A DNA stretch of 64,000 bases from Bryobacterales bacterium (GTDB taxonomy: Bacteria > Acidobacteriota > Terriglobia > Bryobacterales > Bryobacteraceae): assembly GCA_003164035.1 (NCBI GenBank), contig PLRS01000071.1, forward strand, positions 124,001 to 188,000, written 5' to 3'. The translations under genes and the position numbers were made by a program. The notes beneath the pieces were generated by a model. The model was given only the letters and a program-made list of their open reading frames with translations. It ran no database searches and was not told the origin of the DNA. Below, one piece after another: positions 1-64,000 of the stretch (its first letter is position 1; every line of letters starts with the position of its first letter).

Positions 1-56
1 GCCTGGCGCCTGCCCCGCGAGCGGAAGGGCAGCGATGGCGAGAAGGATTAGCCTGC

Positions 57-195
57 GGCGCACGCACTTTTGCGTGCCGCGTCGAGTCTCCACTCGACGC
101 CTCCGCGCCGCGGGGCCCCGATTCGACGCCGTTTCGCGACTGCAAAAACGTGTCGAGACGAGTCTCGACACGGCACGCAGGAGTGCGTGCGCCAC
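57..195. repeat. Dispersed hairpin repeat, family B, copy 1
   Basis: The stretch is a chain of short palindromes. Its outer arms are built on GCGCACGCACT and its complement, and each arm can fold on itself. Inner hairpins are built on GTCGAG/CTCGAC and GTGTCGAGACGAGTCTCGAC. A cleaner copy lies at 34875-34987. No open reading frame here resembles a gene. It sits downstream of the minus-strand thiL gene and may act as a transcript-end structure. Confidence 0.75.
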
Positions 196-251
196 GGGGG
201 GCTTCCACTGAGAAATGCGAGGTCGGGCGCGGCTCATCGAAGTTCTTCTTT

Positions 252-1181
252 TCATCGGTCTCGGAAATGGTCGTAACCCAGCGGCTCGAGCGGCGCGCCG
301 TCGAGCAGCACCGTGCCCGCGCGCCCTTTGCGCAGGATACCAATTTGAGTGAGCGGCACGCCCTGGTAGGCGCGCGGCACGCGCCTCGCGGGCGGCACGG
401 CGAACAGCAGTTCGTAATCCTCGCCGCCGTGGAGCGCCTGGGCGCGAGTGGCGCCACCGAATATGGGCGGCGCGGCGATGTCGGCGGCCAGTTTCGATTC
501 CAGGCACAAACGGCGCAGGTCGAGCGAGAGGCCGTCGCTCAGATCCATGGCGGCGGTGGCTCCCAGGCGGAGCAGAAATCGGCCGAGGGCTACTCTGGGC
601 TCGGGCCGCAGATGCCGCTTGCGGGCGGCGCCGCCATGCCCGGCGAGGCCCAACGCCGAACCGCCGAGGCGGCCCGAAACGTAGAGCCGGTCGCCGGCCC
701 TCGCCCCGGAACGGAGCAGCGCTTTACCGCGCTCGACCGCGCCGCAGACTACCACGTCGGCAGCCAGTTTGTCGGCGTGGCCGAAGTCGCCGCCGGCCAG
801 GACTGCGCCCTCTTTTCGAGCCAGCGCCAGTAAGCCGTCGTAGAAGCAGCGCAACCACCGCGCATCGCACCAGGGCGCCACGGCGAGCGAAAGCAGGACG
901 AAGCGCGGCGTGCCGCCCATGGCGGCGATATCGCTCAAGCCCCGCGCCAGCGCCTTCCAGCCCACGTCGCGCGCGGTGTGGGTGGAGCGGCGAAAGTGGA
1001 CGTCTTCGACCAACAGGTCGGTGGTGAACAGCAGGTCCTCGGCGGCGCCGCGCGGACGGAAGACGGCGCAATCGTCGCCGATGCCGACAATCGTTTCACC
1101 TCCGCGCGGTAATTTCACGCGCCGCCGGACCGCGTCCAGCCAGTCCCATTCGCTCCGCGCCGCCGAACGATGCTTGACCAT
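252..1181 (-). CDS. thiL: Thiamine-monophosphate kinase
   Basis: The 309-residue protein should phosphorylate thiamine monophosphate to thiamine diphosphate with ATP in the cytoplasm, the last step of thiamine cofactor synthesis. The AIR-synthase/ThiL fold is shown by GIGDDCAVF (about 33-41), the Mg-binding TTDLLVEDVHF segment (about 53-63), the following WKALARGLSDIAAMGG helix and, near the C-terminus, HGGEDYELLF. Length is normal for ThiL. It is a single-gene unit: the next gene upstream, a cold-shock gene, is divergent. No other thiamine genes are in the window. The start is the first ATG; the N-terminal dozen residues are slightly longer than in many homologues. Confidence 0.93.
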   Translation of the reverse strand: MVKHRSAARSEWDWLDAVRRRVKLPRGGETIVGIGDDCAVFRPRGAAEDLLFTTDLLVEDVHFRRSTHTARDVGWKALARGLSDIAAMGGTPRFVLLSLAVAPWCDARWLRCFYDGLLALARKEGAVLAGGDFGHADKLAADVVVCGAVERGKALLRSGARAGDRLYVSGRLGGSALGLAGHGGAARKRHLRPEPRVALGRFLLRLGATAAMDLSDGLSLDLRRLCLESKLAADIAAPPIFGGATRAQALHGGEDYELLFAVPPARRVPRAYQGVPLTQIGILRKGRAGTVLLDGAPLEPLGYDHFRDR

Positions 1182-1328
1182 AGGTTTGTCTTCTGAGAGA
1201 ATACCCTACGAAGTTGCTATTAGGATGTTTTGCCGCGCTTCGAAAGGTCTTGGCAAGCCCGAGAAAGTCAGCTTTCCTGGTCTGAAGGATTCCCCAGAGC
1301 ACGACAAACAGGATTGAGGAGAGTTGTA

Positions 1329-1532
1329 GTGAGGGAAAAAGGTACCGTGAAGTGGTTCAACGCCGCCAAAGGCTACGGTTTCATTCAGCGAGCCAGCGGT
1401 GACGATGTCTTTGTCCACTTTTCCGCGATTCAATCGTCCGGCTATCGCAGCCTGGATGAGGGTTCGGAAGTGGAGTTCGAGGTAAAGCAAGGGCCTAAGG
1501 GCCTGCAGGCCGAAAACGTATCGAGGGTCTGA
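1329..1532 (+). CDS. Cold-shock domain protein (CspA family)
   Basis: This 67-residue OB-fold protein binds single-stranded RNA or DNA and acts as an RNA chaperone. RNP1 is KGYGFI (after VKWFNAAKG) and RNP2 is DVFVHFSAI. The sequence ends in the usual [12 protein letters not shown] chose the GTG at 1329 because it gives the standard Csp length and N-terminus ([11 protein letters not shown]) and has a strong purine-rich ribosome site, GAGGAGAG, at 1316-1323. The frame stays open upstream to 1230, but that extension has no Csp homology. A GC-rich hairpin follows directly. The gene is monocistronic and divergent from thiL. Confidence 0.95.
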
Positions 1533-1555
1533 CGGAGCGTTCAGAACTGCCTTTA

Positions 1556-1579
1556 AGAGGGCCCCGCGGCGGGCCCTCC
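1556..1579 (+). terminator. Hairpin after cold-shock gene
   Basis: An inverted repeat of the type AGGGCCC / GGGCCCT begins 24 bases after the cold-shock stop codon. It has no clear T-tract, so it may be a terminator or an mRNA-stabilising hairpin. Confidence 0.5.
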
Positions 1580-1685
1580 TCAAACCACGGCTCGACTTCA
1601 AGCTATAAGTAATAGGACTAAACACGAAGCCCGATTTGCGACTTGTGTTGTCAGTTCCCCATGGCTGGGATATGATCCTCTGTAC

Positions 1686-2018
1686 ATGATGAGCATGATC
1701 GGGCACATGATATTCGGACTGATTGTCGGGTTCGTCGCCAGGTGGATTTTTCCGGGCTGGACTCCGCATGGATTGATCCTGACGATGCTTCTCGGACTGG
1801 CCGGGGCTTGGCTCGGTGGAGTTCTCGGCCGCGTGCTGGGCTTGTACAACGAAGGCCATCCCGCCGGATTTTTCATGGCCGTGGTGGGCGCGCTGGTTCT
1901 GCTGTTCCTCTACCATCTGGCGGTGGGAAGCTCAGGCAGGGCTGCCATCGGTCCGACACCCGCCGAGATTCAGGTGGGACGGACCATCGCCCTTCGTAGT
2001 CTCTCATTCCTCTGCTGA
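1686..2018 (+). CDS. GlsB/YeaQ/YmgE-family membrane protein
   Basis: A small integral membrane protein of the transglycosylase-associated (GlsB/YeaQ/YmgE) family, often linked to envelope stress; its biochemical role is unknown. The opening GHMIFGLIVGFVARWIFPG, the glycine-rich second helix LTMLLGLAGAWLGGVLG and the third helix AGFFMAVVGALVLLFLY are typical. At 110 residues it is longer than the usual 80-95 because of an unusual C-terminal tail after the last helix. ATG codons at 1686, 1689 and 1695 are all possible starts. Repeat family A follows the stop, and the tail may result from sequence drift into that repeat region. Confidence 0.85.
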   Translation: MMSMIGHMIFGLIVGFVARWIFPGWTPHGLILTMLLGLAGAWLGGVLGRVLGLYNEGHPAGFFMAVVGALVLLFLYHLAVGSSGRAAIGPTPAEIQVGRTIALRSLSFLC

Positions 2019-2046
2019 AGCACAGCATGGGACAGGCTTCCATCCA

Positions 2047-2213
2047 GGGTGCTTAGCCGATCTGGGGAAATTTTTTCCGGGCAACCGCTCCCTCGCGGTC
2101 GCGGCTCGGTAAATGATTGAAAACACGCGCCGCCCGTAACCGAGCCGCGACCGCGAGGGAGCGGTTGCCGCGCCTAAACCGCGAAAACCCCCAAATCGGT
2201 TAAGCACGCTCCC
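2047..2213. repeat. Dispersed palindromic repeat, family A, full copy
   Basis: This is a nested palindrome. The inner arms at 2080-2110 and 2139-2169 are a perfect 31-base inverted repeat beginning GGCAACCGCTCCCTCGCGGT, around a 28-base loop. The outer arms share GTGCTTAGCCGATCTGGGG at 2049-2067 with an imperfect complement at about 2189-2207. Related copies lie at 32101-32184, 45101-45275, 47001-47030 and 48617-48645. It fills most of the 2019-2260 gap and has no coding content. Confidence 0.85.
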
Positions 2214-2260
2214 ATCCACCGAAAGGCCAACTGCAGCCCATCCGGCGCTATCATCGCTTC

Positions 2261-3421
2261 ATGACCCGACGCGATCTTGGCAAGCTCGCCATCGCCGGCG
2301 CGGTGGCGGTTGAAACCGCGGCGGCGGCCGATACTCCCTCCTATACCGGCGCGCTCGATGGCTTCGAAAATAAAATCGATCCGGCCAGTTTCGACCCGGT
2401 ACTTTACACCCAAAACCTGCATGACGCCGCGCCCTTGCGGATGACTTTTCAGGCAACCTCGCGCGCGGGGGCGGAAGCCTGGCAGAAAGAGCTGCGCCAG
2501 AAAATCACCGATCTGGTGGGCGGGTTCCCGTCCCAGCGTACTCCGCTTCAGCCGCAGACCCTGGAAGTGAAGGAATACCCGGCTTACCGGCGGGAGAAGT
2601 TCATCTTCCAGAGCCGCCCCGGCGTGGGGGTGTTGGGATACCTGGTGACGCCCGCCGCCAGCCGCGCGCCCTATCCCGCGGTGATCGCCATTCCCGGCCA
2701 CGGCCGCGGCGTGGACGACATCGTGGGGATCGACGACCATGGCCGCGACCGCTCCGTCCGCGAGGGGTACGCCTACGATTACGCCTTGCAGATTGCCGAG
2801 CACGGCATGGCGGCGGTGGCCATCGAGCCCATGGCTTTCGGTTGCCGTCGCGATCCGCTCACCAAATCCCACGGGCTTTCCGCCACTGCCTGCCAGCCGG
2901 CGGCGGGCTCGGCGCTGCTGCTGGGGCAGACCATGATCGGCTGGCGCGTCTATGACACCATGCGCGCCATCGATTGGATCGCTACCCGGCCGGAGCTCGA
3001 TAGCAGCCGCGTCGGCTGCCTGGGCTGCTCGGGCGGAGGGACTTGCACCCTGTTTTCCGCCGCGCTCGATTCGCGCATTCGCGCCGCCCTGGTTTCGAGC
3101 TACCTCAATACGTTCCGCGAAAGCATCATGCGGGTGTCGCACTGCATCGATAATTACGTTCCGGGCATCCTGAATTGGGCGGAAATGTACGACGTGGGCG
3201 GCTTGATCGCGCCGCGCCCGCTGTTCGCCGAATCCGGCCTGCGCGATCCCATTTTCCCCACCGCGGCGGCGCGTGAAAGCTTCGCCCGGATTCAGAAAGT
3301 TTACGCCGTGTTCGGCGCGGAAGACCAGGTGGGCCTGGAAGTTTTCGACGGCCCGCACAGTTTCTACGGCAAGCAGGGCTTGCCCTTCCTGGCCCGTCAC
3401 CTGGGCGTGGAAGCGGGGTAG
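2261..3421 (+). CDS. Exported alpha/beta-hydrolase (acetyl-xylan-esterase/dienelactone-hydrolase-like)
   Basis: A 386-residue serine hydrolase, probably an exported esterase of unknown substrate. The N-terminus MTRRDLGKLAIAGAVAV looks like a twin-arginine signal. The core alpha/beta fold has the oxyanion strand PAVIAIPGHGRG (about 148-159), the nucleophile elbow GCLGCSGGG (Ser near 264), a late Asp in GLRDPIFP and the catalytic His in DGPHSF close to the C-terminus. The N-terminal 120 residues match the helical lead-in of large acidobacterial and planctomycete acetyl-xylan-esterase-like proteins. It stands alone between repeat family A and a convergent hypothetical gene. Substrate (acetylated polysaccharide or other ester) is inference. 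Confidence 0.85.
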   Translation: MTRRDLGKLAIAGAVAVETAAAADTPSYTGALDGFENKIDPASFDPVLYTQNLHDAAPLRMTFQATSRAGAEAWQKELRQKITDLVGGFPSQRTPLQPQTLEVKEYPAYRREKFIFQSRPGVGVLGYLVTPAASRAPYPAVIAIPGHGRGVDDIVGIDDHGRDRSVREGYAYDYALQIAEHGMAAVAIEPMAFGCRRDPLTKSHGLSATACQPAAGSALLLGQTMIGWRVYDTMRAIDWIATRPELDSSRVGCLGCSGGGTCTLFSAALDSRIRAALVSSYLNTFRESIMRVSHCIDNYVPGILNWAEMYDVGGLIAPRPLFAESGLRDPIFPTAAARESFARIQKVYAVFGAEDQVGLEVFDGPHSFYGKQGLPFLARHLGVEAG

Positions 3422-3500
3422 GAAGAAGCTAAGAAGTTAGAAGGAAGAAGCGTCTTCTGTCCTTCTTGTCTTCCTCACCTTCCATATCCCGTTAGGGATA

Positions 3501-4040
3501 TCAAGGGCGAAGCCCTTGAGCGCAGTAATCGAACAGCAGTTGCCACTCGGCGCGCTGCACTTCGAGCGCTTGCCGCTCCATGGCCGAGCCCGGTTGGGTC
3601 CGCGCCTTTTCGCAGAAATCGATGAACGCGATCGGGTCCCACTCCGGGCCGAACTCGACGCCGATCCGGGCCGCCGCGGCGCGCAAAGCCGGAAACATCG
3701 CGTGCCGGCCGGTCTGCCGGAACCAGTATCCGGAATTCCAGGCGTCGGGTTCCTGGCGATGCACGATGGCGTGCCAGTAGCTGCCCTCCGCGCTGGGGAT
3801 ATCTTGCGCGATGCGGTGGGCGTCCTCCCAACAGGAGAAATAGAGGAACAGCCCGGCCAGAGCGGCCTCGGGGGCGCGCGCGCCACCGAACACCTCACCG
3901 GCCTTCCATTGCCGCAACCGCCGCTGGACCTCTTCGGAGGAGCACGACGGCGCGGCCAGCGGCATCAGGCGCTTGCCGTCGCCATCGAGGCCCAGCAGCG
4001 CTGCCACGGTTTCGCCGTAACGGGAGGAATCGAACGCCAT
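3501..4040 (-). CDS. Conserved hypothetical protein
   Basis: The 179-residue product is soluble, with no signal peptide or membrane segment, and I do not recognise its family. It is rich in aromatic residues (YFSCWEDAH, SYWHAIVHRQEP, NSGYWFRQTG). The HxxxHRxEPDxxNxxYW-type segment resembles small acidobacterial proteins annotated only as hypothetical. I chose the ATG at 4040 because GGAAG lies five bases upstream; an in-frame ATG at 4052 would add four residues. It is convergent with the hydrolase gene and divergent from aroDE. Confidence 0.7.
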   Translation of the reverse strand: MAFDSSRYGETVAALLGLDGDGKRLMPLAAPSCSSEEVQRRLRQWKAGEVFGGARAPEAALAGLFLYFSCWEDAHRIAQDIPSAEGSYWHAIVHRQEPDAWNSGYWFRQTGRHAMFPALRAAAARIGVEFGPEWDPIAFIDFCEKARTQPGSAMERQALEVQRAEWQLLFDYCAQGLRP

Positions 4041-4244
4041 AGCCACTTCCATTCTCGCCCGGATCGCCCGGACCGGAGCGCGGCCGTCGAAAGGAGTGCG
4101 AAAAACGGCCGCAACCGAAAAAGCACAGGCGCAAACGCCTCCCGAAGGTTCCGATGCGCTCGCCGACCTCGTGCGACACCCCCAAATTCGCGCTAATTCA
4201 GGCGGTCCGCCGCCGGTATGATATTCTGGAGATCCTTACGTACG

Positions 4245-5750
4245 ATGCCGCCAACCAGGACGCTCCCGCGCATTTGCATTGCGATGGGTTTGCCCGATGT
4301 TCCCAACTTGTTAGCCCACGCCCGGCGCGAAGCTGAGGCGGGCGAGACGTTCCTCGAGTTCCGTCTGGACTTCCTGGACGCGCCGGCCGTGGGCGCCGCC
4401 GCCATCGCCGACTTTCTGCGCGACTTTCCGGATACTTTTATCCTCGCCACCTGCCGCCGCCACCAGAACCACGGTCGATTCAACGGCAGCATCGAGGAAC
4501 AACTCGCCATTCTGGAGCAGGCGATCGGCGCGGGCGCGCAGGCCATCGACGTGGAAATCGAAACGGCCGAGGCAGCGGCGGATCGCGTGGCGCAGTTCCG
4601 CGGCCGCGCGCTGGTGGTGGTGTCGTATCACAATTTCGAGGCCACGCCCCCCATGGATACCGTGGCCGCCCGCGTGCTCGGCGTCCGCGCCGACGTGTAT
4701 AAGCTGGTCACCACCGCGCGCAAACCCTCCGACAACGTTCGGGTTCTGGCGGCGGCGCGCGGCCTCCCGCGGCAGAAACTGGTCGTGCTGGCCATGGGCG
4801 ACCTGGGATTTCCCACCCGCGTGCTGTCTCCCGTCTTCGGCGGCTGTTTTACCTATGCCGCTCCCATGGCGACCGAAGGTACCGCTTCCGGGCAAGCCAG
4901 CGCGCGCGTGTTGCGCTCCGTCTACCATGTCGAGAAACTCACCCGGACCGCCAAGATCTATGGCGTGATCGCCGATCCCATTCGCCATTCCATTTCTCCG
5001 GCGGTGCTGAATCGCGCCTTCCAGTCGCGCCGCATCGACGCCGTCTACCTCCCGTTTCTGGTCACGCCCGCCTATCTGCGCGACTTCTTTTCGCTGGCCT
5101 CCAAACTGCCTTTGGCCGGTTTCAGCGTCACCATTCCGCACAAGCAGAAGATCATCCGCTACCTGGACGCGGTCGACCCGCTGGCGAAACGCATCGGCGC
5201 GGTCAACACGGTATGGCGCAAGGCCGGCAAGTGGCGTGGCGCCAACACCGACGTAGCCGGCGTCACGCTTCCCCTGGCGCGCATACTGCGCCTGCCCAAT
5301 TCTTCCGTGCTGGTGGTGGGTAACGGCGGCGCGGCGCGCGGTGCGGCCTTTGCGCTGTCCGATGCCGGCGCCAAGCTCGCCATCACCGGACGCAACCCCG
5401 ACCGGGTGCGCGCCCTGGCCAAGATCTGCAGCGCCGAGCCGTTGCTGCGCGACCAGTTGAACGGCCGCAAGTTCGATGTGGTGGTGCATGCCACGCCGCT
5501 GGGCATGTTCCCGAAAGTGGACGAATGTTTCTTCGACGGCGCCATCCCCGGCGAAGTGGTCTTCGATATGGTCTACAATCCTATGGAGACGGTCTTGGTG
5601 AAGCATGCGCGCGAACAGGGTAAGGCGGTGATACCCGGCGTGGAGATGTTCGTGGAGCAGGCGGTGCGCCAGTTCGAGTTGTGGACCGGCGAAACGGCGC
5701 CCCGCCAGGCCATGCTCAAAGCCGCCATGGAGGCACTGGAGCCCAAATGA
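4245..5750 (+). CDS. aroDE: Bifunctional type I 3-dehydroquinate dehydratase / shikimate dehydrogenase
   Basis: The fusion catalyses two consecutive shikimate-pathway steps: 3-dehydroquinate to 3-dehydroshikimate, then NADPH reduction to shikimate. Residues about 1-220 are type I dehydroquinase: EFRLDFLD, the general-base His in VVSYHNFEAT and the Schiff-base Lys in VYKLVTTA. Residues about 230-500 are AroE: SISPAVLN, SVTIPHK (catalytic Lys), GAVNTV, NTDVAG (Asp), the nucleotide loop VVGNGGAARG, and GVEMFVEQAVRQFELWTG. All key residues are present. The start at 4245 gives a compact N-terminus; 4218 is a longer alternative. The stop overlaps the start of the next gene (ATGA), so translation is probably coupled. 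Confidence 0.93.
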   Translation: MPPTRTLPRICIAMGLPDVPNLLAHARREAEAGETFLEFRLDFLDAPAVGAAAIADFLRDFPDTFILATCRRHQNHGRFNGSIEEQLAILEQAIGAGAQAIDVEIETAEAAADRVAQFRGRALVVVSYHNFEATPPMDTVAARVLGVRADVYKLVTTARKPSDNVRVLAAARGLPRQKLVVLAMGDLGFPTRVLSPVFGGCFTYAAPMATEGTASGQASARVLRSVYHVEKLTRTAKIYGVIADPIRHSISPAVLNRAFQSRRIDAVYLPFLVTPAYLRDFFSLASKLPLAGFSVTIPHKQKIIRYLDAVDPLAKRIGAVNTVWRKAGKWRGANTDVAGVTLPLARILRLPNSSVLVVGNGGAARGAAFALSDAGAKLAITGRNPDRVRALAKICSAEPLLRDQLNGRKFDVVVHATPLGMFPKVDECFFDGAIPGEVVFDMVYNPMETVLVKHAREQGKAVIPGVEMFVEQAVRQFELWTGETAPRQAMLKAAMEALEPK

Positions 5751-5986
5751 GCGTTTCCTCGAACCGCGCGAAATTCACCCGCCGGAAGTTGGCGGCGGCT
5801 TTGGCCCCGGCCGTCTTGGGTTCGGTGATGCCGGCCCAACAACGGGCTTCGTCTGCCGCCGATTCCACCTCCGATCCGGCCGAGGAACTGCGCCTCGCGC
5901 GCGAGCGGATCCGCAACAACGCCGGCGTCCTGGCCAAAGTCAAGCTTCCCATGGCCACCGAACCGGCCTTCCAGTTCAAGGCTTGA
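5747..5986 (+). CDS. Small twin-arginine-signal protein
   Basis: A 79-residue protein whose first 30 residues (AKFTRRKLAAALAPAVLGS...) form a twin-arginine export signal. The short mature part is charged and helical (EELRLARERIRNNAGVLAKVKLP) and ends in ATEPAFQFKA. I recognise no enzyme. Its start overlaps the aroDE stop by ATGA, and its stop lies only six bases before the amidase gene. The setting suggests an exported partner or chaperone for the amidase, or a separated signal-bearing subunit; that is inference. Confidence 0.75.
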   Translation: MSVSSNRAKFTRRKLAAALAPAVLGSVMPAQQRASSAADSTSDPAEELRLARERIRNNAGVLAKVKLPMATEPAFQFKA

Positions 5987-5992
5987 CGCGCC

Positions 5993-7423
5993 ATGGCAGC
6001 GCTCGACCAGGACGTTTTCTTCTCCACCATCAAGCAGCTCAATCGGCGCCTGCTGGCTAAGGAATTTTCCGCCGAAGAGCTCGCCCGCGCCTTTGCTTTG
6101 CGCCTCCAACAGTTAGGACCGCGCTACAACGCGCTGGCGCTGCCCCTCGTCCAGGAATCCATTCGCCAGGCCAAAACTGTCGATGCCGACCTCAAACGCG
6201 GGCGTCTGCGCGGCCCTCTGCAAGGCGTTCCTTACGCCGTCAAGGACCTGCTGAGCTACGCCGGGCAGCCCACCACCTGGGGCGCCAAACCTTACGCCGG
6301 CCAGGTCTTCGACTTCAACGCCACGGTGGTCGACAAACTCGCTGGGGTGGGCGCCATTCTGGCCGGCAAGCTTTCCATGGTGGAACTGGCCGGCGGCGGG
6401 GGATACCGCTATGCCTCCGCTTCGCTGTTTGGGCCGGGCCTTAATCCCTGGGACCGAACGCGCTGGTCGGGCGGGTCCTCCAGCGGTTCGGCGGCGGCCG
6501 TGGCGGCGGGATTGGTGCCGTTCGCTCTCGGCTCGGAAACCTCCGGCTCCATCGTCACTCCCGCTTCTTTCTGCGGCGTCACCGCCCTCCGGCCCACCTA
6601 CGGGCTGGTGAGCCGCCACGGCGCCATGGCGCTTTCCTGGACCCTCGATAAACTCGGCCCCTTTGCCCGCAGCGCCGAGGATTGCGGCTTGATTCTGGAA
6701 GCCATCGCCGGCAAAGACGGCAAGGACCCCGGCTCGGCCGGCAAATCGTTTTATTACACCCCGGAATACGCCAGGCCGGTGAAGGAGCTGAAGATCGGTT
6801 ACTCCCCGGCCGATTTCACCGACCGCGCCGACCCCGCCGCGCGCGAAGCCTTCGCCGCCGCCATCCAGGTCCTGAAAGATGCGGGCGCGCAACTCCAGGA
6901 AACTTCGCTGCCCGAATTCCCTTACGGCCCCACCCTTTCCATCATCCTTGCCGCCGAACAGAGCGCCATTTTCGAACCGCTCATTACCAGCGGCCAGGTG
7001 GACCAATTGGCCGATCCATCTCAGATCGCCGGCCTCAAGGCCAGCCTCGATACATCCGCCAAAGATTATCTGAAGGCCATGCGCGTGCGCCGCCTGATCC
7101 AAACCGAAATCGGCCACTGGTTCGGCCGAGTGGATGCGCTGGTGGCGCCCGGACGCTCCGCCCCCGCCCCCAACGTCGACCAGCCTCTCTCCGGCCGCGC
7201 CAGTGCCGTCTCCGCCGCGCCGCAGCCCGGCATGAGCGGTATCGTCCCGGCGGGCAACCTGGCGGGACTCCCCGCGCTGGTGTTGCCCTGCGGCTTCGCC
7301 GGCGCCCTTCCCGTGGCCATCCAAGTCGTGGGCGCGCCATTCTCCGAAAATACCCTCCTGTCCATCGGCAACGACTTCCAGACCCGCACCGACTGGCACC
7401 AGAAAAGACCGCCCGGCGTATAG
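5993..7423 (+). CDS. Amidase-signature-family hydrolase
   Basis: A 476-residue member of the amidase signature family (GatA/amide hydrolase fold), using a Ser-cisSer-Lys triad. The Lys lies in YAVKDLLS (about 84), the cis-Ser in SGGSSSGSAAA (about 162-164), and the nucleophile in ALGSETSGSIVTPA (about 186). Unlike GatA there are no gatB or gatC genes nearby, so a catabolic amidase is more likely than the tRNA amidotransferase. It lacks its own signal peptide, yet the preceding coupled gene encodes a Tat-signal miniprotein, which raises the question of co-export. It is the last gene of the aroDE transcription unit. Confidence 0.9.
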   Translation: MAALDQDVFFSTIKQLNRRLLAKEFSAEELARAFALRLQQLGPRYNALALPLVQESIRQAKTVDADLKRGRLRGPLQGVPYAVKDLLSYAGQPTTWGAKPYAGQVFDFNATVVDKLAGVGAILAGKLSMVELAGGGGYRYASASLFGPGLNPWDRTRWSGGSSSGSAAAVAAGLVPFALGSETSGSIVTPASFCGVTALRPTYGLVSRHGAMALSWTLDKLGPFARSAEDCGLILEAIAGKDGKDPGSAGKSFYYTPEYARPVKELKIGYSPADFTDRADPAAREAFAAAIQVLKDAGAQLQETSLPEFPYGPTLSIILAAEQSAIFEPLITSGQVDQLADPSQIAGLKASLDTSAKDYLKAMRVRRLIQTEIGHWFGRVDALVAPGRSAPAPNVDQPLSGRASAVSAAPQPGMSGIVPAGNLAGLPALVLPCGFAGALPVAIQVVGAPFSENTLLSIGNDFQTRTDWHQKRPPGV

Positions 7424-7444
7424 CGGCTGTCCCGTTTTTGTGGG

Positions 7445-7501
7445 GCAGGTTGCCAACCTGCGGACCGGTTGTCAACCGGTCCAGCCGGGCGCCAGCCCGG
7501 C
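7445..7501. repeat. Triple-hairpin repeat, family C, copy 1
   Basis: Three consecutive palindromes with short loops: GCAGGTTGCCAACCTGC (7445-7461), GGACCGGTT-GTC-AACCGGTCC (7462-7482) and GCCGGGC-GCCA-GCCCGGC (7484-7501). They are preceded by TTTTGTGGGG. A relative with the same lead-in is at 51663-51772. It may stop or stabilise the amidase transcript. Confidence 0.7.
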
Positions 7502-7631
7502 CGTCTGCCGAGATCGAGACCCGGCTCAACCCAAATTCCACGCGCCTCAGTTCGGAGGTCGGTTTCATCCGCCCGCCGCGCGCTGAAACCTTCCCCCAAA
7601 TCGTATACAATCCCTAAGACGAGGGGACTCC

Positions 7632-8711
7632 ATGCCGCTGCATTTTCGACGCCTGAACTATCTGGCTGCCGTTGGGTTACTGGCAGTTATCTCGCCGGCC
7701 CACGCCGCCGACCCGAAACCCGCCGAAGAGGTCTACAAAAACATCACCCAGCTCAAGGGCACACCCGCCGATCAACTGATCCCGGCCATGCAGTTCATCG
7801 CCGCCTCGCTGGGCGTCGAATGCGGTTTTTGCCACGTGCAGGGCAAGATGGACGCCGACGACAAGCCGGCCAAGAAAACCGCCCGGGACATGATGGCCAT
7901 GATGGCGACGATCAACAAGACCAGCTTCAACGGCCGCCAGGAAGTGACCTGCAATTCCTGCCACCACGGCCTGGCGCACCCGGCCAGCGTTCCGCCGGTG
8001 CTGGAGTCCGAACCTGTCGCGCCGAAACCTGTGGCGCAGGCCCCGGCCGGCCAGGGCCCCAGCGTCGATGAGATCGTCGAAAAGTACGTGACGGCCCTCG
8101 GCGGACCCGATGCCCTCCGCAAAATCACGAGCCGCGTCGAGAAAGGCGTGATTCTGGCCAATGGCAGCGAAAGCCCCATCGAGGTTTTCACCCAGGCTCC
8201 CAACAAGCGCATCACCGTCTCCCACATGGGCAGTGGCGAAAGTTTCACCGCCTTCGACGGCGTGGCCGGCTGGATGGGCAATACCGGCCGCCCGGCCCGC
8301 GACATGTCCCCGGCCGAATCGTGGGCATCCAGTCTCGACGCGGAGTTCTATCTCGGCCTCAAGCTGAAAGAGATCTTTCCCCAGATTCGCCCTCCCCGCC
8401 CGGAAACCATCGATGGCGTGGAGTGCGAAACCTTCCAGGCAACCGCCGCCGGCCGCCCTCCCGTGCGTCTCTCCTTCGACCGCAATTCCGGCTTGCTGGT
8501 GCGCGAAGTCCGCTACGCCCAAACTCCCGTTGGCCGCATGCCCACCCAAATCGACTATGCCGACTACCGCGACGCGGACGGCGTGAAGATCCCGTTCCGC
8601 TGGACCTTGTCCCGCCCCAATGGCCGCTTTACCATCCAAATCAAGGAAGTGCAAAGCAACATCGCCATCCGTGACGATCGCTTCGCCAAACCCGCCGGCG
8701 AAGTTCACTAA
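7632..8711 (+). CDS. Exported dihaem c-type cytochrome (reaction-centre-cytochrome-like)
   Basis: A 359-residue periplasmic protein with a Sec signal (cleavage near AHA-AD, residue 26). Its haem-binding motifs are CGFCH (64-68) and CNSCH (107-111). The spacing, the MQFIAASLGVECGFCHV context and the two methionine-rich helices resemble the photosynthetic reaction-centre cytochrome c domain that is widespread as a small soluble domain in non-phototrophic acidobacteria. Residues about 155-355 form a beta-rich domain like outer-membrane lipoprotein-sorting or DUF-type lipid-binding proteins (PIEVFTQAPNKRITVSH, GVECETFQATAAGRPPVRLSFDR). Electron transfer partner is unknown. It stands alone. Confidence 0.85.
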   Translation: MPLHFRRLNYLAAVGLLAVISPAHAADPKPAEEVYKNITQLKGTPADQLIPAMQFIAASLGVECGFCHVQGKMDADDKPAKKTARDMMAMMATINKTSFNGRQEVTCNSCHHGLAHPASVPPVLESEPVAPKPVAQAPAGQGPSVDEIVEKYVTALGGPDALRKITSRVEKGVILANGSESPIEVFTQAPNKRITVSHMGSGESFTAFDGVAGWMGNTGRPARDMSPAESWASSLDAEFYLGLKLKEIFPQIRPPRPETIDGVECETFQATAAGRPPVRLSFDRNSGLLVREVRYAQTPVGRMPTQIDYADYRDADGVKIPFRWTLSRPNGRFTIQIKEVQSNIAIRDDRFAKPAGEVH

Positions 8712-8724
8712 TGCCATGCATTTC

Positions 8725-8790
8725 CGTGGAGCGGACTCCCAGTCTGCCACGCTGGGACTAATCCCGGCGCTCTTGGCTGCGACTATGCTG
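8725..8790. repeat. Dispersed 66-base repeat, family D, copy 1 (inverted)
   Basis: Read on the minus strand this segment matches 51783-51847 nearly base for base, sharing AGAGCGCCGGGA, GCGTGGCAGACTG and GTCCGCTCC. It contains a GGGA/TCCC hairpin. It fills the gap between the cytochrome gene and the ABC transporter gene. Confidence 0.8.
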
Positions 8791-8851
8791 AGCCCGAGGG
8801 CGGCCCCTCTTTTCTTGTAAGGAATTCCTATGGCGCCGGACTATACCGGCC

Positions 8852-9586
8852 ATGATCGAAGTTCACCACCTGCAAAAGCAATTCGGCGCCGTAGCCGCGC
8901 TTCGGGACGTTTCGTTCCTGGCGCCCGACGGCGCAATTACCGGCCTTGTGGGCGCCAACGGTGCCGGCAAGTCCACTACCCTCCGCACCATCTGCGGAGT
9001 GCTGAAACCCGGCGGCGGCCAGGTGCGTGTCGATGGCATTTCGCCCGCTGACGATCCGCTCGCCTTACAGCGGCGCGTTGGCGGCCTGCTGGACCACGCG
9101 GGGCTGTACTCGCGGCTGACCCCGCGTGAGACCCTCGCCTTTTCCGGACGCCTGCACGGGATCCCCCGTCGGCGCCTTGGTGAACGGGTGGAGGAAGTGA
9201 TCGCCTTCCTCGGAATGCAGTCGGTGGCCGATCGCCCCACTCTCGGCTTCTCGCAGGGGGAGAGGATGAAGACCGCCCTGGGGCGCGCCCTGATTCATGC
9301 GCCGCGGAATCTCGTGCTGGATGAACCAACCAACGGGCTGGACGTGCCCTCGGTGCGCTCGCTGCGCCTCCTTTTGCGGCGGATGCGCGACGCCGGGGCG
9401 TGCATTGTCTTCTCCAGCCATGTGCTCGACCAGGTGCGGGAACTGTGCGACCGTATCGTGATTGTGGCGCACGGCCGCGTGGTGGCCGAGGGCGCCACGG
9501 GCGAGCTTTGCGGCCGGGCTGGCGTGGCCACTCTGGAAGATGCTTTCATGGCCTTCACGGGCGCCGGGGAGGTGCCGTCATGCTGA
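8852..9586 (+). CDS. ABC transporter ATP-binding protein (NatA-like)
   Basis: A 244-residue ATPase of the ABC-2 exporter type, closest in appearance to NatA/CcmA-like sodium or drug exporters. It has Walker A GANGAGKST (34-42), Q-loop region, signature LGFSQGERMK (family LSxGxxxR, here FSQGE), Walker B NLVLDEPTNGLD and the switch His in FSSHVLDQV. It couples ATP hydrolysis to the permease encoded next, whose start overlaps its end by seven bases. The substrate cannot be told from sequence. Because that permease gene is frameshifted, the transporter may be inactive. Confidence 0.9.
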   Translation: MIEVHHLQKQFGAVAALRDVSFLAPDGAITGLVGANGAGKSTTLRTICGVLKPGGGQVRVDGISPADDPLALQRRVGGLLDHAGLYSRLTPRETLAFSGRLHGIPRRRLGERVEEVIAFLGMQSVADRPTLGFSQGERMKTALGRALIHAPRNLVLDEPTNGLDVPSVRSLRLLLRRMRDAGACIVFSSHVLDQVRELCDRIVIVAHGRVVAEGATGELCGRAGVATLEDAFMAFTGAGEVPSC

Positions 9587-10319
9587 ACCAGGTCCTCATC
9601 GTCGCCGGTAAGGAGGCAACCGACAACTGGCGCGACCGCCGCAGTTTGCTCTCCGCCGCGCTGTACTGCCTTATGGGGCCGGGCGTGGTCTGGCTGGTTT
9701 CGCTCGCCGTTCGCGACAGCCGTCCGGTGCTGATCGCCATGATGTCCATCTTCACCATGGTGTCGGCGTTCGTGGGTGGAATGAATGTGGCCATGGATTC
9801 GATTGCCGGCGAACGGGAGCGTCGCGCGCTGGTGCCTCTGCTGATGCATCCGGTGAGCCGGTTGGATCTGCTGTTGGCAAGTGGCTGGCCGTGGCTGCGT
9901 TTTCAGCCGCCGGCCTATGGCTCAACCTGCTCGGCTTCGCGCTGCTGTTCCACCGTGTTCCGCCGCCCGCGCTGGCCGTGTGCCTGCTTCCGCTCTCGCT
10001 GTTGGCCGCCGCCCTGGAGCTATGGATCTCCACCTTGTGCCGCACCGTCAAAGAGGCACACACCTACCTTTCGATGTTGGTTTTCGTTCCGATGGGGCTG
10101 GGGATGTTCATGGTTTTTTCTCCAGTGGCCGGCCAGGGTTGGTGGAAGTTGCTGCCCGTGGCCGGCCAGCAATTGCAACTGGAAGCGGCCATGCGAGGCG
10201 GCGACCTGGACCCGTTGCGGATGCTCTTCCCGGGATTTTCTACCGCCCTCCTGGCGGGACTGGCGCTCGTCGCCGCCGCCGATCGCCTGGAGCGGGACGA
10301 TGTGGTCTGCGGAGGCTGA
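9580..10319 (+). pseudogene. ABC-2 type permease (NatB-like), frameshifted
   Basis: Translation from ATG 9580 gives an ABC-2 permease N-terminus (VLIVAGKEATDNWRDRRSLL, then a first helix GPGVVWLVSLAV and a second MMSIFTMVSAFVGG) until about 9875. Homology then continues in another frame, reading GKWLAVAAFSAAGLWLNLLG and four further membrane helices to the stop at 10319. Restoring one G at about 9875-9877 (TTGGCAAG to TTGGGCAAG) joins both halves as LLLGKWLAV, the usual sequence at this point in the family. So it is either a recent one-base deletion or a sequencing error. It is translationally coupled to the ATPase gene. Confidence 0.85.
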
Positions 10320-10524
10320 GCGGAGCTCTTCTGGACGCTCAGGCGCTGTGGAAAAATCGCCTGAAACGGAAAGAGCGGCTGCTGCCGTGTGGAACGGTTA
10401 TCCCTCACAGGCCCCCAGAGGCGCAAATCGAGATGCCAACTCCTCAAGCTGTAACCGGGCGAAAAGCCCGAGTGTACTGACGCGCAACCCTATATCGTGG
10501 ATAATAGGAAATCGCGGAGGTGGA

Positions 10525-11121
10525 ATGCGAGGCTTGGCGTGGATACTGGCCTGGTGGATGGTGGTGCCCCTGGTTCCGGCGGGACGCGCGCAGGATAGCG
10601 GCCCAAAGTTGAACCTGGTGATCGTCGAGGGCGAAGGCGCCATCAACAACATTCGCCAGCGTACCGCGCGGGAGGCCATCGTGCAGGTGCAGGACGAGAA
10701 TCACAAGCCGGTGGCCGGCGCGTCGGTGATCTTCCTGCTGCCTTCCCAGGGCGCCGGTGGAACGTTCGCCAACGGCTCGCAGACCTTGGCGGTAACTTCC
10801 GATAGCCAGGGCAACGCGATTGCGCGCGGCTTTCACCCCAACCACGCGCAGGGACAGTTTCAGGTGCACGTCAACGCATCGTCCAATGGCCGCACCGGCT
10901 CCACTGATATTCACATGCGCAATGAGGCGCTCGCCGGGGCGGCGACCGCAACGGTGGCGGGGATTTCGATCAAACTCTTCGTAGTTCTGGTGGCGGTGGG
11001 CGCGGCGGCGGCGGCCGGCGGCGCCTATTACGCCACCCATTCCGGCGGCGGCAGTTCCACCGCATCGTCGGTGGTTACGCTGACGCCGGGGACTGGCACG
11101 GTAGGAGCACCGGGACAATGA
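10525..11121 (+). CDS. Exported Ig-like/carboxypeptidase-regulatory-type protein
   Basis: A 198-residue protein beginning with a signal peptide (LAWILAWWMVVPLVPAGRAQ). Its beta-sandwich domain (about 28-125) is of the bacterial Ig/invasin-adhesin or carboxypeptidase-regulatory type: REAIVQVQDENHKPVAGASVIFLLP, then TSDSQGNAIARGF. One transmembrane helix follows (ISIKLFVVLVAVGAAAAAGGAYYA), then a Gly/Ser/Thr-rich tail. It is probably envelope-anchored. The start has GGAGG five bases upstream. Its stop overlaps the next start (ATGA), so the two are an operon; the partner is a propeller-like exported protein. Function unknown. Confidence 0.75.
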   Translation: MRGLAWILAWWMVVPLVPAGRAQDSGPKLNLVIVEGEGAINNIRQRTAREAIVQVQDENHKPVAGASVIFLLPSQGAGGTFANGSQTLAVTSDSQGNAIARGFHPNHAQGQFQVHVNASSNGRTGSTDIHMRNEALAGAATATVAGISIKLFVVLVAVGAAAAAGGAYYATHSGGGSSTASSVVTLTPGTGTVGAPGQ

Positions 11122-12068
11122 GCACGCGCAAACTGTTGGCGTCATTTCTATTGTTGGGCGCTGCGGCCGCGGCGCAGCCAGGGCAACTGAGCGGCCCCGT
11201 GGCCGGCTACGTGTACGACCGGACGGCCGCGGCTCTGCGGCCGGTTCGCGGCGTGCCGGGCGCAGCCACGCTGGGCGATCTGTTGGCGGTTCCTTACTCG
11301 CTGGAGGCTGGTTTTGTGGCGCCGCGCCAGGATCTGGCCGTGCTGGTTGCGACCGACGGCACCACCCATTGGATTGCCTTGAGCGGCCATGGCGCAACCG
11401 AAGTGGCGGCCCAAGGTTCGATCGCGACGCCCGAACGGGTGGTCTTCAGCCCGACGGGCACGGCGGCGGCGCTGGTCGCAAGCGATAGCGTGCAGGTGGT
11501 CACGGGGTTGCCTTCCAGCCCGGCGCTGGCCGGCAGCGTGACGCTGGCGCCGGATCGCCAGCCCGGCAGGGGCCGTCTGGCGGTGAGCGACGATGGCGCC
11601 TGGCTGTTGCTGGCCTCGGGAAACGGGCTGCGGCTGGTTGCGGTCGCCGGTGGCGGCAGCATTACCCTGATGCCCAATGGCCAGTCCGCCGCGGTGGCTT
11701 TTGCACCCGGCAGCCACGATGCGGCGATCGCGAGCGATGGCGCCGTCACCTGGATTCACGATGCCGCAGGCAGCGCCGTCCAGCAGGCGGTGGCGCAGAA
11801 CCCGGCCCTGGCTAGAGCGGTCGGAGTGGCGTTCTCGGCCGATGGCGCAACGCTCTACGCCGCCAACGCCACGGGTTCGATATGGAGCTTCGATCTGGCC
11901 GCGGGGACCGGCGTGCAACAGTCCAGCGGCGCCCTTGCGACAGGGCTGGAGCCCATGGGCGGGTTCTTCCGGCTGAACCAGGCCGGAGCCGGTCCGCTGT
12001 GGCTGGTCGATCCCAACGCCGGCTCGCCGCGGGTTTTCTTCGTCCCGCCCGCCCCTACTTCAAACTGA
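11118..12068 (+). CDS. Exported beta-propeller-like protein
   Basis: A 316-residue protein with a Sec signal peptide (KLLASFLLLGAAAAAQ). The rest is a run of degenerate WD40/lactonase-type blades, seen as repeated xVxFSPTGTAAALV, LAVSDDGAWLLLAS, VAFAPGSHDAAIAS, VAFSADGATLYAAN, separated by about 45 residues. No catalytic residues are recognisable. It is coupled to the Ig-like gene by an ATGA overlap and is convergent with the sigma-54 regulator gene, the two 3' ends overlapping by 14 bases. It may be a periplasmic scaffold or sensor; the function is unknown. Confidence 0.72.
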   Translation: MSTRKLLASFLLLGAAAAAQPGQLSGPVAGYVYDRTAAALRPVRGVPGAATLGDLLAVPYSLEAGFVAPRQDLAVLVATDGTTHWIALSGHGATEVAAQGSIATPERVVFSPTGTAAALVASDSVQVVTGLPSSPALAGSVTLAPDRQPGRGRLAVSDDGAWLLLASGNGLRLVAVAGGGSITLMPNGQSAAVAFAPGSHDAAIASDGAVTWIHDAAGSAVQQAVAQNPALARAVGVAFSADGATLYAANATGSIWSFDLAAGTGVQQSSGALATGLEPMGGFFRLNQAGAGPLWLVDPNAGSPRVFFVPPAPTSN

Positions 12069-13407
12069 ACTTCTTCATCTTGTAGCGCAGCGTGTCGCGG
12101 GTGACGCGCAGCAGGCGCGCCGCCTGGGTCTGGTTCCCGTTGGTCTTTTCCAGTGCGCGCACCAGCAGGTTTCGTTCGTGATCCTCGAGCGACATGCCGT
12201 CCACGGTGGCGGCCGCGCTTCGGCCGTCGAAGCCTGTGTCGGTAATGGGCGCGTATTCGGGCCGGCTGATGGAAATAGGCAGGCTGGCGGAATGGATCAG
12301 GGCCGACTCCTCCAGAATCATGGCCCTCTCGATGGCGTTGCGCAGTTCGCGCACGTTGCCGGGCCAGTCGTGCGAAAGCAGCAGCTTGGCCGCGTCGTCG
12401 CTGATCCCTTCGATGCTGCGCTTGAATTTGCGGTTGTAATGGTCGATGAAGAAACGCGTCATCGGCACAATATCTTCGCGCCGCTCGCGCAGCGGCGGAA
12501 TCAGAATCTGGATCACGTTGAGGCGGAAATAAAGGTCCTGCCGGAAGGCGCCTTCCTTGACCGCTTCGCGCAGGTTCTTGTTGGTGGCCGCCACCACCCG
12601 CAGATCCAGTTGGATGTCCTTCAAGCCGCCCAGCCGCCGGAAGCTCTGCTCTTCCAATACCCGCAGCAGCTTGGCCTGCAGCATCGTGGGGATTTCGCCG
12701 ATCTCGTCCAGAAATAGGGTGCCCTTGTCGGCCAGCTCGAATATGCCGCGTTTCTGCGAACGGGCGTCGGTAAAAGCGCCTTTTTCGTAACCGAACAACT
12801 CGCTTTCGAGCAGGGTTTCCGGAATGGCCGCGCAGTTGATCGCGATGAAGGGCTCGGCCTGCCGCAGGCTCTGGTAGTGGAGGGTCTTGGCGATCAGGTC
12901 CTTGCCGGTCCCGTTTTCGCCTTCGAGCAGGATGGTGGTGGCCTCGCTCGATGCCACCCGCCGCACGAAATTCACCACCTCGCGCATGCCCGGAGATTCG
13001 GCGATCACCTCGCGCCGCTCCGGCGAGGCTTCCTCGGTAACGTCCTTGATGGTCGCCACCACCCCGGTCAGCCGCCCCTGGTCGTCCAGCATCTGGGTGG
13101 TTTTCATCACCACCAGGCGTTCCAGGCCGTTATCGGTGTGCAGCCGGACGGTCGAATGCGGGGTCGAAGGCGCCTGGTTCAAACCCACCAGCATGCCGCA
13201 GCCAGGCTCGCACAGCGAGCACTTGAAGACTTCCTGGCAGTGCTTGCCCAGCATTTGGTCGGAGGAAATGCCGAAAAGCTTTTCGGCGGACCGGTTCACT
13301 CCCGTAATGCGGAATTCCGGATCGTAGAGGATCAGCGCATCGGAAAGCTGGTCAAACACCGCTTCCAGGATATTTACGCTTTGCCAACCTGGAGAAAGCT
13401 TCGACAT
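12055..13407 (-). CDS. Sigma-54-dependent Fis-family activator with PAS sensor
   Basis: A 450-residue enhancer-binding protein. Residues about 13-125 are a PAS domain containing CSLCEPGC (Cys63, 66, 70). Residues about 133-365 are the AAA+ domain with Walker A EGENGTGKD (162-170), Walker B LFLDEIGE and the loop GAFTDA (210-215), where the canonical loop is GAFTGA. Residues about 405-450 are a Fis helix-turn-helix (NQTQAARLLRVTRDTLRYKMKK). I chose the ATG at 13407, next to the PAS start; the frame is open for another 119 codons upstream over the promoter region. A sigma-54 promoter lies between it and the divergent cytochrome operon, its probable target. The PAS cysteines suggest redox or metal sensing, by inference. 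Confidence 0.9.
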   Translation of the reverse strand: MSKLSPGWQSVNILEAVFDQLSDALILYDPEFRITGVNRSAEKLFGISSDQMLGKHCQEVFKCSLCEPGCGMLVGLNQAPSTPHSTVRLHTDNGLERLVVMKTTQMLDDQGRLTGVVATIKDVTEEASPERREVIAESPGMREVVNFVRRVASSEATTILLEGENGTGKDLIAKTLHYQSLRQAEPFIAINCAAIPETLLESELFGYEKGAFTDARSQKRGIFELADKGTLFLDEIGEIPTMLQAKLLRVLEEQSFRRLGGLKDIQLDLRVVAATNKNLREAVKEGAFRQDLYFRLNVIQILIPPLRERREDIVPMTRFFIDHYNRKFKRSIEGISDDAAKLLLSHDWPGNVRELRNAIERAMILEESALIHSASLPISISRPEYAPITDTGFDGRSAAATVDGMSLEDHERNLLVRALEKTNGNQTQAARLLRVTRDTLRYKMKKFSLK

Positions 13408-13438
13408 GGATCGGTTATGGCTCCAATTATAACAGGCC

Positions 13439-13460
13439 GATTGAGCGAAATAGCGCAATC
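13439..13460. promoter_or_regulatory. Putative enhancer (UAS) dyad for the sigma-54 activator
   Basis: GATTGAGC-N6-GCGCAATC is an imperfect 8-base dyad with one mismatched pair. It is centred about 100 bases upstream of the -24 element at 13542, the usual place for a Fis-family enhancer site. A second dyad, GGGCGGG-N6-CCCGCCC, lies at 13472-13491. Confidence 0.5.
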
Positions 13461-13541
13461 TCGGAGCACTAGGGCGGGAATTGCCCCGCCCCGACGCCGC
13501 CAAACAGGCAAAAAAGTCTGAAATTGAACCGCTTACCCTGG

Positions 13542-13557
13542 TGGCGATGCAATTGCT
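13542..13557 (+). promoter_or_regulatory. Sigma-54 (-24/-12) promoter
   Basis: TGGCGATGCAATTGCT has GG and GC exactly ten bases apart and matches the TGGC...TTGCT form of the -24/-12 consensus. It ends 22 bases before the ATG of the small cytochrome gene and points toward the cytochrome operon. The activator gene is immediately divergent. Confidence 0.7.
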
Positions 13558-13578
13558 CTTTTCCCCGGTGGAGGCTAG

Positions 13579-13797
13579 ATGCCGCACCTCAAACTCACTC
13601 TTCCCGCCGCCATCCTGGCGGCCGGGTTCTTGATTTGCTCCATTGCGTCCTACGGGAAGCCGGAGTATACCAAGAGCACCAAGAAAGCCTGCACCTACTG
13701 CCATGTCGATGCCAAGGCGAATCCGAAAGCCCTGACCGATGCCGGAAAGTATTACTCCGAGCATAAGACCTTGGACGGATACCAGGACAAGAAATAG
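13579..13797 (+). CDS. Small exported monohaem c-type cytochrome-like protein
   Basis: A 72-residue protein with a Sec signal peptide (about 1-26, LPAAILAAGFLICSIASYG). Its one haem-binding motif is CTYCH, in KKACTYCHVDAKANPKALTDAGKYY. The mature part is only about 45 residues, short for a class I cytochrome c, and has no obvious distal Met, so an open or bis-His site is possible. The ribosome site is GGTGGAGG just upstream. It is the first gene after the sigma-54 promoter and probably an electron shuttle for the following multihaem proteins. Confidence 0.82.
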   Translation: MPHLKLTLPAAILAAGFLICSIASYGKPEYTKSTKKACTYCHVDAKANPKALTDAGKYYSEHKTLDGYQDKK

Positions 13798-13829
13798 CGG
13801 TCTTTCGGGTGGAGGATTCCCAGCCGCAT

Positions 13830-14267
13830 ATGCTACAGACGGTCAGGCTTACGCTCTCCGATACCGCCTACGCCGCGGCGTTGCGAGACGCCCTGAACCA
13901 CACTTGCGCCTGGCATATCGACTCGGCCGCGAGTTCCGATCCGGGGCAGCCGTCGGTGCTGGTGCTGGACGATACCGCATTGGCCCGCCTGCCCCTCCCT
14001 CTGTCTCACCCCGAATGCATCGTATTGATCACCCACAAGAATTCCGAACGCATGGCGCAGGCCTGGGATGCGGGCATCGTTTCGGTGGTCGGTTGGGACG
14101 ATTCCATGGATACCGTCTTGCTGGCGATCATGGCGGCGGCGCTACGGATGCCGGTTTCCCACTCCCCACGCGCGGCACACGCAATTTCCCCCAATCCCGC
14201 GCCAGTCCCTGCGTCAATAACCCCAATTAGCCACCGTCCCAGCCGTAAGCGTTGCAAAACACAATAA
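13830..14267 (+). CDS. Receiver-like (degenerate response-regulator fold) protein
   Basis: About 145 residues. The pattern VRLTLSDTAYAAALRDAL...SVLVLDDTALARL...ECIVLITHKNSERMAQAWDAGIVSVVGWDDSMDTVLLAIMAA has the strand-helix rhythm of a receiver or pseudo-receiver: LVLDD at the beta-3 position, VLIT at beta-4, AGIVSVVGWDD at beta-5. It lacks the beta-1 acidic pair and the beta-5 Lys, so phosphotransfer is unlikely. The C-terminal 40 residues are low-complexity Pro/Ser. Start may be GTG 13809 (GTGGAGG there could instead be the ribosome site) or ATG 13830. It sits between cytochrome genes in the same direction. Confidence 0.55.
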   Translation: MLQTVRLTLSDTAYAAALRDALNHTCAWHIDSAASSDPGQPSVLVLDDTALARLPLPLSHPECIVLITHKNSERMAQAWDAGIVSVVGWDDSMDTVLLAIMAAALRMPVSHSPRAAHAISPNPAPVPASITPISHRPSRKRCKTQ

Positions 14268-14381
14268 TTAACGTGGTCGTCATCGTGGAATTCCGCGTGC
14301 ATCTCGCAAAGTGCCCGAAGCACGGATGGCCGGCGCGGAATGTAGTATAAAAGAGTTGGTTATCTGAAATGGAGGCCGTTA

Positions 14382-14654
14382 ATGAACTTTTTTTTCGCAA
14401 TTTGGATCCTCATGGCGGTGGGTGTGGCGGGACTGATTGTATACCGCCGCCACATCGCCAGCCAGGAAGATGACGTCTTGCACTTGGGCGCCTCGAGCGG
14501 TGCTGTGGCGCAGCAGAGCACGGTAGCGCAAAAGCTGGACCAGGTGGACAAATGGGGCAAAACTCTGACCATAATCGCGGTTGCGTATGGGTTCGTGCTG
14601 GTCGCGATTTACTTCTATCGGTTTTGGGTGTCGAGCTCCACGACGGGGATTTAG
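14382..14654 (+). CDS. Small two-helix membrane protein
   Basis: A 90-residue protein with an N-terminal helix (MNFFFAIWILMAVGVAGLIVY), a polar middle (about 22-58, rich in Gln and Ser) and a second helix (LTIIAVAYGFVLVAIYFYRFW). No family is recognised. GGAGG precedes the ATG by six bases, and TATAAA at 14346-14351 could be a separate promoter. It is followed four bases later by the nine-haem cytochrome gene, so it is a likely small subunit or assembly factor of that complex (inference). Confidence 0.75.
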   Translation: MNFFFAIWILMAVGVAGLIVYRRHIASQEDDVLHLGASSGAVAQQSTVAQKLDQVDKWGKTLTIIAVAYGFVLVAIYFYRFWVSSSTTGI

Positions 14655-14658
14655 GGCT

Positions 14659-16305
14659 ATGCGAAACCGGGCTTTCCAGACGATACCCGGGGGGCTCGGT
14701 TTCGCCATCCTCGGTTTTCTTGTAGTTTTTGTAGTTTTTGCGGGCGCCAACGCCTGGGCGGCCGCTCCGGCCAAAGCCAGTTGCACAGACTGCCACGAGC
14801 AGGGCGCCAAACTGGCCAAAAGCGCCCACGCCGGGCTCACCTGCGATACCTGCCACCAATCTCACGATCAGTATCCCCACCCGGCCAATATTCCCAAACC
14901 CGTATGCGGCAATTGCCACACCGACCAGGCCGGCGATTACTCCCAGGGCGTGCACGGACAGGCCCGCGCGCACGGCAATGAAGGCGCGCCGGATTGCGCC
15001 CTCTGCCACGGCAGCGCCCACGAGTTGCTTTCGCCGAAATCCCAAGCGTTTCGCGCCGGCGTGCCGGATACCTGTGGCATGTGCCACAGCGACGTAGTCG
15101 ACCAGTACCGGGCCAGCATCCACGGGCAAGCGCTGGCCAGGGGCGTTTCCCAGGCCCCCCTGTGTACCGACTGCCATGGCGAGCACAACATCATCAAGCA
15201 CACCAGCGCCGCTTCTCCGGTGAACGCCGCCCATATTCGCGATACCTGTGGAAGCTGCCACGGCAACGTCCGCCTGAACAGCCGTTTCGGTTTGCCCACC
15301 GACCGCATGGTCAGCTTCGATTCCTCCTTCCACGGCCTGGCTGCCAAAGCCGGCATGCAGACCGTCGCCAATTGCGCCAGTTGCCACGGCGTTCACGACA
15401 TTCTGCCGTCTTCCGACCCCAAGTCCACCATCAATCCCAAAAACCTGCCCAAGACCTGCGGGCGATGCCATCCCGGCGCCGGCGAACGCTTTGCCATCAG
15501 CCAGGTACACGTCTCGGAAAACGGCGCCGAGCCTGCCCCGTTGCGCTTCGTGCGCAGCACCTATCTCCTCCTCATCCCGGTCACCATCGGGCTCATGCTG
15601 CTGCACAATGCCGGCGATTGGCTGCGCAAGCTGATCCGCAACCGCTTCCGGAAGGCGGCGCGAATCTCCGGCCCGGCCGGCCACACCGGTCCGCGCATGC
15701 TCCCGTTCGAACGCATCCAGCACGCCGTCATGGCGATTTCCTTCCTGATCCTGGTCTGGAGCGGTTTTGCGCTCAAATACCCGGACCACTGGTGGGCTCG
15801 CCCCTTGTTGGGGATGGCCGGTACGCTCTCGGTGCGCAGCCTGGTTCATCGCTCGGCCGCCGTGGTGTTCATCCTGATTGCCGTCACCCACGCGGTTTCG
15901 CTCGTCGTGAGCCGCAAACTACGGGAACACTGGAAGGAAATGTGGCCGAACCGCAACGACCCGCGGGAAGCCATGGCCAATTTCGCGTACAATCTAGGAC
16001 TGGGAGACACGCCGCCCGGCCGCTCGTCGCACAGCTATATCGAGAAAGCCGAATATTGGGCCGTGATTTGGGGCGCCGTGGTGATGGCCTCCACCGGAAT
16101 TCTGCTCTGGGCCAACAATATCGCCATGCGCATTTTGCCTAAAGCCTGGCTGGACGTAGCCACTTCCGTGCATTTCTACGAAGCCGTTCTGGCTACCCTG
16201 GCCATTGTCGTCTGGCACTTCTATTCGGTGATTTTCGACCCCGACATCTATCCGCTGAACACCGCCTTTCTCAACGGCAATCGAGAGGAAAATCCGCAAA
16301 AATGA
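14659..16305 (+). CDS. Nine-haem cytochrome c fused to a b-type membrane domain
   Basis: A 548-residue protein with signal or anchor (about 10-35), then a periplasmic part with nine CXXCH motifs (CTDCH, CDTCH, CGNCH, CALCH, CGMCH, CTDCH, CGSCH, CASCH, CGRCH) between about 42 and 280. The C-terminal half has a helix at about 297-315 and then a four-helix region like cytochrome b561/formate-dehydrogenase gamma: FERIQHAVMAISFLILVWSGFALKYP, RSLVHRSAAVVFILIAVTHA, AEYWAVIWGAVVMASTGILLW, SVHFYEAVLATLAIVVWHFY, with haem-b His candidates. It should carry electrons from quinol across to the c-haems, or the reverse. Its stop overlaps the NapC-like start (ATGA). Confidence 0.9.
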   Translation: MRNRAFQTIPGGLGFAILGFLVVFVVFAGANAWAAAPAKASCTDCHEQGAKLAKSAHAGLTCDTCHQSHDQYPHPANIPKPVCGNCHTDQAGDYSQGVHGQARAHGNEGAPDCALCHGSAHELLSPKSQAFRAGVPDTCGMCHSDVVDQYRASIHGQALARGVSQAPLCTDCHGEHNIIKHTSAASPVNAAHIRDTCGSCHGNVRLNSRFGLPTDRMVSFDSSFHGLAAKAGMQTVANCASCHGVHDILPSSDPKSTINPKNLPKTCGRCHPGAGERFAISQVHVSENGAEPAPLRFVRSTYLLLIPVTIGLMLLHNAGDWLRKLIRNRFRKAARISGPAGHTGPRMLPFERIQHAVMAISFLILVWSGFALKYPDHWWARPLLGMAGTLSVRSLVHRSAAVVFILIAVTHAVSLVVSRKLREHWKEMWPNRNDPREAMANFAYNLGLGDTPPGRSSHSYIEKAEYWAVIWGAVVMASTGILLWANNIAMRILPKAWLDVATSVHFYEAVLATLAIVVWHFYSVIFDPDIYPLNTAFLNGNREENPQK

Positions 16306-17738
16306 CCCCACCGCCGAGTCAGGGCCGAGGATGGCTCTCCCCCTATATCCATCTTTCCAGCAACTGGGTCAGCCTGCTCGGCGTGATCCTGGTCACCTCG
16401 GCCACCGTGTTCTGGCTCTTCCTGCTGCCCACCACGCTACGGGGCGGAACCGAGAGCCCTTACATCGGCATCCTGGTCTTCATGGTGTTGCCGGCGCCGT
16501 TCTTTGCCGGCTTGGTGCTGATTCCGCTGGGCATCTGGCGGCAGCGCCGCGCCGACCGGCGGGCGCAGCTCTGGCCCGCCGCCTTTCCGCCGCTCCGCTG
16601 GAGCAATCCGGAGCTCCGCAAGCTGGCCTATTTCGTCATCTTCACCACCGCGGTCAATATCATCGTGGCCAGCCAGCTCAGCTACGGCGCCGTCAATTAC
16701 ATGGATTCGGTCACCTTCTGCGGCCAGACCTGCCACACCGTGATGCAGCCCGAGTACACCGCCTACCAGCAGTCGCCGCATTCGCGCGTCGAGTGCGTCA
16801 AATGCCACATCGGTCCCGGCGCGTCCTGGTTCGTGCGCAGCAAGCTGTCCGGCGTGGGACAGGTCTTTGCCGTAACCTTCCACACTTACCCCCGGCCGAT
16901 TCCGACGCCGGTCCACAACCTGCGCCCGGCCCGGGAAACCTGCGAAACCTGCCACTGGCCCCAGAAATACGGCGAGGACCGCCTGCGCGTGATCAATAAA
17001 TATGCCGACGACGCCACCAATTCGCTTACCAAAACCGTCCTGCTGATGAAGATCGGCGGCGGCAACCACGGCATCGGCATTCATGGCACCCACCTCGGGG
17101 TGGGCATACACATTCGCTATGGCCACTCCGACGAAGCCCGCCAGAACATTCCCTGGGTGGAATACGACAACCAGGGCGCTAAGACGGTCTATGCCACCAA
17201 AGACGCCCAACCGGCCGGCCTCACCATGCGGGAAATGGACTGCATGGACTGCCACAACCGCCCCTCCCACAGCTTCGAGCTGCCGGAGCGGGGCCTCGAC
17301 CGCGCCATGGGTTCCGGCGATGTTTCCCCCAACCTGCCTTTCGCCAAGAAAGAGGGCCTCGAGATTCTGAAGGTGAACTACCGCTCGCGAGAGGAAGCCG
17401 CGAGCAAAATTCCGGCCGCTTTCGCCGCCTTCTACCAGCAGAATTACCCGGAAATCTGGGCTAGCCGGCGCAGCGAAGTCACCTCCTCGGCCAACGGCGT
17501 GCTAGCCATCTATGATCGCAATATCTTCCCGGAGATGAATGTCACCTGGGGCAAGTATCCGATCAACGTCGGTCATACCGATTCCCCGGGCTGTTTCCGC
17601 TGCCACGACGGCTCTCACAACGCCCCCGCCGGCCAGGCCATCACCCAGGATTGCAACGCCTGCCATAACCTGCTCTCGATGGATGAAGCCAATCCCAAGG
17701 TCCTGACCGACCTGGGAATCACGGAAACGAAACCGTAA
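16302..17738 (+). CDS. NapC/NirT-type multihaem cytochrome c
   Basis: A 478-residue membrane-anchored cytochrome. Three hydrophobic segments (about 22-44, 56-78, 105-125) precede a periplasmic domain that starts with VTFCGQTCHTVMQPEYTAY, followed by RVECVKCHIGPGA, the NapC/NirT hallmark. There are five CXXCH motifs (CVKCH, CETCH, CMDCH, CFRCH, CNACH), and the first site is a CX3CH (CGQTCH). The protein is larger than NapC or NrfH and has two extra membrane segments. It probably oxidises quinol and passes electrons to the nine-haem protein encoded just upstream. It ends the cytochrome operon; no terminal reductase gene is in the window. Confidence 0.88.
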   Translation: MTPPPSQGRGWLSPYIHLSSNWVSLLGVILVTSATVFWLFLLPTTLRGGTESPYIGILVFMVLPAPFFAGLVLIPLGIWRQRRADRRAQLWPAAFPPLRWSNPELRKLAYFVIFTTAVNIIVASQLSYGAVNYMDSVTFCGQTCHTVMQPEYTAYQQSPHSRVECVKCHIGPGASWFVRSKLSGVGQVFAVTFHTYPRPIPTPVHNLRPARETCETCHWPQKYGEDRLRVINKYADDATNSLTKTVLLMKIGGGNHGIGIHGTHLGVGIHIRYGHSDEARQNIPWVEYDNQGAKTVYATKDAQPAGLTMREMDCMDCHNRPSHSFELPERGLDRAMGSGDVSPNLPFAKKEGLEILKVNYRSREEAASKIPAAFAAFYQQNYPEIWASRRSEVTSSANGVLAIYDRNIFPEMNVTWGKYPINVGHTDSPGCFRCHDGSHNAPAGQAITQDCNACHNLLSMDEANPKVLTDLGITETKP

Positions 17739-17864
17739 AACCCAAGCTACGCAACTTTCATCGATTCAGCGCCGTTCGCGATTGCCGCCCCCATGTCGGC
17801 TCGAACAGACTGTCTGAGTGAAAAAATCACGGTTCTTCGTAACTAATCCACAAGTTTAACGTAC

Positions 17865-17870
17865 TATAAT
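17865..17870 (+). promoter_or_regulatory. -10 element, near-leaderless PadR gene
   Basis: TATAAT inside TACTATAATAAG ends 10 bases before the PadR start codon at 17881. Transcription would start about 3-5 bases before the ATG, leaving essentially no leader and no ribosome site. I see no good -35. PadR may bind here to control itself. Confidence 0.6.
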
Positions 17871-17880
17871 AAGACCGTCT

Positions 17881-18219
17881 ATGGGAACGGAGAAAAACAG
17901 AGAAGACCTGTTACCGGGAACGCTCGACATGCTGGTGCTCAAAATATTGATGAGCGGCCATTTGCACGGATACGCAATCGCGCAACTGATCCAGCAACTA
18001 TCCGACGATCTCCTGCGCGTGGAGGAAGGCTCGCTCTATCCGGCGCTGCAGAGGCTCGAACTGAATGGATGGATTACGGGCGAGTGGGGCCTGTCGGCGA
18101 ATAATCGACGGGCTCGCTTCTACCAACTGACGCCCGATGGGCGAAAGCGACTGGCGGAGGAGTCGGCCCGCTACAGGCGGGTAACGGGCGCGGTCGCTCG
18201 GATTATGGGGTTCGCTTAA
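17881..18219 (+). CDS. PadR-family transcriptional regulator
   Basis: A 112-residue winged-helix repressor. The family signature is LLPGTLDMLVLKILMSGHLHGYAIAQLIQQ, followed by EEGSLYPALQRLELNGWITGEWG (recognition helix and wing) and the dimerisation helix. It is of the short PadR-s1 type. As in many acidobacteria it directly precedes a giant MacB/FtsX permease gene (20 bases apart), so the permease is the likely target, possibly together with autoregulation. The effector is unknown. Confidence 0.92.
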   Translation: MGTEKNREDLLPGTLDMLVLKILMSGHLHGYAIAQLIQQLSDDLLRVEEGSLYPALQRLELNGWITGEWGLSANNRRARFYQLTPDGRKRLAEESARYRRVTGAVARIMGFA

Positions 18220-18239
18220 GGGGGGACTACGGAGATCGC

Positions 18240-20879
18240 ATGCGGGCAGGTTCCAGTTGGAAACGCTTTCGACGCCGTTTACGGTTTTTGCTCGCCCATA
18301 GCGAGCGGGAGCGGCTGTTGTGGGAAGAGATGGAGTTTCACATCGAGTCATTGGCTCGAGACTTCGCCGCGCAGGGCCTGTCTGAGGTGGAAGCGCGCGC
18401 GGCGGCAAGGAGAAAGTTCGGCAATATGGCGCAGAAATCGGAAGAATCCCGCAGCGTGTGGTTGGTTCGTTGGTGGAGCGATCTGGCACAGGATCTGCGT
18501 TACGCGTTTCGGGGGATGCGGCGCGATGCCGGGTTTACAGTGTTTACGATCCTCATCGCCGGCCTCGGCATTGGGGCCAGTTCGACTGTGTTCAGCATGG
18601 TGAACGCGCTCCTGCTGCGCCCCCTCCCGTTCCGCGATCCGGGCCGTCTGGTCTGGATTGCGAACCAGGAATGGTCCACTCAAGTGAGCAACTTCCTGGA
18701 CCTGCGGGAGCAGAATCACTCCTTCTCCGATCTGGCCGGGTGGTCCGGCGGTGGCACCGGAGCCTGGCAATTGACGGGCACCGGCGAGCCGGAACGGGTG
18801 ACGGGCGTTCCCGTGACTCAGAACCTTTTTCCGCTGCTGGGAGTTGAACCGGCGCTCGGGCGGTCGTTCACAGCAGACGAATGCCGGCAAAAGGATTACG
18901 CTCCTCAGGCCGTGCTTCTCAGCTACGGCTTTTGGCAACGGCGGTTCGCTTCAGACCCCTCAGTGGTGGGCAGCAAGTTGATATTCAACAATCGCGCCGT
19001 CACCGTGGCGGGCGTGCTGCCGGCCTCTTTCGACTTCGCCGCACTATTCGCGCCCGGCACGCCGGTGGATATCTTCATTCCCTGGCCGTTGACGGACGAA
19101 ACGAACCGGCGAGGCAATACCATGACGATCGTCGGCCGGTTGAAGCCCGGCGCTACGGTAGAGGCCGCACGTCCGGAATTCATTCAACTGGCAAAACAGA
19201 TGGAGATCCAGCATCCCCCTCCCGAACGGAATCCCGTCGTTCCGAGGCTGACTCCGCTCGATCAACGCATCAATGGGCGCGTTCGGCCGGCCTTGCTGGT
19301 GCTGGCTTGCGCGGTCGGCGTCGTGATGTTGATTGTGTGCGCGAACCTCTCGAATCTGCAGTTGGCCCGTATGGGAGCGCGGCAAAGGGAGCTGGCAATG
19401 CGGGCGGCGCTGGGCGCGGGGCGTCTTCGCCTGCTGCGGCAGATGTTTACCGAAAGCATCGCGCTCTCCTGTTGCGGCGCGGTGCTGGGCCTCGCTCTCG
19501 CGCTGGCCGGCGCACGCGCGGTGGCGCATCTGAGCGCCTTCAATCTTCCCTTGCTAACCGGCGTGCGCATCGACGGAAACGTGCTCGCTTTCACGCTGGT
19601 CGCGGCCGTTCTTACCGGCGTCCTATTCGGGGTGTTGCCTGCGCTTCAGGCTCCCGCATTAGAGATGCAGGACGCGCTGAAAGAGGGTGGCCGCGGGCTG
19701 AGCGCCGGCAAGCGTCGTGCCTGGCTGCGCAACGGATTGGTGGTTTCCGAGATCGCCTTCGCCTCGGTTTTGCTGGTGGGCGCGGGTCTCCTGGTGCGCA
19801 GTTTTGTTCGCGTACTCGACGTCAATCTAGGTTTTGAACCGGAGCACACGGCGGTCTTGCGGGTCGATCCGGGGACCAGGATTTCGAGCCTCGCTCGACA
19901 GAACGCTTTCCTCGATGACATGCTGCGGAGGGCGCGATCGATTCCGGGCGTCCGGGCGGCGGGAGTGAGCGACGTTTTGCCGTTTGCCGGAGACCGGTCG
20001 TGGCAGGTCGGCGCAAAGGGACATGTTTACCCGAAGGGCCAATATCCTCCTGAACCCTACATTCGGATGGTCAGCGACGGATACTTCGCGGCCGCCGGGA
20101 TCCGTTTAGAAGCCGGCCGCGGATTCACTGAGCAGGATCGTGCATCGAGCGAACCGGTCGTGATCGTGAACCAGACTTTCGCCCGCACCTTGTGGCCTGC
20201 ACAAGACCCGATCGGACAAGCGGTGACCCAGGACGGGGGCCGGCGGGTGGTCGGCGTGGTGGCCGACATCCGTCACGAAGCGCTGGAAAAAACGGGCGGG
20301 TCCGAGATGTATATTCCGCTGCGGCAGACCGGAGACTATTCCGACATCGAACTGGTGGCGCGAACGACGCTGCCGAGGGAAGTATTCGCATCGGGAATTC
20401 GAACGGCGCTGCGGCCGCTGGATCCAAATCTGCCGATTCGCGAAGTCCGAAGCCTGCAGGATTTGGTGGATAAAGCGGTGTCTCCGCGACGCTTTCTCGT
20501 CATGCTGCTCGGCGGATTCGCGGCCTTCGCGCTGGTGCTCGCTTCGCTGGGCATCTATGCGGTGATTTCGTATTCGGTAAATCAGCGGGTGCAGGAAATC
20601 GGAATTCGGATGGCGCTGGGGGCGTCGCCGGCCGAGTTGCAACGTCGTATCCTTTTGCGCACGTTCGGATTGGCGGCGTTGGGGCTCGCGTTGGGCATGG
20701 CGGCGTCGCGAGCGTTGTCGAACACGCTGGGGAGCCTGCTGTTCGGCGTGACCTCCGGCGACCCGGTCACCTATGTGGGCGTTGGTGCGTTGCTGATCGT
20801 GGTTGCGGCGGTAGCCGGATACATTCCGGCCTGGCGCGCCTCGCGGATCGATCCCATGGTCGCGCTGCGGTCGAATTGA
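18240..20879 (+). CDS. Acidobacterial duplicated orphan permease (ADOP), MacB/FtsX type
   Basis: An 879-residue permease made of two MacB-type halves. After a cytoplasmic helical lead (MEFHIESLARDFAAQGLSEVEARAAARRKFGN, typical of ADOPs) comes helix FTVFTILIAGLGIGASSTVFSMVNALLLRPLP, then a periplasmic MacB-core, three FtsX helices (about 360-480), a second signal-like helix (about 498-520), a second core, and final FtsX helices (about 755-870) with the motif EIGIRMALGASPAELQRRIL. No ATPase gene is adjacent, which is normal for this family. It is in an operon with padR. Export of toxic compounds or lipids is inference. Confidence 0.9.
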   Translation: MRAGSSWKRFRRRLRFLLAHSERERLLWEEMEFHIESLARDFAAQGLSEVEARAAARRKFGNMAQKSEESRSVWLVRWWSDLAQDLRYAFRGMRRDAGFTVFTILIAGLGIGASSTVFSMVNALLLRPLPFRDPGRLVWIANQEWSTQVSNFLDLREQNHSFSDLAGWSGGGTGAWQLTGTGEPERVTGVPVTQNLFPLLGVEPALGRSFTADECRQKDYAPQAVLLSYGFWQRRFASDPSVVGSKLIFNNRAVTVAGVLPASFDFAALFAPGTPVDIFIPWPLTDETNRRGNTMTIVGRLKPGATVEAARPEFIQLAKQMEIQHPPPERNPVVPRLTPLDQRINGRVRPALLVLACAVGVVMLIVCANLSNLQLARMGARQRELAMRAALGAGRLRLLRQMFTESIALSCCGAVLGLALALAGARAVAHLSAFNLPLLTGVRIDGNVLAFTLVAAVLTGVLFGVLPALQAPALEMQDALKEGGRGLSAGKRRAWLRNGLVVSEIAFASVLLVGAGLLVRSFVRVLDVNLGFEPEHTAVLRVDPGTRISSLARQNAFLDDMLRRARSIPGVRAAGVSDVLPFAGDRSWQVGAKGHVYPKGQYPPEPYIRMVSDGYFAAAGIRLEAGRGFTEQDRASSEPVVIVNQTFARTLWPAQDPIGQAVTQDGGRRVVGVVADIRHEALEKTGGSEMYIPLRQTGDYSDIELVARTTLPREVFASGIRTALRPLDPNLPIREVRSLQDLVDKAVSPRRFLVMLLGGFAAFALVLASLGIYAVISYSVNQRVQEIGIRMALGASPAELQRRILLRTFGLAALGLALGMAASRALSNTLGSLLFGVTSGDPVTYVGVGALLIVVAAVAGYIPAWRASRIDPMVALRSN

Positions 20880-20916
20880 GCGCGGACAACGGCCGCCCCT
20901 TCCCCTCGCAAACAAA

Positions 20917-20948
20917 AACCCCGCTGCCTTTTGAGGGGCAGCGGGGTT
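20917..20948 (-). terminator. Intrinsic terminator of the TonB-receptor gene
   Basis: A perfect 12-base stem (AACCCCGCTGCC / GGCAGCGGGGTT) with an 8-base loop. On the minus strand it is followed by TTTTTGTTTG, a good intrinsic terminator 27 bases after the receptor stop. On the plus strand it is followed only by CTTT, so it may also weakly end the permease transcript. Confidence 0.88.
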
Positions 20949-20974
20949 CTTTGGGGGTCAACGCAGCTTTTGAA

Positions 20975-23900
20975 TCAGAAAGCGAAGCGCAGAGCTAACT
21001 GTATAGTCCGGGCATCGCGGTAGCCGCCCGAAGCCGGCTGCCCGAAGGTGCCGTCGCTGGCGGAAAGTCCGCTACCCGGATTATCACCGTTGAAATTGGT
21101 GTTGATGGACCAGAGTTCCGGATGGTTGAACAGGTTGAAGACCTCGAAGCGGAACGTGACCTTCGCTCGTTCCGTGATAGCGAAGCTCTTCATCAGGGCC
21201 ATGTCCACGTTGCTGATGCCCGGCAAGCGGAGAGCGTTGCGGCCCAGATCGCCCCACTGGCCATCCGGCGGACGAATGAAGGCCGACTGATTCAGCACCA
21301 GCGATCCACCCGATGTGGCATACGGATTGCCGACCACGTCGGGATACTGGCCGCTATTGATGCCGTCGTTACCTATGTTCAAGCCAAACAGGTTTCCGTT
21401 GGATCCGATGGTGACCGGCATCCCCGATTGGTAGCGGACCACGCCGCTCAGTTCCCACCCGTTGAGCACTTCCCGCAGGAAACGATTATCGAGCGAGCCC
21501 CTTACCTTCGGCAGCATGTAAATGGCGTCGAGCGAGACCACGTTCGGCTGGTCGTATCCCGCATTGGCGTAGCTGCAGCGAATGCAGAAGGGGTTGTTGA
21601 TGTTGTCGGAGTCGTTGTCGCCGGTGTCCAGAACGTGGGACCAGGTGTAGTTGAAATTCACCGCCAGGTTGTCGGCGAAACGCCGGTTGAGCCGGAACAT
21701 CAGGGCGTTATAGTGCGCGTAGGAGTTGGTTTCGATCGCCGTCAGGTTGCCCCAGCCGGCGTATGGCAGAAGTGCGCTGTTCCAGCCGTTGACCGACGCC
21801 GACAGGTTGTTGTTCTGGAAATAGCCGTTGGGAAGCGCATTGACCGCCCGCTGGTCCATCAGGTGAATGGAGTGGCTGCCGGAGTAAGACAGGTCGAGGC
21901 TGAACTTGGCCGGCAACTGGTGCTGAATGCCGACGTACCAGGTGTAAACGCTCGGCATGGTGTTGTTGGTGGGCCAAATCGTCATATTGGGCGGTTGGAT
22001 GGGCGATGTGGCCGTTCCCACCCCGGCGGTGCTGAAGTTAGCCACGTTCTGGTTGTATATCGATCCGGAGTAAAGATTGGGGAATTGCCCGCCCGCGCCA
22101 AAGCTGAAGTTGTTCTGGCGGAGGCGTTCGTTGAATACGGCGGCGCCGGCGCGCAGGGCCGTCTTGCCATCTCCAAATACGTCGTACGCGAAGCCGAGAC
22201 GGGGTTCGGGGAACGATTTGGGCGGAGAGAATCCGGAATCGGTGCCGTTGCATGGATCGCAGATCATTCCCAGGTTCGTGAGTGCCGTCACCGGATTGGC
22301 TTCGATGAAACCGGGCTGATAGCCGTTCTGCACGCCCGCGGTCGTGTTGATGAGGGGGGCATTCGAGCGGTTATACTTGCTGAGATCCACGCTGTAAATC
22401 GTCCATGTGCCTTCCCCGCCCGGCGTGCCGCCGCGAACGACGGTGTAGGTGGGATCCATATGGACGAAGCGCAGACCGTAATCGATGGTCAGGCGCTTGC
22501 TGACTTTCCAGTTATCCTGGGCGTAAAAGTCGAATTCCCAAAAACGGAAATAGGGGAAAACGGCGCCGCTCAGGTTGGTATAGTTGTTGAAGTTGCCCAA
22601 CATCATGTTGGCCAGCCCGCTGCCGGTGTCCTGGGTGAACGAGGCATTCGTATTCGTACTGAAATTGATGTTGCCCTCCATGCCCCAGGTTCCTGTCTGC
22701 GCCTTGTCGTCGCGATTGAAAAAGGCGCCAAACTTGAAGTTGTGGCTGCCCTTGATCCAGGAGATGTTTTCGGTGGCGCCGTAGTCTTTACCCCAGTTGT
22801 GCCATCCCGGGTCGCCCAGGGACCAGCCAAGCCCGTTCACTCCCGTAGTCACATCGGGAACCGAGTTGGTGATGTTGGTCGCCGGGAAGACCTGGGCGAA
22901 GTTGGCGCCCAGCGCGGTGCGATCGACGGGATTGTTGCCAACCACCGACAGCGACTGAGACTGGTGGTTGTACGTCAGGATCGTCTCGGAAGCCAGGTGA
23001 GGCGTGAACGTGGTCACCAGGTTCCACGCCCAGGAACTGCCCGGCTTTGGCCGCGCCTGCTCCTGGAACGGAAAAGGCTGGCTGCCCCAGATTCCATTGG
23101 CGATGGACTCTTTCTGGTAGTCGTTCACCCAGCGGAAGAAACTGGTCATCTTGCTGCTGATGTTGAAGTCCACACGCAGCATGTCCTGGTTCTTCGTCAG
23201 GTCGTCGGGGTTGTTGTAGTAGTAGCGCACGTAGCCCGGGACTCCAGGCGTGGCGGGAAGGCCGGAATAACCGGGGAGCCCTGTATAGATCTTCAGCATG
23301 TTGGCGCTGAGCGGCTGCCACATCGATTGGGGAACGACGTTGTTCGGGAAAGCAACCCCGCCGGTGATGTTGCCGGAGCCGTCGCGGGTGACCGTTCCTG
23401 GTTCGAAAACGGTTCCGGTCTTGAACCCGGGCGCATACGTCATATTGGTCGAAAGCAGCAACGGAGCGAAGTTCCCGCCCATCACGGTCGCGTTGGGCAT
23501 ATCCGCATAGTTGCTGCTGGGCTCGTTGCGGCGCGTCATCTCCCTGTTGAAGAAGAAGAACAAGCGCTTGTCCTGCCTGGTGGACAGTTTAGGCACCGGT
23601 ACCCAGCCGCTGAAATTGCCGCCAAATTGGTTGTAACGCAGCGGCGCCTGGAAGGTGTTGTCCTGCACTTCTTTCGCGTCGAAATAGTTGTTGCGGAGAT
23701 ACTCGTACAACGTGCCGTGGAACTGCGCCGCGCCAGACTTGGTCTGCACCGCGATCACCATGCCGGAGTTCCGTCCGTACTCGGCGTTGAAGCCGCTCTC
23801 CAGCACCCGGAACTCGGCAATCGTATCGACGCTGGCTTGGGTATACTGCGACTGGTTGTCGCCCACGTCGATATTCGGAGATCCGTCCAGGTACATATTG

Positions 23901-24496
23901 TTCTCCGAGCCGCGTCCGCCCAGAGAATGGAACTGCGATACGTCGTTGAAGTCGACCGCAAAATCGCTTTGGGCCGAACTCCCCATGCCTGGCACGGTGC
24001 TCATCAAAGAGGTGAAGTTCCGGCCGTTCATGGGCAATTCCGATATTTCCATCTTGTCGACGATGTAGGACTTGTCCATCGTGTTGGTTGTGACCAACGG
24101 CGTGGCGTCCGCTTCCACGGACACAACATCCTTAACATTGCCTACCGCCAGCGTCACCTGTCCCACGTCCAACTTGGTGTTGACGTCCAGCGTGACCGTG
24201 AGTTCAGACTTCTTGAATCCGACCTTCTCGACACCGATGGTGTACCTGCCCGGCTCAATATCGATGGCCTGAAACCGGCCCGATTGATCGGTGCTGGTTT
24301 CCCGGACGGTGCTTCCCTTGGCCGCGTCCACGATCTTGACGGAAGCCTGCGGGACGAGGGCACCGGTAGGGTCGACAACGGTGCCGCTGATGTACTGCGA
24401 CTGCGCCATCATGGGGGGCGCAAGCAGCAAAGGCAGGAGGGCCGAAAGAACCGCCATCGCGATCTTCAGGCCGCTCCAGGTTCGTCTTATCTTCAT
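20975..24496 (-). CDS. Oar-like TonB-dependent outer-membrane receptor
   Basis: A 1173-residue outer-membrane protein. The signal peptide (about 1-31, ending PPMMAQ) is followed by a carboxypeptidase-regulatory domain (about 34-115: YISGTVVDPTGALVPQASVKI...YTIGVEKVGF). Then come a plug domain (about 130-260, SELPMNGRNFTSLMSTVPG) and a long beta-barrel ending in LRFAF with a terminal Phe. This is the acidobacterial Oar/CarboxypepD_reg receptor class, thought to take up large ligands such as oligosaccharides. It lies near a GH94 enzyme and a symporter on the same strand, which is compatible with sugar import, but 576 bases of non-coding DNA separate them. Confidence 0.9.
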   Translation of the reverse strand: MKIRRTWSGLKIAMAVLSALLPLLLAPPMMAQSQYISGTVVDPTGALVPQASVKIVDAAKGSTVRETSTDQSGRFQAIDIEPGRYTIGVEKVGFKKSELTVTLDVNTKLDVGQVTLAVGNVKDVVSVEADATPLVTTNTMDKSYIVDKMEISELPMNGRNFTSLMSTVPGMGSSAQSDFAVDFNDVSQFHSLGGRGSENNMYLDGSPNIDVGDNQSQYTQASVDTIAEFRVLESGFNAEYGRNSGMVIAVQTKSGAAQFHGTLYEYLRNNYFDAKEVQDNTFQAPLRYNQFGGNFSGWVPVPKLSTRQDKRLFFFFNREMTRRNEPSSNYADMPNATVMGGNFAPLLLSTNMTYAPGFKTGTVFEPGTVTRDGSGNITGGVAFPNNVVPQSMWQPLSANMLKIYTGLPGYSGLPATPGVPGYVRYYYNNPDDLTKNQDMLRVDFNISSKMTSFFRWVNDYQKESIANGIWGSQPFPFQEQARPKPGSSWAWNLVTTFTPHLASETILTYNHQSQSLSVVGNNPVDRTALGANFAQVFPATNITNSVPDVTTGVNGLGWSLGDPGWHNWGKDYGATENISWIKGSHNFKFGAFFNRDDKAQTGTWGMEGNINFSTNTNASFTQDTGSGLANMMLGNFNNYTNLSGAVFPYFRFWEFDFYAQDNWKVSKRLTIDYGLRFVHMDPTYTVVRGGTPGGEGTWTIYSVDLSKYNRSNAPLINTTAGVQNGYQPGFIEANPVTALTNLGMICDPCNGTDSGFSPPKSFPEPRLGFAYDVFGDGKTALRAGAAVFNERLRQNNFSFGAGGQFPNLYSGSIYNQNVANFSTAGVGTATSPIQPPNMTIWPTNNTMPSVYTWYVGIQHQLPAKFSLDLSYSGSHSIHLMDQRAVNALPNGYFQNNNLSASVNGWNSALLPYAGWGNLTAIETNSYAHYNALMFRLNRRFADNLAVNFNYTWSHVLDTGDNDSDNINNPFCIRCSYANAGYDQPNVVSLDAIYMLPKVRGSLDNRFLREVLNGWELSGVVRYQSGMPVTIGSNGNLFGLNIGNDGINSGQYPDVVGNPYATSGGSLVLNQSAFIRPPDGQWGDLGRNALRLPGISNVDMALMKSFAITERAKVTFRFEVFNLFNHPELWSINTNFNGDNPGSGLSASDGTFGQPASGGYRDARTIQLALRFAF

Positions 24497-24869
24497 AGAT
24501 AACCTCTCTCAGAGCCACACACTTCAAAGCGGGAGTACGCGTTTCCTGGCTGCGATGAGCGGACGCCGCCGCCGGTACTCACGCGGTGCAGCGACCGCGC
24601 ACTCCTCCACACCAACTCGTCTCCCTTGTGTAAACCGTAATGCAAATCTACTAAAAAAGCGAACAGGAACAAGTACAATACCGTATCTTACAATCCAACT
24701 AAGCCTTAAGCGCCTTTATAATCAATACCAAGATCGACCTCAGGTGACTCCCCGATGGCAGGTAGATTACAGCTTCCGCCGCGGCGTGTTACAGCCGAAC
24801 CAACGCCTCGGACAAAGGCAAATCGTGTCACCGGTAACATCCCCAAACTATGAAAATCGGGAGTTGAGA

Positions 24870-25044
24870 ATCCGCCGAACAGGATGAAGTGGGTGGGTTG
24901 TACGACGATTGTTGCGAGCATGGTTCAGGCGTCGAATTAAGGCATGGTCGGATCGGCGCCAGCCAAAACCGTCGCCGATCTGGTGAATCCGCCGCAACCG
25001 AAGGCCCCGTTGCAGGCATAGTTCAGATGTCAAATTAAGGCTTG
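24870..25044. repeat. Imperfect direct repeat in the gap upstream of the receptor gene
   Basis: Two units, 24870-24946 and 24994-25044, both start with GAATCCGCCG and end with a GCATxGTTCAGxxGTCxAATTAAGGC block (24918-24946 and 25016-25044). The second unit lacks about 25 internal bases. They fill the second half of the 24497-25072 gap. The first half is AT-richer (24640-24720) and probably holds the receptor promoter. No gene is visible in the gap. Confidence 0.55.
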
Positions 25045-25072
25045 ATTTCCTGGCGGACTTGCATTATTGTTA

Positions 25073-27514
25073 TCACCAGACCGTCGCTTCCACTCGCACG
25101 TCCTCAACGCCGTCGGAAAGGGGTAAAATACTGCCGGAAACCGGAACACCATCGACTACCAGCGACACACGATTCCCGCTGCCGGTCCGCTGCACCGTTA
25201 TGTGATAAGTCGCGCCTCTAAATTTGCGCGTCGCGCGGAACCCCGGCCAGCTCGCGGGCATCACGGGGGCGATTTCCAGTCCGTCATAAGTTGGGCGAAT
25301 GCCCAGGATCCACTGAGTGATGGCGCAGTAATTCCATGCCGCAGTACCGGTAAGCCAGGAGTTCTTGGCTTCGCCATAAGTTGGGGCGTCGCGGCCGGCA
25401 ATCATCTGGGGATACACATAGGGCTCGCAGCGATGGACTTCGCCGAGGTGTTCGCGGGCCGATGGATTGATGCGCAGGTAATAATCGTGGGCCCGGTCGC
25501 CATGGCCCAGTCGCGCTTCCGCAATCATCACCCAAGGATTGTTGTGACAGAAGATTCCGGCGTTCTCCTTATACCCGGGCGGGTAAGAAGAAATCTCGCC
25601 CAGGTGAAGATAGTAATGCGAGAATGCCGGCTGCTGGAGTACGATGCCGTGCTCGGTGGCCAGTAGATCGCGCACCGAATCGAGGGCCGTCTCGGCCCTC
25701 CCGTCCTCCAGCCCGACGCCCGCCAGAACCGCGAAACCCTGCGGCTCGATAAAAATTTTCCCTTCCTCGCACTCGTCGGAACCCACCTTGCGGCCGAAGT
25801 CGTCGTAGGCGCGCAGAAACCACTTGCCGTCCCAGCCGTGATCCCGTATCGTCTGCTCCATGCGGGAGACTTCGGCCAGGCAGGCGGCCGATTCCTCCTC
25901 CAGCCCGCGGTGAGCCGCGATGGCGGCTAAGTAGCGTCCAGCGAGCACAAACAGCGCGGCGATGAAAACCGATTCCGCCACCTTGCCATCCTTGTTGGTG
26001 GTGGTTTGAAACGATTGGCCGGGCGTATCGGAGAAACAGTTGAGATTCAGACAGTCGTTCCAGTCGGCGCGTCCGATCAGCGGAAGGTTGTGCGGCCCCA
26101 GCCGCTCCAGCGTGTAGCGAAAGCTGCGCTGTAAGTGCTCATAGAGCGGCTGTTCGGTGCCGGGCTGGTTATCGTAGGGGACCGGCTCATCCAGTATGCT
26201 CCAGTCGCCGGTCTCCTTCAGATAAGCGTCCACGCCGACTATCAACCAGTGCGGATCGTCGTTGAAATTGGAGCCGACGTCGTTGTTGCCGCGCTTGGTG
26301 AGCGGCTGATACTGGTGATAGGCGCCGCCGGTCGCAAGCTGCGTGGCGGCGAGGTCCAGGATACGCTCGCGGGCGCGCGCGGGTGCCATGTGGACGAACC
26401 CCAGTAAATCCTGGTTGGAATCGCGAAAGCCGAGTCCCCGTCCGATTCCTGACTCGAAAAAAGACGCCGATCTGGACAGGTTGAAGGCCGCCATCGACTG
26501 GCAGGGGTTCCAGATATTGACCATCCGGTTGGTGTGCACGTCCGGGGTATCCACCTGGCAGACACTCATCAGGCCGCACCAATAAGACCGCAGCTTCTCA
26601 AAGGCTTTCTCGACGTTCGCCGGATCGAGATACTTCGCAATTACCGGGCGGACGGTTCCTTTGTCGATGGTCTGAGAGCCGGGCGGGTCGAACTTCCGCT
26701 CATTCGGGTTTTCGTGATAGCCCAGCAGAAAAATGATCTGCCGCGTCTCATCGGGCTCGAGTTGCAGCTTGACATGGTGAGAGCCCATGGGCGCCCAGCC
26801 GTGCGCGATGGAATTCGACGAGGCGCCGCGCTCCACCGCCAGGGGCCGGTCCCAACCGCGATACGGACCGAGGAACGCCTCCCTCTGGGTGTCGAAGCCG
26901 CACACCGGAGCCGAGCAGGCGAAATACGCGAAGTGGTTGCGCCGCTCCCGGTACTCGGTCTTGTGGTAGACGATACCGGGCTCGACCTCCACTTCGCCGA
27001 TGCTGAAATTGCGCTGGAAGTTGGTGGCATCGTCCTGTGCGTCCCACAGGCAGAACTCGATGGACGAGAAGGTGGAGAGCGCTGCGGGTGTGGACCGGCG
27101 ATTGGTAATGGAGAGCTGCCAGATCTCCAGGTTTTCATCCAGCGGGACAAAATACCGGGTGCGCGCCTCGATGCCGTGGTACCGCGCGCCGATGATGCTG
27201 TACCCCATCCCATGACGGCACTGGTAGTCTTCCAGCTCGCGGCACACCGGCTGCCAGGAGGGTGACCAGAACTCGCCGGAATCGTCGTCGCGGAGATAAA
27301 TATAGCGGCCGCTCTGGTCGAGCGGAACATTGTTATAGCGGTAGCGGGTCACCCGCCGAAGCCGCGCATCGCGATAAAAACAATAGCCGCCGGCGGTGTT
27401 GGAGATGAGCCCGAAGAAGGCTTGACAGCCGAGATAGTTGATCCACGGAAGGGGGGTATCGGGCCGCGTGATGACATATTCGCGGTGGTCGTCGTCAAAA
27501 TATCCGTATCGCAT
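25073..27514 (-). CDS. GH94 glycoside phosphorylase, probably cellobiose phosphorylase
   Basis: An 813-residue cytoplasmic enzyme of glycoside hydrolase family 94, which phosphorolyses beta-glucosides (cellobiose to glucose 1-phosphate and glucose) by inversion. N-terminal beta-sandwich domain (YFDDDHREYVITRPDTPLPWINYLG) to about 300; (alpha/alpha)6 barrel after it with GLGFRDSNQDLLGFVHM (361-376), the general-acid Asp in GRADWNDCLN (about 487) and KENAGIFCHNNPW. Length and the ADWNDCLNLN motif fit cellobiose phosphorylase better than the 1100-residue cyclic-glucan type. The N-terminus has no signal. The symporter gene lies 13 bases upstream on the same strand, so imported sugar is probably its substrate. 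Confidence 0.88.
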   Translation of the reverse strand: MRYGYFDDDHREYVITRPDTPLPWINYLGCQAFFGLISNTAGGYCFYRDARLRRVTRYRYNNVPLDQSGRYIYLRDDDSGEFWSPSWQPVCRELEDYQCRHGMGYSIIGARYHGIEARTRYFVPLDENLEIWQLSITNRRSTPAALSTFSSIEFCLWDAQDDATNFQRNFSIGEVEVEPGIVYHKTEYRERRNHFAYFACSAPVCGFDTQREAFLGPYRGWDRPLAVERGASSNSIAHGWAPMGSHHVKLQLEPDETRQIIFLLGYHENPNERKFDPPGSQTIDKGTVRPVIAKYLDPANVEKAFEKLRSYWCGLMSVCQVDTPDVHTNRMVNIWNPCQSMAAFNLSRSASFFESGIGRGLGFRDSNQDLLGFVHMAPARARERILDLAATQLATGGAYHQYQPLTKRGNNDVGSNFNDDPHWLIVGVDAYLKETGDWSILDEPVPYDNQPGTEQPLYEHLQRSFRYTLERLGPHNLPLIGRADWNDCLNLNCFSDTPGQSFQTTTNKDGKVAESVFIAALFVLAGRYLAAIAAHRGLEEESAACLAEVSRMEQTIRDHGWDGKWFLRAYDDFGRKVGSDECEEGKIFIEPQGFAVLAGVGLEDGRAETALDSVRDLLATEHGIVLQQPAFSHYYLHLGEISSYPPGYKENAGIFCHNNPWVMIAEARLGHGDRAHDYYLRINPSAREHLGEVHRCEPYVYPQMIAGRDAPTYGEAKNSWLTGTAAWNYCAITQWILGIRPTYDGLEIAPVMPASWPGFRATRKFRGATYHITVQRTGSGNRVSLVVDGVPVSGSILPLSDGVEDVRVEATVW

Positions 27515-27527
27515 GGTCGAGATCCGG

Positions 27528-29381
27528 TTACGCTCGCTCCGAGAGAGCCGGGGCCGGTTGCGGACGGCTGGCCGCTTCGGTGGTTTCCTCCATCTCGCGC
27601 AAGTGATCGTACCAACTGAATTTCAGCACCACCGAAGTCACCGCGGCCACAGCCAAAGCCGCCATCGCGGCGGAGGTATTGCGGATGACGATATAAATCG
27701 GCAGGGCGACCAGGCTGGTTTGCCAGCAGATTCCCACGACCACGTTGAACATGTCGCGGCGAAAATCCCGGTTCGGCTTGAAAGAGGGATCTTCCCGCAG
27801 CACCTGGCGAAGAACCGGTCCCCAGAATCCCCACGGCCGCACCCGTTTATAAAACGACTTCAGAACCTCGAAATCCTCCGCCGGCGTGAGCAGCGTGCCC
27901 GCCAGGCACCCACCCATGGAAATCGCCAGCAGCAGCGGAAACGCATTGAGCGGGGACGTGTGGGGTAACGCCAGCGGCAGAACCAGAGAACTCCCAATTC
28001 CCGCGACCATTCCCCAGAAGTAGCCGTAACCGTTGAATCGCCACCAATACCACTTGAGCACGTTGGAAGCCGTATACCCCCCCCAGAGGGCCGAAACGAT
28101 CCACTGGATGACGGAGTTGATCGATCCCACAAACCACCCGACGGTAATCCCGGCAACCACCACCCCGAAGGAACTCAGGTAACTCAAACGAACATATGTC
28201 CTGGGGCTCGCATCGGGATTGATGAACCGCTTGTAGATATCGTTGACAATGTAAGGCGGAGCCGCGTTGACGGTGGCCGCGAAATTAGACATGAAAGCCG
28301 CCAGCAGTCCCGCCATGAGAAGCCCAAGCAGACCGACCGGGACGAACCGGCCAAGCGCGTAGGGAAGCACCATCTCGAAATCGATGTTGGCGCCCATTTC
28401 CCGAATCTGATCGCTGTAAAACACCAGGGCGAGAACGCTCAAGCCGGTGATCATGAAGTAACGGGGGAAGATCAGAACCACGTTGACCCAGGCGCTCATC
28501 AAGGATGCCTCGCGGGGGGTTTTGGTGGACAGAATCCGCTGCATGTCGTAGTTTGGCGCCGGACCGGCCGTGCTGACCAGAATGCCTTTGAACAGCAGCA
28601 TCATGAAGAAGATTCCGAACATCGAATACCCGTCCTGGGCGATCTTGGCGTTCACCGAATCGATAAGCCCGCTCCAGTTGAGGTTCAGGCTCCAACCGAA
28701 GAACAGGCGATCCCAACCGGCTGGGACCGCCCGGTGCAACATCTCGGGAGAAACCCGCGCCATGGCGATCAGTCCGATGGCGATCGAGGACACCGACAGG
28801 ATGCAGAACTGAATCACCTCAGTCACCACCACGCTGAACATTCCGCCCTTGACGACGTAAAAGGTCGTTATTGCCATAAGAATCAAGGCGTATTGGTTGG
28901 CGCTTAACTGCCAGGGCAGGAAATTGACGGCGAACTTGCCGATGCCTTTAAAGGCATAAGTCAGGAAACCGATCACGCTGACCAGTGCGTAAAGGACCAC
29001 GATCAGGTGGGAGAGGCGCGCTCCCCGGCCCGAACCGAAACGGGTAACGATCCATTCGGCGCCCGTCATGACATTGGATCGCCGCAGCCAGGCCGAAAGG
29101 TAAACCATGAGAAAAATCTGGTTGAATACCGGCCAAAGCCATGGGATCCAAACGCTCTTAAGGCCGTATACGAACAACAGGTAGACCAGCCACATGGTGC
29201 CCGCGATATCGAACATGCCGGACGCGTTGGATACGCCCAACACGTACCAGGGCATCGTGTTGCCGCCCAGAAAGTAGGCTCTCATATCCCGCGAAGCGCG
29301 GTGAGAAACCCAGTAACCGACCAGAACGGAGGTCGCCAGATAAGCCAGAATGATCGCGATGTCAATCCGGTCCAGACGCAT
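27528..29381 (-). CDS. Sodium:solute symporter (SSS family)
   Basis: A 617-residue inner-membrane transporter with about 13-14 helices, of the sodium/solute symporter family (LeuT fold). Characteristic features are IDIAIILAYLATSVLVGYWVSHR (TM1), YFLGGNTMPWYVLGVSNASGMFDIAGT (TM2-3 with the unwound region), and LMAGLLAAFMSNFAATVNAAPPYIVNDIY (TM9 area). The start at 29381 has GAGGT upstream (on the minus strand) and begins at the first helix; an upstream frame extension is probably non-coding. It is in an operon with the GH94 gene, so a disaccharide such as cellobiose is the likely cargo (inference from context). Confidence 0.88.
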   Translation of the reverse strand: MRLDRIDIAIILAYLATSVLVGYWVSHRASRDMRAYFLGGNTMPWYVLGVSNASGMFDIAGTMWLVYLLFVYGLKSVWIPWLWPVFNQIFLMVYLSAWLRRSNVMTGAEWIVTRFGSGRGARLSHLIVVLYALVSVIGFLTYAFKGIGKFAVNFLPWQLSANQYALILMAITTFYVVKGGMFSVVVTEVIQFCILSVSSIAIGLIAMARVSPEMLHRAVPAGWDRLFFGWSLNLNWSGLIDSVNAKIAQDGYSMFGIFFMMLLFKGILVSTAGPAPNYDMQRILSTKTPREASLMSAWVNVVLIFPRYFMITGLSVLALVFYSDQIREMGANIDFEMVLPYALGRFVPVGLLGLLMAGLLAAFMSNFAATVNAAPPYIVNDIYKRFINPDASPRTYVRLSYLSSFGVVVAGITVGWFVGSINSVIQWIVSALWGGYTASNVLKWYWWRFNGYGYFWGMVAGIGSSLVLPLALPHTSPLNAFPLLLAISMGGCLAGTLLTPAEDFEVLKSFYKRVRPWGFWGPVLRQVLREDPSFKPNRDFRRDMFNVVVGICWQTSLVALPIYIVIRNTSAAMAALAVAAVTSVVLKFSWYDHLREMEETTEAASRPQPAPALSERA

Positions 29382-29676
29382 GTGTACCTCAACTTGAAAC
29401 CGGCCGTTGGGCGCAGCCGCAGTCGGCCTTTCGAGCGGAGTCATGCCCGAGCGCCCGCAACGGTGGCACCGGCGCATGCGCCATCGCCATGGCTCGCCGG
29501 GCCTAAAAACTTTCCATGCCAGCGTAACGGGCCAGCGCCTCCCAAGAGCAGAACATTACGGGATCGTACTTTTTCAGGGTTTTGGATACAACAACTTACG
29601 GGTGCTCGTGGGTTTGCCGAGACGGGGGTACCTTACGTGTTTCAATGTGGTACGATGAGCCGTTACAGACTGGATT
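29382..29676. other. Divergent intergenic region
   Basis: This gap separates the symporter operon from the divergent membrane-anchored gene and must hold both promoters. I see a short palindrome GCGCATGCGC at 29472-29481 but no clear -10/-35 pair and no ORF with coding character. Confidence 0.5.
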
Positions 29677-30912
29677 ATGTCCCGTAAGCCAGACCTGCAG
29701 GCCACGACGCCAAGCCTGCCCCCCGAAAGGGCGGCCGCGATTCGTGCCCAGGTGGAACGGATTCTGACGAGCCCGCAGTTTCGAGGGAGCCGGCGATGCT
29801 TGAGCCTGTTGCGTCACATCGTGGAACACACCGTGACGGGCGAGACGGCGCAATTGAAGGAACGGACCCTGGGGATCGAAGTATTCGAGCGCGAGCCCGA
29901 TTACGATACCAGCCAGGACCCGGTGGTCCGCGCCACGGCGGGAGAAATCCGCAAGAAGCTGGCGCAATATTATCAGGAGCCCGGACACCAATCCGAACTT
30001 CGTATCGACCTGCTTGCCGGCTCGTATATCGCCGAGTTCCACGATAGCGCCACCCCGGCACCCGCCGCCGGGCGCGATGCCCGCCTGTGGATACGGATTG
30101 GTTTGAGCATTGCCGGCGCGGCGGTGGTCGTGCTGGTTCTGACACTGCTCTCTCCGCGGTGGAAAGAGACGGAGTTGCAGCGGCTGTGGCTGCCGGTCCT
30201 CAAGGCGCCGGGGACCATCATCATCTCGCTGGGCCAGCCTATTGTATACAATCTGAAATCCACCCAGGCGCAGGACGCGATCCAGGGCTTCGCCGGTACA
30301 ACGCCCCCCAATCCAGGGCCGGAACCGGATTTCATCCTCAAGAAAGACCTCGTCATTCTTCCGGACCGGTACGCCGCCATGGGCGACGTCATCTGCCTGG
30401 TTCACATCGCCGGTATGCTGGAGAAGTACGGCAAACCGTATCGTATCCGCGGTGAGCGGTCGACCACATTCGCGGATCTGCGCGAGACGCCGGCCGTGCT
30501 CATCGGCGCATTCGATAATCAATGGACCTTACTTGCCGTGGGGCAACTCCGTTTTGTTTTCGAGAAGGACGACGCGAGCGCAACCGATTTCGTGCGCGAC
30601 CGGCAGCACCCGGAAAATAACGAATGGAAGCTTACGGGAGCGTGGCCGTACTGGGATGTTAAGAACGACTACGCCATTGTCTCTCGTATCGTGGACACCA
30701 CCACGGACCGCCCGGTGGTGATCGCCGCCGGCATCACCCATTACGGAACCATGGCCGCCGGAGAGTTTCTCACCAACCCGGAGTACTTTGCCGAAGCGGC
30801 CGCAAAGCTCCCGAGGGGATGGGAGCGCAAGAACGTACAGTTCGTCCTGCGCATCCCGGTAGTGAACCGTGTCAGCGGCCATCCCCAGGTCTTGGCTGCG
30901 CAAGTCTGGTGA
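29677..30912 (+). CDS. Membrane-anchored protein with acidobacterial N-terminal regulatory-like domain
   Basis: A 411-residue protein. Residues about 15-120 match a helical domain often seen in acidobacteria before TolB, TPR or membrane parts: RAQVERILTSPQFRGSRRCLSLLRHIVEHTVTG...LKERTLGIEVFEREPDYDTSQDPVVRATAGEIRKKLAQYY. A single membrane helix follows (about 138-157, GLSIAGAAVVVLVLTLLS), then a roughly 250-residue extracytoplasmic domain without recognisable motifs (LGQPIVYNLKS, ERSTTFADLRETPAVLIGAFDNQWT). The topology resembles a transmembrane regulator, and it is divergent from the symporter/GH94 operon. Regulation of that operon is a guess. Confidence 0.72.
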   Translation: MSRKPDLQATTPSLPPERAAAIRAQVERILTSPQFRGSRRCLSLLRHIVEHTVTGETAQLKERTLGIEVFEREPDYDTSQDPVVRATAGEIRKKLAQYYQEPGHQSELRIDLLAGSYIAEFHDSATPAPAAGRDARLWIRIGLSIAGAAVVVLVLTLLSPRWKETELQRLWLPVLKAPGTIIISLGQPIVYNLKSTQAQDAIQGFAGTTPPNPGPEPDFILKKDLVILPDRYAAMGDVICLVHIAGMLEKYGKPYRIRGERSTTFADLRETPAVLIGAFDNQWTLLAVGQLRFVFEKDDASATDFVRDRQHPENNEWKLTGAWPYWDVKNDYAIVSRIVDTTTDRPVVIAAGITHYGTMAAGEFLTNPEYFAEAAAKLPRGWERKNVQFVLRIPVVNRVSGHPQVLAAQVW

Positions 30913-30921
30913 TGTGAAGCC

Positions 30922-32043
30922 TCAGCGCGCGCCCGCCACCCTGCCATCGTCGGGCTTGGCGGCCTCGGTCGCGGCGGCTCTCAAATCGCGCACCCGGGCG
31001 AACGCGCGGCTGGCTTCCACTTTTCGTCCGCAAGCCTGCAGCGCCGTCCCGAGCTGGTAGTAGGCGGACGCCTCGTCGGGGTTCAGTTCCACGGCTCTTT
31101 GCAGCAGCACCACGGCCTCCGCCGCGTGCTCCGTCCGGAATTTCGCTTTCCCCAAATAGAAGTACGGCGCCCAGAAGTCCGGCCTCGTCTTTCTTGCCCG
31201 ATCGAGGTGGGGAATCCCTTCGGCGTAGCGGCCTTCCTGTACCAACAGAGCGCCCAGGAAGTAACTCGCATCCGCGTCGCCGGGTGTATCTTTTAATACC
31301 AATTCCAGTTCCCGGATGGCGTCCTCGGTCCGGCGCAGACTGATGTAGACTTTCCCCAATTCAAGATGCACGCCCGGAAACGCGGGGTCGAGTCGCAGCA
31401 CTTCGAAAAAGGCCGCCTCGGCTTGGGGAAACTGAGTGGCCTCATAGTTGGCCTTACCGAGCAGGAACTGCGCCCGCGCCGGGCCGGCCGCCTCGAACAT
31501 CGATTGGAAAGTCGCCTTCGCCTTTTCGGAGTCGTGGTTCTTCAGATAGGCAAATCCCAGCAAGAACAGAATCCCATCGTCGCCTGGAACGGCCGCGTGC
31601 AGGGCCTCGAGGTCGTGGATCGCCGGTCCCAGTTGGCCGGTATAGACGCGGCACACCGCCAGTAACTGCCGGGCCTGCAGGTGCTCCGGATCGATCCCGA
31701 CGACGCGGGCAAACAACGGCAACGCTTTCGCGTGGGCCTCCTGCTTGAGATACACCAGCCCCAGGTTCAGCAGCAGCGCCTTGTCGTCTGGGCTCATCTG
31801 CAGCGCCCGCCGGTAGACGGCGATCGCCTGATCGGCGCGGCTGGTGCGGGAGTAAATCACGCCGAGATTGCCGAGCGCGGCCACGTTGCGCGGCTGCTCG
31901 CGCAGAACCGCCTGGAATCCCCGTTCGGCAGTCTCGTAATCCCCTGCCCCGAGGGCCCGGACGGCTCCGTCGAAGACCTCCTTCGCCGGCTCGGCGGCAC
32001 GAAGAAGGCAGGCGCAGAGGCACAGGCACGCGGTGAACCTCAT
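30922..32043 (-). CDS. Exported TPR-repeat protein
   Basis: A 373-residue protein with a short Cys-rich signal peptide (FTACLCLCACLLRAAEP; a lipobox is possible but not clear). It has about nine tetratricopeptide repeats: YETAERGFQAVLREQPRNVAALGNLGVIY, ADQAIAVYRRALQMSPDDKALLLNLGLVY, and so on, to DEASAYYQLGTALQACGR. No enzyme domain is present. It is probably a periplasmic scaffold. It is convergent with the previous gene (nine bases between stops) and divergent from the TolB/TPR gene, with repeat A between them. Confidence 0.82.
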   Translation of the reverse strand: MRFTACLCLCACLLRAAEPAKEVFDGAVRALGAGDYETAERGFQAVLREQPRNVAALGNLGVIYSRTSRADQAIAVYRRALQMSPDDKALLLNLGLVYLKQEAHAKALPLFARVVGIDPEHLQARQLLAVCRVYTGQLGPAIHDLEALHAAVPGDDGILFLLGFAYLKNHDSEKAKATFQSMFEAAGPARAQFLLGKANYEATQFPQAEAAFFEVLRLDPAFPGVHLELGKVYISLRRTEDAIRELELVLKDTPGDADASYFLGALLVQEGRYAEGIPHLDRARKTRPDFWAPYFYLGKAKFRTEHAAEAVVLLQRAVELNPDEASAYYQLGTALQACGRKVEASRAFARVRDLRAAATEAAKPDDGRVAGAR

Positions 32044-32100
32044 GTCACCAATTCTACCCGACCGGCCTTCGTTACCCGATGAGGCCGGCTTCAGCGGCTC

Positions 32101-32184
32101 AACCGCTCCCTCGCGGTCGCGGCTCGGTAAGTGACTGCAAACCCGAGGAGTTCGTAACCGAGCCGCGACCGCAAGGGAGCGGTT
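32101..32184. repeat. Dispersed palindromic repeat, family A, copy 2
   Basis: Arms of 28 bases (32101-32128 and 32157-32184) with one mismatch match the inner arms of the 2047-2213 element. The right flank keeps a trace of the outer arm (AAAATCCCCGGATCGAT). It lies between two divergent genes. Confidence 0.82.
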
Positions 32185-32316
32185 GCCCGCGCCTGAACTG
32201 CAAAATCCCCGGATCGATCCAACTCGGCGCCGCTGCCATGATAGAATGATCCCTCAATCACTCTGCTGCGCGCCCCATGCGCATGGAGTGTCCGCGGTGT
32301 GTCAAGGTAAGACCGC

Positions 32317-34842
32317 ATGACGAAAAACCCCGGTGTTTGGCTCGCGTTTTCTGTCATTGCCGCGATGGCGCAAGTCCCCACCGCGCGGATCGCGATCGAT
32401 TATCCCGAGGACGGATCGGTTTTCCCTCCTGAAATCACCTCGCCCACGTTCCTGTTTCACGATCCGTCAGCGCACGCCGCGCGTTGGCGCATTGACATCG
32501 ATTTTGGCGGGCGCGCTCCCGCCATCCACTTGGAATCGGCCGGTGAGCGCCTGCGCCTGGGCCAGATCGATCCGCGCTGCGTCTCACCTACGAATGAGTT
32601 GCCGAAACTGACGCCGGCGCAGGCCTCCGCGCATACCTGGGTGCCGGATGCCGCCGTGTGGGCCGCCATCAAGAAACAGTCGGTCTCGGGCGCGGCCACC
32701 GTGACCATCACCGGCATGGGCCAGGTTGGTCCGGTGTCGAGCGGCCGCGTCCGCCTCTCGACGTCCAAGGATCCGGCGGGTGCGCCCATCTTCTATCGCG
32801 ACGTGCCCCTGATGCCGTCGGAGACCGAGAAAGGCGTCATCAAACCGCTGGCGCAGGATGCCATCCCATTGATCCAGTGGAGCGTGAGAAATATCGGCGA
32901 ACCGCGCAGCCGCGTGGTTCTGACCGGTATGCCGACCTGCGCCAACTGCCATTCCTTTTCGCTCGACGGTAAGACCATGGGCATGGATATGGACGGCCCG
33001 CAGAACGACAAGGGGCTCTACGCGCTGGCCGAAGTGAAGCCGAAGATGTCGATTCGGAACCAGGATATGATCTCGTGGAATCCTTCGCAGGACCGCCAGT
33101 TCGGCCTGAATCGGGTGGGGTTCATGTCCCAGGTTTCCCCCGACGGACAATACGTTCTGACTACCGTCTCGACCGCCGGCAGCGCGCCGCTGAATAACTT
33201 CTACGTAATCAATTTCAAGGACTATCGGTTTCTGCAGGTGTTTTATCCCACCCGCGGGATTCTCGCATGGTATAGCCGCGCGACGGGCCAACGCCAGCCG
33301 CTGCCGGGCGCCGACGACCCGCGCTACGTGCAGACCGACGGGGTCTGGAGCCCCGATCAAGAGTACATCGTGTTCGCGCGCGCCGAGGCGAAGGATCCCT
33401 ATCCGGTGGGGATACAAAGAGCCGGCTACGCCAACGATCCGGTGGAACGCCGGATTCAGTACGACCTTTATCGTGTCCCGTTCAACGGCGGTAAAGGGGG
33501 CGTGCCCGAGCCGATCGCCGGGGCGTCGGCCAACGGGATGAGCAACACCTTCCCGAAGGTTTCGCCCGACGGCCGCTGGATCGTCTTCGTGAAATGCAAG
33601 AACGGACAGTTGATGCGGCCCGACAGCCAGTTGTATATCGTCCCGGCGCGGGGCGGCGAAGCCCGGCGCATGCGCTGCAACACGCCGCTCATGAACTCCT
33701 GGCATAGCTTCTCTCCCAATGGACGATGGATGGTGTTTTCCTCCAAGAGCCGCTCGCCGTACACGCAGATGTATCTGACCCACCTCGATCCGGACGGCAA
33801 CGATAGCCCCGCCATCCTGATCGACAATGCCACCGCTGCCAATCGCGCCGTGAACCTGCCGGAATTCGTGAATATACCAGCCGACGGCCTGGCTGAGATC
33901 GCGACCCCGGCCGTCGACATGTACAAGAAATTCGACCATGCCTTCGAGTTGGGGGAAAAAGGACAATACCAGGCGGCCATCGCGGAATGGAGCGAGTTAG
34001 CCGCCTCGAATCCCGGCGACGCCCGAATCCACAACAATCTCGGCACCGCGTTGGCCCGCGTGGGCAACTTCGCCGAAGCGATCCCGCGGTATCAAAAGGC
34101 GCTCGAGCTGAATCCGCAGTATCACGCCATCCATAATAGCCTCGGCTTGGCGCTCGTCTCGGCCGGGCGGCCGGACGAAGCGATCGTGGAGTTTAACAAG
34201 GCCCTGGAAGCGTATCCCGAGTCCGCCGATGTACACAATAACCTGGGCCGGGCATTGGCGATGAAGGACCGGCTCGACGAAGCCCTGGCGGAGTTTCAGA
34301 AGGCGGCGCAGTTCGATCCGCGGTCGGCCGAAGCGAGCGACAATATCGGCCGCGTGCTGGCGTCGAAAGGCCGGATGGAGGATGCGATTCCCTATTTTGA
34401 GAAAGCCATCGAGATCGATCCGGGCTTTGCCGAGGCGCACCAGTTTCTGGGGGCGGCGCTCTACTACGCGCGCGGGCAGGTGCAGCAGGCGCTGGTGGAG
34501 TGGCGCGCGGCGCTGCGCGCGCAGCCCGATTTTCTGCCCGCTCTGAACGAGGCGGCGCACGTGCTGGCGGCGTCGCCCGATGCCTCCGCGCGCAATGGCG
34601 CCGAGGCGGTCGCGCTGGCCGAACGGGCGGTGAAATTGTCCGGCGGGCACGAGGCGATTTACCTCGACACACTGGCTGCCGCCTACGCGGAGGTGGGCCG
34701 CTTCGCCGATGCGGTTGCCACCGCGCGGCGGGGCCTGGAGATTGCCACCAGCCGGGACCAGTCCCAACTTCGCGAGGGCTTGGCGGCGAGACTGGGTCTG
34801 TACCAGGAACGCAAGCCCTACCGGGACGCTCCCAGGAATTAG
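32317..34842 (+). CDS. Exported TolB-like propeller and TPR protein with one c-haem motif
   Basis: An 841-residue protein. The N-terminus is a signal peptide (GVWLAFSVIAAMAQ). Next is a beta domain with a single haem motif, MPTCANCHSFS (about 206-214), then a TolB/PD40 propeller (FPKVSPDGRWIVFVK, WHSFSPNGRWMVFSSKSR). The C-terminal part (about 540-830) has seven TPRs (YQAAIAEWSELAASNPGDARIHNNLGTALA and following). The CANCHSFSxDG segment is common in acidobacterial and planctomycete proteins of unknown role. The CRTAC1 gene follows on the same strand after a repeat B element. Redox function from one haem is unproven. Confidence 0.82.
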   Translation: MTKNPGVWLAFSVIAAMAQVPTARIAIDYPEDGSVFPPEITSPTFLFHDPSAHAARWRIDIDFGGRAPAIHLESAGERLRLGQIDPRCVSPTNELPKLTPAQASAHTWVPDAAVWAAIKKQSVSGAATVTITGMGQVGPVSSGRVRLSTSKDPAGAPIFYRDVPLMPSETEKGVIKPLAQDAIPLIQWSVRNIGEPRSRVVLTGMPTCANCHSFSLDGKTMGMDMDGPQNDKGLYALAEVKPKMSIRNQDMISWNPSQDRQFGLNRVGFMSQVSPDGQYVLTTVSTAGSAPLNNFYVINFKDYRFLQVFYPTRGILAWYSRATGQRQPLPGADDPRYVQTDGVWSPDQEYIVFARAEAKDPYPVGIQRAGYANDPVERRIQYDLYRVPFNGGKGGVPEPIAGASANGMSNTFPKVSPDGRWIVFVKCKNGQLMRPDSQLYIVPARGGEARRMRCNTPLMNSWHSFSPNGRWMVFSSKSRSPYTQMYLTHLDPDGNDSPAILIDNATAANRAVNLPEFVNIPADGLAEIATPAVDMYKKFDHAFELGEKGQYQAAIAEWSELAASNPGDARIHNNLGTALARVGNFAEAIPRYQKALELNPQYHAIHNSLGLALVSAGRPDEAIVEFNKALEAYPESADVHNNLGRALAMKDRLDEALAEFQKAAQFDPRSAEASDNIGRVLASKGRMEDAIPYFEKAIEIDPGFAEAHQFLGAALYYARGQVQQALVEWRAALRAQPDFLPALNEAAHVLAASPDASARNGAEAVALAERAVKLSGGHEAIYLDTLAAAYAEVGRFADAVATARRGLEIATSRDQSQLREGLAARLGLYQERKPYRDAPRN

Positions 34843-34874
34843 CCCGCAACCGCTTCGAGCGTTCGCGGCCCAAC

Positions 34875-34987
34875 GTGGCGCACGCACTCGTGCGTGCCGT
34901 GTCGAGACTTTCTCGACACCCGCTCGCGTCCGGTACGCCGAGCGTCGGCAAAAGTGCCGACGCGGCACGCACGAGTGCGTGCGCCAC
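34875..34987. repeat. Dispersed hairpin repeat, family B, copy 2
   Basis: Perfect 24-base terminal inverted repeats (34875-34898 and 34964-34987) based on GTGGCGCACGCACTCGTGCG. Each arm is itself palindromic. Inside are hairpins GTGTCGAGA..TCTCGACAC and GTCGGCA-AAAG-TGCCGAC. Total 113 bases. The copy at 57-195 has the same order of hairpins. Confidence 0.85.
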
Positions 34988-35079
34988 GTCGGAATGGCAT
35001 GGTAATTCTCTGACAGGCGCCAACTCGCGAAATCTTCAGATCGATGAAGCTGCCGCCGGGGGTTACAATAGGCGCAAAC

Positions 35080-36750
35080 ATGAAGTCCGTCGGGCGATAT
35101 CCCTGGCTGCTCGCCTCACTGCCATTCGCGTTCTGGGCCGTTGTCTCCGGCCAGAATCCCCAGCCTCCCATTCACTTCACTTACCAGCCGATCGACTTCA
35201 AGCTGGACAGTTCGGAGACGCCGCAACGCCATGCTCCTGAAACCATGGCTGGCGGGGTGGCCCTGTTCGACTACAATAACGACGGCTACCTCGATCTCTA
35301 CTTCACCAACGGAGCCGACATCGCGACTCTGAAAAAAAACTCGCCTAAGTACTCCAATCGACTCTTCCGGAACGATGGTCACGGTCATTTCACCGATGTC
35401 ACTGAAAAGGCCGGCCTGGCGGGCGTGGGTTTCGACAACGGCGTCGCCATCGGTGACTATGACAACGACGGTTATGAAGACATCTTTGTCGGCGGAGTTC
35501 ACGCGAACCGTCTGTACCATAACAACGGCGACGGTACTTTCACCGATGTCACGGTGAAAGCCGGGCTCGATCTTCCCGACAACCAGTACGGACCCCTTTG
35601 GTCGGTGGGCGGGGCGTGGGTGGACGTAAATAACGATGGCCTGCTGGACCTTTTTGTGGTCGACTATCTCGCTTGGGACATCAAGACCGAACCCGCTTGC
35701 GAAGCGGCTCCCGGCAAGGCCGACTATTGTCATCCGAAATTCTACAAGGGCACTCCGAACCGCTTATACCTCAACCAGGGAAACGGGACCTTCAAAGACA
35801 TTTCCGAAGAGAGCGGCATCCGCGCCCATCCGGGTAAGGGCATGGGAATCGGGGTCGCGGACTTCGACCTGGACGGTTGGATGGATATCTTCGTCGCCAA
35901 CGACAAGGTCTTCAATTCGCTGTTTCACAACAAAGGCCACGGTAAGTTCGAAGAGACTTCGTTCGATGCCGGCGTGGCGTTGACCGAGGATGGCCACTTT
36001 ATCTCGGGTATGGGTGTGGACGCCCGCGATCTCGACAACGACGGCCTGCCCGATATCGTTTTTGCGGCGCTCGACAATGAGACTTTTCCGATATTCCGGA
36101 ATCTCGGGAAAGGCGCCTTCGCCGATATCGCTCAGAAAAGCGGCATGGCTCGTCTGAGTGCACCGATGGCCGGCTACTCACCCACGATTGCCGATTTCGA
36201 CAACGATGGCTGGAAGGACATCTTCGTCTCGCGCGGCCACGTTCAATCGCTTGGATATCAATCGGGTGCGCCGGTGGAGCAGCCGAACACCGTATTCCGC
36301 AACCTGGGCGCCGCCCGGTTTGAGGCCCTCACCGCCGAAGCCGGCTTGACGGCACAGCCTCCCAGCCGCCATCGCGGCTCGGCAGTGGGAGACCTGAATG
36401 GCGACGGGCGCCTGGACGTAGTGGTCACGGCTCTCGCGGCGCCCGCCGAAGTGTGGCTCAACGACAGCCCCGGAGGCAATCACTGGATCGAGTTCGCACT
36501 GGAGGGAACCAGGAGCAACCGCGATGGGATCGGGGCGCGAATCAAGATCGTGGCGGGCGGCATGGCGCAATACAACCATGTTTCTTTCGCTGCCGGATAC
36601 GCTTCTTCGAGCGCCAGCGCCACCCACTTCGGCCTGGGCCCGGCGAAGACCGTGGACCTGGTGGAAATCCGTTGGCCTTCCGGAATTACTCAGGAACTCC
36701 GGAACGTCGCCGCCGATCGCATCCTCAAGGTTCGGGAGCCGCGGAAGTAA
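35080..36750 (+). CDS. CRTAC1-family exported protein (FG-GAP/VCBS repeats with ASPIC/UnbV domain)
   Basis: A 556-residue extracytoplasmic protein. After the signal peptide (YPWLLASLPFAFWAVVSG) come at least six calcium-binding FG-GAP/VCBS repeats with DxDxDG-like loops: LFDYNNDGYLDLYFTN, IGDYDNDGYEDIFVGG, VDVNNDGLLDLFVVD, ADFDLDGWMDIFVAN, RDLDNDGLPDIVFAA, ADFDNDGWKDIFVSR. The C-terminal ASPIC/UnbV domain has HWIEFALEGTRSNRDGIGARI and VEIRWPSGITQEL. I chose ATG 35080 because the signal peptide begins there; 35044 is an alternative. It follows the TolB/TPR gene, an association common in this phylum. Function is unknown, probably binding or adhesion. Confidence 0.88.
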   Translation: MKSVGRYPWLLASLPFAFWAVVSGQNPQPPIHFTYQPIDFKLDSSETPQRHAPETMAGGVALFDYNNDGYLDLYFTNGADIATLKKNSPKYSNRLFRNDGHGHFTDVTEKAGLAGVGFDNGVAIGDYDNDGYEDIFVGGVHANRLYHNNGDGTFTDVTVKAGLDLPDNQYGPLWSVGGAWVDVNNDGLLDLFVVDYLAWDIKTEPACEAAPGKADYCHPKFYKGTPNRLYLNQGNGTFKDISEESGIRAHPGKGMGIGVADFDLDGWMDIFVANDKVFNSLFHNKGHGKFEETSFDAGVALTEDGHFISGMGVDARDLDNDGLPDIVFAALDNETFPIFRNLGKGAFADIAQKSGMARLSAPMAGYSPTIADFDNDGWKDIFVSRGHVQSLGYQSGAPVEQPNTVFRNLGAARFEALTAEAGLTAQPPSRHRGSAVGDLNGDGRLDVVVTALAAPAEVWLNDSPGGNHWIEFALEGTRSNRDGIGARIKIVAGGMAQYNHVSFAAGYASSSASATHFGLGPAKTVDLVEIRWPSGITQELRNVAADRILKVREPRK

Positions 36751-36976
36751 GCGGCTCCGGTAGCGGTTCCTCGCTATCGGCAGCCAGAGGGATGCTCTCG
36801 ACTTTCGGCCGCATTTCGGGGATTGGCCGCAGGTGCTCTTCCAGGGTCACTTCGCAGTCGCAGCAATCGCTGCAGCGGTGGCACTTGTCGCACAGGTGGT
36901 TCCGGCAAGCGTCCTTGGTGCAGCGGACGCAGATTTGGGTCGATTCCTCGCCGCAAATGCTACAGAGAAACGCCAT
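36725..36976 (-). CDS. Small cysteine-rich zinc-finger-like protein
   Basis: An 83-residue protein whose first 45 residues hold 11 cysteines and a histidine: CSICGEE..CVRCTKDACRNHLCDKCHRCSDCCDC. This looks like a two- or three-zinc B-box/treble-clef-type cluster. The rest is acidic and proline-rich. CDKCH is a CXXCH by chance; there is no signal peptide, so haem attachment is unlikely. Its 3' end overlaps the end of the CRTAC1 gene by 26 bases on the opposite strand. It lies seven bases downstream of the next minus-strand gene, so the two form an operon. Confidence 0.7.
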   Translation of the reverse strand: MAFLCSICGEESTQICVRCTKDACRNHLCDKCHRCSDCCDCEVTLEEHLRPIPEMRPKVESIPLAADSEEPLPEPLTSAAPEP

Positions 36977-36983
36977 GAGGGTT

Positions 36984-37547
36984 CTATTTCTTCTTCCCCG
37001 CCGTTTTCGGAGCGGTCACCAGCGCCCGGCAGCGCTGGGCTTCTTCGTCCATGACCCGGAGCTGCTGTTCCTGCTCGGCCGCCAATTGCACCAGGTAGCG
37101 CTCGAAACGGTCGCGGCTCGGTTCGGCCTGCGCCCGTAAGCTGGCCATTGCTTCGGCGTCGCGGGAAGTCTGGTATTTGCGCATTCCATCCTCCAGCGAC
37201 AGCAGCATCAGGTCCAGCCCCTCCAGGCGAAACAGCAGCGACATGCCGCCGGCCAGGCGCTCGGGATTATGCGTCAGGTTCCCCGATTCGTCCTGAACCG
37301 CGCGCGCCTGCTCGCGGCACGACTGTAACTGTTCCAGGTAGGTTTCCGACGCTCCGCGGTCGATCCAGGCCCGCACGTCGACGCGGTCCAGAGCCGGCAG
37401 CAGGCGGCCGGCGTGGGCGCCGATGTCCTGAATTACCGGAACGATCTCCCAACTCGTCTCCAGCCCCGCCGGCGGTTGCGGCGGCGTCTGGCCGCAAAGT
37501 GCCGTAGCCCAGCAAAGAACCGCCGTCCCCACGCCAATGCCTCTCAT
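36984..37547 (-). CDS. Exported helical protein of unknown function
   Basis: A 187-residue protein with a signal peptide (GVGTAVLCWATALCGQ). The mature part is almost all alpha-helical (WEIVPVIQDIGAHAGRLLPALDRVDVRAWI..., then a long charged coiled-coil RDRFERYLVQLAAEQEQQLRVMDEEAQR) and ends in a Lys cluster. I know no named family. It lies between the FecR-domain gene (36 bases) and the Cys-rich gene, all minus strand, so a three-gene operon is likely. Confidence 0.72.
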   Translation of the reverse strand: MRGIGVGTAVLCWATALCGQTPPQPPAGLETSWEIVPVIQDIGAHAGRLLPALDRVDVRAWIDRGASETYLEQLQSCREQARAVQDESGNLTHNPERLAGGMSLLFRLEGLDLMLLSLEDGMRKYQTSRDAEAMASLRAQAEPSRDRFERYLVQLAAEQEQQLRVMDEEAQRCRALVTAPKTAGKKK

Positions 37548-37583
37548 TCTTCGACTCTAGCACGCCGGGGACCGGCGTCGGCG

Positions 37584-38414
37584 TCAGTGGCCGGTCGTGG
37601 AAGGAGCCGAGGGCGCCGTGGGCGCTGTCGGTGCGGCCGGCGGTGCGGGTGCGGTGGTGGTGCCCGTACAGGTGTTCGCGGTCTTGCACTTGTCCGCCTG
37701 CGGGCCGGTGCCCGAACTGGGAATCCCCAGCCCGCCGCCGCCCTTCTGGCCATAGACCGCCTGATACACGGCCTGCTCGGCCGCCTTGATCGCGGCGCGC
37801 AATAAACCTCCGCGGTCGATTCCCATCTGCGCCAGCGGCTGGCCGCGATAAATGCGAATCGAATCGCCGGCCTTCAACTGCGGCTCGGGGCCCGGCGCGG
37901 TGGTATTGCGAACTTGAACCAAGCCCTCGTCCACGGTGATGAAGGTGGTGCCCTCGGCATCCTCCACCACCACGTTGAAAACCGTGCCGCGCACCGAAAC
38001 CACCGCCGTGGGCGTGGTGACGTTTTTCGGGTTGGGGCCCTTCGAATGATCGATGAAGACCTTCACCCGGCCGATCAGCACGTTGAGCAAATCGCTCCAA
38101 CTGGGGTAGTTGTCGCGAAAGGTAACCTGGGAATTCTCGAAGACTTCGAAAGTACTGCCGTCGGGAACCTGAAACTTGGCGTAGCTGTTCGGCCCGGTCT
38201 GGATGATCTGTTTCACCCGCACGACGCCGAGTGTCGGATCGCCCACGATGAGTGCCTGGGGGACACTATCTTTAAGGACGGAAACCTGCCCCATCTCGAT
38301 CAGAATCTTGGCAGCGTATTCCTGCTGTGCCTGGAGCGGCGCCAGACCCACTACGGCGGCAGCCACCACCAGCAGCCCGCCCCGAATCCGCATTTGCCGC
38401 CAACACCGCAACAT
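37584..38414 (-). CDS. Exported FecR-domain protein
   Basis: A 276-residue protein with a signal peptide (MRIRGGLLVVAAAVVGLAPLQAQ) and one FecR domain (about 60-190): VKQIIQTGPNSYAKFQVPDGSTFEVFENSQVTF, then VSVRGTVFNVVVED and FITVDEGLVQVRN. There is no inner-membrane anchor and no sigma-factor gene nearby, so it is not a classical FecR anti-sigma factor. It is the stand-alone secreted type common in acidobacteria. The C-terminus is a Pro/Ala/Thr-rich tail with two cysteines. ATG 38414 has AAGGA upstream; GTG 38438 is possible. Confidence 0.8.
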   Translation of the reverse strand: MLRCWRQMRIRGGLLVVAAAVVGLAPLQAQQEYAAKILIEMGQVSVLKDSVPQALIVGDPTLGVVRVKQIIQTGPNSYAKFQVPDGSTFEVFENSQVTFRDNYPSWSDLLNVLIGRVKVFIDHSKGPNPKNVTTPTAVVSVRGTVFNVVVEDAEGTTFITVDEGLVQVRNTTAPGPEPQLKAGDSIRIYRGQPLAQMGIDRGGLLRAAIKAAEQAVYQAVYGQKGGGGLGIPSSGTGPQADKCKTANTCTGTTTAPAPPAAPTAPTAPSAPSTTGH

Positions 38415-38578
38415 GAACTTGTCCTTCAAGCTGGACACACTAAACCCTGCCGACTGCTAAGACATTTCAGTCTAGCACCAAACCTGCAGTGCAACCAGAA
38501 GACCGTACTTGACTTTAGTAGACAAGCCATGGAATTTCATCAAGTTAATAAGGCAGTCAGCCGATAGTGTAGGGTAGA

Positions 38579-40462
38579 ATGAAAGCGGTTGTGTGTCATA
38601 AAGGAACAGCCACCGTACCAGTGCTGGTCGCCGCCGTGCTCTTTTGGAACGGTGGCATCGCCCGTGCGCAGCAGCCGGTCGAATGGCGCAAGGTGGGCGG
38701 CACCAGCGTAGCGGTCGATTTGTCGGGCCCGGCCACCGGCGCGGTGACGCGCGTTTGGTACGGACCGAATGGCGGGGCGCTGTACGCGGAAACTCGCGCG
38801 GGAAAGGTCTTTCGTTCGACCGATCTGGAGACATGGTCGCCGGCCATCGCGCCCGCCGAGCCGGCGGCGCCAGCCGCAGTCGTGGTCGCCCGGCTGCCCG
38901 AATCCGGCGCGCGCGCGATTTCTCTGGCTTCCGACGCCGGCGCCGCCTTTGCGCTGGGCCGACAACTCTATCGTTCCGACGACGGCGGCCATTCGTGGAC
39001 TAACCTGACCGGTTTCAAGGATTCTTCGGTGGTGGGCGGCGGCTTGCACGACGTCGCCATCGCCGCCGGCCAGCGCGACCGGATCGTGGTAGCCAACGAT
39101 TACGGGGTCTGGCGTTCGGCCGATGGCGGGCTCTCCTGGTCCGGACTCAACGATGGATTGCCGAATCTGGCGGTGCGCCGCATTCTGGCCACGCCCACCG
39201 GCACTTCGGGAACACGCGTCGAAGCGGAAGGCTTTGGAACTCTGGAATTGACTCCCGGCGCGGCGGTGTGGCGTCCGGTGGAAGCCTCGCCCGCGGATTT
39301 GATTGCCCGCTACGCCCGCCAATTGGAGGCCGACGTCACCGCCGTCGAGGTTTCCGGCCAAACGGTCTATGCGGGGACGTCGGACGGGCGCATCTGGGTT
39401 TCGCTCGACGGCGGCCGAACGTTTCCCAACCTGCCGGAACCGAACGGCAGCGGGAGAGTGGAGCGGATCTGGGTGGATGGCGGCTCGCCGAGAGTGGCCC
39501 TGGCGGCACTCAGCGGCGGCTCGCCGCGCGTATTGCGCACTACCAATAGCGGTGGTTTCTGGGATTCGCTGGACGGCGACCTGCCCGCCGGCGCGGCCCA
39601 TGGCATTACGGCCGACCGTGCGGCCGGCGCGGTGTACGTGGCCACCGACGCGGGCGTCTTTTATGGCCAGGCGGACCTGGAAAACGCCAGCATCGACCAG
39701 GTCCAATGGCGCAAACTCTCGACCCGGTTGCCGTCGGCGCCAGCCACCGACGTGCGGCTCGATCCGGCCGGTGTGCAGCTTTATACCGCGCTGGACGGTT
39801 ACGGAGTTTACGCCGCGGCCGCACCGCACCGTACGCGCAGTCCGCGAATTGTCAACGCCGCCGATTTCAGCACTCGAGCCGCCGCGCCCGGATCGCTGCT
39901 CAGCGTGGTGGGCGCGCGAGTAGGCTCGGCCCGCGGGGGCGAGCTGGATTTTCCGATCCTGGCCGCCTCCGACAACGAATCGCAGATCCAGGTTCCCTTC
40001 GAGGCCAGCGGCCCCAGCGTGGCGCTGGCGCTCGATACCAACCGCGGGCCCGTCACCATGGGGCTGCCGGTGGAAGCGGTTTCGCCGGCGATTTTGCTTT
40101 CTCGCGAGGGCGCTCCCGCAGTCTTCGACGCCGATACCGAAATGCCGCTCGATGCCGGCAATCCGGTTCACTCGCAGGGCCGTATCCTGATCATGGCCAC
40201 CGGCCTCGGCCGGGTGCAGCCGAACTGGCCGACTGGCGTGCCCGCGCCGCAGCAGGATCCGCCTGCCGTGGTGGCGCCAATTACGGCTTACCTGGACGGC
40301 TCGCCCATCGCCGTCACCCGCGCAACCCTGGCTCCCGGCTACGTCGGCTTTTACCAGATCGAAGTGCAGATGCCCGCCGTCGCCAACGCCGGAGCGTCGC
40401 AGTTGTGGATCGGCGCCGGCGGCACGGAAAGCAACCGCATCCAGATCGTAGTCGTGCCGTAA
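38579..40462 (+). CDS. Exported BNR/sialidase-like propeller with Solibacter C-terminal domain
   Basis: A 627-residue secreted protein. Signal peptide to about residue 30 (IARAQQ). Residues about 35-410 are repeats of the Asp-box/photosystem-II-stability type: KVFRSTDLETWSP, LYRSDDGGHSWTNL, VWRSADGGLSWSGL, IWVSLDGGRTFPNL, LRTTNSGGFWDSL. The last 210 residues are the Solibacter uncharacterised C-terminal domain TIGR03437 (PRIVNAADFSTRAAAPGSLLSVVGARV...ILIMATGLGRV...SNRIQIVVVP). That domain is almost specific to Solibacter-type acidobacteria and is probably a cell-surface Ig-like module. Function unknown. Confidence 0.85.
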   Translation: MKAVVCHKGTATVPVLVAAVLFWNGGIARAQQPVEWRKVGGTSVAVDLSGPATGAVTRVWYGPNGGALYAETRAGKVFRSTDLETWSPAIAPAEPAAPAAVVVARLPESGARAISLASDAGAAFALGRQLYRSDDGGHSWTNLTGFKDSSVVGGGLHDVAIAAGQRDRIVVANDYGVWRSADGGLSWSGLNDGLPNLAVRRILATPTGTSGTRVEAEGFGTLELTPGAAVWRPVEASPADLIARYARQLEADVTAVEVSGQTVYAGTSDGRIWVSLDGGRTFPNLPEPNGSGRVERIWVDGGSPRVALAALSGGSPRVLRTTNSGGFWDSLDGDLPAGAAHGITADRAAGAVYVATDAGVFYGQADLENASIDQVQWRKLSTRLPSAPATDVRLDPAGVQLYTALDGYGVYAAAAPHRTRSPRIVNAADFSTRAAAPGSLLSVVGARVGSARGGELDFPILAASDNESQIQVPFEASGPSVALALDTNRGPVTMGLPVEAVSPAILLSREGAPAVFDADTEMPLDAGNPVHSQGRILIMATGLGRVQPNWPTGVPAPQQDPPAVVAPITAYLDGSPIAVTRATLAPGYVGFYQIEVQMPAVANAGASQLWIGAGGTESNRIQIVVVP

Positions 40463-40745
40463 GAATCTGCTTACTGGCCCACCTGCGAAAGGCGGTTCGG
40501 TATGTCGACGCGACAATTCCCCATCGGGTGCGCCAGTCTGGCGCTTTTGTCAGCGTATGTGGCCCCGTTTTTAATGGATCCAGCTCGGGGCTGGTTTACC
40601 GCCATTGCTTCGCCCCGCAAACCGTGCCGCTGATGGTGGTAAAGAACCTGGCGAAAATCTCCGATGGCGCCGACCTGCTCTGGGTCAAGTCGGGCAAGTA
40701 CGCCAAGGCGCCGTAAGCTGATAGGCCAGAAGGCCCCTCCCACTT
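40463..40745. other. Gap with no recognised gene
   Basis: Several short frames cross this gap. One plus-strand frame ends in KISDGADLLWVKSGKYAKAP at 40716 and could be the tail of a decayed gene, but it has no recognisable family or start signal. Confidence 0.4.
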
Positions 40746-42938
40746 TCACTTGCCGGGGTGGTATTGCCGTTCAGTATGGCTGCGCAGTTCGTCGCGGTAG
40801 AAATAGACGTCGCGCAACTGGCCGGTGCTGTAGCGCGTGGCCTGATCGTTGAAGTGCCTGGAGGCCGGGTCGCCGCTCTCTCCGCCGGCGCTGACGGCTT
40901 TGGCGCGGACGCGCGGGCCGAACTCGACCACGGCGACGAAGCTGTTGCCGCTGGTGCCGTACCATTTCTTCGTGCCGGGATACGCGCGCGCTCCGAACGA
41001 AGCCAGCGAACCCCAGATTGCGGAAGTGAAGCCGACCGGAATGCTGGGCTGAGCGTCGTTGAAGGGCTGCACGATGGCGCCGGTAAGCCGTTGGAACCGA
41101 TTGATTTCGCCCCACGGCGTTTCCCATTTGCCAAAATCGGTAGCGAGTTTGTCGGACGCGGCCGCGAGCGATTCGAGAAGCTCGCCAGCGGTGGCGCGGC
41201 TGGCGATATAGTCCTCGACGGACATGCCGGCGGTTTTGGCGTCGGCGGTCACGCGGCTGCGGATTTCCTCGCCCCAGAAAACGGCCAGAGAAGTGGGAAC
41301 GGAGTTCACCGACCAGCGGCGGTCCCAGGTGCGCAACAGTACGATTTGGCTGGCCAGCCTGGCTTTCAGCGGACTGCCGGTGGCGGCCTGGTCCCAGGCG
41401 CGGATCAGGGCGGGCAATGGTTTATCGAACCAGGTCAGGTAGCTGTCGTAGGCGGCGGCAATCAGCGAGTCGAGGGTGAAATTTCTGGTGTTTTCGAGCA
41501 CCTTGACGGCGTGCAGTCCGCGCGCCGATTCGCCGCCGGTTTCCACGTAGACGGGATAATCTTGTTTCTTCGGGCTGCTCGGCCCGGCTGCCGACCACGG
41601 CCAGTTGTTGGTGTTGTAAAGCCAGCCGCTGGCGGGGTTTAACAGGTGCGGGGTCTCGTCGACGGAAAGCAGTCCGTGCCATTCGGTGGCGGGGTCGCTG
41701 CCATCCACCGGCTTGGTCCAATCGAAACGCGTGTCGCGCCGGGGAATGAAGTTGCCATGGAAGTAGGCGATGTCGCCATCGGCGTCGGCGAAGATGGTGT
41801 TGTTCGACGAGTTGGTGTGCAGCTCCATGGTCTGGCGGAACGACTTGTAATCCCGGACCTTGGTGCGGGTATAGGACTGCGTCAGCGCTTTCACCGGCTC
41901 CTCCATGAGGCGGACGCTCACCCACTTGCCATCGGTCTCGCGGACGATGGGGCCGTGATGGGTGCGGTAAACGGTGAATTTCTTTTCGGCCATGCCCTGG
42001 ACGGTGCGGTACGGCACGGTAATTTCCGCCGCGACCACTGGGCGCTCCCCGGCGCCGTATTTGTAGTAGAAACGACCGCCCTTCTCGAGCACGGTTTCGA
42101 GATACTCGTCAATGGCATCCACGCCGCTCGAGGTGTGCATCCAGCCGACGCGATCGTTGAAGCCCTGGTAGATGAAGAACTGTCCCCAGGTGACGGCGCC
42201 GTAGGCGTTCAGGCCTTCCTCGCTCACCATCTGCAGCTCGGAGCGGAAGAAGAAAGAAGTGTGGGGATTGATGAGCAGAAGGGCGTGGTGGGCGGCGGTA
42301 TTGGAGGGCGCGATGGCGATGCCGTTCGAACCGCTGGGCTCGGGCCGTTGGGCTTCGGCATCCGCTAAGGGCGCCGGGTCGGCACGATGGCCGTAGAAGG
42401 CTTCGAGTTGGCCCAGATTCACGCGTTCGATATCGGAGCCGATGCTGCCCTCGGTGAAGCTCAGCGCCATCCAGGGCTCAAATCGCCGGATGACTCGGGG
42501 TTTCACCTTAGGGTGGGTGGCGAGGTAGTAGTTTAGGCCATCGGCGAAGGCGTTCATGAGCGATTGGAGCCAGGCCGGACTGGCGGCGTATTGGGTCTTG
42601 AGTTCGGCGGGATCGATGAAGAGCTTCATGCGCAGGTCCCGATAAATCGCGGATTCGCCCTCCGCCTCCGCCAGGCGCCCCATGCCGTTGATGTAATTGG
42701 TCTCGACGCGGTTGAAGTCGTCTTCGGCCTGGGCGTACACGGTGCCGAAGACGGTGTCGGCATCGGTTTTGCCGTAGATGTGGGCAATGCCGTGATCGTC
42801 GCGGAGGATGGTGACATTCGGAGCCTCGCGTTCGTAGCGTGCGAGTTCCGGGTCCAAGGCCCTCCGGGACCAAGCCGCGGCGCACGTGGCCGCGAGCGCG
42901 AGGGCGAACGCCCGGGTGAGGCGAGATTGGTATTTCAT
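40746..42938 (-). CDS. Exported penicillin-acylase-family Ntn hydrolase
   Basis: A 730-residue periplasmic amidohydrolase of the penicillin G acylase/aculeacin acylase/acyl-homoserine-lactone acylase family. Signal peptide about 1-22; alpha-chain motifs NVTILRDDHGIAHIYGKTDADTVFG and YAQAEDDFNRVETNYINGMGRLAE. The autoproteolytic site is GSNGIAIAPSNT, with Ser204 becoming the N-terminal nucleophile of the beta chain. Later come NTIFADADGDIAYFHGNFIPRR (oxyanion region) and the C-terminal GNSFVAVVEFGPRVRAKAV. The substrate could be acyl-homoserine lactones, lipopeptides or beta-lactams. The upstream 230 bases hold three copies of an 18-base repeat that may regulate it. Confidence 0.9.
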   Translation of the reverse strand: MKYQSRLTRAFALALAATCAAAWSRRALDPELARYEREAPNVTILRDDHGIAHIYGKTDADTVFGTVYAQAEDDFNRVETNYINGMGRLAEAEGESAIYRDLRMKLFIDPAELKTQYAASPAWLQSLMNAFADGLNYYLATHPKVKPRVIRRFEPWMALSFTEGSIGSDIERVNLGQLEAFYGHRADPAPLADAEAQRPEPSGSNGIAIAPSNTAAHHALLLINPHTSFFFRSELQMVSEEGLNAYGAVTWGQFFIYQGFNDRVGWMHTSSGVDAIDEYLETVLEKGGRFYYKYGAGERPVVAAEITVPYRTVQGMAEKKFTVYRTHHGPIVRETDGKWVSVRLMEEPVKALTQSYTRTKVRDYKSFRQTMELHTNSSNNTIFADADGDIAYFHGNFIPRRDTRFDWTKPVDGSDPATEWHGLLSVDETPHLLNPASGWLYNTNNWPWSAAGPSSPKKQDYPVYVETGGESARGLHAVKVLENTRNFTLDSLIAAAYDSYLTWFDKPLPALIRAWDQAATGSPLKARLASQIVLLRTWDRRWSVNSVPTSLAVFWGEEIRSRVTADAKTAGMSVEDYIASRATAGELLESLAAASDKLATDFGKWETPWGEINRFQRLTGAIVQPFNDAQPSIPVGFTSAIWGSLASFGARAYPGTKKWYGTSGNSFVAVVEFGPRVRAKAVSAGGESGDPASRHFNDQATRYSTGQLRDVYFYRDELRSHTERQYHPGK

Positions 42939-42994
42939 GGGTGGATTACCTCGATTCTAGCCCGGCGCCGATTGGGTGCGGCCGCATTGAGCGT

Positions 42995-43169
42995 TTTGTG
43001 CATTTTTGTGCACGTGCGGCTGGTCTTGGGCGGGGCTCCAGGGAAATGGGGCTTGTGCATTTTTGTGCATCGAGCGTCGAACAGGCAAATGGCCTTCTGC
43101 CCGAAGCCACCATCGGAGCGCGACCCGGGCACGTAGGCCACGGTTGTCGATTTGTGCATTTTTGTGCAT
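42995..43169. repeat. Three copies of TTGTGCATTTTTGTGCAT
   Basis: Near-identical 18-19-base units at 42995-43013, 43052-43070 and 43151-43169, all in the same orientation; the first ends in C instead of T. Each unit is a direct repeat of TTGTGCAT. They lie 57-231 bases upstream of the minus-strand acylase start. Read backwards each gives codons for CTKMHK, but the frames look non-coding. Confidence 0.8.
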
Positions 43170-43349
43170 GGTTTCGGGAAAGCGGCTTGCTCGTGGCTGG
43201 CCCCAGCCGCATGGCATTCCTCCAAACAGGATAGAACAGGGGCAGTGCGCGGTTTTCGCCAAGTGGTTTGTTTTTAGTGGAAATAGGCTGTGATCGGGAA
43301 CTGGGAACCTGGAGCCCGCGCGCGGTGTCCCGATACTGATAATGTCCGC

Positions 43350-44009
43350 GCCAGCCTCATTGCCTCGGCGACGGTGGTCCCGGCGGTGGAAGAGTGGGTC
43401 CACGTGGCGGGGCTGGCGGCTATGGCCTGGCTGGTGCTGCCGCACAGCGGTCCCCACTTGATCGAGCGAATGCTGGAGGGGTGGTTGGTGGGTTTTTCGG
43501 CGATGATGTGGGCTGCGGCGGTGGTGATGCTGTTGCACTTATCGGTGCCGCACTGGACCGGGATGGAGATGAGGCCGGCCAACTGGCGATCGGCCGGAGC
43601 CGGGGTCTGGTTCGCACCCGCTATTCTGCTGCCGCTTTCGCCGGCGAGCATCGCGGCGGCCCTAGTGACGAGTGCGACGCGGTCGCTGTGCGCCCAAGCC
43701 GAGCCGCCCAATTGGAGCGCACCGGCCAGCCGGGCGGTGCTTGACACCGGCGGCCTGTGGTGGAACTGATCGCCATCGACAATGGGGTGCCTTCGAAGCC
43801 GACGCTGAGCCTGGGCACGGCGGGCCTGCCGCCGCCGGCAGACAAGGGCGAAGACGGGGGGGCGTTTCCGCGGCGCTGGATTTTTGCCGTGCCGCCCGAC
43901 CCGAGGTTGGCCAAGTTCGACGAGTTCAAGGTCGTTTACCATTGCGACCCGAGACACCAGGACCACAGCGCTCCGCGTGACGGTGAAACGGTTCGTGCTG
44001 GAGCCGTAA
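43350..44009 (+). pseudogene. Decayed membrane-protein gene with internal deletion
   Basis: The first frame reads a hydrophobic protein (EEWVHVAGLAAMAWLVLPH, ERMLEGWLVGFSAMMWAAAVVMLLHLSVPHWTG, GVWFAPAILLPLSPASIAAALV) and stops at 43769. A second frame, open from 43757, continues with VELIAIDNGVPSKPTLSLG and PRRWIFAVPPDPRLAKFDEFKVVYH. A third frame gives a natural end RVTVKRFVLEP and stop at 44007-44009 after a one-base slip near 43970. The pieces read in order as N-terminal membrane half, missing middle, and C-terminal beta domain of one gene. I infer a deletion near 43740 plus frameshifts. The original function is unknown. Confidence 0.55.
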
Positions 44010-44179
44010 ACACGAGTCAGATCGGCCCGTCAGCGACAGGGGCATGGGCCGAAGGGTCTCGCCACGAGTGGTCCAATTTTGAACATACAAACATGCGAAA
44101 ACATGCCATGATCCAGAAAACTATTGGCGGCGGCTTCGACAAAGGGGGAACAGGAGAAGCCGGGACTGGAGGGGTAGTC

Positions 44180-44878
44180 ATGAACGCGATAGGGAGCCTT
44201 GTGCCGCTTTCTTCGGAGCGACAACAACCAAGGCACGGCGCGAGACCGATCGCGTTCCGGCAGGAAAGCCGAAAAGTCGCGGATCTGGCTTACGCCCTGT
44301 GGCTGAGGTGGAACTTTCGGGGCGGCTCGCCGGAAGAGGCTCTGTTCACCGCCATGCGCGCAGTGAAAGAGAACACGCCGGCGGGGTTGTTCCTGGTGCC
44401 AAGACAAGGTGAATCGACGCGAAGCGGCATGGCCGCGATGGCCGCGGTCAAGTCACTCGCCAAGGGGGTCACCATGAAGACGATTCTCATACTGGAAGAC
44501 GAACCCGCGGTGATGAGGCTCATGCGCCTCATGCTGAAACAGTATGCCGTCATCGAAGCTTCTACCGTGGAGCAGGCTTATCGACTTTTCACCGAACATA
44601 GTTGCGGGATCGACCTGCTGGTTGCCGACCTGACATTGCCAACGGGCTCGGGAATACGAGCGGCTCTGCTTCTTCGCGCGGAGTCTCCCGGCTTGCCCGT
44701 GATTCTGACATCCGGTTATCCGGTGTTCGACTGGAGCGGCCGGGATTGCGCCGATCTGGAAAGGCTCGGACCGACATCGGCGATCGTTCTCCAAAAGCCA
44801 ATTCGGGTTCAAACGCTCCTGCAAACGGTTCGAGAACTGATTGGAGAGCCGCGGCACGCGGCCGCGACCGGCGCATGA
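44180..44878 (+). CDS. Response regulator receiver protein with short N-terminal domain
   Basis: One frame of 232 codons. The N-terminal third (about 1-75) contains SRKVADLAYALWLRWNFRGGSPEEALFTAMRAVKE, like small DUF2934-type acidobacterial peptides. Residues about 99-232 are a CheY-like receiver: LEDEPAVMRL (acidic pocket), phospho-acceptor Asp in LLVADLTLPTGSG, switch Thr in VILTSGYP, Lys in VLQKPIRV. No output domain follows. GGAGGGG lies upstream of ATG 44180, but ATG 44474, just before the receiver, also has a strong site (AAGGGGG). So the frame may make two products, or 44474 may be the true start of a 134-residue single-domain regulator. Confidence 0.75.
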   Translation: MNAIGSLVPLSSERQQPRHGARPIAFRQESRKVADLAYALWLRWNFRGGSPEEALFTAMRAVKENTPAGLFLVPRQGESTRSGMAAMAAVKSLAKGVTMKTILILEDEPAVMRLMRLMLKQYAVIEASTVEQAYRLFTEHSCGIDLLVADLTLPTGSGIRAALLLRAESPGLPVILTSGYPVFDWSGRDCADLERLGPTSAIVLQKPIRVQTLLQTVRELIGEPRHAAATGA

Positions 44879-44879
44879 T

Positions 44880-45065
44880 ATGGACCTGGAAGGACAGCTT
44901 GGGGAGCTTCGGCTCCACCTGGAGCAGATCAACCGGGAGATCCGCCGCCTGGAACGAAGGGCCGGAGGGAAACTCAGACGGCCGACCGTCGCGCCAAAGA
45001 GCAGGTTGATGACCCAGCCGTTTCCGCAGGCAGACCACGCGGGGAGTCAGCCGAGCGGTATGTAG
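44880..45065 (+). CDS. Small coiled-coil protein downstream of the receiver gene
   Basis: A 61-residue protein starting one base after the receiver stop (TGAT-ATG). Its first half is an amphipathic helix (LEGQLGELRLHLEQINREIRRLERRAGG) that could form a coiled coil; the second half is basic and disordered. I recognise no family. The tight spacing suggests translational coupling to the receiver protein. A similar arrangement, receiver gene then mini-helix gene, is seen at 50849-50980. Confidence 0.5.
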   Translation: MDLEGQLGELRLHLEQINREIRRLERRAGGKLRRPTVAPKSRLMTQPFPQADHAGSQPSGM

Positions 45066-45100
45066 TGCCTGTCAGGGAATGAGCATTCCGATGGCCGGCA

Positions 45101-45275
45101 ACCACTCCCTTGCGGTCGCGGCTCGGAAACGCGACATGGCCGGGACCGGGCGCCCCCAATCGGTCTTCGGCACCGGATGACGAGAAATTATCCAAGACTT
45201 TCGTTGGATGCTTAACCGATCTGGGGATCTCGCAGTTTCGGCGCGGCAACCGCTCCCTCACGGTCGCGGCTCGGT
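45101..45275. repeat. Family A repeat, rearranged copy
   Basis: Two arms in the same orientation (45101-45127 and 45243-45272) match the inner arm of family A, and a left outer arm (GCTTAACCGATCTGGGGA, 45209-45227) lies between them. The order suggests two partial elements in tandem. A degenerate right outer end (GATCGCTTAAAGCACCCA) is at 45309-45326. Confidence 0.72.
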
Positions 45276-45332
45276 TACGGGCGCGGTTTGCGGGAACGGA
45301 TTCCCCCGGATCGCTTAAAGCACCCACTTCCG

Positions 45333-45370
45333 TTGACATTTGCACGGATCGCCTATAACCTTGGTATAAT
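45333..45370 (+). promoter_or_regulatory. Putative sigma-70-type promoter
   Basis: TTGACA (45333-45338) is followed 15 bases later by TATAAC (45354-45359). A perfect TATAAT lies at 45365-45370, with TTGCAC 19 bases before it. Either pairing would give a leader of about 150 bases for the receiver-like gene at 45527. Confidence 0.5.
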
Positions 45371-45387
45371 CAGTGCCTGAAAACCGG

Positions 45388-45526
45388 TCTTTGACTTTTG
45401 TCCGTTGCACTCGAAAGTCAAGGGGTCGTACCTAGTTGTACCTCGTCTTACCCCTCCGTTGGGCCAAACCAGTGGCATCACCGAACCAGTGTCATCCAAC
45501 GACACACCGACGAGGGGTAATCCACC
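45388..45526 (+). promoter_or_regulatory. Structured mRNA leader with ribosome site in a stem
   Basis: TTGACTTT (45391-45398) can pair with AAAGTCAA (45414-45421). TTACCCCTC (45448-45456) can pair with GAGGGGTAA (45512-45520), which includes the only ribosome site of the next gene. CGTTGG (45457-45462) pairs with CCAACG (45496-45501) inside it. The loop holds a direct repeat, ACCAGTGGCATC and ACCAGTGTCATC. It looks like a cis-acting translation switch of no class I know. Confidence 0.55.
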
Positions 45527-45991
45527 ATGGCAAAACAGTTCGAGCCCGCGGCATCTCTAACCGCGAGAGTAAGTAGTCCGACCGGCAGGTTGACGATTCT
45601 CTTTGTCGGGCCGCCGGACGAGGATTACTTATCCATGCAAGCCATTATCAGCCATTCAAACTGGACGTTATTAAGATCTGAGGACCTTCTATCCGCGGCG
45701 GCCTTATTAGAACAGCACGAAATTCCGGTGGTAGTTTGCGAGCGGGGCGACTCGCGGGGAACCTGGATCGAGGTGTTGGAACATATCAAGGGCCTGTCGA
45801 ACGCTCCGTCACTGATCGTTGCGTCGAAGGCCGCGGACGACCGGCTTTGGGCCGAAGCTCTGAACCTGGGCGCCTGGGACGTGTTAGCGAAGCCGTTCCA
45901 TCACAGGGAAGTGTTTCACAGCGTGAGATCGGGATGGCAGCATTGGCACGACCGGACCGGGCGAACGGGGGACACCACGCTACCCTTTTAA
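45527..45991 (+). CDS. Receiver-like protein with Glu at the phospho-acceptor site
   Basis: A 154-residue protein with a receiver fold: RLTILFVGPPDEDYLSMQAII (beta-1, acidic), PVVVCERGDSRGTWIEVLEHI at the beta-3 position, APSLIVASKAADDRLWAEALNLGAWDVLAKPFHHREVFHSV (beta-4 to alpha-5 with the conserved Lys-Pro). In related acidobacterial proteins the beta-3 strand ends VxCDRDLPDG; here it is VCERGDSRG, so Glu replaces the phosphorylated Asp and could mimic a permanently active form. The Lys is kept. There is no output domain. Its 3' end overlaps the convergent FHA-cyclase gene by 12 bases. Confidence 0.82.
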   Translation: MAKQFEPAASLTARVSSPTGRLTILFVGPPDEDYLSMQAIISHSNWTLLRSEDLLSAAALLEQHEIPVVVCERGDSRGTWIEVLEHIKGLSNAPSLIVASKAADDRLWAEALNLGAWDVLAKPFHHREVFHSVRSGWQHWHDRTGRTGDTTLPF

Positions 45992-46924
45992 GAACCGGGC
46001 GAGGTCTTCGAAGCCGATACCCCAGGCGGTGGCGGGTTCGTCGTAACCTTTGAGGGTTACCTGGCGGCGCTGAAAGGGAGACGCGGCGGGGGCGTGGAGT
46101 TCGGTGAAGGAGCGCTCGCCCAGGGCGACGCCGAGGCCGAGTTGTTTGGTGGCGGCTTCGAGGCGGAAGGCGGCGTTGACGGTATCGCCCAAAGCGGTGA
46201 ACTCGGAGCCGCCGACGATGGCGGGGCCGGTATTGATGCCGGCGCCGACGCGCAGGGGGCCGGGGAGGGGGAGAGTCTTGTGCAAGTCGCCGGTGGCGAG
46301 ATCGATTTCGCTGACGGCGCGCAGGACGCGGCGCAGGTCGGCATCGAGCGCGGCGCCTTCCTCGTGGACCCAGACCGCCATGACGGCGTCGCCAATGTAG
46401 CGCTGCGACCAACTGCCCATCCGCTCCACGATTTGGCCCACGTGCAGAAACCAGGTGCCGATGGTCTGCGACAACAGCGCTTCGGAGACGCTGCGCGCCA
46501 GCGGCGTGTAATCGCGAATATCGACCACGGCAATCGTGGTGAGGGTGTGGGTGTGGAGAGCGGTGGTGGGCGCGTCGCGGGTGTTAAAATCCTCGGCTGC
46601 CGCGGTACCGGCGGGGGTGGGGTTATGGAAGACGGCTTGCTGGTCGCCGAAGACCAGCCGGTCGGAATCGTGCAACAGCACCGGGACGCTGACCCGGCGG
46701 CCGTTGACGAACGAGCCGTTCCGGCTGCCCAGATCGACCAGGGAAAAATCGCCGCCTTCGCGGCGCTGAATGAGGGCGTGGAGGCGTGAAACCGACCGCC
46801 CCTCGAGCACCACGGCGCAACCGTCGCCGCGGCCGATCGCCCACGAGGGCCCGTTCGAGAGCCTCCAGCGCCGGTCGCCGGGCTGAAGCAGAAGATACGG
46901 TGCGCCTGAGGCTTCCAAGAGCAT
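45980..46924 (-). CDS. FHA domain-adenylate cyclase (class III) fusion
   Basis: A 314-residue protein with an N-terminal FHA domain (about 10-100: WAIGRGDGCAVVL, SVSRLHALIQ, DLGSRNGSFVNGRRV) that binds phosphothreonine. A C-terminal class III nucleotide cyclase domain follows (about 130-310). The metal-binding Asps are in VVDIRDYT (135, 138); further motifs are RYIGDAVMAVW, VGAGINTGPAIVGG and ALGDTVNAAFRLE with the catalytic Asn250 and Arg254. At the usual adenine-selecting Lys (KxxGD) there is Arg175; the second selector Thr243 is typical for bacterial adenylate cyclases. Activity therefore needs testing. It lacks a membrane segment. Confidence 0.87.
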   Translation of the reverse strand: MLLEASGAPYLLLQPGDRRWRLSNGPSWAIGRGDGCAVVLEGRSVSRLHALIQRREGGDFSLVDLGSRNGSFVNGRRVSVPVLLHDSDRLVFGDQQAVFHNPTPAGTAAAEDFNTRDAPTTALHTHTLTTIAVVDIRDYTPLARSVSEALLSQTIGTWFLHVGQIVERMGSWSQRYIGDAVMAVWVHEEGAALDADLRRVLRAVSEIDLATGDLHKTLPLPGPLRVGAGINTGPAIVGGSEFTALGDTVNAAFRLEAATKQLGLGVALGERSFTELHAPAASPFQRRQVTLKGYDEPATAWGIGFEDLARFLKG

Positions 46925-47000
46925 GGGCAGCTAGTGGCCGAGGCGAGCGAAGCCGAATCGCGCGCCACACCGATCTGGTGCCATGGCAGGCAGTAGGAAG

Positions 47001-47030
47001 AACCGCTCCCTTAGGGTCGCGGCTCGGTAG
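47001..47030. repeat. Family A half-copy
   Basis: AACCGCTCCCTTAGGGTCGC and the following GGCTCGG match one inner arm of family A with a few changes. It lies between the cyclase and phosphatase genes, both on the minus strand. Confidence 0.6.
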
Positions 47031-47043
47031 CTCCGCATAAGCA

Positions 47044-48558
47044 CTATGGTACGAAGATTTCGGCAAGCGTGCGGCCTACCGAGCCGGCCGGGGTTTCCAC
47101 GGCCAGCAGCGTGGCCAGGGTGGGAGCGACGTCGTTGATGGTTACGGGCCGGTCGTAGCGGCCGGGGCGGATGGAGGCCCCAAGAAAGACCAGCGGGACG
47201 TGGGTGTCGTAGCCGAAAGGAGTGCTGTGGGACGCGGGGGTATTGCCAGCGACCCAATAGGGATCAAGCAAAACCTCCAAATCGGGGCTGCGCTGGGCGA
47301 AGAAGCCATTAGCCACGCGGTGCCCGATGGAATCGTTTTGAAACTGGCCGTACAGGAGTTGCTCGCGGGTAAAGACGCGGAAGACGTGGGGCACGGCCAG
47401 GGCGGCTTCGGCGGCGACGCGGTCGGCTTCGGCGCGGTCGATTTTCTTTGAGTCGAGAGCCTCCAGGTTCAGGTACAAGCCGGTTTCGGCGGAATTGGCG
47501 AACCACCTGGCATCGCCATATTTCCTGGTGAGTGCGGTTTCGACGGCTTTGGCGACGGGGTTTCCGGTCAGCCGTCCGCCGGGCATCTTACGCTGGGCGT
47601 TGACTTCGGGGATGGGCGCCACGCCGTGATCGCCGGTGAGGACGAGGACGAAACCGTCGGGGCCGACCTGGCGCTCGACGGCGTCGATGAGTTTGCCGAG
47701 GGCCCGATCGGAGGCCAGGCAGAGTTCGCGCATTTCGGGCGAATCGGGGCCGTATTGGTGGCCGACCAGATCGGTGGAGGAAAAGCTGACGGCCAGCAGG
47801 TCGGTGGATTCGCGTTTGCCAAGCCGTTCGCTATCGAGGGCGAGTTCGGCAAAACGCTCGACCATGTCGTTGCCGAACGGGCTGGCGGTTACGGCTTCGC
47901 AAAGGCTGACGCCGGTGGTGGGGATGGCGTGGTTGAGCCACTTCTGTCCCGCGTAGCTTTGGCAGGGCAGGGAGGCGTCGAAGTCGCGGGCCCAGGCGGG
48001 CAACGCATCCTGGTAATAGGTGCTGGTTACGAACCCGCCGGCGAGGTCGACAAACCAGTAGGCGGCGTCGGCGGCGTGGCCGGCGGGCAGGATGGCGGCC
48101 CGGTCCTTGAGCGAAATACCGATGACGCGCGAGGCTCCGCCGCTGGCCATTTTGAGCTGGTCGCCGACGGTATCGACCAGCATGCGCCGCGGCGACGCCC
48201 CCTGGCCGGTTGCACCCACCAGCTTGGTAGCGCCGTCGGAAACGCTGGTGACGGACTTCCCCTCGGCGCGGTCGAACCACGAATTGCCGACGATACCGCT
48301 GATGGCGGGAGTGGCTCCGGTCAGGAACGTGCTGTGGCCGACGGCGGTGATGGTGGGGTAGTGATCGTAGCGGGCGTCGGTAAAAACGGCGCCCTTGGCG
48401 AGGAGGCGGTCGAAGCCGGCGCGATAGTCGGAACGGTAGCGGGTGAGGTAATCGTAACGGAGCTGATCGAAGACGACGGCCACCACCAGCTTGGGTTTTC
48501 GAGGCGCGGCGCCGGCGATGGCACAGACCGACAGAGCGATAGCAAGGAAGCGTTTCAT
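47044..48558 (-). CDS. Exported alkaline-phosphatase-superfamily enzyme
   Basis: A 504-residue periplasmic metalloenzyme of the type I phosphodiesterase/nucleotide pyrophosphatase or PafA-like phosphatase group. Signal peptide about 1-18. Zn-site motifs are VVAVVFDQLRYDYL (first Asp), the nucleophile-containing HYPTITAVGHSTFLTG (Thr69/71), SFSSTDLVGHQYGPDS (Asp and His), VLVLTGDHGVAPIPE (Asp-His) and STPFGYDTHVPLVFLG (final His). All metal ligands seem present. It may release phosphate from monoesters or diesters. It lies upstream of the FHA-cyclase gene on the same strand, with 119 bases containing a family A half-repeat between them. Confidence 0.88.
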   Translation of the reverse strand: MKRFLAIALSVCAIAGAAPRKPKLVVAVVFDQLRYDYLTRYRSDYRAGFDRLLAKGAVFTDARYDHYPTITAVGHSTFLTGATPAISGIVGNSWFDRAEGKSVTSVSDGATKLVGATGQGASPRRMLVDTVGDQLKMASGGASRVIGISLKDRAAILPAGHAADAAYWFVDLAGGFVTSTYYQDALPAWARDFDASLPCQSYAGQKWLNHAIPTTGVSLCEAVTASPFGNDMVERFAELALDSERLGKRESTDLLAVSFSSTDLVGHQYGPDSPEMRELCLASDRALGKLIDAVERQVGPDGFVLVLTGDHGVAPIPEVNAQRKMPGGRLTGNPVAKAVETALTRKYGDARWFANSAETGLYLNLEALDSKKIDRAEADRVAAEAALAVPHVFRVFTREQLLYGQFQNDSIGHRVANGFFAQRSPDLEVLLDPYWVAGNTPASHSTPFGYDTHVPLVFLGASIRPGRYDRPVTINDVAPTLATLLAVETPAGSVGRTLAEIFVP

Positions 48559-48616
48559 GGGTAAGTTTCAGGGTAGCAAATAAGCTATCGGCGATCAGCG
48601 ATCAGCAGTCGGCTGC

Positions 48617-48645
48617 GTGCTTAATTGATCTGGGGATTTCGCGGC
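48617..48645. repeat. Family A outer-arm remnant
   Basis: GTGCTTAATTGATCTGGGGA and the following TTTCGCGGC match the outer arm of family A. No inner arms follow. It marks the left edge of the zinc-ribbon/receiver module. Confidence 0.6.
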
Positions 48646-48733
48646 TATGCCGCCATGGCCTCGGGGTTGACGCCAGGCGAGGCGGCCACCATGGGGTTAG
48701 CAATTCCGCGCGCCAGGTGAGAAACTCGGTTGC

Positions 48734-49552
48734 ATGGTTTGTCCGCGCTGTGGTACCGACGTCAGGGGGAACGAACGAAACTGTACCTCCTGCGGCAATG
48801 ACATCGGCTACCCCAATGTGAGGGCCGCCAAGGAGCTTCAAGAGAAGGCAGCCCTTGCGGATCGGTACAAGAAAGCGCTGGAGAACGCCTCCAAGCGCGG
48901 ATGTGGCGACGTAGTCGTAGCCTTCATGGAGGAGCTCAAGTCATCGGTTGCCGTGATCTGTCGTTCCGTCAGTAAGGTCAAGGAACTGGTGTCCAGCGGG
49001 AATGAGCTCTATGCCAGTTTCTACCAGTTGGTCGGCGCCGGAGCCCGGCGTCTGGAAGGGACTAAAATGGATTGGGAGCGCCGAATTGCGGACTCGATCA
49101 TTTTCCCATACTATGAGCAAGAGGTTCGCTTTGCATCGCTGTCCTTGGACGGGCTTGGCGCGACCGCGTATGGCGGCTGTTCAATGGTCCTGAAGGACGT
49201 GGCTATCTCCGAACGTGCTACGGCGTTTGAGGAGAACTCCGTCTTTTTCTGCAAGAGGCTGAATTTGGGGGTCGCCAATCCGCTGCCACCTGGGTACCGC
49301 GCCACTTGGGAAGACAGAGGAATGCTTGCAACCGCGAAGTTTGAGCCCCGGCTTACGTCCAGTACGACCGCTGCAGGGTTTCCGGCCATCCTCGTCGGGA
49401 GCACAGGTCAGGACTTCGTTGAGGTACACATCTTCGGCACACTGGATCGAGGTAGTATTGAACGTATTCTGGCGCGGAAGCCGACGACGGAGCCAGATAG
49501 AATCCTCCTGGAAGAGGTTGGACGTTATTCAAAGGTGGAGATCCTGCCGTGA
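48734..49552 (+). CDS. Zinc-ribbon protein of unknown function
   Basis: A 272-residue protein. Residues 3-20 are a zinc ribbon (CPRCG...CTSCG). A helical, coiled-coil-prone segment follows (about 28-110), then an alpha/beta domain (about 125-272). In that domain YGGCSMVLKDVAISERATAFEENSVFF and DFVEVHIFGTLDRGSIERIL faintly recall bacterial ADP-ribosyltransferase-like domains, which end in an ExxxxG strand. This is inference from pattern only, and no catalytic triad is assured. The gene overlaps the next by four bases (GTGA), so the two form a coupled pair. Base use looks slightly less GC-biased than neighbours. Confidence 0.78.
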   Translation: MVCPRCGTDVRGNERNCTSCGNDIGYPNVRAAKELQEKAALADRYKKALENASKRGCGDVVVAFMEELKSSVAVICRSVSKVKELVSSGNELYASFYQLVGAGARRLEGTKMDWERRIADSIIFPYYEQEVRFASLSLDGLGATAYGGCSMVLKDVAISERATAFEENSVFFCKRLNLGVANPLPPGYRATWEDRGMLATAKFEPRLTSSTTAAGFPAILVGSTGQDFVEVHIFGTLDRGSIERILARKPTTEPDRILLEEVGRYSKVEILP

Positions 49553-50874
49553 GGGCACTCATTTCCGGACAGGCGGGGATAGCGGTACTTATCGAGGGCG
49601 AGGAGTACGCCTCAATGGAGGTGCGATCGCTCGACCCGGTCCCGCGCACCGGCCAGGACGTTGCACACTTGCTGCGGGATGCGAATGATCTGCTTGAGCT
49701 TGAAGGTATTTCAAAGGAGGAAGCCGCTCACGAGCTTGATATCGCGTGGCGCCGAGACCGGAGCCTGCACCTCGCACTGATCGCACTTGACGGCCAAGCT
49801 CATCGTGAGAACCGGGAAAGCGCGGCCAAATGCCTGGCGGATCTCCTTCGGGGCTCCTCGGTGACGGACTTCCTGAGAAATAGGTTTTACGCCGCGCCGC
49901 TCCCGGCACCCGCGGATTTGCCAGGTGCGCTCAAGTTGGCGGAGTCTTCAGGGTCGGCTGATTTCGCGAAGGTCCTTCGTGCAGTGAGCGCCGATCAGGA
50001 GTCGATCCGTCACGCCCGGGAGGCGTGGGACGCCGTTCGCCCGGACCTGTTTGGCGGACCTGCCGAGAAGGAGCGATTTGGCTTTGCGGCCGTTCAATCG
50101 GGGGCGTTTCGGCTCCTCGCCCTCGATAATCCTGACGAGGCTCAGGCGAGATTTCTTGAGTTCATCAGGAATCACAGACTCGAAGCGAAATGGGATGTGC
50201 ATCGCCTGTTCAAACGGTGGCAAAAGCTCACCGGGCTGGCGTCGGGTGCGCAGTTGGCTCCGCACATGCTGGAGGAGGGAGGCGCGATTGCCGCTCCAAC
50301 CCTGCGCTACATCGCGAACGAGCTGAATAACCGCCTCTACGTCCTGCTTGGGCTCACGTGCAACGTACTGGAATGCTTGCAGGGTTCAGGACCGATGGAT
50401 GAAGACGAGCGGCGGAAGTGCTGCGGAGATCTGCTTTCCGCTCAGGAACAGATCAGGGGGCTTTCTCTATTGATACCCCAACCGCTGGAGATGCCCGGCA
50501 CAGCGCCCAAGGATGCAACAATCCTCCTCGTCGAGGATGACGAACATCGACGCACCCTCTTCAACAAGGTCCTGAGCGACAGCGGATTCACGGTCATCCA
50601 GGCAACCGGCAGCTATGAGGCTATCGAGGCTATCAAGGATAACAAGCGCTACGAGAGAATTGACTTGCTGGTGGCCGATATCGGGCTGCCGGACATCGCT
50701 GGGCCGGAACTGGCGGCATATCTCCACCTTAAGCGCCCGGACATGAAGGTCATTTTCACGTCGGGATATCCGCGGGCAACCCTTGATTCGAACGCAGCAC
50801 CGCTAGTCAAGCCGCTTCCGCTCTCGGTCCTCGTTGCGACGGTCCGCGATGCGCTTGCGGATGCACGACGCTGA
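49549..50874 (+). CDS. DHp-like, kinase-less protein with C-terminal receiver domain
   Basis: A 441-residue protein starting at GTG 49549 inside the stop region of the zinc-ribbon gene. Residues about 1-250 are unrecognised and mostly helical (LLRDANDLLELEGISKEEAAHELD, a GISKEEAAHEL segment). Residues about 255-310 resemble the HisKA/DHp helices of hybrid kinases (IANELNNRLYVLLGLTCNVLE), but where those have HELNN this has NELNN, so the phosphorylated His is missing. No ATPase domain follows. Residues about 320-441 are a complete receiver: LLVEDDEHRRTLF, Asp in LLVADIGLPDIAG, VIFTSGYP, Lys in PLVKPLPL. It probably works with the zinc-ribbon protein; the role is unknown. Confidence 0.82.
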   Translation: MRALISGQAGIAVLIEGEEYASMEVRSLDPVPRTGQDVAHLLRDANDLLELEGISKEEAAHELDIAWRRDRSLHLALIALDGQAHRENRESAAKCLADLLRGSSVTDFLRNRFYAAPLPAPADLPGALKLAESSGSADFAKVLRAVSADQESIRHAREAWDAVRPDLFGGPAEKERFGFAAVQSGAFRLLALDNPDEAQARFLEFIRNHRLEAKWDVHRLFKRWQKLTGLASGAQLAPHMLEEGGAIAAPTLRYIANELNNRLYVLLGLTCNVLECLQGSGPMDEDERRKCCGDLLSAQEQIRGLSLLIPQPLEMPGTAPKDATILLVEDDEHRRTLFNKVLSDSGFTVIQATGSYEAIEAIKDNKRYERIDLLVADIGLPDIAGPELAAYLHLKRPDMKVIFTSGYPRATLDSNAAPLVKPLPLSVLVATVRDALADARR

Positions 50875-50980
50875 ACGGACAAGAGAAGCGCTGTCCAGAC
50901 TTCGCGACCTCTACTCAGCGGCTGGCTACGTCAGGCAGGCCGCCGAGGTCCAGGGCAAGATCGACCAGCTTCCGCGTTGA
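50849..50980 (+). CDS. Putative mini-helix protein overlapping the receiver gene
   Basis: A 43-codon frame (39 codons from ATG 50861) that begins inside the last codons of the receiver gene. It encodes a highly helical, charged peptide (AERTREALSRLRDLYSAAGYVRQAAEVQGKIDQLPR). There is no recognised family. The position, overlapping a receiver gene stop, parallels the coiled-coil gene at 44880. It could be a small partner of the receiver protein. Confidence 0.45.
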   Translation: MRLRMHDAERTREALSRLRDLYSAAGYVRQAAEVQGKIDQLPR

Positions 50981-50984
50981 GTCC

Positions 50985-51208
50985 TGGGGCGGACTCCGCA
51001 GAGCAGCCGGGCGGGGCAAGAACCGTTGGCGTGGATCAGGCCGAGCACGGCCACGGACGCGGCACTGTTGATGGCGATATAGAGAATCCCGGACTACGCC
51101 TGGAGCGCGCGCCATCGGATCGTCTTTATAGCGCGAGATTAATTCGCTGGCCCCCACCAAGCCGCCCAGCGCCGCCACCGCGGCCCAGTCGAGCCAGAGC
51201 CAGTCCAT
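50985..51208 (-). pseudogene. Truncated and frameshifted membrane-protein gene
   Basis: From ATG 51208 the reading MDWLWLDWAAVAALGGLVGASELISRYKDDP is a membrane-protein start. After about residue 38 the frame becomes Arg-rich, while another frame continues hydrophobically as ILYIAINSAASVAVLGLIHANG. So one indel lies near 51095. The coding character ends at about 50985, where the receiver module begins, with no normal C-terminus. The start is six bases after the winged-helix gene stop, so the two were an operon. Confidence 0.6.
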
Positions 51209-51214
51209 GAGGCT

Positions 51215-51526
51215 TCAGGCGGGCCGCGCCAGCCGCGACACTTCGGCGCCGCGCTCGGTGAGCCGGACCACTTCCGCCAGAGGGTCGCCCTCGATCGCGA
51301 CAAAACCGGCATCGCGCAAACTCTTGAGGGACTCGCGGTACCGGCCGGACTCGATCCCGCTGAGCGTCTGCAGGTCGGCCATGGGGAGGGCCTGCTGCAC
51401 TTGGCGGCCCAGGATCTCGAGCAGCGTCACCGGGCTTGCCGGCGGGGATGGTGCCGCGGATTTCTCCCGCTGCGAGAATTCCAGGAGCGGCAAGAAGGTT
51501 CCCGGCCTCGGCTTGAAGTCCGCCAT
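51215..51526 (-). CDS. Small winged-helix-like regulator
   Basis: A 103-residue protein. After a Pro-rich linker the segment LLEILGRQVQQALPMADLQTLSGIESGRYRESLKSLRDAGFVAIEGDPLAEVVRLTERGAEV has the helix-helix-helix-wing layout of MarR-like winged-helix proteins: recognition helix around SGRYRESLKSLRDAG, wing around EVVRLTERG. DNA binding is inferred. It precedes the truncated membrane gene by six bases, suggesting a regulator/membrane-protein pair that lost its second member. Confidence 0.7.
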   Translation of the reverse strand: MADFKPRPGTFLPLLEFSQREKSAAPSPPASPVTLLEILGRQVQQALPMADLQTLSGIESGRYRESLKSLRDAGFVAIEGDPLAEVVRLTERGAEVSRLARPA

Positions 51527-51671
51527 CGGCTTGATCGTAGCACAGACCGGCCGGCTTGGGGATGCTTGTGCCCCCGCCGGCGCGGGTGCGCGACATAAGG
51601 GTGGTCGCCGACGGGATTCACCGGCAGAACTACTCGAATCTGGGTGTACGTGCAGTGCCCGTCTTTGTGGG

Positions 51672-51772
51672 GCGGCTTGGTAAGCCGCGGCCGATTGTCA
51701 ATCGGCCCCGCTGCTGCGTTTACAGGGCCGGCAGGCGGCGGTAGACAACCGCCGCGCAGGATACCATCCTGC
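51672..51772. repeat. Multi-hairpin repeat, family C, copy 2
   Basis: Successive hairpins: GCGGCTTGGTAAGCCGC (51672-51688), GGCCGATTGTCAATCGGCC (51689-51707), GCGGCGGT-AGACA-ACCGCCGC (51735-51755) and CAGGAT-ACC-ATCCTG (51757-51771). They follow CTTTGTGGGG. This matches the layout of the 7445-7501 copy with different stem sequences. Together with family D it fills the 51527-51888 gap. Confidence 0.7.
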
Positions 51773-51782
51773 CCCGCAGCGC

Positions 51783-51847
51783 AGCATAGCCGCAACCAAG
51801 AGCGCCGGGAGGAGTCCCGGCGTGGCAGACTGAAGGGTCCGCTCCAC
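51783..51847. repeat. Dispersed repeat, family D, copy 2
   Basis: It matches the complement of 8725-8790 over its full length with few differences (shared AGAGCGCCGGGA, GCGTGGCAGACTG, GTCCGCTCCACG). It directly follows the family C array. Confidence 0.8.
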
Positions 51848-51888
51848 GAGGTTTGGCTGAGCGCTGACCGCTGATGGCTGACAGCTTT

Positions 51889-54618
51889 CTACTGAATGGC
51901 GATGGTGACGCCGGGGGGACTGGCGACTCCGTCGGAATCGAGGAAGACCGGGGCGGCACCGGCGGTCAGGATAGTCGGAATCTGGACAACGATCTGGACG
52001 ACACCCTGGGCGGCGGCGGAGACCGACTGCACGGCCGCGGTCAGGCCCTGGACGACGACTACAGGTGTGGACCCGGTGGCCAGGCCGGTGGCGAACAGAG
52101 TGACGGTGCTGCCGGCGGGGGCGGGGTTGGCGGCGCTGTTCAAAGAGCCGTTCTGGTTGAGGGCTTCGACTTGGCCGGAACCGGTGCCCGAGGCGGTGAA
52201 CAGGGCGGGCGCGGCCGGGGCTAGGGAGAGCACGGGCGAGGGCGATTCCACATCGCCATAGACAGCCGTAACAGTCACCGTGGAACCGCTCAAGCCGGCT
52301 GGCGCAATGGCCGAGAGCTGGCCGGAGGAAGCGTAAAGCATCTCGCCGGCAACGCCGTTGAACAAGAGGCTGGTGTTAGCCAGTTGGGGGACGCCGTTGG
52401 GCGCGGCCGCGAGAGTGCCGGGGCCGAGTCCGGAGCCGTAGACGACCACCACTTCACCGGGAGCCAGGGCGCCGGATTGGCCGCTGGCGCCGTTGACCAC
52501 GGCGGCGATCGACGGGGCGCCGGAGGCGGGCTCGATGGCGCGCACGGCGTTGTTGGCGGAATCGGCGATAAACAGGTCGCCTGAAGCATCGACCGCCAGA
52601 CCTTGAGGCAGATTGAGCGCGGCGGCGGCCGGGGAGGCACCGTCGCCGGAATAGCAGCAGACGCCGGTACCGGCGATGGTCGTCAATTGTCCGCCGGATG
52701 GGATCTCGTCGATCTGGTTATGGCCGGTGTCGGCTATGAACAGATCGCCAGAGGCATCCACAGCCACACCCTGAGGGGCGTTGAGCACGGAACCCGACCC
52801 GTTGCCGGCAATGGTAGAGATATTTCCCAACGGGGAGATGGCGCGCAGGCGGTTGTTGCCGGTGTCGGCGACGTAGATATTGCCGGCGGCATCCGTGGCG
52901 ACGGCGGCCGGCAGGTTGAGCCCGGCATTGGCGGCGGCGGCGCCGTCGCCGGAGAAACCCTGCTGGCCATTGCCGGCCACGGTGTGTATTTTGCCATCGG
53001 GAGTGATGCTGCGGATGCGCTGGTTGCCGGTATCGGCCACCAGGACATTGCCATGGACGTCGATAGCGACGCCCTGGGGCGCATGCACGGAGGCGAAGGC
53101 GCCCAGCCCGCCATCGCCGTAGAAGGCGGCGTTGCCGTTGCCCGCGCGGGTGAAAATCGTTCCGTCCACGGCGACCATGCGGATGCGGTTGTTGCCGGTG
53201 TCGGCGATGTAGAGGACCCCGCTGCCATCCACGGCAACGCCCATGGGGCTATTCAGTTGGCCGCTGGTAGCGGGACGGCCGTCACCGGAAATGCCTGCCA
53301 CGCCGGTGCCTGCGACGGTGGTGATCGTGCCGGCCGGTGAGATCTTCCGCACGCGATGATTCAGCGTGTCGGCGACGTAGAGGTTACCGGAGGAATCGAC
53401 GGCAACGCCCGCAGGGTTGTTCAATTGAGCTACCGCGGCGGCGGCTCCATCGCCGGAGTAGCTTTCGATGCCGTTGCCGGCGGCGGCTACCAGCAGACCG
53501 GCGGAATTGATTTCCCAGACGCGGAAATCGCCGGGCGCGAGACCGGAGCCGGTGCCGATGGAGCCTTCGGCGAAATAGAGGATGCCGGCGGCGTTCACGG
53601 CCAGGCCGGTGGGCCCGTTGAGCTGTTCGGAAGCGGCCAACTGCCCGATTTCGAGGGGTGCGCCATCGGCCGTTCCGGCGAGGGTATTGATGGTGCCTTT
53701 GACGACTTGGCGGATGCGGCCGTTGCCGTAGTCGGCTATGTAGACGTTGCCGGAGGGATCGACGGCCACATCGGTGGGCAGGACGACAGCGGCGTCGGTC
53801 GCCGGGCCGCCATCGCCGGTGGTGGTGGAAACGCCGGTGTTGTCCCAGATGGAGCCGTAGACGGCCGAAAGGCCGGTGCCGGCGACGGTGGAGACGACTC
53901 CCACGGGCGACACCATGCGGACGCGGTCGTTGACCGTATCGGCAATGTAAAGATTGCCGGAGGCATCGACAGCCACGCCTTCCGGTGAATTGAGGCTGGT
54001 GACGGTGGCCTGGACGCCATCGGCGGTGAAGCCGGGCACGCCATTGCCGGCCACGGTGGCGATGGTTCCATTGGCGGAGATCTTGCGCACGACGTTGTTG
54101 CCGGCATCGGCCACGTAGAGGTTGCCATTGGCATCGAGAGCGACGCCCAGCGGGCCGGTCAGTTGAGCCAATGCGGCCTGTCCTCCGTCGCCGCTATAGC
54201 CGGGGACACCGGTGCCGGCGTAGGTGGAAATGGCGCCGCTTGAGGAGATGCGGCGGACGACGGCGGCGTCGCGATCGGCGACGTAGACGTTGCCGGCGGG
54301 GTCGATGGCAATTCCGGCCGGAAATTCGAGTTGGGCGGCGGTAGCGGGACCGCCATCGCCCAGGTAGCCGGCGCGGCCGTTACCGGCGATGCGGGTGAGC
54401 GTACCGGAGGTATCGACCTTGAAGACGGAATGAAGGCCGCCGAAATAAAGATTGCCGGAGCCGTCGAGCGCCACCCGCGGCGGATCGCCGATGGATGCGG
54501 AGACGGCGGAAACAGGCGTAATCGGAGGGTTTCCCCCGGCCGCCGTCTCGATTACGTTCTGTGCCCCGAGCGAACCGACACCGACCAATACGACCAATCC
54601 CGGAAGAACCCTGTACAC
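51889..54618 (-). CDS. Exported NHL-repeat protein with Solibacter C-terminal domain
   Basis: A 909-residue secreted protein. Signal peptide about 1-19 (LPGLVVLVGVGSLGAQ). Residues about 40-690 are some 12 NHL blades, each of about 55 residues and following the pattern GVAVDASGNLYIADTxNNRVRKISPxGxIxTVAGxGxxGxSGDG, which suggests recent internal duplication. The last 210 residues are TIGR03437 (SIAAVVNGASGQSGALAPGEVVVVYGSGLGPG...LYASSGQLSAIAPAGLSG...VTLFATGLATG). NHL propellers usually bind partners or carbohydrate; no enzyme site is visible. It is a single-gene unit downstream of a 364-base gap. Confidence 0.9.
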   Translation of the reverse strand: MYRVLPGLVVLVGVGSLGAQNVIETAAGGNPPITPVSAVSASIGDPPRVALDGSGNLYFGGLHSVFKVDTSGTLTRIAGNGRAGYLGDGGPATAAQLEFPAGIAIDPAGNVYVADRDAAVVRRISSSGAISTYAGTGVPGYSGDGGQAALAQLTGPLGVALDANGNLYVADAGNNVVRKISANGTIATVAGNGVPGFTADGVQATVTSLNSPEGVAVDASGNLYIADTVNDRVRMVSPVGVVSTVAGTGLSAVYGSIWDNTGVSTTTGDGGPATDAAVVLPTDVAVDPSGNVYIADYGNGRIRQVVKGTINTLAGTADGAPLEIGQLAASEQLNGPTGLAVNAAGILYFAEGSIGTGSGLAPGDFRVWEINSAGLLVAAAGNGIESYSGDGAAAAVAQLNNPAGVAVDSSGNLYVADTLNHRVRKISPAGTITTVAGTGVAGISGDGRPATSGQLNSPMGVAVDGSGVLYIADTGNNRIRMVAVDGTIFTRAGNGNAAFYGDGGLGAFASVHAPQGVAIDVHGNVLVADTGNQRIRSITPDGKIHTVAGNGQQGFSGDGAAAANAGLNLPAAVATDAAGNIYVADTGNNRLRAISPLGNISTIAGNGSGSVLNAPQGVAVDASGDLFIADTGHNQIDEIPSGGQLTTIAGTGVCCYSGDGASPAAAALNLPQGLAVDASGDLFIADSANNAVRAIEPASGAPSIAAVVNGASGQSGALAPGEVVVVYGSGLGPGTLAAAPNGVPQLANTSLLFNGVAGEMLYASSGQLSAIAPAGLSGSTVTVTAVYGDVESPSPVLSLAPAAPALFTASGTGSGQVEALNQNGSLNSAANPAPAGSTVTLFATGLATGSTPVVVVQGLTAAVQSVSAAAQGVVQIVVQIPTILTAGAAPVFLDSDGVASPPGVTIAIQ

Positions 54619-54982
54619 GGTTCTCGATACCTCGACTTTCTCTTGGACGCGGAAAAGGGGGAGAGCGCGGCTGGCTCTACGGCTTTAGACCGCCGCGGAA
54701 CCGGACGTGTGCGCAGGGAGCGAGGAAATCCCTCCGCTCTTTCCGTATCTTGACAACACAAGCGACTTTTCTTGATTTATACCATTTTGCGAACCGCCGC
54801 GGCTGGTAAACTTCTCGGCCTCAAAGCGATCCCACTTGAATAGTGGCGGAAGCGAGGGGTTTCTTCTCGGGAGATTCTCGCGTGGGACAGCGTAACCCGG
54901 CTCAACCTGGATGGTGAAGCTGAGGAGGGCGCGTAGGCGACAATGCCTTTCGGTTCCTGCTATAAATCGTACGGGGAGGCGG
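54619..54982. other. Divergent intergenic region
   Basis: The gap separates two divergent exported-protein genes. No ORF has coding character. TATAAA at 54961-54966 is 16 bases before the plus-strand start at 54983 and may be its -10 element. An imperfect hairpin (CGAGGGGTTTCTTCTCGGGAG) lies at about 54853-54873. Confidence 0.45.
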
Positions 54983-56440
54983 ATGACGACATCCCGGCTT
55001 ACGGTTTGGTTAACTAGGCCAGCGGCGCGCCGGCGGACTTTTCGCCCGGCGATTGCGTGCTTCGTGCCGGTCATTTGGATGCTGTCGATTCCAGGATTGA
55101 CATGCGCCCAACCTGCCGCGGCCCAGGACGTGCCGCCCGTCGCCGGCGCTATTCAGGGTGCGGTGACGGACAGTTCCGGATCGGCGGTAGTGGCCGCGGT
55201 TGTCACATTGGAAGCTGGCGCGTCCGCCGGCCTGCGCACAACCATCACCGACGAAGCTGGATCTTTCCACTTTTCCGCCGTGCCGCCGGGAAGCTACGCC
55301 ATTACGATCAACGCCGGTGGGTTCGCGGTTTGGAAGGCGCCAACCGTTACGGTGGTTGCGGGACAGAATCGACCGTTGCCGCCCGCCGTACTGCAGGTGG
55401 CTTCCGCGTCCAGCAAGGTGGACGTCGGCCTCTCGCGGCACGAACTGGCGACCGAGCAAGTGAAGGCCGAGGAGCAGCAGCGTCTGTTAGGCATATTTCC
55501 GCACTTCTTCGTCGCCTATGAACCGAATCCGGCTCCGCTGACCGCGGCGCAGAAGTTTCAGCTTGGCTGGAAGACCATTATCGATCCGGTTCGGCTGTTG
55601 GGTACCGGGATCGCCGCCGGAATTCAGCAGAAGCGGAACACCTACCGCGAGTTCGGCCAGGGAACGGAAGGGTATGCCAAGCGGTTTGGGGCGCAATACG
55701 CCAACCGGGTGACCGACACCCTGATTGGCCACGTGCTAACCCAGTCGGTCTTTCATCAGGACCCACGCTACTTCTACAAGGGCACCGGCAGCGTCCGCTC
55801 GCGATTCCTCTATGCCATCGCGACCGCATTCGTTTGCAAGGGCGATAACGGACATTGGCAGGCCGATTATTCCGATGTCCTGGGCGGTCTGGCGTCCAGT
55901 GAGATCTCCACCCTTTACTATCCCGCCAGTTCGCGAACCGAACTGCGGCTCTTTCATAACGTCCTGGAGGGTTTCGGCGGCAGAGCGGCAGGCCATTTGG
56001 CCGAAGAGTTCGTGTTACGCAAGCTCACCACCCACGTGCCAAGCGCGGCGGCATCCACGTCCCTGCCGATTCTGCGCGAAGGAACGCCGGTATCGCTGAT
56101 TTCTGTCCAAGACTTGAGTTCGAAGACGGCGGCAAACGCGGGACCGATCGCCTTCGTGCTTGCCAGCGACCTTCAAGTGGGCGGCGTGGTCGTCGCCAAA
56201 GCCGGCTCCAGAGCGGAGGCCCAGGCAAGTTACGTCAGCGAGCCTGGAAACGATGGCAACGCGATGCGCGTACGACTCGAGCGCGTCCGCCTCAAGGTGG
56301 GCAACGCAGAGGTCCCCCTCAGAAGCACCACGCTACGTGCGGGCGATACCGCACTGGAATATCATCGCCTGGAAGACTCCGGCAGAATCGCCATCGTGCT
56401 GTACGTGGCGGCGAATACCCCACTCCCATCGGCACCGTGA
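54983..56440 (+). CDS. Exported carboxypeptidase-regulatory-like domain protein
   Basis: A 485-residue protein. After a long signal peptide (FRPAIACFVPVIWMLSIPGLTCAQ) comes a carboxypeptidase-regulatory domain (about 55-140: GAIQGAVTDSSGSAVVAAVVTLEAGASAGLRTTITDEAGSFHFSAVPPGSYAITI). Residues about 165-360 are an unnamed domain common in acidobacteria (LLGIFPHFFVAYEPNPAPLTAAQKFQLGWKTIIDP, HQDPRYFYKGTGSVRSRFLYAIATAFVCKGDNG). The C-terminal part is beta-rich. GGGGAGG lies just before ATG 54983. It is predicted at the cell surface or periplasm; function unknown. Confidence 0.82.
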   Translation: MTTSRLTVWLTRPAARRRTFRPAIACFVPVIWMLSIPGLTCAQPAAAQDVPPVAGAIQGAVTDSSGSAVVAAVVTLEAGASAGLRTTITDEAGSFHFSAVPPGSYAITINAGGFAVWKAPTVTVVAGQNRPLPPAVLQVASASSKVDVGLSRHELATEQVKAEEQQRLLGIFPHFFVAYEPNPAPLTAAQKFQLGWKTIIDPVRLLGTGIAAGIQQKRNTYREFGQGTEGYAKRFGAQYANRVTDTLIGHVLTQSVFHQDPRYFYKGTGSVRSRFLYAIATAFVCKGDNGHWQADYSDVLGGLASSEISTLYYPASSRTELRLFHNVLEGFGGRAAGHLAEEFVLRKLTTHVPSAAASTSLPILREGTPVSLISVQDLSSKTAANAGPIAFVLASDLQVGGVVVAKAGSRAEAQASYVSEPGNDGNAMRVRLERVRLKVGNAEVPLRSTTLRAGDTALEYHRLEDSGRIAIVLYVAANTPLPSAP

Positions 56441-56465
56441 GCCGGCTTCAGCAGCCTTCGCGGAG

Positions 56466-56471
56466 TATAAT
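56466..56471 (+). promoter_or_regulatory. -10 element of a leaderless gene
   Basis: TATAAT ends six bases before the GTG start at 56478, so transcription should begin at or next to the start codon. No ribosome site is present, consistent with leaderless translation. Confidence 0.6.
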
Positions 56472-56477
56472 TATCTT

Positions 56478-56699
56478 GTGCGAGTCAAGACATCGATCAC
56501 ACTTCCGGCGGACCTCCTGGAGCGGGTCGACCGGATAGACTCCAACCGGTCCGCCTTTCTCGAGCGGGCCGCGCTTGTCTATCTCGCTCGCCTGGAACAA
56601 TCTCATCGGGACCGCAGGGACATCGCGATTATCAACCGTCACGCCCGGCGTTTAAACCGCGAAGCTCTGGAGACCCTCGAATACCAGATGCTGCCGTGA
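56478..56699 (+). CDS. Ribbon-helix-helix (CopG-type) protein, solitary antitoxin-like
   Basis: A 73-residue DNA-binding protein: beta strand VKTSITLPADLLERVDRID, then helices NRSAFLERAALVYLARLEQ, the classic RHH layout. The C-terminal tail RRDIAIINRHARRLNREALETLEYQMLP is of the kind that wraps a MazF/PemK-type toxin, and in related loci the toxin gene follows directly. Here the stop is next to the end of an opposite-strand gene and no toxin gene is present. It is thus a solitary antitoxin or repressor. GTG start with a TATAAT just upstream. Confidence 0.85.
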   Translation: MRVKTSITLPADLLERVDRIDSNRSAFLERAALVYLARLEQSHRDRRDIAIINRHARRLNREALETLEYQMLP

Positions 56700-57671
56700 T
56701 CAGATCGTGACTGCGTTCTCCAGCGAGAAGGTCAGCACGGTTTCCGAGGGCACTTTCACCGCGGGACCTTTGGTGATCGCGGACACGCCGGTGCCGGCGG
56801 CGGCTCCGCTACCGGCGCCGATGGCGGCACCCTTGCCGCCGCCGGCGATGGCGCCGATGATGGCGCCGGCCACCGCTCCGCCGCCGGCCATGGTTCCGGT
56901 CTTGGTACCCTTCCCCGAGTCGCTTTGTTTGGAGATGGTCTGCGTGTTGACGTCCACCATTTTGCCATCCACCTTCACCGACCACAGCGACAGAGTGACG
57001 TCGGCCTTCCCGGTCAGCTTACCGGAATCGTGCGCATCCACCAGCTTGACCACGGCATCGGCGCCGCGGGGAACCAGCGTCATGCCGTTGTAGGTGAGCG
57101 GATCGGAGATGCTGGCGCGGAAGGTCTGTCCGACGGTAGCCTGGCTCGAATCCACGGCGTCGATCATGCGCACGGAGATGCTGGTGCCGGCGGGAAGCTC
57201 CACCGGAGCGCGCGGCGGCGCGGGACCGTTAGAGGGCGACGAGACGGAATTATCGTCGTCCGGGTGCAGGATGGTGGTATTGCGTTTGAGCGTGGGACGG
57301 TCGGGATCGTCGGAACCGGGTGAGGAAGACGGGTAAGAAGACGACGACGCCGTGTCCGCCCGGCGCAGCGTTGGCTGGCCGCTATCGCTAGGATAGGATT
57401 GGGGATAGGACTGAGGCTGGGCTCTCCGCAGGGTGGGCTGGTTGGGGTCGTTGGCCGGTGCGCTCGAGCCGTTGGCGGCGCCGCTGAACTCGATGCGGGC
57501 AACATCCGACACTTCGAGTGTCATGATCTGGTCGGCCACTTCGACCTTGACCTGGCGCGGCGAACCGCCCAGATAGGTGCCGTTGATAACTCGGCCGTTC
57601 TTGAGAGTGATGACGTCGGCGAAAGCGGTGGTCGCAAGGGCCAGACCCATCACCAGATATAGCAGGCGCAT
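56700..57671 (-). CDS. Exported glycine-zipper protein with LSM-like N-terminus
   Basis: A 323-residue protein. Signal peptide about 1-18. Residues 19-65 (DVITLKNGRVINGTYLGGSPRQVKVEVADQIMTLEVSDVARIEF) look like a small beta-barrel. A Ser/Pro linker follows with three PTLRR/PTLKR repeats (about 78-130). Next is a domain with PVELPAGTSISVRMIDAVDSSQATVGQTFRASISDP, typical of acidobacterial envelope proteins. The end is a glycine zipper (AGGGAVAGAIIGAIAGGGKGAAIGAGSGAAAGTG), which can insert in membranes. Function is unknown; an outer-membrane-associated role is likely. It is convergent with the RHH gene, with no spacing. Confidence 0.78.
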   Translation of the reverse strand: MRLLYLVMGLALATTAFADVITLKNGRVINGTYLGGSPRQVKVEVADQIMTLEVSDVARIEFSGAANGSSAPANDPNQPTLRRAQPQSYPQSYPSDSGQPTLRRADTASSSSYPSSSPGSDDPDRPTLKRNTTILHPDDDNSVSSPSNGPAPPRAPVELPAGTSISVRMIDAVDSSQATVGQTFRASISDPLTYNGMTLVPRGADAVVKLVDAHDSGKLTGKADVTLSLWSVKVDGKMVDVNTQTISKQSDSGKGTKTGTMAGGGAVAGAIIGAIAGGGKGAAIGAGSGAAAGTGVSAITKGPAVKVPSETVLTFSLENAVTI

Positions 57672-57724
57672 AATCTCCCCCGGAAATCTCTCCCATTGTA
57701 CGACGTGCCGCCCGGGCGTCCGGT

Positions 57725-58570
57725 TTACGGTAATGTTCTAGGCTGGCGGCCTCCGCCGACCAGTTTGCCGGCCACACGGCGCCCCCGGTCGAGCGCGCTA
57801 TGGTACAGCTCGCGGAACTGGCCCCGCGTCAACCCGCGGCCGCCGCTATAAAGCTTCTCCAGGCCCTTGCCAACTGCGTACGTGCCGGCATAGGCGATCG
57901 CTCCTTTGGGGATCAATCCACCACCAAAGGGGATCTTGCCGGCCAACTCGCGGGCGATGGCCCGCCAGCCGAATGCGCCGGCGGCAATCGACAGGATCTC
58001 GGCCTTCTGGTGCTGGAAGCCGACCTCGCCGCCGCTGGCGGCGGCGATTTGGAACGCCATGCGTACCTGGTTGACGGTCAGAAATGTCGTGTCCGAAGCC
58101 CACTCTCCGACTGCCCAGGGCAACTCGATCAGGTTGGGCAAAACGTCGGGCAGCGCGGTGGTAATGGCAAAGAGCGCGTTTTCCTTGGCCACGGCGTGAA
58201 CGATCCCATCCACCACGGCTTTACGGAACACCGGAAACCGGCGCGCCAAAGCCAGCTCGAACTCTTCGCGCTGGCTGAGAATCTCGACTACAGTAGCGGT
58301 GGGGTCGGGGTGAAGTCCGAACGCGCCGCGCGGAACGTCGATACCGGGTGCGCACAGGACCACTTCCACGTCGTCGGGAATCACCGGATCGGAAGCGCGG
58401 GACACGTTAGCGTCTCCCGGCCGGCACGCCAGGAAATCCTCCAATTGCGCATAGCCAAACCCGTCGGCCGCCACCAGGCCAATCCGCACCGGTATCCGCG
58501 CCCGGTGCAGCACCTCCTGCGGATTGAGGAGCGAAAACGCCGCGCGGGCCTGCTTGAGCATATCCAGCAT
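57725..58570 (-). CDS. DUF697-like membrane-associated protein
   Basis: A 281-residue protein. The first 120 residues are a partial nucleotide-binding-like alpha/beta region (RIGLVAADGFGYAQLEDFLA, DDVEVVLCAPGID). The C-terminal part (about 130-270) matches the DUF697/YcjF-type domain: RRFPVFRKAVVDGIVHAVAKENALFAITTALPDVLPNLIELPW, GGEVGFQHQKAEILSIAAGAFGWRAIARELAGKIPFGGGLIPKGAIAYAGTYAVGKGLEKLY. That domain is often fused to Era-type GTPases; here the GTPase part is missing or degenerate, with no P-loop. I chose ATG 58570; upstream codons look non-coding. Confidence 0.75.
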   Translation of the reverse strand: MLDMLKQARAAFSLLNPQEVLHRARIPVRIGLVAADGFGYAQLEDFLACRPGDANVSRASDPVIPDDVEVVLCAPGIDVPRGAFGLHPDPTATVVEILSQREEFELALARRFPVFRKAVVDGIVHAVAKENALFAITTALPDVLPNLIELPWAVGEWASDTTFLTVNQVRMAFQIAAASGGEVGFQHQKAEILSIAAGAFGWRAIARELAGKIPFGGGLIPKGAIAYAGTYAVGKGLEKLYSGGRGLTRGQFRELYHSALDRGRRVAGKLVGGGRQPRTLP

Positions 58571-58678
58571 AAGGACCTGTCGCCATTTTAGCGCCCATAC
58601 GGGCCGGGGCCGCGGGCTCCGGGAATTCGGCACCCGGGTTTGGGATCGATCCGGTATGGGAGCCGGCCGTTGGCTGGT

Positions 58679-59908
58679 TCAAATTCCGGTGCCAGTAAAG
58701 CCGGCGGCTTGCGCTCCGGCTCGGGCGGCAAACGGCTTGCGGCAAAGCGCTTCCAGGTTGCGAAGCGCGGTCCAGAATACCGGCGCCGGATCGTCGGCGG
58801 CAAGAATGCCGCGCTCGTCGACGCCGCGGTGAGAGCGGAACCATTCTCTCAGGCCCAGCCGGCCATCCAGGAAATAGCGCGCCGAACTGACCAGGTCGCA
58901 ATCTTCGATCAGCAGCTTGCGGCCATGGCACGGCGCGGCGGCGCGGATATCTTGCCCGGTCATGTCCAGATACATGGCGCGGACCACGTCGTTGCCGTTG
59001 CCGTCGACAAACAGGCGGAAGGTGGCGCCCACGCGCGGGTTCACGTCGAGGAGTCTGTAGGTGCCGTCGCGCCGGTCGAAGCGAAAATCCATATCCACCG
59101 GACCTCGATAGCCGATCCCCGAGAGGAAGCCGGCGGCCAGATCGCGCACGGCCGGGTTGTCGGCCAGCACACCTAAACTGGTAAGCCCGCAGTAGGCCGG
59201 ACATTGGCGCAGCTTGCGGCCGGTGAATCCGATCCGGCACCGGCCCGCGTTGTCGAAGTAGCCGTTGAACATCCAGTTGGCGTCTTCGCCGCCGGGGATG
59301 TATTGCTGCAACATGAGGTTCGATTCGCCGGGCCGAGACGCGGCATAGAGCGCGGCCAGTTGCTCGCGGGTCCGGACCAGGAACATCCTGCGCCCGCCGG
59401 CGGGAGCCAGACTGCGTCCGGTAACGCCCTTGAACAGCAACGGCAGGCGGATGGTTTCCAGTTGGGCCAGCGCTTCCGCCAGCGAACGCGGGAAGGTGGT
59501 GAGCGCGGTCGGAACGCTGGCGGCGGAGGCCAACGCCTGCATGCGGCGTTTATCGGTGAGTGCGTCGGCCTGCTCCGCCGTGGGACCGCAAAGCTGGAAG
59601 TGCCGCTCGAGCGCCGCGGCGTGGCGGGCGGCGAACAGCGCGGTCCCGTCGGAAGTGGGAATCAGTATCGCCCGGCGCCCGATGGCGCCCGCGACACCGG
59701 CCAGGAACCGTAGCGACTCGCTCGGCGAATGAGCTTCCAGGTCCCAACGGAAGCGGCCGCGGGAATAGCGGGAATGGAAAGCGGGAGCGGCGCGGTGCGC
59801 GTCCAGTTGGAAGACCGGCACGCCCAGCCGGCCCAGGGTTCGGGTGACCGCCAATCCTCCGGGACGCGAGCAGCGGACTACCAGGACCGGAGTCGAGCCA
59901 TCAAACAC
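58679..59908 (-). CDS. ATP-grasp ligase
   Basis: A 409-residue ATP-grasp enzyme, which forms a carboxylate-amine or similar bond through an acyl-phosphate. The pre-ATP-grasp domain starts PVLVVRCSRPGGLAVTRTLGRLGVPVFQLD. ATP-binding parts are DKRRMQALASAASVPTALTTFPRS, LPLLFKGVTGRSL and LMLQQYIPGGEDANWMFNGYFD. The Mg site is GPVDMDFRFDRRDGTYRLLDVNPRVG. GTG 59908 is the likely start; it overlaps the methyltransferase stop by eight bases, so the two are coupled. The layout resembles D-aspartate ligase or carbamoylphosphate-synthase-like proteins in surface-polymer loci. Substrate unknown. Confidence 0.85.
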   Translation of the reverse strand: MFDGSTPVLVVRCSRPGGLAVTRTLGRLGVPVFQLDAHRAAPAFHSRYSRGRFRWDLEAHSPSESLRFLAGVAGAIGRRAILIPTSDGTALFAARHAAALERHFQLCGPTAEQADALTDKRRMQALASAASVPTALTTFPRSLAEALAQLETIRLPLLFKGVTGRSLAPAGGRRMFLVRTREQLAALYAASRPGESNLMLQQYIPGGEDANWMFNGYFDNAGRCRIGFTGRKLRQCPAYCGLTSLGVLADNPAVRDLAAGFLSGIGYRGPVDMDFRFDRRDGTYRLLDVNPRVGATFRLFVDGNGNDVVRAMYLDMTGQDIRAAAPCHGRKLLIEDCDLVSSARYFLDGRLGLREWFRSHRGVDERGILAADDPAPVFWTALRNLEALCRKPFAARAGAQAAGFTGTGI

Positions 59909-60737
59909 GATCGTCCGCCTTCCGGGCCAGCACGACCGAGGTCGATCCGGCGCGGCGGAGCAGCGGCACGCCGCGGTCGGCGAGCGATTGCAATTGCCGG
60001 TCGATCCGCAGGCCGCGAGCCTCCGAAAAGAGGGGGTGCCCCAGGAACGTGAAGGGGCCAAAACCGATGGTATAGTCGACTGCCGACGGGAATCCGGCGG
60101 CGTGCAAGGCCCGCCGCAGACGGGAGCGCGAGCAGGTGGTGGGGCGCGGTTCGTCGCCGATCCAGCGGAAACGGCGGGCGGCGGTCAAAGCCAGGCGTTT
60201 GGCCGGGCCGGCTATCGGCAGCAGGCGCGGATCCAGCCAACAGTGCAGGGCGCGCGAATTATCGATATTGACGATCAGGCGACCGCCGGGTTTCAGGATC
60301 GCCGCCAGCCCTGCCAGCGGTTCGTCCAGCCGCGGCATCCATTCGAGCACGCCTACGGCTACGGCCAGGTCAAAAGACCGGAGTGGAAGGTCGAGACGGT
60401 TGACGTCGCCCCGTCGCACCCGGACCAGATGGGAAAGCCGTTCCGCTTCCACTGCGCTTTGAGTCTGTGCGACCATGCGCGGAGCGATGTCCACCGCCTC
60501 CACCCGCCAGCCGCGTTTGGCCAGGGCTACGGTCGCCATGCCGGCTCCGCAACCGATCTCAACGGCGCGTCCGCCGGCCGGCAAATCGACCGAGGCGATC
60601 AGGCTTAGGGCCGTGGCCAGCCGCCGGCGGTAAAGCTCGCCGTATAACGTGGGTTGGACGTAAATCTCTCGCCAGAAAGCGGCTTCCTTTTCGAAGTGCC
60701 GCTCCAAAAGCGTGGAATGGTCGCCTGCCGACAACAT
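59901..60737 (-). CDS. Class I SAM-dependent methyltransferase
   Basis: A 278-residue Rossmann methyltransferase. The SAM site is AVEIGCGAGMATVALAKRG (motif I), with VEAVDIAPRMV (motif II), RRGDVNRLDLP and AVAVGVLEWMPRL (motif IV), LKPGGRLIVNI. An N-terminal helical lead (FEKEAAFWREIYVQPTLYGELYRRR) is typical of methyltransferases in polysaccharide or natural-product clusters. It is first in an operon with the ATP-grasp gene. A 15-base dyad GGTACCCATTGTACC lies about 40 bases upstream (60778-60792) and could be an operator. Confidence 0.85.
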   Translation of the reverse strand: MLSAGDHSTLLERHFEKEAAFWREIYVQPTLYGELYRRRLATALSLIASVDLPAGGRAVEIGCGAGMATVALAKRGWRVEAVDIAPRMVAQTQSAVEAERLSHLVRVRRGDVNRLDLPLRSFDLAVAVGVLEWMPRLDEPLAGLAAILKPGGRLIVNIDNSRALHCWLDPRLLPIAGPAKRLALTAARRFRWIGDEPRPTTCSRSRLRRALHAAGFPSAVDYTIGFGPFTFLGHPLFSEARGLRIDRQLQSLADRGVPLLRRAGSTSVVLARKADDRV

Positions 60738-60930
60738 GCCGTGTCCTGAGTTTATTCCAGATACGCCTGATTTGTCAGGTACCCATTGTACCGATTACCT
60801 TCATGGAGTACTCGCCGGCGGCGTGGCGGTTCGCCTGCCGGTAATTACAGATAATCGCCTCTTTGATTCAGCATAATGTCAAGCGCGACTCAGTCTGTGC
60901 CAAAACGCGGCGATCCGATGAGTCTTACGT

Positions 60931-63300
60931 ATGACCAATACTTGCCGAACGCTCGCAGGCCGGATCGCCGTACTGTCCTTCCTGCCGTTGGCGTTGCATG
61001 CTCAGGTGAACCCGCTCGGTCCGCTGGTGCACCACAGAGTGACGGAGGTGTCCGGCGAAACGGCGCGCCCGCTGAGTTGGGAAGCGTCGCTGGCCGCGCC
61101 TGCAGCGCTCGATTTGGGGGAGTTGCGCCGGGACGAAGCCGAAGTGGGTGGGCGGGATCCGCGTCGGACGATGGTCGGAGTGGAGCGCCGCCCGTATTTG
61201 GCATGGGAAGGCGAAGGGGCATGGGACACGCTCCCATCGGGCCAAGCGGTGTGGCGTCTGGCATTGCGCTCGGATGGCGCCCAGGGGATTCGCGTCCAGT
61301 TCTCGAACTTCCACCTGGACCGCGGCAACGTCTGGATTTACGCCGCCGATCGTTCGCAGGTGGCCGGCCCGTATGCGGGAGCGGGCATCGACGGGAGCGG
61401 CTCGTTTTGGAGCCATGCGATCTTTTCGGATACGGTCGTGATCGAATACGAAACCGACAGGCCCGGCGCGGCGCCTCCATTCACCATAGCCGGCATTTCG
61501 CACCTCAATGCGGTCGAGCAACTGATGTCCGCGGGCGCCTGCGAGCTGGATGTGAGTTGTTACGCGAGTTGGGTTTCGGTAGCGGGGTCGGTGGGCATGT
61601 ATATTTTCGAGAGTGGCGGCGCCACCTACGCCTGCAGCGGATCGCTGGTGAACAATACCAACAACGATTCCAAACCATATTTCCTGACCGCCGGCCATTG
61701 CATTTCGAGCGCAGCCATGGCGAGCACGGTAGAGGTCTACTGGAAATATCAGACTTCAACCTGCAACGGGACACCCCCCAGTCTGTCCAACCTTCCCACC
61801 AGTTTAGGCGCGACCTATCTCGCCAGCGGGACCATTGAGGAAGGCGACTACAGCTTGATCCGATTGTCCTCGATTCCCAATATCGACCTGGTATTCCTGG
61901 GGTGGAGCCCAAGCACGAGCGTGCTCCCGCTTTCGTCAGGCGCGACCCCAACCTCCGCGACGGTGACGGGCATTCACCATCCCGAGGCGGACTACACGCG
62001 CCTCTCTTTCGGTGTGCGGACGCCGGACGCCACCGAGCAGATCGGGACCGACACCGCGCCGGCAGACATGTATTACCAGATCGAGGAGACTCAGGGGCGG
62101 GTGGAGCCGGGCTCATCGGGGTCGCCGCTGTTTACCTCCGACCAGTTGATCGTCGCCACGCTAACCTATGCGCCGTCCGGAAGCGCTTGCTCGATTTCTC
62201 CGTTCACTGCAGGGTACGCCCGTTTTTCCGTAGCGTATCCGCAACTCAGCCAATACCTGGCTCCGGCGGGGGGTGGCACTTCGGGCGGTTCCACCGGATC
62301 CGGCTCGGGCAACTCGGGCTCCAACCCGGCGCCAACGGTGGGTGTTTGGCCCACAGCGCTGGCCAGTACCTGGGCCACGGGGACGGCCGCTCCATCCATG
62401 CAGACGGTCACCCTGACTACCACCGCTTCTGCGGCGACGGTCTTCACACTCAAAGCCAGTCAGACGTGGATCGCTCTCTCCGCCGCCAGCGCCACCGCAG
62501 CGCAGGGTAAGTCCGCTACGTTCGGAGTTACTTACAACACCCAGGCCTTTAGCGCCGCCGGTACTTACAGCGGCACGATCAATGTCAGTTCGGGCTCGGC
62601 CAGCGCTTCGGTTGCCGTGACTGTGACCGTGACCGCTCCTGCGCCCGTGTCCGGCGGTCCGACCGTCGTGGTGCCGTTCGTAGCCGATGGCGGCGGCGTG
62701 AGCACTATGTTCACGATTCTGAATCCTCATGCAACCGCCACCAATGCCTCCATCGCCTTCTTCTCCGACAACGGTGTGTCTCTAACTCTGCCTGTGGGCG
62801 CATCGACTGCGGCTTGGCAGAACCTGATTCTACCGGCCAACGGCGTAACCGTAGTGGCCACTTCCGGAACCTCCAGCCCCTCGAAACAAGGCTTCGCCAT
62901 CCTGCAATCGGGCGACCCGTCCAAGAAGCTGGCAATTATGGCGCAGGTCGGTGTGGATGAGGTCGCACCGTCCGCCGCCCTGACGCCGCCTTTCGTAATG
63001 CCGTTCAACGCCACGTCCGGCGCCACTACCACGGCATACTTGTACAATCCCAGCGCCAGTTCTCTCAATCTGTCCCTGGCCATTTACGACAACACCGGCA
63101 AGGCTCTTGGCTCCGGCCAGATCGCAATACCCGCCGGACAGCAAGGCGCCATCCCTATGTCGAAGTCCGCCGCCGGGTTCGGTAACACCCAAGGTACGCT
63201 GGTAGTCAGTGGATCCGGTCCCGTGCTCGCCATGGGCGTGCGTGTCGGGTCCGACGGCAGAATCGAGATGGTGCCGGCGCAGGCGGTGAATGCCCCCTAG
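60931..63300 (+). CDS. Secreted trypsin-like serine protease
   Basis: A 789-residue secreted protease. Signal peptide about 1-25. A beta-rich pre-domain covers about 26-190. The trypsin-like domain is about 190-450, with His in PYFLTAGHCIS, Asp in EEGDYSLIRLSS and Ser in RVEPGSSGSPLF, all present; the layout is like Achromobacter lysyl endopeptidase. A Gly/Ser linker follows (GGGTSGGSTGSGSGNSG). The next domain, about 470-560, is a BACON/Ig-like beta-sandwich (SQTWIALSAASATAAQG...YSGTINVSSGSASASVAVTV). The C-terminal 230 residues are an unnamed beta domain common in acidobacteria (VVVPFVADGGGVSTMFTILNPHA...). It stands alone. Confidence 0.88.
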   Translation: MTNTCRTLAGRIAVLSFLPLALHAQVNPLGPLVHHRVTEVSGETARPLSWEASLAAPAALDLGELRRDEAEVGGRDPRRTMVGVERRPYLAWEGEGAWDTLPSGQAVWRLALRSDGAQGIRVQFSNFHLDRGNVWIYAADRSQVAGPYAGAGIDGSGSFWSHAIFSDTVVIEYETDRPGAAPPFTIAGISHLNAVEQLMSAGACELDVSCYASWVSVAGSVGMYIFESGGATYACSGSLVNNTNNDSKPYFLTAGHCISSAAMASTVEVYWKYQTSTCNGTPPSLSNLPTSLGATYLASGTIEEGDYSLIRLSSIPNIDLVFLGWSPSTSVLPLSSGATPTSATVTGIHHPEADYTRLSFGVRTPDATEQIGTDTAPADMYYQIEETQGRVEPGSSGSPLFTSDQLIVATLTYAPSGSACSISPFTAGYARFSVAYPQLSQYLAPAGGGTSGGSTGSGSGNSGSNPAPTVGVWPTALASTWATGTAAPSMQTVTLTTTASAATVFTLKASQTWIALSAASATAAQGKSATFGVTYNTQAFSAAGTYSGTINVSSGSASASVAVTVTVTAPAPVSGGPTVVVPFVADGGGVSTMFTILNPHATATNASIAFFSDNGVSLTLPVGASTAAWQNLILPANGVTVVATSGTSSPSKQGFAILQSGDPSKKLAIMAQVGVDEVAPSAALTPPFVMPFNATSGATTTAYLYNPSASSLNLSLAIYDNTGKALGSGQIAIPAGQQGAIPMSKSAAGFGNTQGTLVVSGSGPVLAMGVRVGSDGRIEMVPAQAVNAP

Positions 63301-63382
63301 GGGCTGCAGAGCCTGACTAGGGTTCCGAGCGCCGCGCATAGCCGGGCCCGGCAAGCTCTGTCATACTGAAATCTCAGTTCCC

Positions 63383-64000
63383 ATGAGCTTGCCGCGATCT
63401 TTTTGGGCCGTGGCCGCGCGATGGCTGACATTCGCATCCGCGGTGGCCATTCTCTTTTCCATTGCTGCGTCGCAGATCCTGCTGGGGTTGGCGCTCGCCG
63501 CGCTGTTCCTTTCCGGGGAAAAGATGCGCCTCCCGGGGATTCGACTGCCGCTGGCGTTGTTCATGCTCGGCACCGTCGTCTCCTGGCTGGCGAATGGCCA
63601 ATTTTCGGTAGGGTTCCCGCAGATCAAGAAATTCTATGTGTTCGGCGAGTTGCTGGTCGTGTTTTCCCTCTTGCGCGACATTTCATGGATCCGCGGGCTG
63701 TTTGTGCTTTGGGGGGGATTCGGCGCCATCACCGCATCGTTGGGTGTGCTGCAGTTCGCCGCCAAGGTTCGCGAGGCTCATCGCCTGGGGCAGACCTTCT
63801 ACGACTATTACGTTGCCCGCCGCATCACCGGGTTCACGAACCATTGGAATACCTACTCTGCCGAACAGATGTTCGCGTTGATCATGCTCTCGGCTTTTGT
63901 TCTGTTCGCTCCGGGCGGTCGCCGGCGATGGTGGCTTTCGGCGACTGCCGCGGCCTTGATGGCTTTGGCGCTTTGTCTCGCCGAGACACGCGGCGTCTGG
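63383..64000 (+). CDS. O-antigen ligase/polymerase-like membrane protein (cut by window end)
   Basis: An incomplete gene of at least 206 codons, open at the window edge. It encodes a polytopic membrane protein with about six helices so far (WLTFASAVAILFSIAASQILLGLALAALFL, LPLALFMLGTVVSWLANG, GLFVLWGGFGAITASLGVLQFA, FALIMLSAFVLFAP, ATAAALMALALCLAETRG). RITGFTNHWNTYSAEQM before helix 5 and AETRG after helix 6 match the Wzy/WaaL (O-antigen ligase) family. Expected full length is about 420-450. It probably joins or polymerises surface glycans. Confidence 0.8.
   Translation, partial: MSLPRSFWAVAARWLTFASAVAILFSIAASQILLGLALAALFLSGEKMRLPGIRLPLALFMLGTVVSWLANGQFSVGFPQIKKFYVFGELLVVFSLLRDISWIRGLFVLWGGFGAITASLGVLQFAAKVREAHRLGQTFYDYYVARRITGFTNHWNTYSAEQMFALIMLSAFVLFAPGGRRRWWLSATAAALMALALCLAETRGVW

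Follow-up and report, generated by a model that had tools for sequence, protein, structure and literature searches.

The analyzed window, a stretch of 64,000 nucleotides from a Bryobacterales genome, contains an intergenic region (13408-13578) which divides the minus-strand gene of an enhancer-binding protein (EBP) from a plus-strand cytochrome operon (Table 1). A small first gene comparable to that of the monohaem cytochrome is found in many relatives, though not in all, and the gene of the small membrane protein has its equivalent in the same location in many relatives as well. The product of the second gene remained without match in a Pfam search. Its AlphaFold model (mean pLDDT 77) retrieved the DctD receiver as top Foldseek match (E 4e-4, TM 0.56), and the matches at E ≤0.001 comprised the DctD and FixJ receivers, a CpaE-like protein, and a cryptic TIR; D11 and D47 of this receiver-like protein are unchanged across 16 homologues.

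Table 1. Position and characteristics of the genes and predicted regulatory elements at the EBP-cytochrome locus.
Feature	Position	Strand	Characteristics
Enhancer-binding protein (EBP) gene	12055..13407	-	450 aa; PAS, sigma-54 AAA+, Fis-type HTH; PF08448, PF00158, PF25601, PF02954
Predicted extended -10 element of the EBP gene's own promoter, TGTTATAAT	13426..13434	-	between EBP gene and site 1
UAS site 1 (candidate), TTGAGCGAAATAGCGCAA	13441..13458	.	core of dyad 13439-13460; scores 16.1 bits with the palindromic motif
Possible UAS site 2, core GCGGGAATTGCCCC (13474-13487)	13472..13489	.	G/C-rich; its centre follows that of site 1 at 31 bp
Predicted sigma-54 -24/-12 promoter, TGGCGATGCAATTGCT	13542..13557	+	GG-N10-GC; predicted transcript start ~13568
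Shine-Dalgarno, GGTGGAGG	13567..13574	+	opens predicted ~11-nt leader; GGAG unchanged in 14 sequences
Small monohaem c-type cytochrome, gene 1 of operon	13579..13797	+	72 aa; CTYCH
Stand-alone receiver-like protein, gene 2	13830..14267	+	start chosen from homologues
Small membrane protein, gene 3	14382..14654	+	90 aa; 2 hydrophobic segments
CbcL-like nonahaem c-type cytochrome fused to cytochrome b domain	14659..16305	+	9 CX2CH, then hydrophobic regions; PF14522, PF01292
ImcH-like NapC/NirT-type cytochrome	16302..17738	+	1 CX3CH + 5 CX2CH; PF03264

The two large cytochromes were classified as CbcL-like and ImcH-like by published architecture rather than by sequence comparison with the Geobacter proteins. 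According to the accessible text of two studies (PMC6295460, PMC9129911), CbcL of Geobacter sulfurreducens combines nine CX2CH motifs with a cytochrome b domain. In the same texts, ImcH has three membrane helices at its N terminus, then a CX3CH and further CX2CH motifs. Both overall plans are found in the operon. In the CbcL-like protein, nine CX2CH precede a HydC/FdnI-like cytochrome b domain, in which a crude hydropathy scan recognized about five hydrophobic regions past residue 290, the published CbcL plan having six helices. A formate-dehydrogenase gamma model matches this protein as well, with a score under its cut-off. The ImcH-like protein shows three N-terminal hydrophobic regions and then CGQTCH in an equally crude hydropathy and motif scan, which corresponds to the three N-terminal helices, adjoining CX3CH, and 5-9 CX2CH given for ImcH in the accessible part of PMC6295460. 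Searching both large cytochromes against PDB sequences returned zero matches at E 0.01. As far as these sources describe the Geobacter proteins, the arrangement here differs in that both genes are adjacent in one operon alongside a receiver-like protein.

The original prediction had named the divergent neighbour a PAS-AAA-Fis activator, which the Pfam domains confirm (PF00158, E 3.5e-69; PF02954, E 1e-15). EBP orthologues, defined by matches with E <1e-170 above a clear gap, occur in 24 of 61 genomes including the window's own, and share 62-83% identity with the window protein. Within the alignment of 23 orthologues the HTH is strongly conserved, and the loop GAFTDA is unchanged throughout; it is named among the GAFTGA variants said to retain activation in the available portion of PMC4641369. 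Equally unchanged in 23/23 are four cysteines of the PAS domain (57, 63, 66, and 70; C-x5-C-x2-C-x3-C), therefore the signal may be of redox, Fe-S, or metal nature and be read by these residues. The genome harbors a single rpoN gene for sigma-54 (one PF04552 match, E 5.7e-56). Named EBP equivalogs of NCBIfam (NifA, PrdR, NtrC, and others) did not reach their cut-offs, with NifA scoring best among the 25 matches listed (375 vs 529 bits). Three viral matches with 43-44% identity, extending over the AAA+ region and in one case (L249) also over the HTH, were taken as generic and set aside.

A -24/-12 promoter with exact GG-N10-GC spacing had been proposed at 13542-13557, and these coordinates proved exact. 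When the 171-bp stretch was shuffled 2000 times and one strand searched, 0.45% of the shuffles contained the strict pattern TGG-N8-TTGCW. A looser pattern allowing up to two mismatches was at chance level across the window (48 found vs 56.6 expected). For the comparison between genomes, the region upstream of the EBP gene could be read in 23 of the 24 genomes, G035 ending at a contig border. Oriented away from the EBP gene, the strict promoter occurs in 18 of these 23 regions (window included), in each case exactly once within 700 nt. It is present in all 17 genomes whose operon begins next to the EBP gene (G005 and G017 showing only the first gene or genes before the contig end), where it points away from the EBP gene. 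The eighteenth region belongs to G028, in which only the small membrane-protein gene adjoins the EBP gene. The remaining five regions are without the strict pattern: in G010, G026, and G032 the operon is not adjacent to the EBP gene; in G033 only a membrane-protein-like gene adjoins it; and in G021 the receiver-like gene is adjacent, the cytochrome gene lies ~8 kb past the EBP gene, and a GGG variant of the promoter is visible by eye. As background, 116 kb of neighbouring sequence (both strands) contained the strict pattern six times; in the upstream regions themselves, the other strand was free of it.

An intergenic alignment of 14 same-layout sequences, the check suggested for the original prediction, showed the TGG and AATTGC of the promoter to be unchanged at a mean column identity of 47%, together with the core bases of the palindrome described below. 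These data bear on the alternative that an ordinary sigma-70 promoter drives the operon and the -24/-12 match is accidental. One sigma-70-like match of 9/12 was indeed found on the plus strand (13401-13430; shuffles average 0.3), but it sits at the end of the EBP gene, ~150 bp from gene 1. Although two relatives, considered below, have no -24/-12 before gene 1, the invariance of TGG and AATTGC at such low overall identity and a frequency of the strict pattern far above background make this explanation very improbable.

The upstream part of the prediction consisted of a dyad, GATTGAGC-N6-GCGCAATC, at 13439-13460, again with exact coordinates and with 7/8 pairs complementary. This quality of dyad is reached with a loop of 6 in 5% of 2000 shuffles and with any loop of 3-10 in ~30% of 300. 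Being near chance in a single sequence, it was therefore not relied on by itself, and conservation was decisive. De novo motif discovery on the 23 EBP-upstream regions delivered an 18-bp palindrome, nTGGGnGAATTCnCCCAn. Its likelihood score was 231, and four shuffled sets gave 43-52 (150 seeds were used with the real set and 60 with each shuffled one). Copies above 13 bits are found in 21 of the 23 regions (window included; all except G021 and G032), whereas only 2 of 920 shuffled 300-mers contained one. The core of the predicted dyad is such a copy and represents site 1. It is among the weaker ones in terms of score. The bases T, G, G ... G, C, C, A of this site show no variation across the 14 aligned sequences.

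The dyad had been placed about 100 bases upstream of the promoter; the distance from the palindrome to -24/-12 in the window is ~92 bp. All 14 sequences have 89-94 bp between palindrome centre and promoter, except for L157 with 114 bp. Helical phasing over this distance was considered and found unconvincing (p 0.13, 0.24, and 0.04 at 10, 10.5, and 11 bp; 20 hand-copied values, two from unlinked operons). The original prediction had not included further targets elsewhere, the extended -10 at 13426-13434, or a second, weaker palindrome at ~13472-13489. When the sequences were searched downstream of site 1, the best palindrome lay at a centre distance of 29-34 bp in 12 of 14, a count made without shuffle control; scored with the site-1 motif, this possible site 2 reaches <4 bits in the window and 14.6 bits in L145.

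A second locus set, obtained by a scan with the CbcL-like protein, comprised 34 closer loci (L145-L178, acidobacterial except L177) and 46 more distant ones (L179-L224). The EBP is divergently encoded in 23 of the 34 closer loci, five of which (L149, L152, L155, L159, and L177) repeat contigs of the first genome set. Twenty-one of these 23 have the promoter and 20 both the promoter and a palindrome of ≥12 bits. Non-conservation in relatives keeping the genes had been named as refuting evidence for the original prediction; -24/-12 and dyad are conserved there, the exceptions being L166 and L167 for the promoter and L158, whose promoter is present, for the palindrome (not above 12 bits). Among the 11 closer loci without EBP in reach, of which four have <1.4 kb of upstream sequence, the promoter-palindrome pair was found in two, L164 (= G026) and L171. 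None of the 46 distant loci showed the pair, and the strict promoter was present within ≤4 kb upstream in 11 of them. The two exceptional related Bryobacterales, L166 and L167, retained the EBP and rpoN as well as the palindrome, which scores 18.8 and 15.9 bits, respectively. They show TGG-N10-GCT ahead of gene 2 and a -10-like TGTATnAT ~20 bp past the palindrome, a constellation possibly reflecting a change of sigma factor use.

At genome level, a CbcL-like gene was detected in 22 of the 24 genomes with an EBP orthologue vs 6 of the 37 without. In G028 and G026 the operon and the EBP gene are located on different contigs, and the operon is preceded by promoter and palindrome (19.3 and 19.1 bits, respectively). 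The unlinked CbcL-like gene of G010 has a strict promoter and a palindrome of 9.4 bits, that of G033 (45% identity) neither; G021 combines a strict promoter with 11.1 bits. Within genomes lacking an EBP orthologue, both elements (13.9 bits) are found in G039 (64% complete), a strict promoter and 7.5 bits in G059, and neither element in G030, G058, and G060. Two apparent -24/-12 sites are present in the unlinked operon of G026 (L091). The receiver-like gene follows one of them; the other, accompanied by the palindrome, precedes the membrane-protein gene.

Extension of the search to the window's own genome yielded 15 exact palindrome matches, 13 of them in L100-L114, the loci covered by the promoter scan (L225 and L226 being left out of it). 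This led to a ferredoxin gene (L103) whose ATG lies 27 nt past a strict promoter and to a TGG-N10-GCT ahead of a radical-SAM gene (L107); L105, L109, and L113 have loose promoter matches. Ferredoxin genes of the genome set were parsed in 27 of 30 cases. In the clade of this ferredoxin (17 parsed genes), nine have a strict promoter, 12 a palindrome, and eight both (one palindrome at -388), while neither element is found in G010, G025, G026, and G059. Promoter and palindrome were each found in 0 of 10 parsed housekeeping ferredoxin paralogues. By eye, a GG-N10-GC outside the strict pattern is also present at the ferredoxin genes of G012, G015, G029, and G033, which were not counted. The radical-SAM gene belongs to family TIGR04053 (447 bits vs cut-off 395). 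Its loci were parsed in 14 of 21 cases with a looser promoter pattern (TGG-N9-TGCW) that had no chance control: four carry both elements (G000, G001, G020, and G021), G012 the palindrome only, G003 the promoter only, and the other eight neither. The EBP appears to activate this ferredoxin gene, located apart from it, as well as the TIGR04053 radical-SAM gene of some species. On one contig (G012:C388), the clade ferredoxin and TIGR04053 radical-SAM genes diverge around one palindrome.

What the sequences show directly is that these elements are present, conserved, and linked; from this we infer, with a probability of roughly 90%, that 13408-13578 is the regulatory region of a sigma-54/EBP circuit driving the inner-membrane cytochrome operon. 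The divergently encoded EBP would bind the palindrome at 13441-13458, as suggested by position and co-conservation, and probably also the second, weaker palindrome three helical turns (31 bp) downstream. Upon a signal, putatively of redox or metal nature, it would build its AAA+ ring, loop to the sigma-54 RNA polymerase at -24/-12, ~92 bp away, and drive open-complex formation. This would switch on the operon and, with it, the monohaem cytochrome, the receiver-like protein, the small membrane protein, and the CbcL-like and ImcH-like quinone oxidoreductases. Very probably, it would also be this EBP that activates the unlinked ferredoxin gene as well as the radical-SAM gene, the latter in some species. 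Since site 1 lies at ~-30 of the predicted promoter of the EBP gene, EBP expression would probably be adjusted as well.

The most serious alternative, in our view unlikely, concerns the owner of the palindrome, which might be another transcription factor co-regulating the EBP gene and the operon, with the EBP working elsewhere or via a weaker site. Assignment of the palindrome to the EBP is indeed indirect, and the palindrome is phased to the predicted promoter of the EBP gene as would be the site of a classical regulator (see below). In addition, genome-wide palindrome counts, tried as a test of EBP dependence, were similar in genomes with and without EBP and thereby uninformative. However, the palindrome is located upstream of -24/-12 at several targets, some of them unlinked, at distances typical for enhancers, and the EBP with its strongly conserved HTH is the recurrent neighbour.

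The palindrome may also control the EBP gene itself. In the 14 aligned sequences, A22, A25, and T26 of the predicted extended -10 are unchanged, and A27, C29, and A30 are conserved to ≥90%. A -35 was not found for this promoter, and a consensus scan requiring a -35 box did not report the -10. The centre of site 1 is at -30.5 from the predicted EBP transcript start. In the 18 genomes scored, the palindrome centre is located at ~-30 (seven), ~-39 (three), ~-50 (seven), and, in G003, at -57.5. These hand-copied values are in phase (R 0.72 at 10.5 bp; p ~0.0004 vs uniform for periods 9.5-11.5, uncorrected for relatedness). G001 and G011 were left out for a weak -10, and G016, G021, and G032 for having no usable site; G001 would be in phase. 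Some loci of the second set differ, for example L145 with the palindrome at -97.5 and L174 with the palindrome on the other side. The position of the palindrome near a conserved extended -10 suggests autoregulation.

A model for such a dual role is available in E. coli, where pspF and pspA are divergently arranged. According to the available part of PMC3709507, binding of PspF to its enhancer, which comprises two UASs at pspA, stimulates the sigma-54 promoter and represses the sigma-70 promoter of pspF. The site at -30 is compatible with autorepression of the PspF type; with the palindrome at -50, the effect might be of either sign. In contrast to PspF, which is held by PspA in that description, the likely input here would be the PAS domain, and autorepression is proposed by analogy.

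EBP control of an inner-membrane cytochrome bc operon is represented in Geobacter by BccR-cbcBA. Among the cases considered, the closest is found in Desulfovibrio vulgaris, where, according to the accessible text of PMC4641369, the one-component EBP DVU3142 is encoded divergently from the ohcBAC octahaem cytochrome operon, for which the sigma-54 promoter is conserved and EBP sites were predicted. Both systems share a divergent EBP and a multihaem cytochrome operon, and DVU3142/ohcBAC is likewise a comparative prediction. They differ in phylum, in the cytochromes, and in the loop (GAFTGA in DVU3142, GAFTDA here); a four-cysteine PAS domain and a ferredoxin target are not mentioned for DVU3142 in the accessible text.

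The type of switch is thus already known, while the small regulon itself was not found described, and the sensor is possibly new. Neither such a regulon for Acidobacteriota nor this circuit appeared among the literature matches listed, judged by titles and abstract starts. As a tentative and rather speculative extension, a redox/metal-sensing EBP family of Bryobacterales-type Acidobacteriota might couple sigma-54 transcription to the cellular electron-transfer state. Its targets might be the operon of the paired CbcL/ImcH quinone oxidoreductases, a dedicated ferredoxin, and, depending on the species, a radical-SAM gene resembling haem synthases; the receiver-like protein might act on the EBP as a feedback partner. 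If true, low-potential or extracellular electron transfer would have a sigma-54 regulon of its own. The PAS domain with its four cysteines is a specific candidate for the sensor. In any case, a single motif call was extended to a small predicted regulon with exact sites in genomes of >20 genera, mostly of uncultured soil bacteria. It thereby becomes possible to ask by experiment under which circumstances Acidobacteriota produce CbcL/ImcH-type cytochromes, which bears on anaerobic or metal-linked respiration in soil.

In the wider surroundings, the region just past the cytochrome operon (17881-20879) hosts what we take to be a PadR-like regulator, followed by a large FtsX/MacB-like permease. 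On the other side of the EBP gene, the product of 7632-8711 matches the photosynthetic reaction-centre cytochrome family CytoC_RC (PF02276, E 1e-11).
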